Positions 1-64,000 of a stretch of 64,000 nucleotides of DNA are shown one piece after another (position 1 is the first letter of the stretch; each line of letters starts with the position of its first letter). Made by a program: the position numbers and the translations under genes. The stretch lies in NCBI GenBank assembly GCA_036426205.1, contig CM071570.1, forward strand, positions 144,320,015 through 144,384,014, read 5' to 3'. The stretch comes from Ascaphus truei (taxonomy: Eukaryota; Chordata; Amphibia; Anura; Ascaphidae). The notes below the pieces were generated by a model, which saw only the letters and a list, made by a program, of their open reading frames with translations, was not told the origin of the DNA and did not search any database.

Positions 1-2
1 AT

Positions 3-1982
3 CGGATTGATTGGCCCTATCTGAGAGGAACGCTTGAAGCATTTGGCTTTAGAGGACGTCTCCTAGGGGCCATCATGGCCCTATACGAGGGGCCAACGGC
101 AAGGGTACGGCACCAGGGGTTCCCCTCGGAACAGTTCCCAATAAAGAGCGGAACTCGTCAGGGCTGCCCGCTGTCGCCCTTGCTGTTCGCCTTGTGTGTA
201 GAACCTCTGGCGGCACATATAAGAAACAACCCGGATATTACGGGAATATCTGTAAAAGAGCAGTCACACAAAGTGGCGCTCTACGCGGATGATGTGATCC
301 TGACATTATCAAAACCCCTTACCTCCCTGCCCAATGTCTTCTCAATTCTGGGGACCTTCAAACAAATATCGGGGTTCAAAATTAATCAGGCCAAATCTGA
401 AGCCCTCAATATTAATCTTTCAAAGCCGATGGAAAAATTAATTGGACTAAATTTCAATTTTAAATGGCAACCCTCCACGCTTAAATACCTAGGGATATAC
501 ATCACGAAAGACTACAAAGCTTTGTACAAAGCAAACTATCCCAGGTTGTTCCGGACTTTGCGTGAGGATCTCCGGCGTTGGGCGGAGTGCAGCATCTCGT
601 GGATAGGGCGCATTCATAGCATAAAAATGAATCTCCTCCCGCGGATGCTGTACCTTTTCCAGGCCCTACCGATCCCCCTAGTAAAAGATGATATCCTTGC
701 GTTACAGTCCCTAATAACAAAGTTTATCTGGGAGAAGAAAAGCCCACGAATTAAAAAAGAAATCTTGAGGAGGCCGACCTTGAGAGGAGGGTTGGGGGTG
801 CCATGCTTGTTCGCTTATCACGAAGCAGCCCAGCTGAGTCAGATTGTGCAATGGCATTTAGACCCAAGTCTTCGAAGGTGGGTCGAGCTGGAGAAGGCGT
901 GCTGCACACCAATAGAAATCCATAGTCTAATCTGGCTGGCCAAAAAGAATAGGTCCACCATACGAACGCCTCTGCAGGCGGTGGCTAGCTCCTTGAAAAT
1001 ATGGGAGGCAACCAAATTTAAATGTTTCCTTACATCTCCGAACTCCCTAATGACCCCAATTTGGGGGAACCCAGATTTTGCTCCTGGACTGGATAGCTCT
1101 AATTTCTCAAACTGGATACAAGCAGGGTATCTCCGACTAAAAGATCTGGAGGCTAGGCAGCACATTAAGTCATTTGCCCACATAAAAGAAGAAAAAGCAC
1201 TTCCTAACGCGGAACTATTCAGGTACCTCCAGATCAGGGCTTTCTATAACGAAGCTCCAATTCGGCCCCGGAGAACAAATTTTGAGCAGCTCTGTTCAAG
1301 AGACACGGACACAAGGGGACTAACCTCTAGAATGTACAGGGAGGTAGTCTGCCCGGAGCCGAAGGTCCACCCCAGACTTAGTTACATGAGACAGTGGGAA
1401 ACAGACTTAGGGGAGACATTAGAAGACGAGGACTGGGACAGGATCCTGCAGGCAGCAGCCAAAAGCTCTATCTGTACCACGTTAAAGGAGAACGCCTATA
1501 AAGTCCTGATGCGGTGGTATTATACTCCCACTAAATTATCTAAATTTGTCAAAGGCTACTCTCCGCTCTGCCCCAAACAGTGCGGAGACAGAGCGGACTT
1601 ATGCCATATGCTGTGGTCTTGCACAAAGGTGGCGCCGATTTGGGCAGAAATTAGAGACTGGCTTCAACGTTTGTTGGAGGTGGAGATCCCCCTGGACCCA
1701 TGGCTGTTCCTGCTGGGCAGACGGGTCAAGGGACTATCTAACGCCTCACATAAGCTAATCACACATTTGGCAACTGCCACCAGGTGCGAGATTGCAGCAC
1801 TGTGGAAACAACCAATCCTCCCATGCATCCCCAAGATTAGAAATAGAATTTGGTTTGTTTGCCGGATGGAACAATTAACAAGTTTGGTTAATGACACCGG
1901 CCAAAATTATCTAAAAGTCTGGTCGCCCTGGCTGGCACAGACGGACATCCCGGGAATAGATAGTACCACAATATTGCAATGA
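3..1982 (+). CDS. Tx1/L1-clade LINE ORF2 protein, C-terminal part (reverse transcriptase)
   Basis: The frame is open from the window edge, so the first ATG (75) is internal and the N-terminus, including any endonuclease, lies outside. Near the start is the RT block QGCPLSPLLFALCVEPL, followed about 30 residues later by the catalytic YADDVIL motif. The thumb and a long C-terminal region follow. Near residue 500 (counted from the ATG at 75) there is a Cys/His cluster (CPKQCGDRADLCHMLWSC) like the C-terminal zinc knuckle of L1-type ORF2 proteins. The protein would copy the element's RNA into DNA at a nicked target. Over 650 codons are open with no frameshift, so this is one of the least decayed copies in the window. 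The clade call rests on motif pattern and tail structure; the RT assignment is firm. Confidence 0.9.
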   Translation, partial: RIDWPYLRGTLEAFGFRGRLLGAIMALYEGPTARVRHQGFPSEQFPIKSGTRQGCPLSPLLFALCVEPLAAHIRNNPDITGISVKEQSHKVALYADDVILTLSKPLTSLPNVFSILGTFKQISGFKINQAKSEALNINLSKPMEKLIGLNFNFKWQPSTLKYLGIYITKDYKALYKANYPRLFRTLREDLRRWAECSISWIGRIHSIKMNLLPRMLYLFQALPIPLVKDDILALQSLITKFIWEKKSPRIKKEILRRPTLRGGLGVPCLFAYHEAAQLSQIVQWHLDPSLRRWVELEKACCTPIEIHSLIWLAKKNRSTIRTPLQAVASSLKIWEATKFKCFLTSPNSLMTPIWGNPDFAPGLDSSNFSNWIQAGYLRLKDLEARQHIKSFAHIKEEKALPNAELFRYLQIRAFYNEAPIRPRRTNFEQLCSRDTDTRGLTSRMYREVVCPEPKVHPRLSYMRQWETDLGETLEDEDWDRILQAAAKSSICTTLKENAYKVLMRWYYTPTKLSKFVKGYSPLCPKQCGDRADLCHMLWSCTKVAPIWAEIRDWLQRLLEVEIPLDPWLFLLGRRVKGLSNASHKLITHLATATRCEIAALWKQPILPCIPKIRNRIWFVCRMEQLTSLVNDTGQNYLKVWSPWLAQTDIPGIDSTTILQ

Positions 1983-2235
1983 TAACTGAGAAAGGCGCTC
2001 TCCGGTAACGAAAGGGATCCATGACGGCAGATTGACAGTATAGCATGGGGAGAGGGCGTGAAAACGCCAATCAGCATCCACAATGGGGGACAGAGATAGA
2101 CCACATGGAGCCACAGGGCGCTAGGCAGAGAGGCGTGTACACATAACCCCACGACATCCTCGCTGAGGAGCACATCCAACAGGAGAACTGGGAAAACTCG
2201 AAGCCGGTGCCGCTTCTGCAAGAAAATCTTTTTTT

Positions 2236-2259
2236 CCCCCCCCCCCCCCCCCCCCCCCC
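2236..2259 (+). repeat. Poly(C) tract, 24 nt
   Basis: An uninterrupted run of 24 C, preceded by a short T run, lies inside the LINE 3' UTR. Its exact length is uncertain because such runs are sequenced poorly. G-rich tracts in 3' UTRs are known for L1-type elements; here the G-rich strand is the antisense one. Confidence 0.9.
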
Positions 2260-2434
2260 ACCTGGTCTACCCTGTTTCCAGATCCCCGTGTTTGTCCTGT
2301 GAGTCTAGTACGTCTAGTTTTTGGTCGATTGTTAAAAATAAAAAAGTAAGGGTGATATTATAGAAGCCAATGGGAAGTGATAACATGTATGTTTGAATGC
2401 ACCCAATAAAACCAAAGTTTCAAAAAAAAAAAAA

Positions 2435-3101
2435 TATGAATTATCTCCATTTCATATGAAACCAGATTTTGAGTTTCATCCTTTTATATTAAAAAACGTC
2501 CATTAAAAATGAGCGTGCAAATAAGCACATACTCATATAATAAGCACATACCCATTCACTAAACCTCACTTAAACACTATATAATAAGTAAAATAAGGAA
2601 CACAGACACCTAAGCCCACTGTTGTATATATATATTTATTAACTGTAATGTATAAAAACACTCATTCAATTAACCATTAACAAAAAACACATTAGAAATA
2701 TTACATGCACATTAATCACTCATAGCAACTTTATTCTAGCCACAGATGAAATTATTACTAATCACGCAGGCATTCCTCACAGAGCACACAGATTTATTTG
2801 GTATATCACATATTACTTCACTCTTTATGTAGAACAAGTCACCAATTGTCTTTTAAATTATGTATTAAACTTTAAGTTTCACTATGATCTATTTTCTATG
2901 TAACCACGTTCAAGTCTCTACCCAGTAAATGCGTCAATTTATTTAATTATTTATTCACTATGACGTGCAGAAGTAGAAAACGGAGTGCATTGCACAGCAC
3001 TCATCAGTTCTAATTGAACAACAGAGGACATTGCCTAAAGTAGAATGGGGATTGGCTGACATCAGTATAAATATCTGCCACGAACCTTAACCCCAAACTA
3101 C
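2435..3101. other. AT-rich non-coding stretch, nothing recognised
   Basis: Sequence between the LINE tail and the hammerhead core. It is AT-rich with only short ORFs. Its last part probably belongs to the same Penelope-type repeat as the ribozyme that follows, but no boundary is visible. Confidence 0.5.
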
Positions 3102-3140
3102 GGAGCCTGAGGAAGACCAAAAGTCGAAACGCGTTGCTCT
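3102..3140 (+). ncRNA. Hammerhead ribozyme core (PLE type), apparently intact
   Basis: The parts appear in order for a type I hammerhead. Stem I 5' strand GGAGC is at 3102-3106 and core CTGAGGA at 3107-3113. Stem II is GAC/GTC (3115-3117, 3123-3125) with a CAAAA loop. Core GAAA is at 3126-3129, then a tiny CGCG stem III followed by TT, and stem I 3' strand GCTCT at 3136-3140. PLEs are known to carry hammerheads with very short stem III that may act as dimers. No PLE ORF is adjacent, so the link to a PLE is by motif. Stem II is only 3 bp, so activity is uncertain. Confidence 0.6.
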
Positions 3141-3459
3141 GACCACTAGGCAATCTTGACCCAGCACAGCCACCGTCTAGGAGTGGATCTGAGAGGAGGC
3201 AGCACTACATCCGGACGCGGAGCAAGTTAGCTGCGCTCCACGAGACCCACAAGCAATTTCTTTCAGACGGCTGGCTTTTTCTTTTAATGCATTTTTCTAA
3301 TTGTTTTTATACATGTTTTGTTTTTAGAGCTTTCTTTAATAAATTTTGTTGTAGCCCACGAAAAAATCGTGACAGTGTTCAATTTTGCATCTACACCAGG
3401 AAGGGGTTATCTACCTACACTGGCACTAGGAGATTAATACTGTCAGTATTATAAAGAAG

Positions 3460-4275
3460 TCAAAGATACCCTGATGTGCATTTACTCACACAAGGCCGTG
3501 TGAGTATCATTTTTATTTTTATTTTTATAGATCTATACTTATCAGACCGCCATTACCCTTACAGGGCACCAGATTTAAAGACACCAAAAAAGAAAAAAAG
3601 ATACCTTCCCCTAGAATTGCACTCACACTTGCCCGTGTGAGTGCCTGCAGCATTTTGCTGCTTTTACATATCTGCTCGGGCTTTTCTAGTGGGTTATCAC
3701 AGAATTGTGTTGTTAATTCCCCACTAACAATTGTTTTTCAATTTGTTCACACCGAGGGGGATTACCACACTAGAAATCGAAGACCACCAAGGAAAAACAG
3801 GAAGAAGATCAAGAACCGAACAAGAAGAAAACGGGGACTATCAAGATAAAGATACCTTGATGTGCATTTACTCACACAAGGCCGTGTGAGTATCATTTGA
3901 CTTATATATATCATTACACACCTGACCCTCAGTATACCTATAGACCACTACGTGTAAAGACAAACTTCGGATAAAAAGATACCTTCCCCTAGGATTGTAC
4001 TCACACTAGCCCGTGTGAGTACCGGCAGTATTTACTGCCTTTATATAAATATATTTTTTTTTTTGGACTTTATTAAATACTGTCTGTATTCCCCTCTAAA
4101 CCACTGTTTTTAATCTGTTGACTCCGAGGGAGACATCCTCAAAGTAAGCCGAGGACTGCTGAAGACATCCAGAAAGAAAACCAAGTCCTGAAAAGAAGAA
4201 GGCAAACGACCAAGGGAACATCAAGACAAGTAAACCTTGCTGTGAGAGCATTTACACAAGGCCGTGTAAGTGATT
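3460..4275 (+). repeat. ~380 bp tandem repeat with two stem-loops per unit (about 2.1 copies)
   Basis: Two stem-loop modules alternate. Module A (AAGATACC, then TGATGTGCATTTACTCAC, loop AAGGCC, closing GTGTGAG) starts near 3466, 3848 and 4228. Module B (AAGATACCTTCCCCTAG, then CTCACAC...GTGTGAG) starts near 3600 and 3978. Spacing within each type is about 380 bp. Both form a 7 bp stem CTCACAC/GTGTGAG around a 6 nt loop. Between modules both units share a purine-rich, AAG-rich segment and a CCGAGGG motif. Short ORFs here look incidental. Related modules lie on the minus strand at 16797-17235. Confidence 0.75.
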
Positions 4276-6589
4276 GATTATATATTTTTCAAACACACCC
4301 ATAAATATCTATTCAGATACTCTAGATACCCCACATTCTTCAACCTGTGCTCCCCCTTTCTCTCTCTATATCCCAGATCTGCTTCTATGTTTAGGATCAT
4401 TGTCTTGCTGCATGACCCAGTATCGCTTCAGTTTAAGCTCACAGACGGATGGCCTGACATTCTCATCTAGAATCTTCTTACTATGCAGAATTCATGGTTG
4501 TGTCAATGATGGCAAGCCATTCAGGTTCTGAGGCAGCAAAGCAGCCCCTATCCTGTCCCAGCACCAACTGGCTAGCGTGGGCTGAGCGCGCAAAATGTAT
4601 CCAACTCTGAGCAGGAGAATCCGGTTGCACTATTGGCTCCCTGGCGTCATGTGGCTACATGTACCTATGCCTTATGGGGGATGTAGTCCCTGTGGAGCCT
4701 TCCCTGCCTGTGCGACTTGTAATGGCCACCGGGCTCCCTTTTTCCCCACAAGATGGCGGCACCCTGCAAAGGGAGCTGCCGGGAGTCTCTGGCGATGCGC
4801 TCATCTGCGCAACCACTGCCTCTCCCGCATCACCCCTGGCACCTGCCGGACATTGAACACACCTCCGGCAGCACCCGCAGCTAATGCAGAGGTAAGGGGG
4901 GGTCACTAGGAGTCCAAAGGGACCCGGGGCTACAGTTGTGTAGGTCTATGCCAATAGACTTATATCACCAGTGGTGTCCATACTGAATTTCCTTTAAATT
5001 AACAGAGATTATATAATCCTGTAAACCCACTGGACATTATGATGCGTGGTAGTATTTGAGGCACAGGAGAGAGCCTACTGTATGTGGAATACCCATTGAG
5101 GAAGCCGACAATTCAGAAAAACTGATTGGGAAATTGTTAACTTTGGCACACAGATGGCACCGTCCAGAGCCTCGGCTGCCATCTTGGAACTCCCGAACCC
5201 AGAAGTGGAGGTGTCAGTGGAGCTGCAGCTTACTTGCTGATCTGATGTAGGGTAAAAGAGCTAAAAATAGCCCCTGATCCGGTGCTCAAAAGAAACCCCC
5301 AGTAATTGTCAGAGTAGATAAAGCCAATATTGGTAATATATGTCTCTAGTGTGATCAGCGGGAGTTTGACTGCTATAATCTGTCCATATTAATGCAGTAA
5401 ACATGACATTGATAGTTCTGATGTTGGGATGAAAGTCGGGTGCCCGAAGTCGCGCTCGAACACGACTCAGAGCACTCACTTGGCTACTCGAACTTAGTTG
5501 CACACAATATTCAACTGGCTTAAGCTTCAAAGCACTGTACTGTTGATGGTGTTCTACTCACGGTACCACTGGACGAGTCTCCCGCCGGGCATGCTCTCAT
5601 GCGCTGGTAACAGAGACTGGAGAAGATCCACAGTGGGAAAGAATGCCAGTGCACAGCATAACACAAAAGATGGAACGGGATGACAAAAAAACGAAGTGTT
5701 TATTGCAAGTCAAAAAACATAAAAGATAGTACTGAAGCTGACAATCTTTTGTGTTATGCTGTGCACCAGCATTCTTTCCACTGTGGATCTTCTCCAGTAC
5801 TTGCTGATCTGAGGCTTAGATACTGGAGTATTTCTGTCCTGTGAACAGGTTGGGTATGCTTGATTTTATTGGAAATTTGTTAGTGCATTTCCATTTCCCC
5901 AAACCACCAGTAAAACAATGTTATACTATGTTTTGTTGTTCTGATTTTCTCCTATGAGGAGCTTTTCAGCTGGAAGAAAATTGGGTCTAATGGTTATCCA
6001 ACATATGTCCATACATTGACAAGTTTATATGTTTATAGTTCCTATATCACTATTTTTTTGCAGCAGTTTTTTATTCATATCTTGAATCACAAAATAATTC
6101 TATGGTTTTAATACACATTTACATCTGGAGAGTTTGCGTTCCGTATTCCACGATTGTATGCTTTTGGGTGGAGGAGGAGACCGTTTGCTTGAGAGCTGCA
6201 GCTTGCACAGGGGTTATTATTTAATCACTTTATTTAGTCACGTAAATATTCATATTACACATTATCTATATGATATTCACATGTTTTTTGTCTTTAAAAG
6301 AGCTGCTCGAATTCACTATTGTTATTGAACATACTATATTTCATATTGCACTGTTTATAAGTTCATTGGATTGATATTCAATCCCTTACACTAGTTTTAG
6401 ATTGAATCACTTATAAGTCTAAGGTTCTCTACATAGGTGAAGTAATGGAAGAAATAATATTCATCGGTTTTCTCTAAAAGGAATGTTAGAAATGTAAATA
6501 TTGATGAGACTTTCTCTGGAGAGAAGGGTGATAGTATACTATACAGTAGATAGAGATGTTGGTTTCATTTTGGGAGGCTGTTAAAGGCT
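4276..6589. other. Unassigned non-coding sequence with a GC-rich patch
   Basis: No gene recognised. Around 4540-4915 the sequence is GC-rich with CpGs, but the overlapping ORFs on both strands have no recognisable domain. An inverted repeat at 5617-5797 is listed separately. From about 5800 the sequence is AT-rich. Confidence 0.5.
5617..5797. repeat. Inverted repeat, ~55 bp arms, 72 nt spacer
   Basis: The left arm 5617-5671 (starting CTGGAGAAGATCCACAGTGG) is the near-perfect reverse complement of 5744-5797 (ending TGTGGATCTTCTCCAG). A transcript would fold into a long hairpin. The design resembles the foldback structure of the PLE insertions elsewhere in the window, but no ribozyme core is present. 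Confidence 0.8.
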
Positions 6590-7360
6590 GGAAAAATGAC
6601 TTACGGCTGAATCAAGAAGATTATAGGATATGATAACCTTGGAGAAATATCTCCAAAGTGAAAGAATTCCTAGAAGGCTTAGATTTTAAAACAGCCTACA
6701 TTTGACCTTGATAATCAGGTATTTATTGAAGCATGCAATCGAATTTCGGACAATTGCTCATATTAACCAATGAGGGTTATTATAGCACACAACAAACAAT
6801 CTCTGAATAAATTGAACAATTCAATAGGTGACAATGAGAAACATGTGAGCACTTTGAAGAATTCAAGGTCAGAGATAAAGAAATACAAGCAAAATTTGAA
6901 TAATCTAGAGGGGAATATTATCTCTATGAAACAAAAGAAATTCACAAGGGGTAAGGAGGACTACATCAAAGATAGAGATAGAAATTGGTCCTCCAACAAA
7001 AATTAGAAATTAATGATGATAGATATGAAAATAGACATATAAGGCAGTTCCAGTTTGAGAATACATATTACATTCTAGATATGATGTTCATCGATATAAT
7101 CAGGAGAATCATAGAAGAAATAAGTCAGATGTACCAGATGAAGGACCAAACAAATTGAGAGATGAACAAAATAAGAGTGGAAAAACTGGTTTAAGGCATC
7201 CTTTAGAAATCACTTTAAAGATAAGGATACATATAGGAAAGATGCAAACACTACACATAGGAAAGGATACGAAGAGAACAAACCGGATTCTATATTCGTT
7301 AACAAAAGAGATAACATGAACATCTTCTGGGAAAGAAAATAGTCTTTTTTTAAGGGTATG
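6590..7360 (+). pseudogene. Possible relic of a PLE N-terminal coding region
   Basis: Several short plus-strand frames (one is 6770-7006) encode Lys/Asn/Glu-rich, probably coiled-coil peptide. It includes a stretch NLEGNIISMKQKKFTRGKED followed by YIKDRDRNW, which resembles the charged coiled-coil region upstream of the RT in Penelope-like proteins. The frames are broken and no RT or endonuclease follows. This is a weak, pattern-based call; it could equally be chance coding potential in A-rich DNA. Confidence 0.3.
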
Positions 7361-8416
7361 AGATTTCCCAATGTCAAGACTTCCTCCCGCAGTACTCCCC
7401 ATAACCATGTAGGGGCGCACAGAAGTGTCAAGTGCAGGCCAAGGGTAGGCTGGAACAGGACTTTCCCAACAGGCCAGCGGCCATCTTAGCTTGGTATATA
7501 TAAACCCCAGCCTGTCAGTTGTTGCTTGTCAACTTTTTTGTTCCAGCATCAGCAGTCTAGGTATTCCCTTGTTCCTATTCTTATCACCAGCATATCTTTG
7601 ACTTACCTCTCCAGCATTCCTGTAGGACTTCTTGCCCTAAGCACTTTTGTTTTTTACTACAGTAGCTACTTTACTTTTGCATCTAGCTCTGCACACTTTA
7701 CAGGCACCTTTTGTTTTCCCTTGAATCCCCCTTGGACTTCCTGTCCCCTGCTCTGTTGTTTTTCCCTACGACCTTACTTTTTGCATTTTGCTCTGCAGAC
7801 TTAACAGACCATTTTTTAAAATCTTTTGTTTGTAGCCCCCTTTCCCCATGTGTAAGGGAACCTACCTGTGCTGCCGTTACCTGAGTGGCTTACAGGATGC
7901 CTGATCCTCCGCTGCAGGGCGCCTAGGGTGATCAAATTTCATTAGCACAGAGCGCCTCCACCTGAGAAGGATTCTAACACAGTAGGATAGCCCCTCCCAA
8001 GACAATACAGCAGTAAATACACACAAATGGTATAATATAGGAGTATTTAGTGAACACACAACTTAGTGAATAGTTATATAACACGTAAACACAATTTTAC
8101 ACAGGGGAATGTCCCAACCGTACTTGGGGTGCAGTAGCACCTGTATCCCTAGTGTCCCTTCCCCAATGTCCGTCCCCACCCAAAAGTGTAGGGAGTAGCA
8201 CTACCCCTGTGGACCAGTGGTGCACATGGAATACCTTCCTGGTCTTAGGCCAGACCAGGCCAAACTGCAATGTGGATCCGTTAACCCGCAAAGTGATCCT
8301 GTGACATGATATCGCTGCTCCTTCCATGAAGGCGTACACCTCTGAGGGAGCTTCCGTTAGAGTGTGTCCCTTTGAAGTGTCTCTTTAAGTGATCTCGGGA
8401 TTTGTATATATATATA
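7361..8416. other. Unassigned; possible LTR-like promoter patch
   Basis: A TATA-like TATATATAAA lies near 7494-7503, followed by pyrimidine-rich sequence; 7850-8350 starts TGTAAGGGAACC and could be a decayed LTR. No duplication or matching end was found. Nothing else recognised up to the Tc1 element. Confidence 0.3.
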
Positions 8417-10069
8417 CAGTTAGGTCCGGAAATAATTGGACACTGATACAAGTTTTGTTATTTTGGCTGTGTACCAAAATATATTCAATTTACAGTTAAA
8501 TAATGAATATGGGCTTACAGTGTAGGCTATCAGCTTTAATTTGAGGGTATTCACATCCAAATTGGAGGAAGGGTTTAGGAATTACATCTCTTTAATATGT
8601 AGCCCCCTCTTGTTCAAGGGACCAAAAGTAATTGGACAATTGACTCAAAAGCTGTTTCATGGACAGGTGTGGGCTATTCCTTCATTATTTCATCATCAAT
8701 TAAGCAGGTAAGAGGTCTGGAATTGATTCCAGGTGTGGCATTCGCATTTGGAAGCTGTTGCTGTGAACCCACAACATGCGGTCAAAGGCACTCTCAATGC
8801 AAGTGAAACAGGGAATCCGTAGGCTGCAAAAAAAAAAAGAAAATCCATCAGAGAGATAGCAGGAACATTAGGAGTGGCCAAATCAACAGTTTGGTACATT
8901 CTGAGAAAAAAAGAACTCACTGGTGAGCTCTGCAACACAAAAAGGCCTGGACGTCCACGGAAAACAACAGTGGTGGATGATCGTAGGATCCTTTCCATGG
9001 TAAAGAACAACCCCTTCACAACATCCAGCCAAGTGAAGAACACTCTCCAGGAGGTAGGCATATCATTATCCAAGTCTACCATAAAGAGAAGACTTCACGA
9101 GAGCAAATACAGAGGGTTCACCACAAGGTGAAAACCATTCATAAGCCTCAAGAATAGAAAGGCCAGATTAGACTTTGCCAATTAATATCTAAAAAAGCCA
9201 GCCCAGTTCTGGAACAGCATTCTTTGGACAGATGAAACTAAGATCAACCTGTACCACAATGATGGGAAGAAAAATGTATGGAGAAAGCTTGGAACAGCTC
9301 ATGATCCGAAGCATACCACATCATCTGTAAAACACGGTGGAGGCAGTGTGATGGCATGGGCATGCATGGCTTACAATGGCACTGGGTCACTAGTGTTTAT
9401 TGATGATGTGACAGAAGACAGAAGCAGCCGGATGAATTCTGAAGTGTATAGGGATATATTGTCTGCTCAGATTCAGCCAAATTCAGCAAAATTGATTGGA
9501 CGGCGGTTCCCTTTACAGATGGACAGTGACCCAAAACATACTGCGAAAGCAACACAGGAGTTTATTAAGGCAAAGAAGTGGAATATTCTGCAATGGCCGA
9601 GTCAATCACCTGATCTCAACCCGATCGAGCATGCCTTTTACTTGCTGAAGACAAAACTTAAGGCAGAAAGACCCATGAACAAACAACAACTGAAGACAGC
9701 TGCAGTAAAGGCCTGGCAAAGCATCATAAAGGAGGAAACCCAGCGTTTGGTGATGTCCATGCGTTCCAGACTTCAAGCAGTCATTGCATGCAAAGGATTC
9801 TTGACAAAGTATTACAAATGAACATTTTATTTATGATTGTGTTAATTTGTCCAATTACATTTGAGCCCCTAAAATAAGGGGACTGTGTATGAAAATGGTT
9901 GCAATTCCTAAACGTTTCATACGATTTTTTTGTTCAACCCTTTGAATTAAAGCTGAAAGCCTGCACTTCTATTGCATTTCAGTTGTTTCATTTCAAATCC
10001 ATTGTGGTGGCGTACAGAGCCAAAATTATGAAAATTGTGTCAGTGTCCAATTATTGCCGGACCTAACTG
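8417..10069 (+). mobile_element. Tc1-type DNA transposon, end to end (1653 bp)
   Basis: The ends are inverted repeats: CAGTTAGGTCCGG at 8417 mirrors CCGGACCTAACTG ending at 10069. Similarity continues for about 60 bp on each side (ATTGGACACTGA..., then GGCTGTGTAC against GGCTCTGTAC). The element is flanked by TA on both sides (8415-8416, 10070-10071), the Tc1/mariner target duplication. Length fits the ~1.6 kb family norm. It sits in TA-rich microsatellite. It encodes one dead transposase. Confidence 0.95.
8776..9821 (+). pseudogene. Tc1 transposase, inactivated
   Basis: The probable start ATG at 8776 is in a different frame from the rest; the shift falls in an A tract near 8828-8840. The N-terminal helix-turn-helix region reads AKSTVWYILRKKEL and contains the GRPRK hook, followed by a second DNA-binding half. 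Stops at 9129-9131 (TGA) and 9183-9185 (TAA) interrupt one otherwise continuous frame. The catalytic part shows LWTDETKI (first Asp), MDSDPKHTAK (second Asp region) and SPDLNPIEHAF (Glu), the DD34E pattern of Tc1. The C-terminus ends normally before 9821. The enzyme would cut and paste the flanking inverted repeats; with one frameshift and two stops it cannot. Confidence 0.93.
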
Positions 10070-10165
10070 TATATATATATATATATCATATATATAAAAT
10101 ATATATATATCTCACTTAATATATATCCCCCATATCCATGGATATAATGGATATTTATATATATA
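10070..10165. repeat. (TA)n-rich microsatellite
   Basis: Interrupted TATATA repeats directly abut the right end of the Tc1 element and resume the TATA run at its left (8405-8416), so the transposon inserted into a pre-existing TA repeat. Confidence 0.85.
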
Positions 10166-10599
10166 TCAGCAAGCACGATGCCACTATAAACACAGCCTTA
10201 GGGTTCTGTGCTACTTCTGAGGTTTCCGCACTCCTGATAGATTGACAAGCACAAGTAATCAGTCCCTCCTAGGTACATGAATCCTACAGGAATATTGCTG
10301 ACTAATCTAGTCAAAACCTTGAAAGACATGCAGGTAGTATAGTCAGCATCCAGAGCAGCTATAGTAGGGTTAACTGAAAGATTGGAAAGTTTGCAGGTTA
10401 CCTGCTGGAGGGGGGACACAAACTGTTCCTGCTTCCCCCATGTTTATACTGTGGGGGCCTTTGGTCCTCAGTTACCCAGTGGGGCACGACCCACTCAGCA
10501 TTTCTTTCCCCCTGCAATGCCTTTAGCTTTGCAGAACAGTGTTACAGATAGCCGCTAATGTAGTGAATTTTTAAATTGTTTACATTTGTGTTTTAATAC

Positions 10600-11056
10600 T
10601 AGTATAGATGAGCAGGGGGTCTCTGTAGCAGAACCGCATTGATTTGAGTACTGGGGAAACCCTGATTCCAGAGATACAGACCCCGTTATGGGGTGCCGGT
10701 ATCTCCTATGCATTTAAATGTCCCGATCACGTGACCGCGGGAATACAAAGCATAGGAGATACCGGCACCCCATAGCTAGGCCTGTATATCGGAAGCAGGG
10801 GGTCCCTGAACCTGAAACCAATGCGGTTCTGCTCCTGAGAACCCCTGCTCATCTACACTCTTATTAAAATTGAAATGAAAAAATAAAAAATTCCTATTCG
10901 GAGGGCCGATCCTTTAGCCGACAGCTACTGGCCATTTCTGCAAATGTTGCTATCACTGGTATTCGGGCTTTTATGCATACTGTGATAGCAACACTGCCAA
11001 AAATGGTGATTTCAAAATCCTGGCAATTTTTTTTTCCGGCCTTTACTGCATGAGGC
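10600..11056. mobile_element. Harbinger-like non-autonomous element, truncated, with internal palindrome
   Basis: 10605-10860 is an imperfect palindrome: GATGAGCAGGGGGTCTC on the left against GAACCCCTGCTCATC on the right, with GGTGCCGGTATCTCC / GGAGATACCGGCACC inside and a CCCGATCACGTGACCGCGG centre. It is followed by sequence ending GCATGAGGCCCT near 11055, the same terminus as the complete element at 54261-55675. The matching left terminus is missing. Confidence 0.6.
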
Positions 11057-11459
11057 CCTGTGTCTCCAAACCTATCCTGATATTTCTAATATGTTCGGAC
11101 ATACATGTTTGAATTTTTTTTTTGTCTGGCCGACATAATATTTATTACATGGACAAATTAAAAGATAAACTACAAATGTAGAGTCACAGGATATAACATT
11201 TTTGATCCTATATTTTACACCAGGATGATGAGATTCAAATTCTTTGACAGAACCATTATCAAAATATTGTACATTTGAAAAAAAAAAAACAATAGGTCTC
11301 TTCATAGTAGTTAGCCAATTCCCATTGATACTTACATTTTTAATCTGACTAGGGGCTATTTGATTTTTTATATTCCTAGACTTAGTAAATACCATTTTGG
11401 GATATTTGGACAATAAAGTTTGCAAAACTGGATCTTTGGTCAAGATCTCCCAGTGTTTG

Positions 11460-12294
11460 TGTAACGCAGTGCTCACCACAGACAAGGCGGGACTGCGAGG
11501 CCAAGCTGGGGGTAGATATAAAAGCCACCCACAGCCACGAGGACGCGCCTGGAAAGTAGGATAGTCGAGGTAGCCAAGTCAGGATTGGAGAGGTAAGGAT
11601 AGTCGTAATACTTGCCAAGGTCTGGGTTGGAGAGTAGCGGAACGTTGCAGGTACTATAAGCCGTGGTCTGGATTGGAGAGTGGAGAGTAATCGAGGTACG
11701 TTGCAGAGGTCGGGGTTGGAGAGGTGCGGATCGTCGAGAGTAGCCGAGGTCAGGAGTAGAGAACAGCAGAGTCCAATAGAAAGCCAGGTTCAGGAAAGGA
11801 GAGCTAGGAACAACAAGAGCAAGACAAGACTTCGGAGGCAAGCAGCAGTGAACACTACGAAACATAGGTTTATGCTCAGCCAATGTGCCAGTGGCACAGC
11901 TGAGTATATAAAGGATAGGACAACCAATGAGATAGGAGGTAGTGTGGAGGTATTTCAGCAATTGTGACCATCATTGGCTGCTCCGCTGAGTGGGACAGGT
12001 GTGGGGAGGCACCTAGGTGGATTACTGATGGCTCGTCTCCTGTGTGTGCTGGTCGCGTGCATTCATGTGTCCGTTGCGCCTTGCAGACGGGGCGGTATGG
12101 GTGGAGGCCAGAGGCGAGCCGGAGCGGGTGGCATAAAGCTTCGCGCGGGTTGTGCACGCGTGCCCCGCATTGCGGCCAGTCCCAAGAGCAGAGAGAGGAG
12201 GACCGGCAGAAGGAGCAAGGGAACTGGGACCCCGGGTGCAGAGGAAGGTAAGCGGGTAGCGCACAGAGGGCGGCGTGACTCCCCGATCCTTACA
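11460..12294 (-). mobile_element. Solo Ty3/gypsy-type LTR (835 bp) inside the PLE
   Basis: The ends are TGTAACGC... and ...CCTTACA (TG/CA termini), flanked by a perfect 5 bp duplication GTTTG (11455-11459 and 12295-12299). Read on the minus strand it starts TGTAAGGATCGGGG and ends GAGCACTGCGTTACA, closely like the solo LTR at 58198-58979. It contains repeated GAGGT..GGTT-type units. No internal region remains, so it formed by LTR-LTR recombination. Confidence 0.9.
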
Positions 12295-13190
12295 GTTTGG
12301 TTAATATCCTTATAATCTCCGTCGACTGACTACTATAATGAGTGAAAAATGCAAACTCACTATGGTCCGTTACATCTGTTCCAGTGGTGTTATTATATTT
12401 GATCAGATCATATCGTGTTAATGCTTTTGATTTTTCATATGCATTTTCTATAGTCTACAACTTGTAGTTTTTATCCTTACATTTATTTTTCAAGGTCTCA
12501 GCTTACATAGTTACATAGTAGATGAGGTTGAAAAAAGATGTAGGTGCATCAAGTTCAACCTATGCTAAATTTAGACAACAGATACTTTAGCCTATATCTA
12601 TACTTATTTATTGATCCAGAGAAAGGCAAACAAAAAACCCCATTAAGGGGAAAAATTAATTTCTTCCTGACTCCAAGAATTGGCAATCGGATTAATCCCT
12701 GGATCAACACCCTTCCCATGTATACTTATTTGGTATATCCCTGTATACCTTTCCCATCTAAAAAGATGTCCAACCTTTTTATGAACAAATCTATTGTATC
12801 TGCCATCACAGTCTCCATGGGTAATGAATCCCACATTTTAACTGCCCTTACTGTAAAGAACCCTTTCCTTTGTTGCTGGTGAAATTTCCTTTCCTCCAAC
12901 CTTAAGGGATGGCCCCGAGTCCTTTGTACTACCCGTGGGATAAATAGTTCTTTTGAAAGCTCCTTGTATTGTCCCTGAATATATTTGTATATAGTTATCA
13001 TATCCCCTCTTAGACGCCTCTTTTCTAATGTAAATAAATCTAATTTAACCTGCCTCTCCTCATAAGTTAGAATGTCCATCCCCTTTATTAATTTTGTGGC
13101 TCTTCTCTGCACTTTCTCTAGTTCCATAATGTCTTTTCTTAGGATTGGTGCCCAAAATTGTACTCCATATTCAAGGTGTGGTCTTACTAA

Positions 13191-14001
13191 TTATGGATAG
13201 AAAAACCTCTTGTGGCGCTGAGGATAGGTGGCTGGAACAAGAGTCTTGTGCTGAGGTATCTGTTATATAAGCTCAGAAAGGGAGACAAGAGAAATACAAA
13301 CAACACAATAGTGTATTATCCTTTAGACAATATAAGACATGTGGATGGAAAATGAAGCAATTTATTAATTAAAACAATTGTGACTACAATTGAAATAAAA
13401 CATGAACTGTAAAATAAACAGTGGATGATCTTCTGTTAATAAAAGAGATAGGGGCTTCTCAGCATTTAAGCTGAGAGAAGCCTTGCTGCTCCACCAGAGG
13501 TAAAACCGAAATCCTACTCACCGTCCTGGAGTAGGACATGTGCATTGGTACGGGGTCTTTAGCCAGGGGTATCCGTCTGCTGTGGGGTGCCGGACGTCTG
13601 CTTAGAGCGTGCGGGGAGATCTCAGGAATACTCGTGCATTCAACAACACCGCGTGGATTTCGCGCGTCTCCTCCGCTGACGTCACCGCCGGATTAACTCA
13701 GCTACGGTGTCCCTGGATGACCAGAATACCTTCCTACGCGTTTCGAAACACTCGATCACGTGTTTCTTCGTCAGGGAATATAACAGATACCTCAGCACAA
13801 GACTCTTGTTCCAGCCACCTATCCTCAGCGCCACAAGAGGTTTTTCTATCCATATCTTGCATATCTGGTTGGAAGATCCCAGATTAACCCTCTACGGCAG
13901 CTCCAGGACTACCTACCCCCTAGGACTGTATCCCAGGTTTTGTTTCTCCTGTTTGTTTGCAATTGTTGCACTAGCGCTTGTATACACTTATTTTACACCT
14001 T
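13191..14001 (-). mobile_element. Non-coding PLE-type insertion with inverted arms and a hammerhead
   Basis: TGTGGTCTTACTAA at 13177-13190 recurs at 14002-14015, a 14 bp target duplication inside the LINE RT. The insertion has two perfect inverted arms of 75 bp (13192-13266 and 13779-13853, ATGGATAGAAAAACCTC... on the plus strand of the first). A hammerhead core lies at 13731-13778 (minus) next to the second arm. No ORF of size is present, so this is a terminal-repeat remnant or non-autonomous PLE. Confidence 0.8.
13731..13778 (-). ncRNA. Hammerhead ribozyme core, all conserved bases present
   Basis: On the minus strand: stem I TTCC (13778-13775), core CTGACGA (13774-13768), A, then a 7 bp stem II GAAACAC/GTGTTTC (13766-13760 with 13751-13745). 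The loop is about 8 nt. Core GAAA (13744-13741), CGCGTA, and stem I return strand GGAA (13734-13731) complete it. Stem III is only the ACGCGT palindrome, as in PLE hammerheads thought to work as dimers. This is the best-formed ribozyme in the window. Confidence 0.8.
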
Positions 14002-15966
14002 TGTGGTCTTACTAATGCTTTGTAAAGGGGCATAATTATATTTACTTCCCTTCCATCCATTGCCCGTTTGATGCAAGATAAGATCTTGTTTGCCTTTGCA
14101 GCTACTGCATGACATTGGGCACTATTGCTAAGCCTGCTATCTACAAGCACTCCTAAATCCTTCTCCATCAAGGATTCCACCAATATATCTCCATTTAATT
14201 TGTAAGTCGCCTTTTTATTCTTGCATCCCAAATGCATAACCTTACATTTATCTGTATTAAACCTCATCTGCCATTTACCTGCCCACGTTTCCAGTCTCTC
14301 CAAGTCCTTCTGAAGAGAAATTACATCCTGCTCTGATTCTATTACCTTACACAATTTAGTAACATCAGCAAAGATGGAGACTTTGCTCTCGATCCCAACC
14401 TCAAGGTCATTAATAAACAGGTTAAAAAGCAGGGGTCCCAGTACCGATCCCTGAGGTACTCCACTCACGACTTTAGCCCAACCTGAAAAAGTTCCATTTA
14501 TGACAACTCTCTGTTGTCTGTCCTTTAACCAGTTTTCAATCCAGGTGCATATATTATTACTGAGTCCAACTTTCTTTATTTTGTACACCAACCTCTTGTG
14601 TGAAACCGTATCAAAAGCCTTTGCAAAATCTAAGTAGACCACATCAACTGCATTACCCTGGTCTAAATTCCTACTTACCTCCTCAAAGAAACAAATAAGG
14701 TTAGTTTGGCAAGATCTATCCTTCATAAATCCATGCTGACTATTACTAATAATTTTGTTTTCCATTAGGTATTCCTGAATATTATCCCGTATTAAACCTT
14801 CAAGTAGTTTCCCTACTATTGAAGTCAGGCTTACAGGTCTGTAATTTCCCGGTTGTGATCTAGCTCCCTTTTTAAATATAGGCACCACATCTGCTTTACG
14901 CCAATCTTGTGGTACTGAGCCTGTGGAAATTGAGTCCTTGAATATTAAATATAATGGTTTGGCTATTACTGAGTTTAACTCCTTGAGAACTCTTGGAAGT
15001 ATGCCATCGGGGCCAGGTGCCTTATTTACTTTAATTTTTTCAAGTCGCTTATGAACTTCTTCCTCAGTTAACCAATTGTTCATTAATATGGAGGTTGTGG
15101 CTTCCTCCTACGGCACTACTATTGAACTTGATTCTTCCCTAGTAAACACAGAGGCAAAGAATTTGTTTAATACGCTCATCTTTTTCCTTATCTCCAATAA
15201 TCTGCCTACCCATCTCACACTGAAAGGGTCCTATATTTTCTTTTCTCATTTTTTTGTTATTAAGGTACTTAAAGAACTTTTTAGGGTTGACCTTACTTTC
15301 TATTGCAATCCTTTTTTCATTACCCACTTTTGCTAATTTGATTGCCCTTTTGCAATTTTTGTTACAGCTTGTTGTTCAAATACGTCCATATTTTAACAGT
15401 TTCGTCTCAAACAACGAAACTGTCCATACGGAACATTACTAAGCCACATAGTATGATGGTTACTATTGGCTAGTATGTAATTGTTCCTCTCTACTGTTTT
15501 ATTGAACGTCTTTGTTTCAATTTTCCTTGGTCTATGTAAATGACGAGATCTAAGAACTCCAAATGTTCTTTTCTATAAACGTTATGAACACCAAATTAAG
15601 AGGATTTTGGTTGAGATCAATCAAAAAGGCATCCAGAGATTCCACATTCCCCTTCCAAACAAAAAGGATATCATCTATATAGCGCTGGTACAGAACCAGG
15701 CCTGCCCAAGGTCTGCTCTTGACCATATATACTGGTCTTCCCTATAGCCCAAAAGAAGATTGGCATACCCAGGGGAAAACCTGCGTCCCATCGCTGTAAC
15801 CTTAGTATGTAAAAAAACAAAAACTTGCTGTCAAAAAGAAAGTTGTGGGTTAAAATAAACTGAATATACTCCAAAAGAAAATCTATTTGCAAAATTTCCA
15901 AATCGCCATAGTTCTCCAGAAATTATTTCACTGATTTGCAGCCATCATCATGCTCAATCACAGTAT

Positions 15967-16545
15967 ACCACAGAGAAGCCCAATGGTACATCCAAGATGA
16001 CCTAAATACACAGTAAAATACATATATATTCTCTGGAAATAGGGTCATTTAGTTTAACCCTTTGGCCAAAGCGTTGTAAACTTGCGAGCCACGTCAAGGC
16101 AGACACCTGTTCGCAAGGCCTAACACTACCAGATAAAATACTAATATACCTCTATTAGGAGGGAGAAAGACCACAGTGGGTCTATATCCAGCAGAATGAG
16201 GCACTTGCAAACTAGGGAAGTGGGGAGGCGCGGGCTTAAACCCTCGGAAGGAGGAGCCACTAACCTCCACCAGCTGGAACAGCTGAGAATGGGTTAACAA
16301 AACACAGAACCCCAGCAAGCTCTTTTTGGGAACCCCTGAGCGCCCACAAAATATATATATGTATATGTGTCAAAATGGAGTGCTATTGAGCGTGGCATAT
16401 GTATACAACAGACGACAGAGAAGCCCAATGATACATCCAACATGACAGAAATACACAGTAAAATACTTATATATTCTCTTGAAATAGGGTCATTTAGTTT
16501 AACCCTTTGGCCAAAGCGTTGTAATTAGAACAGAAATACCCGGCG
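15967..16545. repeat. PLE 5'-region repeat, two partial copies
   Basis: 15967-16100 and 16370-16535 share CAGAGAAGCCCAATG.TACATCC, AAATACACAGTAAAATAC and GGTCATTTAGTTTAACCC. Related copies form the palindrome at 40927-41443. The position just upstream of the PLE RT piece suggests 5' PLE sequence. Confidence 0.55.
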
Positions 16546-16796
16546 CTACCTGTAGATAATTAAAAGTTGGATAAGGGTGTAATAACAACCTTGGTAGTGG
16601 GCAAAGTTTCCCTCTGTTTCTTTTCCTCCTGTGACTCTAACGACCCCAAAGGAGGATCTACCCAGGATCCTTCAAAATAAATGAGACAGGAGAAGGGGAT
16701 GGGGGAGCACTGGTGGAATAATAGAGTATGGTACAGTCTGATTCAGGTGTGTATGACTCTGAAGTGCTAAAGTGGATGTTTTTAAATCTAAAATAG

Positions 16797-17235
16797 TTTT
16801 AAACACTCACACGGCCTTGTGCAAATGCTTGTGCATCAAGGTATCTTTACGTCCTCACTTCTTTTCCTTGTGGATTCGATCTCCGCCTCTCGTCTGAGCT
16901 CTTCCTTTCTTTCTTTATTGGTGTGATGTCACCTTCTTTGTCTTGTAGGTTCGGTCTCCGCCTCTCGTCCGTGCTTTTTCTCTCCTTTTTCTTATGTGTG
17001 GTGTCACCCTCGGAATAAATGCATATAAATAGGCACAAAATATGAACAAAACAAGAACAAAATGTACAAGGGAACAATATAACCAGAGGTTATAATCTTT
17101 AAAATTAAGATATTTTAACAAACACTCACACGGGCATGTGTAGGTGCGCTCTAAGGGGTGGTATCTTTGGGCTCCCAGGGGTAGTCCCACTGCTCCAAAT
17201 TGCAAAACTTGACTAAGTGGCAAGTAGTAGGGGTT
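16797..17235 (-). repeat. Stem-loop repeat family, inverted copy
   Basis: The reverse complement carries GATACC...TTGCACAAGGCCGTGTGAGTG near 16805-16850 and a second module GATACC...CACATGCCCGTGTGAGTG near 17115-17165. Between them lies CCGAGGG and AAG-rich sequence, including an internal duplication of GACGAGAGGCGGAGA.CGAA. Order and content match the array at 3460-4275. Confidence 0.7.
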
Positions 17236-17776
17236 GTTTTTAGTGCAGGTTTACCAGCCGTTTTATAGGCTTGTTGAAGCCGTTTTTTATAATTAAATTT
17301 GTGACCCCCTTTGTTTGCTATTGTTCAAATCCTTGTCTGGGGGCTCGTGGAGTTCGGGGGATTCTGGGAATCACGAAATCCCAAGAGACAAAGGAAGCAC
17401 CCAGGAGATTCGTGGTGTATAAGAACGGAAAGGGAATAAAGCACAGATTGTCTCCACTGTATCCTGAAAGAAACACTCCTGTAAGTGTATTCAGTCCACA
17501 CTGGGGAAGTTGTTAGTAAGGGGTTAACATCCAACATCAGTAGTACTGCGCAATGGTGTACCCTTGTATCAATTTCAGGTGTATTGAAGAGCTGCAGCAG
17601 TGAAGAAAAACTACAGCAATCCACTTCAAGTTTTGGACTTTGAGACACTCTTTAAAGACTGGACTGTTTTCAAAAGGACACAGTGACTCTTTAAGCGCCA
17701 GGTATCCTCCGTTTATACTAATGCCGGGTCTATTTATGTGGCTACTAATGCCTGAATAATGCCTGAAAATCTGGTA

Positions 17777-18032
17777 TACTAGAACAGGGGTCTCCAAACC
17801 AGTCCTCAAGAGCCGCACACAGGTACTAGAACAGGGGTCTCCAAACCAGTCCTCAAGAGCCGCACACAGGCCGGCTTTTATGAATATCCCTGTTTCAGCA
17901 CAGGTGACTCAATCAGTGCCTCAGTGCTTGACTGGGCCACTAATTGAGCCACCTGTGCTGAAACAGGGATATCCATAAAAGCTGGCCTGTGTGCGGCTCT
18001 TGATTACTGGTTTGGAGACCCCTGTACTAGAA
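17777..18032. mobile_element. hAT-type foldback MITE with a duplicated left end
   Basis: The MITE runs from CAGGGGTCTCC at 17832 to GGAGACCCCTG at 18024 and folds along its whole length. The 8 bp duplication TACTAGAA flanks it (17824-17831 and 18025-18032), as for hAT elements. A further 47 bp copy of duplication plus terminus (17777-17823) precedes it in tandem, so TACTAGAA occurs three times. Confidence 0.88.
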
Positions 18033-19321
18033 CATCCTCTTTTATGAGAGGTGACCAGAATGAGTGAGTGGTGAAGTCATAAACTTTGGAGTCTAAATCA
18101 ATGGCCCAATGATTACTGTAGGCCCTTGATGGAGGAGTTTTCCCTGTCAGACTGACGCTCGCCATTTGCATCTCACTCCATTTTCCTCTTTCACCAGAGG
18201 CATGACCTGGAGACTTTTTCAGAGGGCCAGTTTACCTTGGCAGAAAATGAGGAAGAACAGCTACAGGCTCCCTGTCTGAGGGGGAACATTCTTATACTTG
18301 TACCGTATACAGAAATGGCACAAAGTGGCTCTTATGAGTCTTATTCCGGCTATGTACTTATGCAATTTTATCCCTTGAAGATTTTTTCATTTCTATCCCC
18401 AAGCAGGGAAAATTGTCCCATTTTCCTGTGTAATTTCTCCTTCAAACGAGGTTTACAGGACATCTTTTTTCTCTTTTTAATAGCTGAGCTCCCTCCTCAG
18501 ATTCAGAAGAAAAAGAAGAGCTTAAAGGCCTTCTAATACTTGATTTTTTTTTATGTTTCTAAGAAATTGCTCCCACAGATTCAGAAAAATCAGAAGAGAA
18601 ATGTGTTTTTGGTCTCGTTTTGCAAGAGGAAATTGAGAAATTCCCTGGCAAAAATTGCATAGAATTAATGGAAGTTACTGATTGCTTCCTCCATTTCTTT
18701 CTGCTGAGGAAAAATAGTGCGCCTTCTAGTCACGCAACTAGCAATTTTTTTTGCATAGCCTACTTTCTTCCAGAGGCTTAATTTTAAGTGTCAAGCCTCC
18801 AAAAGAACAAAAGCTTCATGCTTATGTTTTTAGTGTCCCTAGTTGGACAGTGAGGGTGACAGTTTTACTGATGGTTTATGTTGTACATAACGCTGTAAAG
18901 TGAGAATTGGACTACAGTTGTCTGTGTTGATATATAGTTAATATAAGCTGGTCCCATGACCGAGACAGCAAATTGAAATCCTTTTCCTGATTAGATCCAA
19001 GTTTTGCCCCTTCTACTGGTTTTCAAATGCCTGCGGAGGGAAAAAAGAAATAAAGCAACTATTTCTGTAAACGGAATTTCAGTGAAGAGATAATGGAGTT
19101 GCTAAGCAACCAAGAGTGCTGCAGATTTGGTCCAAATGCCTAATACTGCACGCAGAATGCTAATCACTGCTCAGTTTATGTAGGATTTATGCAACAGGTT
19201 ATCCATGGGATATTGTTCTCAAACAGAACCATAATGTCAGGAGATTGCACATAGCATGTGTCATCTTTGCTAAAGAGGATTATTCATCTCCTACTTTCTA
19301 TACATGAGGGAACAGCCCTAG
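18033..19321. other. Unassigned sequence, nothing recognised
   Basis: No repeat ends, domains or RNA signals that I can support. The ORF at 18237-18536 has no recognisable motif. Confidence 0.5.
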
Positions 19322-20790
19322 TACTCTGTATTGTATTGTATTGTATGTCTTTATTTATATAGCGCCATAAATGTACATACAGTAGCGCTTCACAGTATTA
19401 ATACATATCATATAAATAACAAATAATATAAATAACAGATCATGGGAATAAGTGCTTCAGACTTAAAAGTAACATTAAGGAAGAGGAGTCCCTGCTCCGA
19501 GGAGCTTACAATCTAATTGGTATGTAGGAGGAACGTACAGAGATAGTAGGAGGGAATTCTAGTAAGTGCGTCTGCAGGGGGGCAAGCTTTATGTATCATG
19601 TGTCCATGATTATCCAGTGCTATTCATATGCTTCTTTAAGCAGATGTGTCTTAAGGTGGGTCTTAAAGGTGGATAGAGAGGGTGCTTGTCGGGTATTGAG
19701 GGGAAGGGCATTCCAGTGGTGTGGGGCAGAAAGTGAGAAAGGTTTAAGGCGGGAGAGAGCTTTAGATACAAAGGGAGTAGAAAGAAGACATCCTTGAGAA
19801 GAACGCAAGAGTCTGGATGGTGCATAGCGAGAAATTAGGGCTGAGATGTAAGGAGGGGCAGAAAAATGTAAAGCTTTAAAAGTGAGGAGGAGAATTGAGT
19901 GTGAGATACAGGATTTGATCGGAAGCCAGGAGAGGGATTTCAGGAGGGGAGATGCGGAGACAGATTTAGGAAAGAGTAGAGTGATTCTGGCAGCAGCGTT
20001 TAGGATAGATTGTAGGGGAGACAGGTGAGAGGCAGGAAGGCCGGACAGCAGGAGGTTGCAGTAATCGAGACGTGAGAGAATGAGGGCCTGAGTCAGAGTT
20101 TTAGCAGTCGAGGTAGAAGTAACAGAGGAAAGGGCGTATCTTTGTGATATTGCGGAGGAAAAAGCGACAAGTTTTAGAAACGTTTTGAATATGAGAGGAG
20201 AATGAGAGAGAGGAATCAAGTGTAACCCCTAGGCAGCGTGCTTGGGCTACTGGGTGAATGATCGTATTTCCAATAGCAATGTGGAAGGAGGTAGTTAGGG
20301 CCATTTTTGGGAGGAAGTATAAGGAGCTCTGTTTTTGCCATGTTAAGTTTCAGTCGGCGGATGGCCATACAGGATGATATTCCAGAGAGGCATTCAGAAA
20401 CTTTGGTCTGTATAGCAGGTGTAAGGTCAGGGGTTGAAAGGTAAATTTGTGTGTCGTCAGCATAGAGGTGATATTTAAACCCAAAAGATGTGATTAGGTC
20501 ACCTAGAGAGAGTGTGTTACGAGAAAAGAGAAGGGGTCCCAGGACAGAGCCCTGGGGTACCCCCACAGAGAGATCAATAGAGGAGGAGGAGGTGTTAGCC
20601 AAAGAGACACTGAAAGTACGATGGGAGAGGTAAGAGGAGATCCAGGATAGAGCTTTGTTCTGAATACCAAGCGTATGGAGAATGTGAAGGAGAAGAGGGT
20701 GGTGCACGATGTCAAATGCTGCAGAGAGGTCGAGTAATATGAGCAAAGTGTAATGACCTCTGTCTTTGGCATACTGTAAAAAGTGACCAG
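19322..20790 (-). mobile_element. L2-type LINE, 5'-truncated
   Basis: Minus-strand element whose 3' end is a short-repeat tail (TTGTA units at 19328-19350 on the plus strand), preceded by the GCGCTATATAAATAAA-type L2 3' end. The coding part reaches to about 20790, where similarity ends. Confidence 0.88.
19620..20746 (-). pseudogene. L2 reverse transcriptase fragment
   Basis: 20746-20216 encodes [26 protein letters not shown] and the catalytic YADDTQIY. After frameshifts near 20220-20310 the frame 20219-19620 gives the C-terminal domain, with LILSRLDYCNLLLSGLP and a C-terminus ending KTHLLKEAYE. Palm residues are intact but at least one frameshift separates palm from C-terminus. The upstream fingers and endonuclease are missing. 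L2 proteins copy their RNA at a nicked target. Confidence 0.9.
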
Positions 20791-21435
20791 GCCCACTGGA
20801 GTATACAGTACATAATACTATTTAGATGCCTTTTGTAGTGTCAAAATGTTGTTTTATGTTGCAATCGTGTAGACATAGTCTGGCTCTTCACAGAGTCTGC
20901 TGAGAGGAATAAATAAAAGATTTGTTTAGTAGCAAAATAACCACAAGATTTCAGTTGACTTATTATTACATGTAATAGAAAAATTCTGGTACAAAGCTGG
21001 AGATAATACTTTAGATTTTGTCACAGAAGTTGGCATCATTTTTCATTCAAGGCTTGCAGTTCCAAGCAGTGAAGGTAACAATGGAAGACAATTTTACTGT
21101 ACAATGCTTGTGCACCTTTCTCTTCATCCCTATTCCCATACACTAAATAAGTGCTGGGCAAGCCCACGCCTTGAGGACTATCAACAGGCCAGGTTATCAA
21201 GCTTTCTCTAATTAACGCATCCTCTACCAATTAATTCAGCTCTAATTATGACTATGGAAAGTTGCTCGGGTAGATATTAATCTGAAAAGCTGCCCTGTTT
21301 GTGGCCCTTGAGCTGCACTAAACAGATCTTGCCTGTAATCACAATTTTAAAATGCTCCATGTCCCTCAATAGCATCATTTCTTAGAGGAAATATGAATGG
21401 TATATTTACTTGTGCTATTTATGAGGATTTGGCCT

Positions 21436-21665
21436 GAAAGGGTTGCTCAGTGGTAATGCTACTAACCTTTGAAACAGATGAACCCACAGTGTCAGCTCTC
21501 TTTGTGACCTTGTGCAAGTGACCTTATCTCTGTGTGCTATAGAGATTAAAAAAGTACATGTAAGCTCCGCAAGTTAGGGATATATTGTGCCTGCAAAATG
21601 ATGTGCACATTGCTGCATACACTGTCAATGCTATATAAGAAAAAATACCATTATTATTATTATTT
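21436..21665 (+). mobile_element. MIR-like tRNA-derived SINE with L2-type tail
   Basis: An A-box-like GTTGCTCAGTGGTAATGC near 21441-21458, a core with CTTTGTGACCTTGTGCAAG, and a 3' part ending CAATGCTATATAAG plus (ATT)n follow the MIR layout: tRNA head, CORE, L2 tail. L2 reverse transcriptase from elements like the one at 19322-20790 would mobilise such SINEs. Confidence 0.7.
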
Positions 21666-22757
21666 ACATGCTGTATATACGAATAAATTATTTTTACTAA
21701 GACATTGGTGTTAGAAAGAGAACAACTGCTGTTTTACTGTAGTTTACAGCCACGTCCTGGCATATTAAATCAAGGCCACAATTTTACAACGAGGGAATAG
21801 GCATAATTAAATCTGATTACTTAAATAAACATTTTTCACCAAGTGCTCTGGAGTGCCAGATATTAATATTTTTTGTGTATATTAAATCAATGCCACAGTT
21901 TTACAATGAAGGAATTATGCATGCTAAAAATCTCCAGTCTTGATAATTTTGCAGACATCATTTTATACAGTAGATCAAAATCTCACGTTACTTTCTTGAG
22001 GCAGAAAGTTGGATTTATCACAGTCATTTTTATTTATAAACAGGCTGAGTTTCCTCTCCACTTAAAAAGTTAATTTTCTAATCTTAAAGAAATTACATCT
22101 CCCTTCCATGTTGAATGATTAGTTATAATAAGTAACTTTTCAGTATTTGTGTAGAGAGATAATTTTGGAATCATTTTTTTTTCTTCTTAATAATGCTACC
22201 GAAAAATATCAGCAATTATGTAATGACTTCAGAAATTACATTTAGGTTAAATGAAGAGAAATCATTCTTTTTGTATTGTGTCTCTCTAATTTATATGTAA
22301 TTACCAGTTATAAAAGAATATTCCTGGTATGCATAATGACAATCTATTGTCCTTGTGTAAAATATCAAGGTGTTTCCATTCAAGGTTTGTTCTTTTCAGC
22401 TTATTTCTGGCTGGTTGGGGAGACAGAAGCAGCTGTTTTATGACATGGTTTGCAATTTTATTCCTCACTGTTGAACATATTTATTTGAAAGCCAGCTGGC
22501 TATATTCCTATTATGTCAAACCCAGGCCATGAAAAGGGGAATTATGGGAAATGCAGTAGAAAACCTACTAATAAAGAAGAAAGTGGTCCTTGAACCACAA
22601 ACATGACATTTTCCCCAGAGGTTTCTAAATAAACTACCCAGTATTACCAAAATGCAAAGCATATCACATTTTAGGCATGGTAATATTTTCAATAATTAAT
22701 TGTATATTGTTGTGTTTAATGCATATAAGGTTATTGATAATGTTTGGTACTTGTTTG
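21666..22757. other. AT-rich sequence, nothing recognised
   Basis: Only short, motif-free ORFs. Low CpG. Confidence 0.5.
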
Positions 22758-23467
22758 TGTAACGGTTCGACCCCTACCCAATCTCATATGGGCCCCTGGG
22801 TGTGGAAACGGCCCCCAGTTACATGTCAGTGTTGTGTGGTGCACCTGCTGGCTCACAGGACTCCTGAGTCTCCCGCTCGTTGGTAGTGGGGATCTCACCA
22901 TGACAGGCGTGTGAGGTAGTGCTGAGTTCTACTCACAGTTGGTACAGCACCTCCATCTCTTCCAGGTCCCCACGACTGCAGGGAGGAGTATCTGGAAGAG
23001 AACTCCTGGGTGCATCTTCTTCCTGATTAACTCCAGTCTCAGGCAAGAAGGGTCTTTGAATCAAGGGCATCTTTATTGTCATCATACATGGCAGACTGCC
23101 CATCATAGCGGCCAGTACTTAGCCGCACATCAGCATAGTTGCACACCTCAAGGAAGTTCCCTCCTGACTCTGTAATAGAGACAGGGATATCTCTGCCACC
23201 TCTCCCCTAAGGGAGGGCTACCATCTGTGCCAGAGCCCTGGACACAGTGTGGGGTCGGCTTGTCACTCTGCAATTACTGGATACTGAGCTGCACAGACTC
23301 ACAGCACTTGCACCAGGCACTTGACCCAGACATAACATAGCTTGAACCTGATCTTGATCTCCTAACTTTAGGAAGTGATGCGTAATATATAGCTTCCAGA
23401 AGGCCCACCCCTGTGTCACTGTTAGTGGACACGGAGCATGCTGTCACTTCCTTTGCTACACCTTACA
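22758..23467 (-). mobile_element. Possible decayed LTR
   Basis: Starts TGTAACGG and ends CCTTACA, with an AATAAAG on the minus strand near 23068-23075. GTTTG precedes it but is not repeated after it, so the boundaries are unproven. Confidence 0.35.
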
Positions 23468-23686
23468 CATCACAAGGCGGTGAGGCCAATCCTCATGATA
23501 ACTTCTGGCAAACCTGCCCTCTTAACAGGGATTACTGCACAGAATGACAGAGGCATGTAAACCCAAAATTACACAGGGCTACATTTGCAATAACTGAAAA
23601 CAAATGTATTCCACTATTTGCTGATGGGCTTCGATTGTTGAAGCCTATAGTAAATGTAAAGGTAATATAGTTATGACTAAACACAT

Positions 23687-23968
23687 GATTTATGCAGTGC
23701 CGTCTTAACGCATGGGCACGTTGGGCAGTTGCCCGGGGACCCATGAGCATAGGGGCCCCATGCTAATCTATGCACAGACCAGAATTTAACACTTATTTTC
23801 CGATCACCCGCCTCAACATTCAAATCTCCTGCTAACTCGGTATGAGACAAATTACGACTTGTAGTGGAGAGTTGGCATGTCTGCATTCGCGAGATAAATT
23901 TTGCAGGGCCCAGTGCACTGCTTTGCCCGGGGGGCCTATAATGCTGTTAAGATGGCCCTGGATTTATG
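23687..23968. mobile_element. hAT-type MITE (266 bp) with 8 bp duplication
   Basis: Element 23695-23960 starts CAGTGCCGTCTTAA and ends in the near-inverse GTTAAGATGGCCCTG. GATTTATG flanks it at 23687-23694 and 23961-23968. It is a shorter sister of 46176-46547, lacking about 110 bp of that copy's interior. Confidence 0.9.
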
Positions 23969-25394
23969 CATAATGAATTCATACCAAAAGTTCTGGTGTG
24001 ACTCGCTAATTGCAAAACAAGTACACAAATAAGTTATGGTGAAAAAAGTTATTACAAACATCCATCATAAAGCATACAGCGCTGATAAAGACGAGGGCTC
24101 GCAAGTACTTCAACTGAAATTACGCCAAATAGACTTTGCCAATGTACTGCACAATGCATTTGTTGCATGTTGCTAAATTCTATCACATTCTTTAATATCT
24201 GAAAAATAACTACATTTGCATTAATGTTGAGACAATAAATAGGCCCCACAGACCATGTGCTTGTGCATTGGTAGAAAGTTTAGCGTGGGAGAGGGAGTTT
24301 TTTTTTATAGTGTAGAGGGTGATTTGGTGATGAATTAAACTCAGTGAATTATAATTGTCTAGTATTTTAGCACTAGCTTGCTGGTGCCGGTGGTCACAGT
24401 GATTGTGCTGACAGCAGCTGGAAAAGATCAATGAGTGCGGCCCTAGAGAATAGAGTTCTAGCCAGGTCCCCCTCTGAGTTTGTTACCCCCCCTTTTCTGT
24501 ACTCACCCCCACGCAGTCAGGAGAATTGCGGCCGGTTGTTTGGGGGAGGGATGGGGCGTGTGTGCGGGTGCGCGTGCACGCGCCTTCAGGAGCTCCGGGG
24601 GCGGGGGTGTGAGTGTGCGGATGCAGGCATGCACCGGGCCGGAGATCGCGTCACCAGAGGCTCCGGTGGTCTGCTGATCGGCAGATCCTTTGTGAAGTTT
24701 CAACAGACGGGTGCTGGCGTGCCCGGCAGGTATAGTCAACAAGTGCACCAACAAAACCGGTACAAATACAGGCGCTGATCACGCCTATAAGGATGGGTTC
24801 TTTGGGGACACTGTGGTTGTGACACTGTGGGTTTAGTGACCAAGGGACTACGCATTATTGTGGACACAGTGTGGGGCACGGTGTTGGGGACCATTTCTGG
24901 GGAGAAAGGCCCTGCGAGGCGTGTATGAGCACATATTACTCAGATAAAGGGAGAGTTATTCTATTCTAATCTTATATACTGTTATAGCAAAGGTTTCACT
25001 ATTTTTATTACTGTGTGCGTGTTTATTATTGTGTCCTGTGAGGGGCTGCTTCCACTCTAAAACAGTAAGGCAGGTTTGGCCAACATCATCATATTCCTCG
25101 TCATACCAAGAATGCAACTTCACCACCACCAGGGTGGAAAATATTCTCTTGAACAAAATAGATGTTTTTGGCAAGACTAAAGTAGAGAGTTGCCATCCAT
25201 GCCAAACAAAGCACACCTATTGTTAAAGCGAATATGAGTGAGAACGAAGTGACTGATGAAGAGGAGGTGAATTTTTCTGAATGTGGACAGGTCTTCCTTC
25301 AACAAGGGAAGCTGCAGAGCATCCTGTGAGGGACAGATCAGTCAGATACTGAGTCAGAGTCTCATACATTCTGTAATTCCTCAGCAGCATGGAG
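23969..25394. other. Unassigned; GC-rich patch at 24450-24780
   Basis: 24450-24780 is CpG-rich, with GTGCGCGTGCACGCGC and G-rich runs, and could be LTR-derived, but no ends were found. An ORF at 25029-25226 contains several Cys/His (CPVRGC, CHPC) but no known domain. Confidence 0.4.
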
Positions 25395-25435
25395 GCACCC
25401 GACGAAGCCCATGGGTGAAACGCATAGAGTTTGGA
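25395..25435 (+). ncRNA. Hammerhead ribozyme relic
   Basis: CCGACGA (25399-25405) replaces the consensus CTGACGA, one change at the invariant U4. Stem II GCCC/GGGT is at 25407-25416, GAAA at 25417-25420, then CGCATA. Sequence downstream to about 25640 has the GC-rich, AGACCCAC-like character seen after the hammerhead at 3102. Probably inactive. Confidence 0.6.
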
Positions 25436-28400
25436 GCCCACAACATCACACAGAGAAGAGGAAGACAGATAGAGGTCCTTTCAGCCATTCAGCCCCAGCT
25501 GATCGAAATCTCACGAGACGCTAGACCACGTGACATCACAACAAGGAAGTGAGCGCCAGGAGAGAGTGATGACGTTCTCCGCGTTCACTGGACCCACAAG
25601 GAGGGGGAGAGACATTTCACCACTGCAGTCTGAACGCAGAACCCACGAGTTCCCCAAAGACCTCTGTACAACATCCGTACAATTTTTTTTTTTAGTGTGA
25701 TTGCTATAATATCCACTGACAATATAAATTCTCCATTACTATCAGTACCATTGGATGTTTTCTCTTTTCTCCTACCCCACGCGACCCTAAAGGAAGATCC
25801 CTGTCCTTCTTTAACAAGGAAGCATTGAACCTATAAAGAACAGTGCTCATGGTTTTAATATCCATATTTATTTATTTATCAATGTACACATCTTTACCTT
25901 TATATACCCTGCGTGTCGCTTTTTTTCTCACTATTTATGTCACATGAACATAGAGGCTGTTGACGTATTGGGTTAGAGCTGCACTATTTGTATTTATAGT
26001 CACATATTTAAGCACCGGGTTATTTTATCACAAACAAAAAAATAGTCTTAAATGAAAAAAAATATATTATTTTTGAAAATCTACCTTTCAGTAGAGATGT
26101 GTGATTTTTTTGCTTTATTTCCCACCATACGCAAAATTTACTGTTTTTAGTTTTGGGAAAAATGTTACAAAAACTGCAAGATTTAAAAAAAATTGTATCA
26201 AGCATTAACAGTTAAGGTGTAAGGTCACGTGGCCATTTATATGTTGAATTTTTTTATTTACATTTTTTAATTCTGATGAAAAGTGTTGAAATTGGTAACA
26301 TTCTGGAAAGATTCGCAAAATTATCAAAATTCAAAGCAATGTATACTTTCACAAAAATATTGTTAAACAGAAAAGCCAAAAATTGTGCTAAGCAAATTTG
26401 CAGAGATTTGCATATTTTTACCACTTAGATTTCCATTAAATTTGCAACATATTCCAACTGACCTACTCTATTATTAAATACAAAAGGTATTTAACACCCT
26501 ACCATTAATTATCAATAAGCGCAAAATAATTCAATGATCATAAAAGTGCCATTTACTTAATCAAAAGGGCCTTCAACCCACCAAAAAAGGACAGAGAAAT
26601 CCACAATGGGCTCTCAGCTATCACAAAGCCTGACTTTTTTTCCTTTTTTTTAAATCTTCGTCTCTTTTGTGAGTCCAAGGTAGAGATGTAAAAAATCTCT
26701 ATCAATTGTATTTTGTGTGTCAAATAAAATAAATGAAATACAATTGATGAGGATCCGCTGGGGGTGCAAAACACTTATGGATGCCCAGATCCCTCTTAAA
26801 CCAAATCAGTATTTGGGTTACCAAGCGTATCATGGTTATGACCAACACTGGGGGATGCACAGGGGGACTGCACTTCATGATCACAAGAAGAGTGTTAATT
26901 ATAAAGGCCACAGTCACAAAAAATTAGGTCAGATTATAGAAGGCTGTTATGACTGCTATGGAGTAATACATCTTTGAATGGAAGCCACAAATCATACAAT
27001 GCCAAATCATCCATCACATGGATAAATTGCCATGAGATCCAGCTAGTGGGATTGTATGCGAGTGAGCAAGAGGAAACTGAATTCCCTATGGTCTGTAAGT
27101 CTTAGCCTTTTGAGAATTTCATGCTGATGAGGAGATTGGTACAACCTTTACTTTTTTAAAGCTTACAGAATATCAAGACATTTTATTGCTGTTGTAGGTT
27201 AGAAAAACAAGCCAAAATCTCTGCTTCTTTGTAATCCTGTTTGAAATGTCCAGGTGCTTTGGATCCTGTGCTGCTTCATCAGGAGATTTAAGGGTTACTT
27301 GGTAGCTGTTCTTAAGAACTACAATATTATAATCTTGTAATAATACATGGTGTACTTTGATCAAGAAGATCTGTCTTCTAAGAAGCTGAATTGAAAAAAA
27401 TGTCAATAGTTTGTACTCAAAGGGCGTGCCTGATTCAATATGTTCTAAAGCTACTGATGTGATTGGTCAAAAACTGTGTGGTGTGATTGGTCTGCTTTCG
27501 ATCATATTGAATCAGACCCTAACTCGGACTAGAATATGTTTTCGGTAACAGTCTGGACTCCTAAATTGCTATTACAAGATCTGTTCTCATAGCCTTCCTG
27601 CTTTTACTGATGATTTATTTTTTAATAAATTTATGAGCTACCATTGGTTCCTTTGCTTGGTTTTCAATATATCCAATTGTCTCTAAGTATGCAGACTTCG
27701 TGCTTAATTTTTGTGAGCCTCTTTGGAACGCTCTTGCTAAAATATAACTTTATATGTCAGTAAAACTGTCCTAAATCTCTCTTGGCGATTACTGTAGCTT
27801 TTCAAGATGAAGGATTAATTCCTCTTTATATTCTGAGTCATTGTTCATGGCCTACTTAAAGCTTAAAGCAGAGCGCTTGATCTTGTCTTTTTGAAGGAGG
27901 CTGAAACCACTACTGTTCTATTTTGGTTCATTGCATGTCCTCTTGTGTGTAAAATATATGTGGTGCTGTTCTAATAAACAACAGAAAGCTAGGCTATTAG
28001 TAGGACAGGCCAATTACAAGTCCAATCTAATCCAGTCCATGTACGCACTCTACTTGTTTTTGTATTAGCATTTGCACAGAAACATTAAGTGCTATGGTTC
28101 TTATGGTGTAATTGTACAGAACCACATTTTTAACTAAGAAATATAGATTTTTATGAATAAAGAGTTTTTGATCCTGCAGAGATTAATTACAGTTTTAGAA
28201 GTCAATCCTCTATTGCTTCCCAAAATCTACAAAACATGTGTGACAATGAAAGAGTTAACCAGTGTAGAGACCCTCTCCATGATGAGCTAGTCAGGGTTGG
28301 GTGAGAGTCCTAGACTCCTAGCTTGGTTAGGATCTACTGAGGTTGAACCTGGACTGGAATAACCCGGGGTTAGTCCCCCGATCAGTCCAGTCATCAGACC

Positions 28401-28745
28401 CAATGACAGCTCACCAGATGACAGTCTGCACAGGGAGTCTGTGAGTAGAGGGAACCCGATAAAGATAGGCCACTGCTTCTTAATAAGAAGGGATTGCTTT
28501 GATCCAGCAACATGAACAAGCCTCCATCTAGAGACCCAAGAGCCTTAAAGACTGTGCTATTGATTTGTCAGACCTGGGAATTGCCAGACAAAGGTAGAAG
28601 TTGTTTGGACTTTGTTCAATGAAATCCCTTGTATATAAGTTTGCATTGCATTACTTCCTCACGTTGATGTAAAACACTATTTCTGGAAAAAAATTCTCAA
28701 TGAACGCCATTGCAAATTTTCTCTAAAAATCTTTACACCTGATTA
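25436..28745. other. Mostly AT-rich, no gene recognised
   Basis: 25690-27170 is AT-rich with short A/T runs. 27430-27530 carries a short inverted motif (TGATTCAATATG ... CATATTGAATCA), perhaps a tiny MITE. 28240-28640 is mixed-composition sequence without a recognisable feature. Confidence 0.5.
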
Positions 28746-28945
28746 CTGTGGAGCAGTGTTTCCCAACTCCAGTACTCAGGGAACCCCAACAGGTCAGGTC
28801 TTAAGGATATCCCTGCACCAGCACAGGTGGGTCAATCAGCGGCTCAGTCATTTTGACTGAGCCACCTGTGCTGGAGCAGGGATATCCTTAAGACATGACC
28901 TGTTGGGGTTCCCTGAGGACTGGAGTGGGAAACACTGCTGTACAG
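28746..28945. mobile_element. hAT-like foldback MITE (184 bp)
   Basis: Element 28754-28937 folds end to end: CAGTGTTTCCCAACTCCAGT on the left, ACTGGAGTGGGAAACACTG on the right. GGATATCC motifs and CACCTGTGCTGG arms lie inside. Flanks CTGTGGAG and CTGTACAG match in 6 of 8 positions, a decayed 8 bp duplication. Confidence 0.82.
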
Positions 28946-30049
28946 GAACTGGTGCAGTATACAGTAATTTGCCCATTTACGTATAGTATGAGCTATTTAT
29001 GAACCTCCAATTTATGTAATACATTCCATGGCATCCATTAGTCATTTTGTCCCTGGCAGCTTAAAAATCTCATAATAATCCAGAATGTTTTCATGTTAAA
29101 TTTTAGAATGGTTAAAAAAGTGTTTATATGCTTGATTGCTTTCACTTTATTGTACCTGTTAAGTGGAGAAGCAAAGCAAGTTTGAAGACTAGCAGTAATA
29201 AAGAACATGTTAGATTTGTCATCAATGTCGCTCTCTTCTGCTGAACTGGAAATGGTCCAAGGGTTCTCTTTTCATCGATGAAGCAGGTGCAGATGACATT
29301 TTGCAGACCCTATGCTGTTTTTTCTCTCCATATAATACATTTAATTAAAAAGCATGAAAGGACTAAAAGATGTGACAAATAATAAATACAATTCCTTAAA
29401 TTGACATCAAAAATCAATTTGTGAACCAAGTTGTATTACAAGGTTTCACTTTGTAAACAAATAACTATACTTCTTTTTATACTGCTCAAGGTTTTGATTT
29501 AGGTAATTAAAAGCAACATGATGTTCAAATAAGTAGAAAAACAAAACATTAAGCGTTTTTCATACAAAGGACTAAAACTTTTTATTTATGTCACGTAGGT
29601 TATTAATTGCAGTCTGTGAATACAGAATAGGATTTCAAGAATTAATTGTTACATTTGCCTATACAATTAAACGTTCTGGCAAAATTAGCTTGGCGTGTGC
29701 ATAGTAGATGCATCATTTATCTATCACCGGATGAGCACAAAGTAAACATGCTAAACTGAGATATATCAAGTGCAGTTGTGTGTGTCCATGCTGGAGCATC
29801 ATGGGAGATAATTGAAGCTGGAAGAGGTTGCACTGTTGTATCAGTTTTGTGGCTTTAAAGGTGCAGCGTTCCCCAAAACAGAGAGTGTCTTTAATGTAAT
29901 ATTATTTAAAGCAACCTTATTTAAATTGCGTCCCCACGTTTTTTATTTGAGTCAATTTCGTCTTTAAATCGACACAAAGCCTGAAGTAGAGTGTTCACGT
30001 GGCAACATCTGCTGCTTATTCTCGCTTTTTCAACCACCAAGGAACACAT
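28946..30049. other. AT-rich sequence, nothing recognised
   Basis: No repeat ends, domains or RNA genes found. Confidence 0.5.
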
Positions 30050-31269
30050 TTAGGGGCCTATTCTAGTAGTCTCGATAACCCACTTATCGAGGCTTTTGAG
30101 CAGTTATCACACAAATAAATATCGTTGCTATGCATAAAGCCTCGAGAAGTGCACGGCTAAAGCATTTCATCTCCATTTTTGGCTCTCGCCCAAACACGCC
30201 ATGCGGTGTGCAGCGATGAGCCGCAAATCGCAATTTTTAGAAAATTCTGCAATTCTAGTAGCCTTGATAATCTCATCCAGGCTTTAGAATTGGGATTTTA
30301 TCCCAAATGCTTCTCGCCAGGAAAGGTTGGCATGAAGCTGGTGAAAAGGGCTGCAAGAGAGGGACTTAGAAAAAAAAGCATTTTTCCTGCATCGGATTGA
30401 TACACATTAATACCAGCACTGGAGACTCCTCCATCAGTCCGATGCAATAAAAATGCATTTACAGGCAGCTTCATTACCTTAGCGGCTAACCACTAAGGCA
30501 ATTAAGGGGTTAACCACCAGTGCCATGTTTATTGTGGGTAGTGGGGGTGGTGAAGGTGGTATTTGGCCCTTGGTGGGTGTTTAGGCCTTGCGGGGGTGCA
30601 GGTGGAGTTAAGCCCTTCATTACCTTAGCGGTTAATACGCTAAGGTAATGAACGGGTTAACCCCTCCCATTACCCACCCGGTAGGTGTAGACATCCACCA
30701 AGGACCAAATTCCACCTTCACCCATCCTCACTACCCACAATAAACATTGAAAATCACAACAACCCTAATACCCACCTCCTCTAACCCCAACAACCCCCCT
30801 CAACACATATTGTACAGTACCGTAATGGGCAAAATTACTATTATCTAGATATGGATAATAGCTCATTTGCCCATTCTAAATTAAAGAGTAGCCAACCAAC
30901 ATAAATAAAGTAAGTAAAACTTCTACTTATTCCTGCCATCATGAAGGGCATCCTCATCACAATCTTCCCGTACATGTCCTCTGTTGGCAGCAAGAGTACA
31001 AGAAAAATACAATCTAATGGCCCCTAACCCCTTAATCACCGCTATAGTAATTAAGGGATTAACACCCCCTCCCCCGCTACCTACCCGGGAGGCCTAACCA
31101 TCCACCCCTGGGCACTACCCCCACTCTACCCATTGATTTGCCCAGTGGTACATCATACCCATATAATATGGGCATGATAAGCCACTATAGCAGACAATGG
31201 GCAACCTAGAAAAAAATCATGAAGCCCAAAAATACACAACAATCAAAGAAATACACAAGCACCTAAACG
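30050..31269. mobile_element. Harbinger-like non-autonomous element, right end lost
   Basis: TTA at 30050-30052 precedes the terminus GGGGCCTATTCTAGTAG, the counterpart of the end at 63841. Internal blocks (TTACCTTAGCGG near 30480 and 30625, ACTATTATCTAGATA near 30840, AACCCCTTAATCACCG near 31030) match 54261-55675 and 63360-63841. The right end is not visible before the LTR sequence at 31270. The ORF at 30179-30400 is incidental. Confidence 0.65.
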
Positions 31270-31444
31270 CCTTGTGTGAGCAACTTCCTGCTTTTTAAAG
31301 CACTTGTTTCACTCATGAGTTCAGCCCCTGTTTAATCAGTCTTCAGCTGTGCTTTCTCTGTCTGAGGAGATTTACACTCAGTGATCTGGCTGCAGCATCT
31401 CTCCATTCACTGTCACAGCCTACTGAGTCAGTGACTCTGTCACA
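31270..31444 (-). repeat. Truncated 3' LTR
   Basis: 31270-31444 matches 37507-37681 almost base for base (CTTGTGTGAGCAACTTCCTG ... GACTCTGTCACA). On the minus strand it begins TGTGACAGAGTC; the downstream R/U5 part is absent. Confidence 0.9.
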
Positions 31445-31459
31445 TATCCCTCTCCCCAG
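31445..31459 (-). promoter_or_regulatory. Polypurine tract next to the 3' LTR
   Basis: On the minus strand GGGGAGAGGGATA lies immediately before TGTGACAG, where plus-strand DNA synthesis of an LTR element would be primed. Confidence 0.75.
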
Positions 31460-31599
31460 CGAAACATTGTCCTGTGGAGCGGCCCGTGCACCATTCCCGT
31501 GCACCAGCATCTTTGTCGCCAATGTCTGACGTCGGCCCTTCCCTCCCCCCCCTTTTTTTTTTCTTGCCTTCCAATTTAGGCATTTTCTTTTTGGGGTAA

Positions 31600-32165
31600 T
31601 TACCAGGCTTCTGGGCCTGAGGACTGGTACCTCACTATCTCCTTTAGATCAGATGCAAGGCTGAAATCTTGTAAAACTATGGAGTCCTCCAAGGTTTGTT
31701 TGGCTTCGTTAAGCTGCACTCTTAAATCTGCAATCTTTAACTGTAATTTTCTTGATTTCGCGGCATCCGCTGGTATATCCACGCTAACAATTGGCTCTCG
31801 CAGCTCAGAGACTATTTCTGCCACAATCTGAATTCTCCGGTCATCATCTTTAACAATACGGAGCAATAATTCCACTAGACATGTTATAAGGGAAGTTGGT
31901 GTATTAGGTATCACAAGCATCTCTTGTAGGACAGCAAGAAGGCGTTTCCTGCCTCCTTCTTCACTGGTATCTAGACAGCCGACTATAAGAATCAGCTGCT
32001 GACCTATTAATTCTTTAATCAGCATGTCTTCAATTTGTGTCATATCCGCTTTTTGTTCTTCTGTGAGAAAGCAGGGTTTTGAAGATAACTTAAGAGATAG
32101 TCTGCATAGACAGCGGGCTCTGGTAAAACATGTTCCAGTGCAGCCTCCCCTTCATCATCCTTTGA
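31600..32165 (-). pseudogene. ncapg: Captured segment of condensin subunit G (NCAPG/CAP-G)
   Basis: About 170 residues resemble the middle of vertebrate NCAPG, a HEAT-repeat subunit of condensin I that compacts mitotic chromosomes. Diagnostic stretches are LEHVLPEPAVYADYLLSYLQ (end of the upstream frame), QQLILIVGCLDTSEEGGRK, RLLAVLQEML and LQDFSLASDLKE. The reading is continuous without introns, so it was probably taken from spliced mRNA. The first ~30 residues are in the coiled-coil ORF's frame; the rest is in another frame starting at the ATG at 32043, whose ATGA overlaps the upstream stop. A small indel near 32075 accounts for this. NCAPG similarity stops near 31625 and a stop follows at 31600-31602. 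Identification is from memory of the family. Confidence 0.82.
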
Positions 32166-33551
32166 CTTTATCTCTACCGCCACCTTTTCCTTGGACTGCT
32201 TCAGTGACCCAAACGTCTGTCTTGGGCTTGTAAGCTTTTCCTCCAGCTTCATCTGAGAAACCTCCTGCTGGGCAGCAGTAGAGTCCAACGTAGCGTCCCG
32301 CTCAGACTTTAGAGACTCAAGCTCCTTGCCTAGGTCACACTTTTGTTTCTCCGCCATCTTGCGGCCAGCCCGCTCAGACTCCAGGTCCTTCCTCCGGTCT
32401 TGAAGCAGTCCTTCTGCCTTTCTTCTTTCACTCAGTGCGGCTGCTAGTTCATCTTCGTTAGAATTGAGTCGCGATTCTACGTCTCCTAGCAGACTCAGAG
32501 AAAGGCTTAAATCTGTCTCTCTTTCTTTATTCTGGACCTGCAGCTGCTGGTGCTCCTCCCGGACCTTGTCTAGCTCCAGCTGTAGCCGGGCCCCCTCACT
32601 GGTCGTGTAGTCCAGCCGCTTGTGGATATCAGCCATCTCAGTTTCATGGTGCAACATCAGGCAGGCCACCTGACGGACGGACACCTCCTCCGTCTTGGCG
32701 CGCTGCATCTCGTGCTCAGCCATCTGCATTTGCAGCTCTTCAATCTGATGCTGCCAGTCCCCTCTCAGGGCTTTCACCTCTTCCCGGTGCTTACTCTGGG
32801 TTTGCATCAACGCCTCCTCCATCTTTCTGAGCTCTGCAGTTCTTGTCGCCAGTATCACTGTTGCTTCTGTCTTCCAGGCTTCTTTCTCCTTGGCATACTG
32901 ACTCATGGAGATGGAGTTGCCTCTCTGCTTCTCCAGCTCTTGCTCCAGTCTTTGGACCTTCTCATGTTCCCTCTCACACAGAGTCACCTGGCTTCTAAGC
33001 TCCGCCTCCAGCGATGCTCTTGTGGCACTCAACGTGATCTTCAGCTGCTCCAGGGCGAGGCATTCTTTTTCCAGCATTTTCTCTGCATTCTGCAGAGCAG
33101 CCTGTACTTCATTTTTTTCTTGCGCCAATTGTGTCTTCACTTTCTGCGCTTGGTGAAGCTTCTTAGTCCCATCACTGACCTGACCAGTCAGGTTTAAAAC
33201 CTCTTCCTTCAGGTTTATATTCTCCATTTTCACAGTCTCTATATCCCTTAGGACCGTTTCATTGGCTTTCTTCAAAGTACCCAGCTCTGCCCCTAGCGAT
33301 GCTCTTGTGGCATACAGCGTGGCCCTCAGTTCCTCATGCTGTTCTGTGAGGACATACTGGGTACTCAGCCTTTCCTGTAGCACTTGCTGCTTCTCCTTGG
33401 CTGCTTGCAGACTTGCATGTAGCTCTTGCAGCTGGCTCTGCCATAAGTGCATTGCCTGTGTGTGCTGCTGCAGGGAGACACGTTGCATCCTCTCTGCATT
33501 CTGCAGTGCTTCCTGCACCTCTAGGTTTTCCTGGATCAATTGCTTCTCCAC
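32040..33551 (-). pseudogene. Coiled-coil protein ORF of the LTR element, C-terminal part
   Basis: 503 codons, almost entirely Glu/Lys/Gln/Leu heptad-like sequence predicted to form a long coiled coil. It contains an internal duplication: EVQEALQNAERMQ against EVQAALQNAEKML, and ATRASLGAEL against ATRASLEAEL. The segment ETVLRDIETVKMEN matches ENALRDLETVKKEN of the upstream ORF, showing both derive from one repetitive protein. The start at 33551 is only where the frame emerges from the 33557-35567 insertion. The last ~39 residues are NCAPG-like. The coiled coil may be a structural gag substitute or a second captured host sequence; I do not recognise its source. Confidence 0.75.
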
Positions 33552-34149
33552 TTTTGAAGTGAAACTTCTTTAGTGGCACCTCATTCGAACTGGGCACAAA
33601 TAATTGTGGAGACAGAAATGAACGATGTGACGTCATTGCTGGCAGTTTGAGGCCGGGCTGTTTTCTGGCTCGCCCGACCCCAACACTGACATGATCCCAA
33701 CCGCATTCCAAAAAATCAAAGCGCGCGGCGGCGATATCCGCCGGCGCTCATCCTAATGCAGCTCCCCCGCTCCCCCCACACGGCGCAACATCTGCCGCCG
33801 GCGCCGCTCCTATGCTGGCATCATTTCCCCCAGTTGGAGATGGCACGGCGCATCCGGGGCAGTGGACCGGGCCCGGCTCTACTGCTACAACCCTCTGACT
33901 GCTCCTGGAGCCAGGCCGCTCTCTGTCCCAGCCGCACGCCAACTCAAATGACAGTAGTGCTCTGTACTCCATCGGGGCGAGTGCTTCCGCTGCATGGTGA
34001 TGGCGGCAGCATCTACTGCTTGAACCGGCGCACCTTGCAAGTCCCCTGCCCGGAGCAAACACACTCAAACACACTGACACACACAAACACACATAAATAC
34101 ATACACATACCTCCGCAGGTGGTCTGCTGCCACAGCAATAACCGGGCGG

Positions 34150-34345
34150 AGACTCCTCTCCGCGGGCTGGCACTCCTCTGCCGCCGGGGCGAGACTCCTC
34201 TGCGCGGGGCGGGAGACTCCTCTGCCGCGGGCTGGACACTCCTCTGCCGTGGGGCTGGACACTCCTCTGCCGCGGGGCTGGACACTCCTCTGCCGCGGGG
34301 CTGACACTCCTCTGCCGCCGGGCGGGAGACTCCCTGCCCGGCCGG
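34150..34345. repeat. GC-rich minisatellite, ~23 bp unit
   Basis: About eight copies of a unit like ACTCCTCTGCCGCGGGGCTG, with variants ending GGGCGGGAG. CpG content is very high. Confidence 0.85.
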
Positions 34346-34609
34346 GCGGGAGACTCAGACAGAGCTCCCCCCCTGCTGTCTCACTCGCGTACAGGCAGCA
34401 ATGACTTTTCATCATGCCGTCAACCTCTGCGCAGCCGCGCGCCACGCATGTGCAGTTATCATGGCGACCCTGTCGGACGCCATGCATGTGCAGAAGCGTC
34501 TGCAGCATTGCCGTTACCCCCGACGCGCACATTAATTTTGAATAAAAGGATACGGAGCGCAGACCACCCACCCACACCTCCCTGTGTCACAAAACGCTGT
34601 GTCACAAAC

Positions 34610-35010
34610 CCATTTGGGCAGGGCAAGGGTGCTGGGGGGGCAGGGCAAGGGGTGCGTGGGGGGAAGGGCAAGGTGTGCTGGTGGGGGTATGGCAATGGGT
34701 GCTGGTGGGGTAGCGGGTTGCTGGGGCAGGACAAGGGTTCTGAGGGGCAGGGACAAGGGTGCTGGTGGCAATAGCAGAGTGCTGGGGGGCAGGACAAGGT
34801 GCTGCGGGGCAGGACAGGGTGTCGGGGGCAGGACAATAGGGTGCCGGGGTCAGGGCCAGGGCAAGGTGCCGGGGGCAGGGCAAGGTGTGCCGGGGGGCAG
34901 CAGATGTGCAGGGGCCAGGGCAAACTGGCGGTGGGCAGGACAAGAGGGCAGGGGGCCAGGCAAGGGTGCGTGGGGGGCAGGGCAAGGGTCCTGGTGGGAG
35001 TCAGGAGAGG
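34610..35010. repeat. G-rich minisatellite, irregular ~20-28 bp unit
   Basis: Repeated GGGCAGGGCAAGGTGCTGGG-like units with many G runs of 3-7, giving strong G-quadruplex potential on the plus strand. Confidence 0.85.
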
Positions 35011-35029
35011 GGGCAGACACAGACAGACA

Positions 35030-35330
35030 TACACATCACACATACACTGGACACACCACACTTGACTGACACCAGTACACCACTGACTGACACACACACA
35101 CACACTGACGGTGCCGCACACACAGACACACCTGACTGGTGCGCAAACTGACCCGCACACCAACGCACACTCTGACGCACGCACACACCTACGCATGCAC
35201 AAACACTGACTGACGCACACAAACACACACACTGACTGACGCGCACCACTGACACAACTACTACACGCACGCACACTCTGACACACGCACACTTAACACA
35301 CGCATGCACATTACACACACACGACCTCGT
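35030..35330. repeat. CA-rich imperfect repeat with CACTGACTGAC units
   Basis: Alternating CACACA tracts and ACTGACTGACGC units. It could adopt Z-DNA in part. Confidence 0.8.
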
Positions 35331-35616
35331 ACGCACGCCCAACACCACCCCAGTGATTCGCCGAACACCACCCCTGATGACGTGTCTATTCCCCCCCGAA
35401 CCACCTCCCACCCCCCACCCCTGTGATCTCCCCACTCCGCTCACATCCATGATGCCGGTACTGCTGCCAATAAACATGACCCGCCAATCACATTTACTCA
35501 TTTTCTAAGCAGTAATAATATTATTGTTACTTTATATGTTGCTACAACACACAAAGAAGTTTCACTTACTATGCGCGTGCACAGCACACACAGTTTTTTC
35601 CTGCTTGGTGGAGCTT

Positions 35617-36627
35617 CTAATCACCTTTACTGATTTGATCAGTCAAGTCTGAATTTTTCTGCATCAGACTTACATTCTCCTTCTTTACAGTCTCTAAATC
35701 CCTCAGGGCATTCTCATGGGTTTCCTTCAACATACCCAGCTCTGTGTTTAGACTGTGGCCCTCCTGGCGTGAGAGCTCCAGCTCTGTTTTGAGTGTGCTT
35801 GCTTCTTGGTGAGAAACTTCTAAGTCTTTGATGAAGTTTTGCACATCCCTCTGGGACATCTGATAGCATAGTCTCCAGTCAGGACTTGTTCTCTCTGATT
35901 CCATGTTAGCAATTGCGGTGTTGGCCTTATCCAAACTTGTCGGCAGCTCCTCCAACTCACTCCGTAAGAGATGCTCTGTTTTCTTTAAAGCCGCATACTC
36001 TTGTATAGCTGGGAGTATACACCTCTGTACCTCGGCGTTTGCTTCTCGCTCCCTATTCAATTGCTTCTGCAAGGCATCATAATCACGGTGGGCAGTTTGG
36101 AGTGCAGAAATTAAGGCCTCTTTTTCCTGGATCAAGGATTCAGCTTCCCTTTGCTCCTCCTTTTCCTTTGCCACCGTTCCTGTGACAACTCTGCCGGTCA
36201 CTCCGGTCTGCAGCACATCTCGGCGCCATTCTGACGCATGTCCTGACAGCGCAGGTTCAAGTGGCTTGGTCACTTCCCCTGTGATTAGAGGAACAGTTTT
36301 CTTTTTCTTCTTTCTTTTTGCTTTATTAGCTCCAGAGATATCAGTGGTACTGGGCACACGCTCACTGGTATCAGCTTCCACATCTTGCTTGCACTCATAG
36401 GGCGTTGCTTGCTTTTGCAGCTGTTTGTCTTTGAAAATTTTGGGGCACACATCTTCCATGTGACCTACTTTGTGACAGGCCCAGCATACTAAATTCATCT
36501 GTGGGTACGGCTCTCCTCCAGGGGCCACATACGAGTCGTCATCATCATCATCATCATCGTATGGCCTGAAGGGACACTGTTTTGTATGGTTATGTACATT
36601 GCAAAACTGACACTTGACGGCGGCCAT
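35617..36627 (-). pseudogene. Zinc-knuckle/coiled-coil ORF of the LTR element, N-terminal part
   Basis: The frame is open from 36693; ATG at 36627 (MAAVKCQFC) is the more likely start because the first Cys motif follows at once. Motif 1 is CQFCNVHNHTKQC (C-X2-C-X4-H-X3-C), then an Asp run of eight coded by ATC-type repeats. Motif 2 is CWACHKVGHMEDVC, a canonical C-X2-C-X4-H-X4-C knuckle. A lysine-rich stretch (AKRKKKKK) and a long coiled coil follow. The stop at 35617-35619 is TAG where the duplicated unit downstream has a Lys codon, so it looks like a nonsense change in an originally longer frame. A nucleocapsid-like RNA-binding role is likely. No capsid fold is recognisable. Confidence 0.75.
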
Positions 36628-36657
36628 TTTAAAACCCCGTTTTTTGTTTGTTTGTTT

Positions 36658-36950
36658 TTTCACACCCGACGAGGCAGACTTTGCACAACACACGTAAGTT
36701 GTATGAGCTTTACAATCTTTGAACCTTCTGGGTTCTTCTTAGGGCAACTTCTTTGCAAAAATCCATTTTCACTTTCTTTTTTACCAGACAGGGCAAACTT
36801 TACCTCACAGCACTTGCTAGCTGCAAATTCACTCACTTCAGCAAAAGGCATTAGCTTTACACAGCAATTCTTTCATACCCGACGGGGCAAAATTTACACT
36901 CAGCGCTTGCTAGCTGTAACTTCCATGCTTCAGCAAAAATCATTTTTTTC
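36658..36950 (-). repeat. Repeated leader motif between primer site and ORF
   Basis: CCGACGAGGCAGACTTTGCA (36665), CAGACAGGGCAAACTTTACC (36785) and CCGACGGGGCAAAATTTACA (36878) head related units that share CACTTGCTAGCTGCAA-type sequence, spaced about 90-120 bp. Confidence 0.65.
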
Positions 36951-37007
36951 CCGCTTGAGTTCAGTGTCTCAACACATCTTCAGCTACTGAACCCCAGAGG
37001 CGTAGCG

Positions 37008-37024
37008 TCCCACTTCTGACACCA
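37008..37024 (-). promoter_or_regulatory. Primer-binding site for tRNA-Leu
   Basis: The plus strand reads TCCCACTTCTGACACCA, the 3' end of a vertebrate leucine tRNA including CCA. It lies 2 nt from the LTR edge, the proper place and orientation for priming minus-strand synthesis of a minus-oriented element. Confidence 0.85.
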
Positions 37025-37026
37025 CC

Positions 37027-37681
37027 TGTGGCAGGACGGCCTCGCGGCGGGGTCAGTAAGACGCTAGATACGATGGGAAACGTTCAACTATAGTGGTTTA
37101 TTAGCCACAACCAAAATAATTTACGGTTGCACTGTCCCTTTAAGAAACTACTTTCTTGAAAATTAAAGCCTGTTCCCTTTAGGGAAACTAACTCACTTCT
37201 TGAGCCCTTACTAACAAGACAGCCAGCTAATCTGATCATGCCCAAAACATATGCAACACAAAGTATTACCAATAAGTGTAATAATAAAGTCTTATCTATT
37301 GCAGCTCCAAACAGCAAACAGGAACACGGTTCCGGGGAGTAGGCTGTGTCCAGCCTCGCAGCAGTGTTTATCTTTATCCTGGGTTGGGGTCCCAGCTGGT
37401 CCCAGCAGCAAAGCTCCTCGCAGGACTGGGGACCAGGGCAGCAGCAGCTGCTACGGCTTCCAAGCCGGGAGATTTCTCGCCACCTTCCTGTGGAAAAACA
37501 AGCTCACCTTGTGTGAGCAACTTCCTGCTTTTTAAAGCACTTGTTTCACTCATGAGTTCAGCCCCTGTTTAATCAGTCTTCAGCTGTGCTTTCTCTGTCT
37601 GTAGAGATTAACACTCAGTGATCTGGCTGCAGCATCTCTCCATTCACTGTCACAGTCTACTGAGTCAGTGACTCTGTCACA
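37027..37681 (-). repeat. 5' LTR (655 bp) of the ncapg-carrying element
   Basis: Plus-strand ends are TGTGGCAGGACGG and GACTCTGTCACA (TG/CA). It aligns with the solo LTR at 56743-57392 over its full length and with the truncated 3' LTR at 31270-31444. The minus strand has an AATAAA near 37100, a plausible polyadenylation signal. Confidence 0.9.
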
Positions 37682-38036
37682 ATATATATATAGACACACA
37701 AGTATAACCGCATCAAAAAAACCTCAGAGAATCATTACTGATCAGAAGCCAAAAATACGCCAAAAATAAAGGCAGATGGCGGTGCTATGGGAAAAATTGA
37801 TATAAACACACAAAAAAGACAGAAATCCCAATGAAAAGCACTCAGATCACGAAAAATATCATTTAAATGCAAAAGGGTTTATTAATCATGGACAGAAAAA
37901 ACACTGCAACAAACTAAAAATGACATACATCTAAAAAACAATACCAGACGGGGAAAACACAGTCATCTCAAATCCCACAAAATTGCTAATTGTACCAAAA
38001 AAAAACCCCAAACAGGATTCCCAGATGGCAGTACTC

Positions 38037-38393
38037 TTCTGAAGAGAGACCGGAAAAGACCACCGAGTCCATCCTTCCTAAACAAAGGATCATAGCGGCT
38101 GCGGCATTCAACAATCTTGAGAAGATCATCAAATCACAGAAACATCTTCCGACCGGTCTTGAGGTTCCGAAAGACACTTTGTACGTAGAGCCCAAATTCA
38201 TTCCTGAGATACTCGACTGGGGACATGCTGCCCATTCGGCAGGGCATCCAGGATTCAACAAAACGTTGGATCTCATCCGTCGCACTTTCTGGTGGCCCAA
38301 TATGGCCAAGACCATTCTCAAATTTACACGGTCCTGTCCAGTATGTGCACGTAACAAGATTCCTCGTCAGAAACCTCAGGGGGGCAGAGGAGG
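38037..38393 (+). pseudogene. Ty3/gypsy integrase N-terminal zinc-domain fragment
   Basis: Within the frame 37990-38397 the peptide DWGHAAHSAGHPGFNKTL ... RRTFWWPNMAK ... CPVCARNK gives the H-H-C-C zinc-binding domain and the following WWP motif of gypsy integrases. Upstream is linker; the catalytic core is absent. The fragment stands alone, with no LTR attached, about 350 bp right of the LTR at 37681, in the opposite orientation to the ncapg carrier. It therefore belongs to a different element. Confidence 0.85.
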
Positions 38394-38805
38394 ATGATCT
38401 ATACACACACAGAGGGAATCAGAGGATGCCACTGGGTATGATGACCGGCCGGTCCTAAAATAGATCCTAAAGGGGGCCACAAGTATGACAATTCATGGAT
38501 TCTAATATACATATAGAAAAACCTGATATGCAGGCATGCGTGAGAATCAGAAATGTAACATATAAATACCAAGTTGTACAAAGCAAATATGATATTGATC
38601 AAACAAATAGATACTCAAGTGAGGGCAGACATTGTCACCCAGAGGGTAATCAAAGCACTGAAAATATGTGCAAACATGTGCTCTCCCTCTAATTGGGCGT
38701 AACTAATTAGCTGCTCACACACAGGGATGAGAGAAAACATCAAACCACACTCATATAGCAAGAATCGCACTAATACTGATTAAATAATCTACTAATGTGC
38801 AAACA

Positions 38806-39290
38806 AATGCTACATAAACCAGATAGTTCAAAATGAATAAACTGAAGGCTAGGTAAGGAGGACATCACCACACGTATGTGGAAAAAAATTGACATAGAGA
38901 AAACCCTGGATAAAATGGAGGACAGTCATGGGTATGCAAATAGTAGCTTAGTAGCTGGAGTTTCCATACGTGGGACACAGTCGTTTGGCTGATTTACAGC
39001 CTCTCTCTCCACTCTCAGCAGCTATCTTGCTCATCCAGCTCGGCGATGGTGGTTTGCCTGCTTTAACCTCTTTGTGGCCAGATCATGGAGGACTGATTAA
39101 TACCCGCAACGGAGGCGCATGACACGCACATGGTGATATTTTCCCTAAGCTACTATTTGCATACCCATGACTGTCCTCCATTTTATCCAGGGTTTTCTCT
39201 ATGTCAATTTTTTTCCACATACGTGTGGTGATGTCCTCCTTACCTAGCCTTCAGTTTATTCATTTTGAACTATCTGGTTTATGTAGCATT
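38806..39290. repeat. Perfect inverted repeat, 145 bp arms, 195 nt spacer
   Basis: 38806-38950 (starting AATGCTACATAAACCAGATA) is the exact reverse complement of 39146-39290. I read no mismatch between the arms, which implies a young duplication or gene conversion. The spacer contains CTCTCTCTCC and no ORF. It lies beside the PLE ribozyme at 39416-39452. Confidence 0.92.
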
Positions 39291-39297
39291 ATGTAGG

Positions 39298-39350
39298 GAG
39301 TGCGGCTAGCATGCCGGGGCATCCCCAGGCTTGCGGAGCTAGCCGCACTC
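39298..39350. repeat. GC-rich hairpin, 13 bp perfect stem
   Basis: GAGTGCGGCTAGC (39298-39310) pairs with GCTAGCCGCACTC (39338-39350); the 27 nt loop is GC-rich. It sits between the 145 bp inverted repeat and the hammerhead, possibly within the PLE 3' end. Confidence 0.8.
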
Positions 39351-39415
39351 AAATAAAATGTGCCGCCTCTGTATATTGCAAAAGTGTATTTGAAAAAAAG
39401 CAGGCACATATAAAT

Positions 39416-39452
39416 CCAACGTTTCGGTCCTGTATAGGACCTTCCTCAGGGG
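39416..39452 (-). ncRNA. Hammerhead ribozyme core downstream of a PLE ORF
   Basis: Minus strand: CTGAGGA (39449-39443), A, stem II GGTCCT/AGGACC (39441-39436 with 39431-39426) closed by a 4 nt loop. GAAA (39425-39422) and CGTT follow, then GG able to pair with CC before the core. All core bases are present. It lies about 860 bp 3' of the GIY-YIG ORF at 40315-40827 on the same strand, as expected for a PLE terminal repeat. Confidence 0.78.
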
Positions 39453-40007
39453 CGTGCTGGAGAACACTGCCCAAGGAAAAGATATACCCATCACCCACCT
39501 GTGTGCATAATCAAGAACCAGCTGATTGTAATTAAAAATGGGAGTACTGTAGGCGCATGCGAGCCCTGTCATCACTGTGCAGCAGCCCAGCCTCACCACT
39601 CCTCTGTTTACACTTAGCTATCAATGCCAGACACACCGCACATGTGCGCCTGCGGTGGAGCCAGTGAGCACACCAGTCATTCTAAGGCATCCCCCGTTGC
39701 CATGGGGATGCAACTAAAGCGTCTGTAACCATGGGAGTGTAGGCAGAAGCAGACTGCAATAGGGCGCAGGGGCACTGAGCTGTGTGAACATGATGACGTC
39801 ACATCACCAGCAGCAACAGGTCCTGTAACCAAAATGAAAGTGCAGTATTAAAAACACATGAAGAGGTGAAAATATATACTCCAGATGCACAGTATTAATA
39901 AAAATCACTATCAACAACAATAAATATACTAATATCACTCTAACATGCTACCAAGAGAAATGAATAGTGAATGCAGATTTGCTTGTAAGAGTTGAAAAAG
40001 CAGACAT

Positions 40008-40160
40008 AAAGGAAAGGAAGGAACAGGAAGGGGGAGTGGAGGAAAAGGGAAGAGGGAAAGGGGGATGGGAGGGAAAGGGGGTGAGGGGAAAGGGGCAGAT
40101 GGAGGGAGGGAAAAGGGGGGAGGGAAGGGGAAGGAAGGGAAGGAGGGAGGTGAAGGGGTG
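40008..40160 (+). repeat. Polypurine tract, ~150 bp, G-rich
   Basis: Almost only A and G, with many GGGG and GGGGG runs. It may form triplex or G-quadruplex structures. It lies in the 3' region of the PLE, between ORF and ribozyme. Confidence 0.9.
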
Positions 40161-40314
40161 CTAAGGAGCAAAAATGGGGTCACATAAAAAGGCAAAAATA
40201 AGCCCAAAGATGAATACAGAAACGGATCATTCTAACTACACAGAGGTGACAGATGGCAGTGTTATCCCCAACTTTAACTCATAAATGTATCTCCCTAAAG
40301 TGATACTACTGTTG

Positions 40315-40827
40315 CTACAAAAAGCAACCCAGTTTAAAATCCTCATTAAGTCCTCTGGGTGCCATAGTATCAAGTTCATAGATGAGCCTTGTTTCCAATT
40401 GCAGTAATAATTTTCCTCTGTCACCACCACGAATGGACGTGTGCGCTTGCATAATAGGCATGCACCTCAGCGTTGCAAGGCTATGCTTAAAGTTTTTAAA
40501 GTGCCTCGCAACTGGTTGCAATTTATGGTCCTCCAATCCAGTGTTGTCGGCCAATGCCTTCCTAAAAGATGATCTATGCAGACTAATCCGCTCCTTTAGC
40601 ATGCGCGTCGTTTTACCGACATAATATAGTCCGCAAAGGCACCGGATAAAGTAGGCAACATATCTACTTTCACAGTTCATATTGTCCTGAATAAGGCGTG
40701 GTTTGCCACTATGGGGATGTGAATACTGCGTGCCAAGAATAAGGTATTGGCAGTTGGTGCATCCATGGCATTTAAAGACACCTTTTTTCTTACTCAGCCA
40801 AGTTGTAGGTTTACCATATTTTTCCAC
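40315..40827 (-). pseudogene. PLE C-terminal fragment with GIY-YIG endonuclease
   Basis: 170 codons start with the linker Cys cluster FKCHGCTNC, then the GIY-YIG box AYFIRCLCGLYYVGKTTR. LKERISLH, a conserved RHF region and the Glu helix LLQLETRLIYELD follow. It ends RGLNEDFKLGCFL, the usual PLE terminus, so the C-terminus is complete. The RT domain is missing upstream. The nuclease would nick target DNA for priming. The predicted catalytic Tyr, Arg and Glu are present; the copy is dead only for lack of RT. Confidence 0.9.
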
Positions 40828-40926
40828 TGGGTCTGCCCTAGTTAATGTATCGCCGATATTTCGCCCTCTTCTGTAGCAAAATAGTGGGGGATGCTCAAAA
40901 TTCAGACCACCTGGACAAAGTTAATA

Positions 40927-41443
40927 AACACACAGATACCCAGTAAGCTCATCTAAACCCCTAAAATTACCACAAAATATATATGTATATGTGTCAAAAG
41001 GAGTGCTACTGAGCGTGGCACTGTATACTACAAAAAAAAAACACAAATGGAACCCAGAGCTACTTCCAATATGACAAAAATACACAGTGAAATACCTATA
41101 TGTATATATCTCTTGAAAAAAATGTCATTTAGTTTAACCCTTTGACCAAAGCATTATAAGCCTACAAGCTACTTCAAGGCATGACCAAATATTGCAGGTC
41201 CTAACACTAACTGATTACAATTCTTATTTACCTTGAAGTGGCTCGCAGGCTTATAATGCTTTTCAATGTATTTCACTGTGTATTTCTGTCATATTGGAAG
41301 TAGCTCTGGGCTCCCTTTGTGTTTTGTCTCTTGTAGTATACTGTGCCACGCTGAGTAGCACTCCTTTTGACACTTATATACATATATATATTTTGTGGTC
41401 ATTTTTGGGGTTTATATGAGCTTACTGGGTATCTGTGTGTTTG
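40927..41443. repeat. Large palindrome of PLE 5'-region sequence
   Basis: The left arm about 40927-41181 and the right arm about 41232-41443 are inverted copies: ACACACAGATACCCAGTAAG at both outer ends, GAGTGCTACTGAGCGTGGCA and CCAGAGCTACTTCCAATATG inside. The right arm lacks about 40 bp. Spacer about 50 nt. Single related copies lie at 15967-16535. Confidence 0.85.
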
Positions 41444-41572
41444 TCACTGTAACTTGTAAGGTTGTCAATTTTTTTATAGCCACTTCAAACGCTGAATATA
41501 AACATTCATTTTTATAATGGAACCATATCTGAACTAGAATGAGTCTTCTCTAACAATACAGGTGTAGCCATG

Positions 41573-42801
41573 TCCCCCTCTGGGCTCACCCCTTGGCTAC
41601 CGTTTACCTCTGCTGCAGGGGGAGAACTGTGGTACATGTGGGCACCGCCAGAGTCAGCGGTGGAACCGCCGGTTAGGTAGAGAGGTGTGAGCAGTGTGCA
41701 GGGAGCGCTCCGGTGCTCCGTAGGCTCCACGGTGGTACCTCTTAGAGGGCACTACCATCTTGTGTGTGACCACACATGTGCTAGACTGGGGCATGCACAG
41801 AAGCAAGGATAGCAGCGGCCATTAGGGGACTAGGCTCCGTGGGGACTACAATTCATAGCAGCCCCAGGGGCTAAACACCACATGCAGCCAGACAGCCAAT
41901 AGGGCTGCAGAGATGACGGAAAAGCCAAGAGATACATTTGGTGCACTTGAGGGACCACGCCAGTCGGTGCTGGGACACAGAAGGGTGAGGGTGTATATGC
42001 AGGGTGTCTGTGGCCCCTGTACTAGGCCAGAGACACACTATTAGGCCCCAGTTAGGTCCGACCCCCCTGTAGGTTGTGGCTGCTACAGGGAGAGGCCCCT
42101 AAGACAGGGACACTGCCCCATTATCTGATTAGTGTCAGGGAGACATCAGAGGATGCCATGCAGCAGATGCGGCCTGTGGTCTGGAACCAGACCACCAACG
42201 CATAAAGAGACTGTTAAGGTGGGACACTCCAGCTGGATACCACCCCACATGGAGACGGACTCTTCACTGACGGCAATGCCGTGGGACCGGGCGGACCCTT
42301 GTCTTCAGTTGGCGCTACCGGGTGTTGTAACACCCGGCAGTTATAACCCATCTACAAAGTGCACCAACTTCACACTGTGGGCAGCGCTGTCACACACTTC
42401 TGGGTGGGCTGGCTTCTGTAGACACCAGGTTGGGTAGGTGCCCAGTGCACCTCTATACATTGGGGGACACTCTCACTGGGTGTGGACTAAGGGGATGGAC
42501 AATTGGGTATGGTGTGTGAGTAAGGCCATGCGAGACCGCGTTATATGTGTTATTGTGTTGACTAATGCATGTCAGTAAACTTGTTATTATATACACTGTG
42601 TACTTATTGCATTGGGTCCTGTGAAGGATTTATCCGGCGCTGTGAGGATGCCTCACAGGTGGAGGCGCTGTCATCAAACATCTCAGGTACACCCCAGGCT
42701 CCCAGCAGCGGAGGTTCAGGCCTCCTGTGAGCTGCAGGTAAAGCACCACACACACTCCGTAGCCGCCACATTTCCCATAGGGTTGGGGAAACAGCGCTAC
42801 A
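41573..42801 (+). mobile_element. Solo LTR, 1229 bp
   Basis: Starts TGTAGCCATGTCCCC and ends AACAGCGCTACA, with TGTAGC/GCTACA inverse termini. CAGG flanks both sides (41569-41572, 42802-42805). It includes a GC-rich regulatory-looking part and a late T/A-rich stretch (near 42540-42600). No internal coding region is attached. The family is not identified. Confidence 0.75.
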
Positions 42802-43654
42802 CAGGTAAAAATGTGTTCTTTTTATGTGTTTCTGGTCTATCTAGATCTCATTTTAGTGTTGATCATGGTTTCAATATTGATGAGCAAAGTTTATTCTTTA
42901 ACTATTTAAATGATCATCTTTTCCACAATGAAAGAATATGGTTGGCAGTAGAAGCTTGCTCTCAATCCCTGGACAGTGGTATTAAGTGTATGTAAGATGA
43001 AATAGAGCGTTTGTCTTGCACTATACTAAAAATCGTCTTAAACTCCTCCTCACTGATTTACCAAATGGCCTATCATGATGAAATCTCTAAGCCCTTTTTC
43101 AAGAACAATAATTATAGCTTGTTAGGTGAAAGCTCATTTGAAGTCTCAATTTTCTTGAGTATTGAGCCCTTGTTGGGAGTGCCAGGTGTGCAGTAAAGGT
43201 TGCAGCTAGTGCCTGTAGTGTGAGGTTCAAACTCAACTGGCACATTGCAAGTCTTTGATTCTTCTTTTGCTTAAGAGGTAGCAGTTGTCTTGACAGTAGA
43301 AATAAAGCATCATCATAACACTTTGATGCATATAATGGTTAAAGGGAATTCAAAGCAGTATTTCAAAAGCTAGATGTTTAAAATTATGACCAAAGTGTTT
43401 ACAGTGAAATCTTTCAGTATTGTAAAAGCATTTCCTAGTGCACACAAAAGCATTCATAGTGAAGAGAAAATCCTAGTTCTATTCTGAAATATATGTATTA
43501 TTGTGTTATATTTTTGATATGAAGCAGAAAAGAAATGACATGAGACACTGATGAATTATTATTATTATTTTTTTGTAAGATTCAGAATATTTAGTTAGAA
43601 GAAACATATGGTGGTTGATATATCAAGGCTCCTCTATGCATATAACGGACATGC
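42802..43654. other. AT-rich sequence, nothing recognised
   Basis: The ORFs at 42612-42995 and 43011-43196 cross the LTR edge or lack motifs. No RNA genes seen. Confidence 0.5.
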
Positions 43655-44330
43655 TCGTCACAAACCAGGACTTGAAGGCAGGGCTGAGGTGGGGATAGAG
43701 AAACACCGACCCGAGACCGCGAAGCCGGGCCCCGATTGTGGATTCTGTTGTCGTGGGTAGCCGGGTCGGGTTTGGAGATAGCAGGGTAAACTGTATCCAG
43801 GCTGGGTTAAAGGCAGGTGGCACTGGAGCGATGGTCGAGGTCTCAGCCTGGGGTCAAAGTAAGCAACACAGGAGCAATGGTTGAGATCGCAGGCTGGGCT
43901 TAGTACCAGGAAAGGCTTCAGCGCAGGAGCTTCAGCATAGGAGATTCAGCACAGTGAAGGTGAAGACTTCAGGAACAGAGAAGCTTCAGCCCAGTGGCTT
44001 CAGCAGAGGAACGGCCTATGGATGGAGGAGGCTTTAGAAAACAGAAAGCTTCAGCACAGGAATGGTCTCTGGAAGGAGGATAGGAACATGAAGGGCTCTG
44101 GAAGCAGGGTATTTTGCAGACAGACCACTGGAACAATGAAGCTATAGCACTGGGGATAAAGTGCTTCAGCACAGGAACAGATTTCCATAGCAGGGTAGGT
44201 ACTGGAAGCAATGAAGGCCTCTGGAAGCAAGGTATATTGCAGACAGACCACTGGAACAATGAAGCTATAGCGCTGGGGATCCAGCGCTTCAGCACAGGAA
44301 GGCCAGAGACAGGCCAAGCAGAGGTGCTTG
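43655..44330 (-). repeat. LTR-like sequence with ~122 bp tandem units
   Basis: Units around CTCTGGAAGCA.GGTAT.TTGCAGACAG ... GCTTCAGCACAGGAA begin near 44096 and 44219. Shorter GCTTCAGCACAGGA motifs extend left to about 43915. The part 43660-43900 has GGTCGAGGT-type phrases like the solo LTR at 11460-12294, suggesting a gypsy LTR on the minus strand. Confidence 0.5.
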
Positions 44331-45260
44331 GTGTCACAGGAGACCAGGTTACTTACACCTTGTTACCGAGACCATTCATTGAGCAAAATAAGGTAATGAA
44401 ATAAATTGTAATTTATTCGACATAAAATTCGCTTACACATAGATACACAAAATACAGACTAAAAAAACACACTTACTTTGGGGCTGGGGTCAAAAACGAG
44501 ACTTTCTTAGGTGCAGGAAAATCTATGGGAGAGTTTTACCCTGACCAGGACTTAGCCCGGAATCTCCTGGAACTCCAAATTGGCATAAAATTCCATACGC
44601 TACCGCAACGTTCTCTTCTGAGAACTTGTTCCCTCCTGACCACGAGTTAGTCCAAATCTTCTGGAACTCCAATCGGCATAAAATCCCAGCCCCTACCTCT
44701 ACGTTAGATTCTGAGAACTTGGGCGCAAAATGCTTGACTTAGACTCTGGCGGGCAGGCTTTTCAGGCTCAAAATCGAAGCCAATTGCTCTGCTATTCACA
44801 CAGAAGCAACTTTGAAAAGCCCTCCCGCACTCTTACTACTGGAGACTTTGAATCTGATTGACTCATCGATTCTTATAGTATTCTCAGCTTCATTCACAAA
44901 ACTGAGCAGCCAATCAATGCGTGGGAACTTTCCCAAGCAACCAATCAGAGCAAAGCCTGCTAGAAAAGTCGGGTCAGCAGGAAATCCGAAATAGCCAAGA
45001 GACATGCGCAAGCCTGCCACCTGCCTCCCTGGCTATCGCAATGCCACCCACTTGGCAGGCTCCACCAGGTCTGGCAGAACAAGTGGCATCCTGGAGGACT
45101 GCCATTGATCTCCGGACCTGGTACTTCGCCTTTCCCCGCTGTCCAAATGCTATTCACACCTCTGGGCATCCTCTTGCTGCTTTGAACTCCGATGTCCAGC
45201 AGACTTACCGGTGCCTATGGGTTAGCTTGGGCGGCCTGTTTGGACATCGTTTCCAAATGT
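44330..45260 (-). mobile_element. LTR-like sequence related to 61199-61811
   Basis: Shared with 61199-61811: GTCAC.GG.AGACCAGGT, AAATAAATTGTAATTTATTC, and a CAGCCAATC ... GGGAAC ... GCATGCGCAA block. The boundaries are unclear and there is no coding region. Confidence 0.45.
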
Positions 45261-46167
45261 AAAAAGCACATTACATTATATTAAAGTATATATTTCTGAG
45301 TCTCTAGGTACAGGGGACAGAAAAGGAAAAATGCTGTAGTTTTTTTTCTTTCTGCCTTATTCCCCACGCACTTTCACTTAGACTCAGTTTAGACTCTCAG
45401 AGTCCCCCCTCAACCTTATATGTGGTTGGGCACCCACAAACCTTATACTGGTTATGGGTCACCTTGGTACTAGCTGGGGTACCCCCTTAACCTAAAGGTT
45501 CCCTCAGCTACAGGAATATATGTTTTATCCCTGTGCCTCATTCTCTTTTCTGGGCTGTGCTGAAGCAGGGTACCCTAGTGGTGAGTCACACTTGCGTTTT
45601 CAAGGGGAGGTATTGCTGGGACAATGTGCCTATATGTATCCGAGAATCAGGCATTACTCCTGGGTACATTTATAGGGGATCCGACAACTCCAGATCCCAA
45701 CCTCCTAGGCACATTCTGTCAACGGTTCCTCCGCAACCCTCCCTTGAAACTCAAAAACCAGTAATCTCTGCTTGATTGCATGCCCGGAAAGGTAAAAACA
45801 CAGAAAATGCTTTTAATACATAAGTATAACACAGTGATACAATGTTACTGGGTACAAGAGCTGACTCTATGAGACCCTTATACATGGATCAGGGCTAACC
45901 AAAACGGGCTTGACCTTTATTAGGGAGCCTGGTTACCCCCTCCTGTCACAATTGGGACAAGCACAGGTTAAAGGAATGAAAGTCCTCAAGGGATACAAGA
46001 ATTATGCTCAGCCCTTTCCTTGTGAAAGGACTGACCCTAAATAGCTCTGACAGCCAATAGGGGTAGAGCTGTACAGAAAGCAGAATCAAGCAGACTGCAG
46101 TTTAGTCCAGAAACAGCTGTTCCCAATGGCTCAGTTCCGGGAGAGATTTGCCTGAAACCTCTACAGC
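45261..46167. other. Unassigned sequence, nothing recognised
   Basis: Contains a CCTTATATG/GGTTGGGCACC-type patch around 45410-45500 and short ORFs without motifs. Confidence 0.45.
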
Positions 46168-46555
46168 CCTGTAAGCAGTGCCGTCTTAATGCATGGGCAC
46201 GCTGGGCAGTTGCCCGGGGGACCCACAAGCATAGGGGCCCCATGCTAATCTATGCACAGACCAGAATTTAACACTAATTTTCCGATCACCCGCCTCAACA
46301 TTCAAATCTTCTGCTAACTCGGTAGAAGGAGAAAAATGACGACTTGTAGCGGAGAGTTGGCATGTCTGCATTCGCAAGAGAAATTTTGCCGTTTTTATTG
46401 CTTGCAATGTTATGGAAGCAGAATATTGTAATGGATTCGCGGGAGGCAATTAACGGCTTACATTTTTATTCCTGTGAGTGGTTGTGTAGGCAGGGCCCAG
46501 TGCACTGCTTTGCCCAGGGGGCCTATAATGCTGTTAAGACGGCCCTGCCTGTAAG
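46168..46555. mobile_element. hAT-type MITE (372 bp) with perfect 8 bp duplication
   Basis: Element 46176-46547 starts CAGTGCCGTCTTAA and ends TTAAGACGGCCCTG. CCTGTAAG flanks it at 46168-46175 and 46548-46555. It is the longer sister of 23695-23960. Confidence 0.92.
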
Positions 46556-47369
46556 GGTGAGTTCCATCCAAATCCAGGACTGGAACCTTTACAATGCATT
46601 AATGTGTCAATGTCTTTGCTCCATGTTTTGCAACAACTTGAGGTTTGGTGAGGGTCAATAGGCAGAGTTAGAGAGTATCAAACTCTGTGCCCCTGCTTGT
46701 CACTGTATCTTGTATTTGAGAAAGAACAAATTGCCAGGTCTGAGGTTGAGTAAACATTTCTGACTAACAATCTGCATATCGAGCGGAACGTGTCCTGTGT
46801 CGGTGCCTACAAGAACCACAGTACTGCAATCCAAAGTATATGCAATGGAGTGGCAAATGAAAGTTCATATAAGAAGAATATCTGTCCCCTGTGTATAAAC
46901 AAGCTATCAAAGGATAAGAAATAACTAGCCTTAAAAAGCAGTAACTATTCAGGCTGTTTTAGAAACCAGCTGGTGGTAAATAGAGAAATAAAAGAGTCAC
47001 ATAGTTGTCTGGCGAGCACATCAACTGGTGCCGGGTGGGGCCACGGAGACACCGGGATACTCGGGAGTCTCGGCGATCACACCCAGGCACCCACAGTTAG
47101 CCGCCCAGATTAAAAACCAGAGGAGTGAACCCACTAAGGCTCTAAATACAGTAGCTTGATTGTAGAAAGTACTCATGGGCTGGATGACTGCTGAGGATGG
47201 AGGTGTGTGTGCTTCCTGCCGCATAAATAACAGGGCTTCAAGAACAAGCGGGTATGGTGGTGCACCTCTACTGAAAACAAATGCGGGCTGAAGGGCTGAA
47301 GAGCTGAAGTGGTATACAAGAATATTTATTGGCACATGGATAGAAACAGAGAAACCGGCACGTCTTTGC
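46556..47369. other. Unassigned, right part probably PLE-derived
   Basis: No coding motif. From about 47010 the sequence leads into a hammerhead-like relic on the minus strand; an AATAAATATTC at 47322-47332 (minus) could be a PLE 3' signal. Confidence 0.4.
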
Positions 47370-47400
47370 AAGCAGCACGCTGGGTAGCGCTTTATCAAAG
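47370..47400 (-). ncRNA. Decayed hammerhead-like relic
   Basis: Minus strand TTGATAA (consensus CTGATGA with two transitions), then a stem II-like GCGCT/AGCGT around ACCC. The GAAA box is lost. Weak support on its own; it is listed because of the family context. Confidence 0.35.
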
Positions 47401-48105
47401 AGTCAATGATGAACGTGCAATCAGGGTTTAAATACCTATTTCCCTCTGTGCATAACTTCTGACACAGAGATTAATAGAGCGACTTAGTACTGGAATCCTA
47501 CAATTAACTAGGTTATGTGGGCTAATCTGCTACTTGTGTCAACCCCATTATACAGTGCTATTGTGGACTATCGTGACCCTGTACAGATAGCTTGGGGGGT
47601 CACCACACACTTGATTAATATACCTGTTATGTGGTCGCTATTATTGTCTGTCATTTACGAAATATCTGCTGTACTAAAACACTGCGTTTTTCTTTTAAAT
47701 ATTGAAGCGAGTCAGGATTCAAAGCTTACATAATACTCGTTCGCTTCCACAAGTGTATCAAACTGTGGGTTATAGCATAGTTATATCATGTTCTTCTATT
47801 ATTGGCCAGACGATTATCAGTCATGGGAGACCGTGTAGAATTAATGTGGTTATCTACTATTACCAACTAAGCCCCTTTTAGATATTGAAGCGACTAGGGG
47901 TATGAAGCTTATTTATCACCTGTTCGCTCCAAGATAAATTGGTTCATTCATTAGTGGTGGTATATTACTTATATTCTGCTAGAGTGTCCCAGTGTCAAGA
48001 TAGCTCATAGCATACTTTAGCGGTCCATGAGTCACCTCAAGATTACAGCCCAATCTTGAAAAGTTATCAGAGCTTCTCACTTACCTGGTCATTCGCTCAG
48101 ATACT
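47401..48105. other. AT-rich sequence with a short direct repeat
   Basis: ATATTGAAGCGAGTCAGGAT (47699) and ATATTGAAGCGACTAGGGGT (47881) head two related ~180 bp segments that both continue with TTCGCT..., a probable old tandem duplication. No gene. Confidence 0.5.
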
Positions 48106-48863
48106 GTCAGGAAGCAGGGCTCACGCAACACCTCCTTACCTGCCTCGGAGGTCGTTGCTGCCGGCCCCTCGCTCCCCGCTGACGAGTCCTCGGCGTGGGA
48201 CTCGGTGATCTAGCCCGACGCCGGTTCTTGCGTCCGCCATCATGTCAGGCGCGCGCAGGAGGATCTTACACAGCGCGCGCCTCCGGCAGTAATTTATTCA
48301 CTCCTCTGGCCTTCTAGCCACTCCCCCCGCTCCAGCTCTCACACTCCACAGCTGATCACAGGCAAGGATCACAGCCTGTACCAGTCACAAGGCGCTCCAC
48401 GGCACCCCCCCGCTCTGCCTCCTTCCCTGATTGGTCCCTCCACGTATATTTCCCCTGTTCTCCCTGGGAATCATTGCTCTGCATAGCTTCTGCTAGTTGG
48501 GCTAGTATTCGTGTGTGCTCTTGTTCTTCGTATTCTTCAGGTTTGACCCAGCTTGGCTTTCTACTCCTCCTCTGGCTCTGGACCCTGGCTTACTCCTCAC
48601 AATGCAGTCTCTCTCTGCCCTTCGATCTCGGCTCGCTCCTCTACCTCCCGGAACTCTGACACCCTCGACCCCCGGCTACGGCAATCACCACAATTCTTCT
48701 ACCTCCGGATACGGCAAGTACCTTTGGTCCCCTTACTAAAGACTCCTGGCCTGGCAACTACTACCACACACCCGGACATGCCCCTCTGCTGCGGGTGTGT
48801 GGTATTATACATTCCACCTCAGTCTTGGGACGGGTCTGGTCTGCGGGCAGCACTACCGTGACA
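48106..48863 (+). mobile_element. Ty3/gypsy 5' LTR
   Basis: TGTCAGGAAGCAGGG starts it and CACTACCGTGACA ends it, directly before a gag ORF. The end region (CCACCTCAGTC...) matches that of the solo LTR at 58198-58979, which supports the boundary. The first ~300 bp are GC-rich. No primer site could be named, because gag starts only 2 nt after the LTR. Confidence 0.78.
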
Positions 48864-48865
48864 TT

Positions 48866-49475
48866 ATGCAGAGCCCAACCGATGCAGACCAGATCGAGAC
48901 TGATGAACCTACCTTAGACCAAATTCTCTCGGCCCTGGTGGTACAGAACCAAACCATGTCCATCCAGATCTCTGACCTAGCTCAACGGCTAACCAACCTT
49001 TCTCTCCAGGGTGCACCACCTGGCGTTTCCTCCCCGTCTCAGCCCAGATCTCTTGGTGCAGCCACTCCTGAGACCAAGATACCCGCACCGAAACCCTATG
49101 CTGGCGATCCGCAGGCCTGCCGCGGATTCCTAAACCAGTGTGAGGTCCAATTCGAGATGGCGCCTCTTCAGTTCACCACGGGACGTAAGAAAGTGGCGTA
49201 TGTGTACTCCCTCTTGACGGGTGGCGCCCTGGCCTGGGCTTCTCCGATTTGGGAATTACGGCCAGAGATAACCCAAGTCTATGCTCTCTTTCGTCAGGAG
49301 TTTCAGCAGGTGTTTGACACTCCCGCACGTCAGGATACGGCCTCTTCTTCCCTTTTCTTTTGTCACAGGGGCACCGTTCTGTGGCCAGATATGCTCTGGA
49401 ATTCTGTACCCAAGCAGCTGAGACCCGTTGGAACCAGGAGGCACTCATCGCCATCTTCTGGCAGGGGTTATCATA
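48866..49475 (+). pseudogene. Ty3/gypsy Gag (capsid) fragment
   Basis: ATG at 48866 opens MQSPTDADQIETDEPTLDQI. A Pro-rich linker leads to the capsid region PKPYAGDPQACRGFLNQCEV, then RKKVAYVYSLLTGGALAWAS, the retrotransposon-gag signature of gypsy elements related to the Sushi/PEG10 group. A single-base shift near 49368 moves the frame; in the new frame the capsid continues (ARYALEFCTQAAETRWN, then ALIAIFWQGLS). It ends at 49475, where microsatellite begins. The rest of gag and all of pol are missing. Confidence 0.9.
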
Positions 49476-49477
49476 AA

Positions 49478-50611
49478 CAGACACACACACACAGAGAGAC
49501 ACTCACAGACACATAGAGAGAGAGAGAGAGACACACACAGACACAGAGAGAGAGACACACACAGACACACAGAGACACAGAGAGAGACACACAGACACAC
49601 AGACACAGAGAGAGAGACACCCAGACACCCAGAGAGAGATACACAGACAGAGAGAGAGAGACACACACAGAGAGAGAGACACACAGACACAGAGAGAGAG
49701 ACACACACAGACACACAGAGAGACACACACAGAGAGATACAGACACACAGAGAGAGACACACAGACACACAGAGAGAGACACACACAGAGACACAACACA
49801 GAGAGAGACACACACAGAGAGAGACACAAGAGAGAGACACACACAGAGAGAGAGAGAGAGACAGAGAGAGTGAGATAGTACAACCAAGATATAGAGAGGA
49901 GAGACGCAGAGAGAGGAGAGAGAGAGAGAGAGAGACCACTACAGCATAGAGAGAGATCCACCACACAGCCAGATGACGAGGAGACCCGACCGACACAATG
50001 AGAACAGATCCACGAGAGATACTAACAACAGAGATAGAGAGACACACAGAGAGAGAGACCAGACACAAGAGAACCACAAGATACGAGAGACCACACAGAG
50101 AGATCCAGAGCCAGAGAAGAGAGACACCGTACCCACAGAGAGCGACAAGCAGACATAGATAGAGAGAGAGAGAAAGATACGAGAGACACACACAGAGAGA
50201 GAAAACAGAGAGGACAACACGACAGAGACACCTAGGTGAGAGAGACAACAGAGAGAGTGAGGAGACACGAGAGAGAGTACGACGCAGAGAGAGAGAGACA
50301 AGAGAAGAGAGAACACAAACAACACACAACAGTAGAGTGAGAAGTAGACACACACCATGAGGATAGAGAAGACAACACAACCACAGATAGATAGAGATAG
50401 CACAGAGTCGAGATGACACACAAGATATAGAGAGATACAGATATGAGAGAGAGAGAGAGAGAGAGATGAGAAACAACGACGAGAGAGAGAGAGAACACAG
50501 AGAAAGAGAGAGAGACCATACACGAGAGAGATAAAGCAGACCCCTACAACAGAGAGAGAGACACAGATAGGAGAGAGCGAGAGAGAGAGGCTACACACAC
50601 ACACATGAGAG

Positions 50612-50646
<35 letters not shown>

Positions 50647-51390
50647 CCAGAGAGAGAGAGAGCTAAGAGAGTAGCCACCAGAGACATAGTCGAGAGAGAC
50701 ACCATATACAGAGAGAAGAGATACACAGAGAGAGATACACATAGATAGAAGAGAGACACATAGAGAGAGTACCACACACAGAGAGAGAATGAGAGAGCAC
50801 GACAGGGAGAGAGAGAGGGTGAGGGTGAGGGTGAGAGGGAGAGAGAGAGAGAGGGTGAGGGTGAGGGTGACAGAGGAGAGAGAGAGAGGGTGAGGGCGAC
50901 AGGGTGAGAGAGAGGGCAAGGGCGACAGGGTGAGAGAGAGAGAGGGTGACAGGGTGAGAGAGAGAGAGAGGGTGAGGGCGACAGGGTGAGAGAGAGAGAG
51001 AGGACGAGGGCGACAGGGTGAGAGAGAGGACGAGGGCGACAGGGTGAGAGAGAGAGAGGCGAGGGTGACAGGATGAGAGAGAGAGATAGAGGGCGACAGG
51101 GTGAGAGAGAGAGGGCAACAGGATGAGAGAGAGAGGGTGAGGGCGACATGGTGAGAGAGAGAGGGTGAGGGCAACAGGGTAAGAGAGAGAGAGAGGGTGA
51201 GGGCGACAGGGTAAGAGAGAGGGTGAGAGAGAAAGTGAGGGCGACACAGGGCGAGGGCGACACAGGGCGAGGGCGACACAGGGCGAGGGCGACACACAGC
51301 GAGGGTGACACAGGGAGAGGGAGAGGGTGACACAGGGAGAGGGAGAGGGCGACACAGGGAGAGGGAGAGGGCGACACATGGAGAGGTTGA
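49478..51390 (+). repeat. 1.9 kb GA/CA microsatellite and minisatellite block
   Basis: 49478-50800 is an imperfect mix of ACACAC, AGAGAG and GACACAGA units. 50810-51390 becomes GAGAGAGGGTGAGGGCGACA-type minisatellite with a final GGGCGACACA array. T is nearly absent from the plus strand. The block joins the gag fragment to a PLE fragment without either's normal continuation. All long ORFs in it are low-complexity. Confidence 0.95.
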
Positions 51391-51395
51391 CACAG

Positions 51396-51868
51396 ACACC
51401 CACTCGTGATAATGTCTGTAATGTATATATCCATCTTGCCTCTTTTTGTAACAGAACTGTGTCCCAATCCCCATGTCGTCGGTCCATTGAGAATTGATCA
51501 ATGCCAATGAATTTAACAAGGATTTTATTACCTTGGTGAACAGAGTTTACATGTCTCGCTAAAGGTTTATCCGTATTATTCCGTATGGAACCCATATGTT
51601 CCAAGACCCTTACCTTTAATGGGCGGCTGGTCTTGCCAACATATATCTTCCCACAGTCGCAAATGGCTTCATAAATGACGCCTGCGGTCTGGCAATTGAT
51701 AAACTTACGGATATTGTATGTTTTGGTTCCATTCCAATTTGATAATTTGCTAGTGGTAAGCATGTGATCACACACCTTACATTTGCCACATTTGAACGAC
51801 CCCTGTGGTTTAGGAGGTAGCCAGCAATATATTATATACCTAGTGAGCACACACTGATTGGTGTGCAT
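51396..51868 (-). pseudogene. PLE C-terminal fragment with GIY-YIG endonuclease
   Basis: The frame from 51868 shows the Cys cluster FKCGKCKVCDHML, the GIY-YIG box YEAICDCGKIYVGKTSRP, LKVRVLEH, a conserved LARHV, and the Glu helix LLQKEARWIYTLQTL. It should end a few residues later but runs into the GA/CA repeat (SRVGVCVNL...), so the normal C-terminus and 3' region are lost. Endonuclease residues Tyr, Arg and Glu are present. The RT is absent. It is distinct in sequence from the copies at 11072 and 40315. Confidence 0.9.
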
Positions 51869-52440
51869 TTATTTCGTGCCTATATACTGTATAGCAACGT
51901 TTTGACCAGTCTCACATTTTCACTACTATCACCTTGAGACCTGTTTTTTACCTAAACAGGTGATTTTGCAGCCCCTCCCCACCTTTGCTCATACCTAACT
52001 ACCACAATCAGGGAATACTGCATATCAGTTCTCTGGACACGTTTGATCTAATTCACCTCAAACTGTCCCTCTATTAAATTAACCCGGAGTGTCATATATC
52101 TTAGGGTTAATATATATGTGTGTCATTTGATGTATTTTAAATCCCATTATTTTAATTAGTTTAGCATTAAAGATTATTTTTAATATTATCATTATACTTC
52201 ATAGGGGTCATTGAGTGCTTTAAGTGGGTTCTTTTCTCTATGTTGTTTACATATTTCCTTTATGGAAATATTATTATAGGATATTGTAACCATTAATTTC
52301 TTGCAATCTCCATATTGATTAATTCACTAAACTAAATATTTTTAAAAATGGATTAACTACTATGATTGGTATTTTTTACAAAGTTTTTTTCATGTACTGT
52401 ATTATGTAGTTTTAAGTATTGGTGTTGTTCTTTTAATACT
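51869..52440. other. AT-rich sequence right of the PLE fragment
   Basis: 51869-52000 may be more PLE sequence (an AAAACGTTGC on the minus strand near 51895 recalls a hammerhead 3' part). The rest is AT-rich, nothing recognised. Confidence 0.4.
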
Positions 52441-53748
52441 CTCAATATACCCTGATGTGCATTATGCTATAATTAAAGTTAATTGTATGGCAGCTCTAGA
52501 GAGGGAGCTTCAAGGTCAGGTTTACCTCTCACTGATTTTCCTGCTGTACCTTATTTCCTTACTGATTCGAGGGCTCCCGATTTTAAGACGGATTTACTGC
52601 TTACTGATCCCTGTGCAGCATCTGACATGTGATTTCCTGATTTCATGGCATCCCCTTAAAATACAAATGTACCCCTCTAGGACTTCCCTGCAGAGCTTGA
52701 TGTTCCTGTTCCTATTTCCTGTGCTCTCGCTCGGGGGATGGGTGTACTTCTTTCTGATTATCCTTCAGTGACTGATGCTTCCTCTGAGGATTCTGGGGGC
52801 CCCACGGCAGAGACAAGTTTCCTGCACATTGAGCTTCTTCCAGAGCCTGATGTATCTACGGCAGATTCCAGGCTCCCACGTCAAATTCTACTGCCCACGG
52901 ATTCCCTGGTCTCTGTATTGATGCATTTCCAAGCCCACCTGCCCAGAGGTGCTGGCCTCCAGCTGATGGCCAGTCCCAAAGCAGAAAGATACTTCATCAC
53001 CTCAACTGTCACAGATAAGTTGCTATGTCTAACTGGACTGGACCTCTACAAGAGGATTGTATCTGTGCCTGAGTCGTCTTATGATACATTCTGCGTATCA
53101 AGACTAGCCGTACCGCTGCTTTCTGCCCCCTAGAGGGTACTAAATAAACAGCGTTTCCTCAAGTATTGTACCTGTCCAAGATATTTCTGAAACAATTCAA
53201 AGTCACCAAGATCAAAGTGAGCCAGGTTTTGATTGCCTGAAGGTCTTTCCTGAAGGGAGGGATACTGTAAGGATTCCAGCCCAGGCTTTGTCTGGAACCC
53301 ACCCTAACCTGGCTGCGTGGACATTTTGATTACTGGCAGCCTGCTATATTAGCTGCACATGTTCAAGGGCTTAAATAGCAGCCAGTGACTTCCAGCCCCT
53401 GTCTGAGCATTGTATACTTTTCATTGTGCTCCTGGCCACCCTGGGCTCTAGTTCCTGAGCTTTCCCCATTCCTGAGCTTTCCATGTGGTTTGCCAGTCCC
53501 TGTGGCTTCCCTGTTCATTTGGAATTCCTGTTGCTGACCCTGGACCCTGACTTCGCTGCCTTCCACCTGCCCTGACCTTTTGCCTGTCACCTGGATTCTG
53601 CACCACTGCCGCCTTCCCTGACCCTTTTGCCTGCTTACCGACCACGGATACGCTAACAGGACTCTGTCCCTGGGCTCTAGTCGGTTAATTGGCATCCCTA
53701 CCTCAACCCTGCAGGTCCGCTTCCTGATCGGAGACGAGCATCATCACA
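52441..53748 (+). mobile_element. 3' end of an LTR element: internal remnant, polypurine tract, LTR
   Basis: LTR 53266-53748 (483 bp) starts TGTAAGGATTCCAGCCC and ends CATCATCACA. The polypurine GAAGGGAGGGATAC (53252-53265) abuts it, marking it as a 3' LTR. 52441-53250 is presumably the end of the internal region; ORFs there (52457-52771, 52738-53133) have no motif I recognise. The LTR start resembles that at 58198 but the bodies differ. Confidence 0.7.
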
Positions 53749-53769
53749 GGGCATTCCAGAGTCGGGGGC

Positions 53770-53890
53770 AGTGAGAGAGAGGTAGACAGAAAACATCCTT
53801 GAGCAGAACGCAAGAGTTGGACAGGTGTATAGTGTAAAATTAGGGCTGAAATATAGGGAGGGGCAAAAGAGTGCAGCCTTAAAAGACTGC
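53770..53890 (-). mobile_element. L2 LINE fragment
   Basis: ACATCCTTGAG.AGAACGCAAGAGT and AAATTAGGGCTGA.AT.TA match 19785-19870 of the larger L2 copy. About 120 bp of the C-terminal coding region only. Confidence 0.75.
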
Positions 53891-54125
53891 AAAATGTTGT
53901 ATGGTCATTATATATCTGAGCACTTTAACTATCAGGAACCTTATAGTATCAAAAAGTATGACGCAATTTTGTATAATCACATGGCCATTGTTAACTCATT
54001 CAATAAAAACTTTTTGGGATGTCCAACACCCTTATTATCAAGACACAACTGTTACAATGGGTAAGTTTAACACTTAAAAATGTGAATGCTTTAAGTGTAT
54101 ATGGAGTTATACAAAAGTTATATAT

Positions 54126-54200
54126 ACCTAGCTTGGGTAAAGCATAGCAGAGGTACAGTAGGCATAGCAGTTAAAGTGCTCTCATTTTAAAGTAAAAAAA
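54126..54200 (+). repeat. Direct repeat, partner at 56072-56142
   Basis: CCTAGCTTGGGTAAAGCATA through AAGTAAAAAAA occurs at 54126-54200 and 56072-56142, differing by a 5 nt CAGTA insertion. The two copies bracket the Harbinger-like element and its flanks, about 1.9 kb apart. Confidence 0.85.
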
Positions 54201-54257
54201 TCATGCATAGACAGTACATCATGCAAGCTTAGAACTACAGTTGCTGACATATGGAAC

Positions 54258-55678
54258 TAAGGGCCTCATGCACTAAGCGCTGAAAAAGTGCAATCGCCAA
54301 GTGTTCCCTATCAGCATGATTTTGGCGATTTGCCCTCACAGTATTCAGTAAGGGCCGAATCCATGCCGAATCCCTGCCGAATCCCTGCGAAAGCAAAATG
54401 CTGATGAGCCGGTGATAAAAAAGCCTGGCTCCGGATAGCCTGGCGATAGGCCGTTTCTGCCGATATGTGTTTGCAGCAGAGAGAGATCCGTCACTCTCTC
54501 TGCGCAAACATCGGCACATTAAAAATCTTTCTAAACAATTTTTACTCATAGTGTACATGTGCAAGGGGTCTCCGGAGCTGAAAGGCATTGGTTTCAGGTC
54601 CGGGGACCCACTGCTTCCTGAGATACAGGCCCCTTTATGAGGTGCCGGTATCCCTCTGCATTCAAAGGTCCCGATCACGTGACCGCGGAATGTAAACAAA
54701 GCAGAGGTATACCGGCACCCCATAAAGGGGCCTGTATCTCGGGAAGCAGGGGGTCCCCAGGCCTAAAACCAAACCGGTTCAGCTCCGGAGACCCTCTGCA
54801 CATCTACACTACGAGTAAAACACACATATAAATAAATAATCATTCCTTACCTTAGCGGCTATCCGCTATGGTAATTAAGCAGCCTTAATATTTTTTTTAA
54901 TAATAGTGTGCGGGAGCAGGGGGTCCCCTGAGCTGAACCGCATTGATTTGTGGCTCAGGGACCCCCTGCTTCCCGAGTTACAGGCCCCGGTAAGGGGCAT
55001 CGGGTGCCAGTGTCGCCGCCATCTTTATAGAGCCCACGTCGCGTCTTGGGAACAAACCCTGAATGTAAAATAAATAAACCTGACCTATACATTCAATACA
55101 TCAATCCCCCCCCCCAACACATACAGTACAATAATGTGCCAAATAACTATTATCCAGATAGCGATAATAGATTATTTGCCATTATTAAACACATTAACTA
55201 GCATATTAAAATAAATAAAGTACTACTGACCTCATCAATGAGAAGCCCCCGTCGCCAGCACAATCCTTGTCCTCCATTGCCCACAAAATACATAGCCAAT
55301 ACATAGCAATAACATTCAGATATCAATTAACCCCTTAATCACCTTATCGGATAATAACCGCAAAGGTAATGAAAGGGTTAAGCCACCCTGGCCCGATACA
55401 CACCCTTCATCCATTCAAATTGGCGGGACGGATTGGCGAAAAAATCTCAATTCGGGAGTGCCGATCAGCAGCGAAAAGCTGATCAGGGCTACCTGAATTC
55501 ACCCGAGTTCAAAAAGTGCTGATAAGTGGCTTATCGGCACACGCCTGCCGATAAGTTTTTATCGGGAACAAAAATTGCCGATTTTGGCCACTTATCGGCA
55601 CTTACTGAATCGGGAAGGCATTTTTGGCGATAAAATGGCGATAAAAGCCTTTTCGGCGCTTAGTGCATGAGGCCCTAA
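54258..55678. mobile_element. Harbinger-like non-autonomous transposon, complete (1415 bp)
   Basis: Element 54261-55675 starts GGGCCTCATGCACTAAGCGC and ends GCGCTTAGTGCATGAGGCCC, an inverse terminus of about 20 bp continuing more weakly (GATTTTGGCGATTTGCC left, GGCGATAAAATGGCGATAAA right). TAA flanks both ends, the 3 bp TNA duplication of PIF/Harbinger. There is no transposase. It contains the palindrome 54549-54811, a second half-copy near 54905-55000, and TTACCTTAGCGG and CTATTATCCAGATAG blocks shared with three other copies. Confidence 0.85.
54549..54811. repeat. 263 bp palindrome within the Harbinger-like element
   Basis: TAGTGTACATGTGCAAGGGG on the left against CACATCTACACTA on the right, GAGGTGCCGGTAT/ATACCGGCACCCC inside and CCGATCACGTGACCGCGG at the centre. 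Sister copies are at 10605-10860 and 62465-63005. Confidence 0.85.
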
Positions 55679-56742
55679 GTATGGAACATGTTGAGGCAGT
55701 GCACAGCTCAAGGAGACAGGATCCTGATCCGTGCAAAAAATACATTATTCTACATGGATAAAAAGGAGGCACAAGCTCTCCTACACATTTGGCACCACAT
55801 GGGGGCTTTATTAAGGAGTAGTATATTTGATATCAAACTAATGGTATTATCTTTTCATCTCCAGGTATGAACCTCAATTGTTTCATCTATTAACCGTTCT
55901 GGACAAGATTAATCCCCCCTTCCCTGAACTGTTTGTTAAATTTAGTATGTTAGGGGCTAGAGGTTAGTTTGCTTTATTTTTAATTTCTTGTCTGCTAATT
56001 GTCCAGCCTGTAATGGGCAATTAGGCAGTTTTATTGGGATGTCATGTAACTGTTTAGAAGTATAAGTTTGAACCTAGCTTGGGTAAAGCATAGCAGAGGT
56101 AGGCATAGCAGTTAAAGTGCTCTCATTTTAAAGTAAAAAAAATGAAAATGTCTATGGAGTTATACAGGAGATGGACAAGAGGTGGAACTCAGACTGTCTG
56201 GATCCTTCAGCAGTTTTATCAGCATGAGGATATTACTGGGCAGCCTTTGGTGAGCTCACTCCTCTAACCTAATATTGTACACCTGTTAGAATGCACCATT
56301 AACACTCGTCCACTTACATCTACCACGGTCTCTCCCAATACTTCTCCTAGTTCACAGATACTCATTCACACCCCATTGTACCATGCTGCACAATATGTGG
56401 GTGATTTACAAATAAACAATAATAATAATAAATACCAAAACTCTTAAGCACAGCACCCGTATCCCAGTTCCTCTCCTAACTGTGCTCATGAATTTCCATT
56501 TATCCAAGTGTCTGTAGATATGACTGTACAGAAACAACTCATAACACTAAACTATACAAAAACTAAACAGCCAATGTGGTGAACAAAACATTGTTTACAA
56601 ATACATGCCAAAATACATACTACCTATATTATCAAAAATGTTTTAATTTCCTACTGAGCAGCTATTAATTATTTAAGGCAATTTCAATCAATAATTTAAC
56701 AGTATTAATCCTCTTATAAAAACTTAAATCAAATATGGAATG
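55679..56742. other. AT-rich flank, nothing recognised
   Basis: Contains the second direct-repeat copy (56072-56142) and a short (AAT)n tract near 56420. No coding motif. Confidence 0.5.
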
Positions 56743-57392
56743 TGTGCCAGAGTCACTGACTCAGTAGGCTGGAACAGTGAATGGAGAGACGCTGCAGCCA
56801 GAACACAGAGCATTAATCTCCTCAGAAAGAGAAAGCACAGCTGAAGACTGATTAAACAGGGGCTGAACTCATCAGTGAAACAAGTGCTTTAAAAAGCAGG
56901 AAGTTGCTCACACAAGATGAGCTTGTTTTTCCCCAGGAGGGTGGAGAGACTCCTCCCGGCTAGGAAGCCCTAGCTGTTGCTCTGGTCCCCCAGTCCTGCG
57001 AGGAGCTTTGCTGCTGGGACCAGCTGGGAACCCAACCCAATATAAAGATAAAGATTGCTGCGAGCTGGACACAGCCTGCTCCCCGGAACCGGTGTTCCTG
57101 TTTGGTATTGGAGCTGCATTAGAGATAAGACTTTATTATGATACTTATTTGTTATACTTTGTAGTGCACATGTTTTGGGCATAACCAGATTAGCTGGCTG
57201 CCCTGTTAGTAAGGGCTCAAGAAGTGAGTTAGTTTCCCTAACGGGAATAGGCTTTATTTTCTAGAAAGTAGTTTCTTAAAGGAACAGTGCATCCGTACTT
57301 TATTTTGGTTGTGGCTAATAAATCACTACAGTTTAAAGTTGCCCATCATGTCTAGCGTCTTACTGACCCCACCGTGAGGCCGTCTTGCCACA
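56743..57392 (+). mobile_element. Solo LTR of the ncapg-carrier family (650 bp)
   Basis: Starts TGTGCCAGAGTCACTGACTC, ends GGCCGTCTTGCCACA, flanked by AATG on both sides (56739-56742, 57393-57396). It aligns over its whole length with the reverse complement of 37027-37681. AATAAA-like GCTAATAAATC lies near 57315. The orientation is opposite to the carrier. Confidence 0.88.
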
Positions 57393-57759
57393 AATGCAAC
57401 AGTAAGCGTTGATTAGTGCAATGTTGCTAGATTTTGCAAATGCTTTCCGAACTGTTGGCCATATTATCATGTTCAACAAGCTTCAGTGGTCTGGAATTGA
57501 ACCACATGGTCTTAACTGGTTTCACTCTGATTTATCAAGAAGATCCCAATATATGTCTCATCTCATGTTCTAACTCTAACCAATCAAAAACAGAAAATGG
57601 ACTAAATAAGCCCTTATCGCAAGATGTAGAATGAGTCTGCATCAAGAACCCTACTAATGGTTAATGATATAAAAAAATTAAAAATTTTATAACAATACAC
57701 CACACGCATGAAACCAAAATCATAAAATCCTATTTAATATACATATAGAAAATACATAG

Positions 57760-59030
57760 GAACTTTTTGTTCACAGCTGCATTGAAAATCAACCACCCCA
57801 GTGTACATGTGCGTTGCCCCAAAGGTGGACAGCCTGATCAGGCTCCCTAAGAGCTGCTCCCCTCTGCACAGGACAGCGTGCTAAGGGTTAACATTTGCTT
57901 GTACTTTGTGGAACGTCAACCCCACCCACTGGAATGTTAATGAGCCAAGAGTACACAAATGTCTTTTTGTACACAGCTGCATTGAAAATCAACCACCCCA
58001 GTGTACATCTACATTGCCCCAAAGGCGGACAGCCTGATGCGGGTCCCCAAGAGCTGCTCCCCTCTGCACAGGACCAGCATGCTAAGGGTTAACATTTGCT
58101 TGTACTTTGTGGAAGGTCAACCCCACGCACTGGAATGTTAATGAGCCAAGAGGACACAAAGAGCTTTTTTTCACAGCTGCATTGAAAATCAACCACCTGT
58201 AAGGATTCGGGAGAAACGCCGCCTTCGGCACGCTCCCGCCATACCTCCGTTCACACGCTGGGCTTCTTCCAAGGGAACATCATCCGGAGCCGTACAGCAC
58301 GCATCAGGGATGTCACCAGGTACTGCGGGGGAAGGCCCCGCCTCCGGATTGCACTGTGCATCAGCTGCGCACGGCACACGCACATGACGCGTGTTCAAGC
58401 AGGCCAAGCTCCGTGGCAACAGAGCTAATCAGCTCCTGCACATTCACCTGATCCTGCACCTAGCTCAATCACTACTTGCGCTGAGGCCATGCCTCCGCTC
58501 CGCCTACCATAGGATTGGACAGTCCTGCCTATATATGCTCAGCTGTGCCACTGGCACTTTGGCTGTGCATAGATTTATGTTCCGTTGTGCTTACCTGTTC
58601 TTTGCCTCCAGTCTTGCCTTGCCTTGATGAACCTTGCTCTGTGTATTGACCCGGCTTTGCTCTTGGACTCCGCACCTCTTGAATACTGACCCCGGCTACC
58701 TCTGACACTTCGCATCTCTCCAACCCTGACCTCGGCACTCGGACAACGACTACTCTCCATTCTCCAACCCCAACTACGGCTAATAGTACCTTCAACGATC
58801 CGGACCTCTCCTACTCTGACCTTGGCAAGTATAACGACAATTCTTACCTCTAAAACCCCGACCTGGCTATCTCTACCAATCTACATTCCAGACGTGCCCC
58901 CGTGGCTGTGGGTGACATTTATACCATTCCCACCTCAGTCCTGATGTCCCGCCTTGTTTGTGGTGAGCACAGCGTTACACCACCCCAGTGTACATCTGTG
59001 TTGCCCCAAAGGCGGACAGCCTTTGGCGCA
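57760..59030 (+). repeat. 200 bp tandem repeat, three copies, the last split by an LTR
   Basis: CACAGCTGCATTGAAAATCA recurs at 57772, 57972 and 58172, exact 200 bp spacing. Each unit contains GTACATCTACATTGCCCCAA, GGACAGCCTGAT and GGTTAACATTTGCTTGTACT-like blocks. The third unit is interrupted after AACCACC by 58198-58979 and resumes at 58980. Confidence 0.9.
58193..58984 (+). mobile_element. Solo Ty3/gypsy LTR (782 bp) with 5 bp duplication
   Basis: LTR 58198-58979 starts TGTAAGGATTCGGGAG and ends GAGCACAGCGTTACA; CCACC at 58193-58197 and 58980-58984. A TATATATGC promoter-like patch lies near 58531. Repeated CTCTGACCTTGGC/CCCCGACCTGGC-type units fill the second half. It is a close relative of 11460-12294. 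Confidence 0.92.
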
Positions 59031-59089
59031 GCCAAAGGGTATGAGCCGTTTGCTGCCATTCGCTGCTGTTTTGTGATGCTAAAGTAATG

Positions 59090-59315
59090 TTAAAGCTGCT
59101 CTATTTCAATCAGAAAATCACAAGCCCTCTATCCCCTGTACCCAATTTTCCAACTCTACCTGTCCATGAAATGTCTGTGAATTGACTGTTTAAACCTGTT
59201 CTTTTAATGTAACCATGCATTTTTATAACTCTGTGCCCAAGACATACTTGAAAACGAAAGGTAACTCTCAATGTATTACTTCCTGGTAAAACATTTTTTT
59301 ATAAATAAATAAAAA
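59090..59315 (+). mobile_element. Probable LINE 3' tail
   Basis: CATACTTGAAAACGAAAGGT, CTCAATGTATTACTTCCTGG and a TATAAATAAATAAA end resemble a common anuran LINE/SINE 3' end. No coding part is attached. Confidence 0.45.
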
Positions 59316-59567
59316 TGAAATACATTCCTACATTAGACCAATGAGGAACGTTGAATATGTATGGCATTAAAAAAATCCCCTAAAAGGACAATATACAGCT
59401 GGCAGATATGAAAAGCACAGATGTGTCAAATTGTAATGGCAGTAAATAACAGGGAAACAATTTCTTCACAGTCATGTTTCCACAAAGATAGAGGTTCAAA
59501 GTAGAACTCTACTCACAAGTTCATAATGAAATTCTCCTTTAATGTGCAGCCAAGAACAGTGGGAAGG

Positions 59568-59606
59568 CAACGGTTCAGGTCCCATATGGACCTTTCATCA
59601 GTGCTG
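59568..59606 (-). ncRNA. Hammerhead ribozyme core, one core base changed
   Basis: Minus strand: perfect CTGATGA (59601-59595), A, a 6 bp stem II AGGTCC/GGACCT (59593-59588 with 59582-59577) with loop ATATG. GAAC then replaces GAAA (59576-59573), followed by CGTT. The single A-to-C change in the second core strand should weaken cleavage. GG.AGTAAATAACAGGGAA occurs on both sides (59437, 59671), which may be the target duplication of a small PLE insertion. Confidence 0.7.
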
Positions 59607-59734
59607 CATTGTGTTGACTGTACAAGCAGGTTTCTCCTCGCCTGAGGCTGTTTCCCCGTACTTTTGGAATGGTAGTAAATAACAGGGAACATTGCTGTTG
59701 TGAGTAGATTCATATAGGTATGGCAAACTTGTCT

Positions 59735-61198
59735 ATCAGCAAACTAACATCTAAGTTGTGCCTTAACCTCTCATTCTTATACGTCTAAACCACATATCAC
59801 CCCAATGGAAAGGCTGTAAAATATTGCACACATTCATCAATATACAGAATTCTTAAAAAACATATATGTAAATCTATCCAAAATAGGAAAGAGCTCATGA
59901 CAAAAAGACCTGTATGATCAAAGGGGTGAGTGTGGATATCCACAGGAAAAATGTATGTATATCAAAATCCTCTTGCCATAATTATGGAGTGTCCAAAGGG
60001 AAATAAAAGTTTGTAGAAAAGCATATATATATATATACACAAGAAGAAAAGACGTGATGTCTTATTGGGTAAATATCAGCTAGAACAATGGGGTGATATA
60101 AAGAATATTGGCCAGTAACTCAAAATAAATATCTTAGACTCCCCAGAAAAGTATTTGCAAATGTTCCCACAGTGCTCATACATGTAATACAAGTGAATTG
60201 GTAGAAATAGATATAAAGTCTCGAATGGAGGTAGCTACATTACCACACCACCTCTTTCTTCTTTATTAGGCTCATCATGGTTATTTCTCATGTCAATCAC
60301 AGCATAGAGCCTGACACAGCTGCTGCAGTTACCCTGGGTATTAAGGGTTCACCTATATTATTTGCGTAGTGGATGTTGTATGCTTACAGATGCAGCGGCC
60401 GTTATCCGATAATTTCTCGGAGCAGTTTTAGTAAAGTCTTCTGTATTCCATGCGGCATTCACTTGTTAATCTTCCGTGAAAGCTGTCAATTACACCTCTG
60501 TTTACCGTTGTTGATTTCCTTGATTACCTGGATTCTGATTTTGTTTTGTGCAGTTCTGCACATAACTGCCAGATGGCAAAAGTGACCCCTTTGCATAGAC
60601 TATACAGTGGATAGTGGGTAGTCAATGGGAAGGTGTTTAGAAACGAGTTAAAAAGAGTTTTCACTACAGTGATCCATTGTAAATTGACCCTGGCCGCTGA
60701 AGACGTTATTAAATTTAAGCATTTCATAATTAAAATCTCAAAACAGAATGTTGTCAAAATTATTCTACATTGCTATGCCTGCACAATTGCTGAATGGACA
60801 TACACTGATCATCATGTCAAGTCTTTATACTAAACCGGACTGCAGTTATGAATATTTTTTTTTCCTGTAATTAATACTGGAAAAGATAAAAAGGCGACTT
60901 TAGCAGATATATATGGCTACATCATTGACAAATATGATTTCTTCAAATTTTCACTAAATCAACGTGGGTGGAACAATTCGATACGGCAAACTTTAACTAT
61001 GAATGATTGCTTTTATCGCTCAGCCCCTTGTACGGGAAGTACCAGAGGTTATTGGTCAGTGCTCCCAGCTTTTGCCGGTATGTTTGATCATGGCAACTTC
61101 AAAAGGAGACAAGTTGGGTTTAATCCATTTAAGACTCGTACTTTCTGAAGCTGCAATGTTCCACCACCGGCTTACCAATACGATATCAATAATGGACC
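59735..61198. other. AT-rich sequence, nothing recognised
   Basis: Short TATATA tract near 60025. ORFs at 60373-60585 and 61003-61209 lack motifs. Confidence 0.5.
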
Positions 61199-61811
61199 TG
61201 TCACGGTAGACCAGGTCTTACCAACACATTAATACCGGAATTCTGGATTGAGCACAACAAGGAGGGCAAAATAAATTGTAATTTATTCCCTTATAAAAGA
61301 CAAACACACAATTCTTCACAATTACACTTAATAAACACTTAATGGGATGGGGAAACAAAAGAAAATGTCCACATAACGAATGACTTGCAAACAGAGTCTC
61401 TGGACACCCCTGCACACTTAAAAGTGGGTGTGTGATTTGAGCCGTGCAACAATCCTTGGCTAGGGGTGCAACTTGCCACTCCTATATCTCCGCCGAAAGA
61501 AATTATTTCGTAAAGTCCTTACAGGAATCATTCTGGATTCCCCAGCTCAAACGAATTCTGGAGGAGGGGTGCAATTATTTGTTACGGTGTAATTAACCTC
61601 TCACACTCCGGAACCGCTGACGCTGTAACTTGGATGTTTCTTGGTTGATGTTAGGTGAATCTGACTAGGATGGGGCTGCAGGCATTCTTATAGGGTATAC
61701 ACAGCCAATCCTCCCATGGGAACAACTTTTCCCACCTATCCACGACTTGCCAGGAGTTCCTAGAATGGGCAGAAATTGCTTCCCGATCTGCTAAGAGCAT
61801 GCGCAAACCCA
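61199..61811 (-). mobile_element. Gypsy-type LTR fused to the pol fragment
   Basis: TGTCACGGTAGACCAGGT at the left edge, AAATAAATTGTAATTTATTC near 61265, and a GCATGCGCAAACCCACC block near the right edge match 44330-45010. The pol frame runs directly into it near 61812 with no integrase between. Confidence 0.6.
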
Positions 61812-62430
61812 CCTCATCCGGTGGTTGGGCTAGCCTGGCATCTCTTGAGGTAATTAGCTCGCAAGGGTTGTTCTGGCGGGAAAGTCCATCCGCATTGCCA
61901 TGTTCACTGCTTTTCTTGTGCTGGATAGTGAAGTCAAATTCCTGCAAAGTAAGACTCCAGCGCAGTAACTTGGCATTTTCCCCGGACACCCTTTGAAGCC
62001 AACTTAACGGATTGTGGTCCATTATGATAGTGAATGGCCGACCATAGAGTTAGGGCTGAAGCTGCCTCAGAGTCCACACGATCTACAAACACTCCTTTTC
62101 AATGGTGGCATAAGCCACTTCTCTGGGCAGCGACTTGCGGCTCAGTTACACTACTGGATGTTCACTGCCCTTCACCCTCACTTGGCTAAGTACAGCGCCG
62201 ATGCCATTGTCCGAGGCATCGGTCTGTACTAAAAACTTTTTGAGTAGTCTGGTGCAGCTAGGATAGGGGCACTGGGCAGTGCAGTCTTCAGTGCCTGGAA
62301 GGAGACTTCACAGGCAGGAGACCAGACTACCAGCACAGACTGTCGCTTTTGGGTCAAGTCAGTCAGGGGTTTTACGATGGCGCTACTGGGGAACAAACTT
62401 TCTGTGGTAGCCTGCAGTGCCTAGAAAAGA
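61812..62430 (-). pseudogene. Ty3/gypsy pol fragment: RT connection and RNase H
   Basis: Read from 62430 leftwards: KPLTDLTQK-type connection, then the RNase H start VQTDASDNGIGAVLS (first catalytic Asp, about 62230). LRQLQP, an in-frame TAA, YGRPFTIIMDHNPLSWLQRV and LLRWSLTLQEFDFTIQHKKS follow, and it ends NADGLSRQ. RNase H removes the RNA strand during reverse transcription. At least one stop breaks the frame; frameshifts are likely upstream. Integrase, expected next, is deleted: the sequence enters the LTR within about 25 codons of NADGLSRQ. Confidence 0.88.
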
Positions 62431-62648
62431 CATGACCTGCTTCTTGTCTTAGAATGGGCCACTGCACTAGTGTGTGGGAGCAGGGGGTCTCCTGAGCTGA
62501 ACAAAGTTTATTTCAGCCTTGGGGACCCCCTTCTTCCCGAGATACAGGCCCCAGAATTGGGTGCTGGTATCCCTCTGCTATGTTTAGATCCAACGGTCAC
62601 GTGACCCACATGATTTTAACATGGTGGGTAAACCGGCACGAGCCAACA

Positions 62649-62682
62649 CAACGTTTCGAACGTAATGGTCTTTATCAAGTGA
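62649..62682 (-). ncRNA. Hammerhead relic, inverted arm
   Basis: Minus strand TTGATAA (two transitions from CTGATGA), GACC, ATTAC loop, then GTTC, GAAA, CGTTG. The GAAA side is intact and the CTGATGA side decayed. Confidence 0.5.
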
Positions 62683-62710
62683 CATATAGTAGTGGCATCA
62701 TGCCACTATG

Positions 62711-62750
62711 TCACTTGATAAAGACCATTACGGTTGAAAAGTTGTGTTGG
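62711..62750 (+). ncRNA. Hammerhead relic, direct arm
   Basis: TTGATAA (62715-62721), stem II GACC/GGTT around ATTAC, GAAA (62736-62739), then AGTTG in place of CGTTG. It carries the same decayed core strand as its inverted partner, so the decay predates the foldback or the family already carried it. Confidence 0.5.
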
Positions 62751-63841
62751 CTCAATAAATGAGTTTGGATATTCTAAATCCGTTGTGCCCTGTGTTCCTT
62801 TTATCATCTACCCAGGACTGATTACAGGCTTTCGTTCAAGCACTGGAGCATCGGTAATTATATCACTTTTTGTTCATATTTTGAGGTGTGCAGCATTTAT
62901 CTCACTTGTCTGGGTATACCGGCACCCCATAATGGGGCCTGTATCTCAGGAAGTAGGGGGTCCCTGGACCTGAAATCAATGCGGTTCAGCTCCGGAGACC
63001 CCCTGCTACATAACTGTAATGTTAGAATTTTAATAAAAACCCCGCGATCGCCTGTGAGAGGCGCGCAGCTAGAGTGGCTGATTCAGCCTCTTACTGCACG
63101 TCTATTACAGAAAGGCAGACTACGGTAGGACTCACACAGCAGGGACCCCTGCCTTGTTACTCCGGTGGACCATTAGTCTGCAACTGAACATCTCAGGTGG
63201 ATCTCAGGAAAATCCTAAAATTTCGTGATTTATTCGAATAACGGCCGCTACAGCTGCATTATAAAGTTTATTGGGGCAGAGAGGGTGAGTAAAGGTCCAA
63301 GTACCCACTTCACTCAACCCCTCTGACCCCAATAAAGCTGCTGTGTGTCCATAACCCCTTCATTGCCTTAGCGGTTAGCCACTAAATGTAATGAAGTTGC
63401 CTGCAAATGCATTTTTATTACATGGAATTCATGTTGGGGGCCTCCGGTGCTGATATTAATGAATATCAGCTCTGGAGACTCCCGGCATCAATCCGAAGCA
63501 GAAAAAAATGCATTTTTTTTTAAGTCCCCTTTCGCCGCTTCTCGGCAGCTTCTCACCACCTTCACGCCAACTTTTCCTGGTGGGAGGATTTTGAGTGGAA
63601 ATCTCTATTCTAGAGCCGCGATAAGCCTCGATAAGCTAATCAGTGCTACTAGAATTGCACGAGTTTGAAAATGTGCTGATAAGTGGCTTCTCACCGCTCA
63701 TTTGTCAATTTTCTTTTCTCGGAAAAAAAATCTCCAGAAAGGGCTTTTATTGTGACTTATTTGGGCTTACTGAATAGCAGTAGGCCTTTTTGGCGAAAAG
63801 GCCTCGATAAGTTGCTTATCGGCGCTTAGTACATAGGCCCC

Positions 63842-64000
63842 TTAATTAGTTAAAAATACTTTTTGGTGTGTTCATATTTTAATCTTCAAATTACAATTAC
63901 ACAAACTTGAAGTACTGTACTGTATGGGAATGAAAGACAGGTTGCATTGCAATTAGATTTTTAAGACAATAACTCGCTATCACCCACTTGAGTTTCTCGA
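63842..64000. other. AT-rich window end, nothing recognised
   Basis: No motif or repeat end found. Confidence 0.5.

Follow-up and report, generated by a model that had tools for sequence, protein, structure and literature searches.

A probable non-autonomous LTR retroelement joining pieces of NCAPG and other host-like genes in the frog Ascaphus truei

Capture of single genes by vertebrate endogenous retroviruses (ERVs) is known, and collages of several genes in one reading frame have been documented mainly in plants. Acute transforming retroviruses carry pieces of host exons fused to a gag-like frame and are replicated with the enzymes of a helper. The maize LTR element Bs1, according to the sections of the source drawn on here, contains segments of three host genes, those for a plasma-membrane ATPase, a xylan endohydrolase and a beta-1,3-glucanase, in a hybrid frame (PMC13317346). 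In vertebrates, part of the work on crocodilian ERVs (CrocERV31) describes the capture of KIT ligand and nectin3, which were copied onward (PMC4299795). LTR-mediated retroposition, as outlined in the portion of the source used here, proceeds by template switching between element RNA and mRNA; the gene pieces that end up flanked by the LTRs lack introns and are usually partial (PMC5408686). A search of the open-licence PMC literature retrieved neither an LTR element reported to carry NCAPG nor an account of the Ascaphus family described below, and no vertebrate LTR element with several captured host genes.

Here, we analyzed a 64-kb window, that is, the whole stretch of Ascaphus truei DNA under study. 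It contains what is probably a damaged non-autonomous LTR retroelement that joins pieces of myosin, lamin and NCAPG, likely from spliced host mRNAs, and that was likely copied by the enzymes of another element.

LTR element and its reading frames

The 5' LTR of the element is 655 bp long (37027–37681, minus strand), starts with TGTGACAG and ends with GCCACA, as delimited by self-comparison and alignment. Self-comparison of the whole window revealed a same-orientation repeat of 31270–31444 and 37507–37681. The former interval (minus strand) represents the first 175 bases only of the 3' LTR, with 171 of the 175 identical to the 5' LTR. A solo LTR of the same family was found at 56743–57392 on the plus strand, with AATG at either side; in the window self-comparison it is identical to the whole 5' LTR in 587 of 660 columns, in inverted orientation. 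The LTR pair is direct and has TG...CA ends, the CA end being visible only in the 5' and solo LTRs. Because the 3' LTR is cut, a target-site duplication is unreadable for the NCAPG-bearing copy.

A primer-binding site, TGGTGTCAGAAGTGGGA (37008–37024, minus strand), was identified two bases past the 5' LTR end. We take it to be complementary to the 3' terminus of vertebrate tRNA-Leu. No tRNA gene was detected in the 64-kb window by a scan with the bacterial code. The sequence also contains a polypurine tract, GGGGAGAGGG, followed by ATA (31445–31457, minus strand), directly before the TG of the 3' LTR; on the minus strand, GGGGAGAGGGATA at 31457–31445 abuts the LTR start. The LTR pair, the primer-binding site and the polypurine tract share a strand with the coiled-coil ORF and the NCAPG piece, and these parts follow each other as expected of an LTR element. 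A first-pass annotation of this DNA had placed the NCAPG piece between a coiled-coil ORF and a polypurine tract plus LTR on the same strand, and the match between the two LTRs and the tract before the TG bear this out. The coiled-coil ORF is indeed present beside NCAPG, and its host-like nature (myosin, lamin), the 5' LTR and the primer-binding site were absent from that annotation.

No pol domain (protease, reverse transcriptase, RNase H or integrase) was detected by Pfam in the 12 ORFs scanned between the LTRs, a search that very short or decayed remnants could escape, and neither env nor pol was found in the element. The window copy is dead, as it has a frameshift, an interruption of about 2 kb and a cut LTR.

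ORF1 (35617–36738, minus strand) spans 373 aa from stop to stop, with an ATG at 36627, and encodes zinc-knuckle-like motifs followed by a coiled coil. The two motifs, CX2CX4HX3C and CX2CX4HX4C (36445–36612, minus strand), were recognized by eye from the translation; Pfam lists no zinc knuckle in ORF1 at E ≤ 1 and gives no ORF1 match above its cut-off. Homologues of ORF1 come from Ascaphus truei only, with three proteins at E ≤ 0.001 (3024 candidates). ORF2 (32040–33569, minus strand; 509 aa, stop to stop) encodes a coiled coil that enters NCAPG in frame, and carries the Pfam domain Myosin_tail_1 with an E value of 2.3e-12, over the Pfam cut-off.

Between ORF1 and ORF2 lies a GC-rich stretch of about 2 kb with tandem repeats (33570–35616; 60.3% GC), in whose eight ORFs no Pfam domain was found. 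Two related Ascaphus truei proteins, P0124 and P0127, have the ORF2 part immediately after the ORF1 part, and the stretch is therefore probably an insertion that split one former frame. ORF1 shares 66% amino acid identity with P0127 over 310 aa, and the window copy is stop-free there. In a neutral-drift simulation (n = 400, about half the ORF1–P0127 divergence), the frame stayed stop-free in 4.5% of cases at 8% substitution and in 15.5% at 5%. The stop-free ORF1 is a weak sign that the frame may have been kept.

Other repeats were also identified in the window. An integrase fragment (37990–38397, plus strand; Integrase_H2C2, E 6.1e-20) lies a short way beyond the 5' LTR, in the opposite orientation, and is a remnant of a separate LTR element. 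The GC-rich tandem repeats at 33570–35616 are perhaps another insertion. The ORF at 48740–49516 (plus strand) has a weak match to DUF4939 (6.3e-6, under the cut-off), looks gag-like and enters microsatellite DNA. The ORF at 9186–9821 (plus strand) encodes a DDE_3 endonuclease (8.1e-15), presumably of Tc1/mariner-like type. Reverse transcriptase ORFs at 13971–15107 and 20216–20821, both on the minus strand, match RVT_1 (1.1e-33 and 9.9e-22, respectively), and we take them to be of the non-LTR type. Self-comparison also revealed a perfect 146-bp inverted repeat (38806–38951 and 39145–39290), which resembles a hairpin transposon.

Host-like pieces in the coiled coil

The coiled-coil frames were searched against 177,635 PDB sequences, the chains matched being mammalian, chicken and other ones; NCAPG alone was also matched to an Ascaphus gene. 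Whole ORF1 matches the Myosin-7 tail with an E value of 4.2e-7, and its PDB matches listed at E ≤ 1 are myosins in 11 of 12 cases, the other one being a keratin at 0.12. The match to a sarcomeric myosin heavy chain tail (Myosin-7, about 1314–1517) covers ORF1 residues 194–370 (35623–36159, minus strand). In ORF2, residues 51–206 (32952–33419, minus strand) match another sarcomeric myosin tail piece (Myosin-4 1439–1597; E 9e-13), with 37 of 86 residues identical in the core. Residues 292–412 (32334–32756, minus strand) match coil 1B of lamin A/C (6snz; E 1.9e-16), with 47 of 102 residues identical. The interval 32160–32423 (minus strand) matches the tail of smooth/non-muscle myosin II (Myosin-11 1114–1200, Myosin-9 1108–1191). 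Searched alone, the segment 32423–32145 matches myosin-11 with an E value of 3.7e-11; myosin-9, -10 and -11 account for all of the six matches listed at E ≤ 0.1. Its 42-residue core is identical to Myosin-9 at 32 positions. One frame thus appears to combine pieces from several host genes, namely those for sarcomeric myosin, lamin, smooth/non-muscle myosin and NCAPG.

The same backbone was found in other Ascaphus truei proteins. With ORF2 as query, eight proteins were retrieved at E ≤ 0.001 (7996 candidates), comprising six from Ascaphus truei and two weak, unnamed ones. The proteins P0121, P0122, P0123, P0124, P0127 and P0128 share the backbone without NCAPG, and the named matches are from Ascaphus only. 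P0122 matches lamin in the PDB with an E value of 1.8e-9, and vimentin only above 0.1. P0127 contains C-terminal IQ motifs (Pfam E 6.5e-8), and its best PDB match is myosin-5A (1.7e-6). ASPM is another conceivable source of these motifs. P0128 has no Pfam match and, by eye, shares the start of the P0127 tail. In P0127 and P0128 an IQ-type tail replaces lamin and NCAPG on the same backbone; a single backbone therefore carries differing host modules, such as the NCAPG and IQ tails, towards its C terminus. Identity to mammalian PDB chains is about 43–46% for the sarcomeric myosin and lamin pieces. This level of identity, together with the presence of the pieces in the NCAPG-free relatives, would suggest an old age for them.

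Alternatively, NCAPG could be the sole capture, and the coil could be the element's own protein, with its lamin and myosin likeness arising from general coiled-coil similarity. Coiled-coil composition does inflate similarity, and identities of 43–46% to sarcomeric myosin and lamin chains are compatible with such an origin. As a control for coiled-coil likeness, however, the first 478 residues of ORF2 were reversed, and this sequence gave 0 matches at E ≤ 1 among the 177,635 PDB sequences. The forward sequence gave 12 at E ≤ 0.01, consisting of three lamins, eight class-II myosins and one NCAPG (4.8e-7, residues 467–499). The myosin-9/11 segment is also recognized on its own, with its 32/42 core, P0124 independently matches lamin (2.4e-21), and the collinear stretches match in order. 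A capture limited to NCAPG is thus unlikely, and a coil assembled from host myosin and lamin pieces is the reading we prefer.

The NCAPG piece, its exon borders and its copies

The NCAPG piece (31639–32168, minus strand) comprises about 177 residues, from KSKDDEGE to SDLKE, and is intron-free with a small early frameshift. Its start shares the frame of the coiled-coil ORF at 33569–32040, and after the frameshift the remainder continues in another frame to 31639. The minus-strand frame 32151–31600 matches residues 394–496 of human NCAPG (PDB 6igx_B) with an E value of 6e-30 and 107.5 bits. A protein search with the piece retrieved 376 proteins at E ≤ 0.001 from 1748 candidates. Among the best 120 of these 376, the top three are from Ascaphus truei, with 95–96% amino acid identity, and other frogs share 65–73%. 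The first-pass annotation had noted a resemblance to NCAPG over about 170 residues and had proposed a minus-strand search against frog NCAPG; the search upholds the assignment, since the best protein matches are NCAPG. An ordinary cluster of NCAPG exons, which it had named as the alternative, is ruled against by flanks that are LTRs rather than NCAPG introns.

Overall, the window piece is about 95–97% identical to Ascaphus truei NCAPG (P0003). They differ at 8 of 178 positions, which are the junction residue, three positions at the frameshift and four substitutions. Because the piece is nearly identical to the living NCAPG gene, the capture is read as recent; the piece would be young and captured once. 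At 31639, no NCAPG 3' end or poly(A) was seen, and the piece is an internal part of the mRNA only. It is followed by 3' sequence of the element, the polypurine tract and the LTR. A protein of another frog, Ranitomeya imitator (P0039), joins a reverse transcriptase domain and a condensin domain; it is probably a gene-model fusion and possibly a second frog case.

Exon borders were deduced from isoforms, not from genomic DNA, with 24 NCAPG proteins gathered and four isoform pairs compared. Of these, P0014/P0108 is informative for the captured part; the differences within P0008/P0006, within P0023/P0017 and within P0104/P0107 lie outside it. In a Hyla sarda isoform, RKLIP...EYLL is missing and the sequence picks up at SYLRTLP, and an exon border is therefore placed where the window reads YADYLL/SYLQN uninterrupted. 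A Discoglossus isoform goes from SELKE to KNDPETLL, which places the end of the captured piece within one residue of an exon border. The 5' NCAPG junction falls inside the segment skipped in Hyla, where the Hyla isoform suggests exon interior; the Xenopus tropicalis model P0007 hints at an alternative border near LCEHL, on the side of the 5' junction. Mapping of the exon junctions, as envisaged in the first-pass annotation, thus gave one junction crossed and one within a residue of the 3' end, and the 5' junction is not clearly at a border. Because the NCAPG piece is continuous over one deduced exon junction, we infer, as the best reading, that it was captured from mRNA, in agreement with the earlier proposal of an intron-free capture.

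Two annotated Ascaphus truei proteins, P0001 and P0002, are located on contigs of 439.6 and 330.6 Mb; they are automatic gene models known here at the protein level only. The join of I to KSKDDEGE is common to the window, P0001 and P0002. The NCAPG end reads SELKE before I in P0001 and P0002, and SDLKE before I in the window. All three share T52I, and the window and P0001 also share A160T. T52I is derived, since the NCAPG proteins of Ascaphus, Discoglossus and Xenopus have T at this position. The common junctions and T52I therefore point to one capture and later copying, and the NCAPG piece was probably captured once and copied onward. Within P0001, part of NCAPG is repeated, and P0002 is without about 56 coil residues ahead of the junction. 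The P0002 structure model is of low quality, with a mean pLDDT of 61 and a pTM of 0.28; the NCAPG part falls in blocks of about 40–84, and confident helix is predicted only for the coil (residues about 20–108), with little for NCAPG. A scan of viral contigs with P0001 gave five pattern matches and no relative.

These data also bear on the possibility of a host fusion gene, in which a coiled-coil/NCAPG gene arose through segmental duplication together with the joining of exons, before LTRs landed on either side. The end of the NCAPG piece so close to a deduced exon border and the annotation of P0001 and P0002 as proteins would fit such a gene. However, the two matching LTRs have the primer-binding site and the polypurine tract, in the same strand orientation, precisely at their inner boundaries, the NCAPG piece runs without an intron over at least one deduced junction, and copies with the same junctions occur on contigs of differing size. 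We consider a host fusion gene quite unlikely. A LINE-made processed copy of NCAPG mRNA could also have landed by chance in an LTR element, which then spread it, and would account for the intron-free piece in a window that contains non-LTR ORFs with reverse transcriptase. Yet no more than an internal part of the mRNA is seen, in frame with the coil at its 5' side and lacking the 3' end and poly(A) of NCAPG, and the bases after 31639 resemble, by eye, the corresponding P0002 tail, which makes this origin highly improbable. That unrelated sequences were brought together by an assembly or gene-model artefact is barely credible: the GC-rich tandem repeats at 34.1–35.0 kb are hard to assemble, but two annotated proteins have the same junctions and differing sequence, and coil and NCAPG are in one frame at the junction.

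Proposed mechanism and comparison with known systems

For the preferred reading, a non-autonomous LTR element that gathers host mRNA pieces, the following route may be proposed. An autonomous partner whose ends are similar would provide the enzymes that package and copy the element RNA. Host mRNAs taken into the same particle would act as second templates, with the reverse transcriptase jumping onto one of them and back. Such template jumps would leave internal pieces that are free of introns and lack a poly(A) end, and template switching is the likely capture route. The zinc-knuckle/coiled-coil protein might play the part of Gag or of a LINE ORF1 protein; our guess is that its knuckles and coils bind RNA and form multimers. 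The NCAPG piece may be mainly a passenger.

A broader and distinctly speculative view is that capsid-less LTR elements form a lineage in Ascaphus. In these elements, self-assembling host coiled coils (myosin tail, nuclear lamin) would have supplied the material for a remade structural protein, placed behind zinc knuckles that bind RNA, and new host modules (the NCAPG HEAT piece, IQ motifs) would have been exchanged time and again at the C terminus. Such a lineage would be an exon-shuffling machine of the vertebrate germ line; we hold this view to be possible and rather doubtful. A vertebrate family with filament-forming host proteins in the place of Gag would allow capture, spread and possible module use to be traced stepwise. 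It also bears on the question of whether an LTR element can dispense with the capsid fold.

Compared to acute transforming retroviruses, which are infectious and oncogenic, the Ascaphus element is a genomic element in which no env or pol was found. LTR-mediated retroposition differs in that its products are described, in the part of the source considered, as retrocopies, whereas the Ascaphus element contains several pieces in one frame and forms a family of copies. The crocodilian ERVs are alike in being LTR elements of vertebrates into which host mRNA was taken up and then copied onward. As far as that source's treatment used here goes, they carry one gene per lineage, near full-length, and keep their viral genes; in contrast, the Ascaphus element has several partial pieces and no pol was found in it. 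Bs1, within the sections drawn on, shares with the Ascaphus element the presence of several host gene pieces in one LTR element and in one frame. It differs in being a plant element, and its three genes are unmatched here; the Ascaphus element, from a frog, has myosin, lamin, a second type of myosin and NCAPG, with zinc-knuckle-like motifs in front. Collectively, the Ascaphus family is best read as a non-autonomous LTR family that would gather pieces of spliced host mRNAs and work like maize Bs1.
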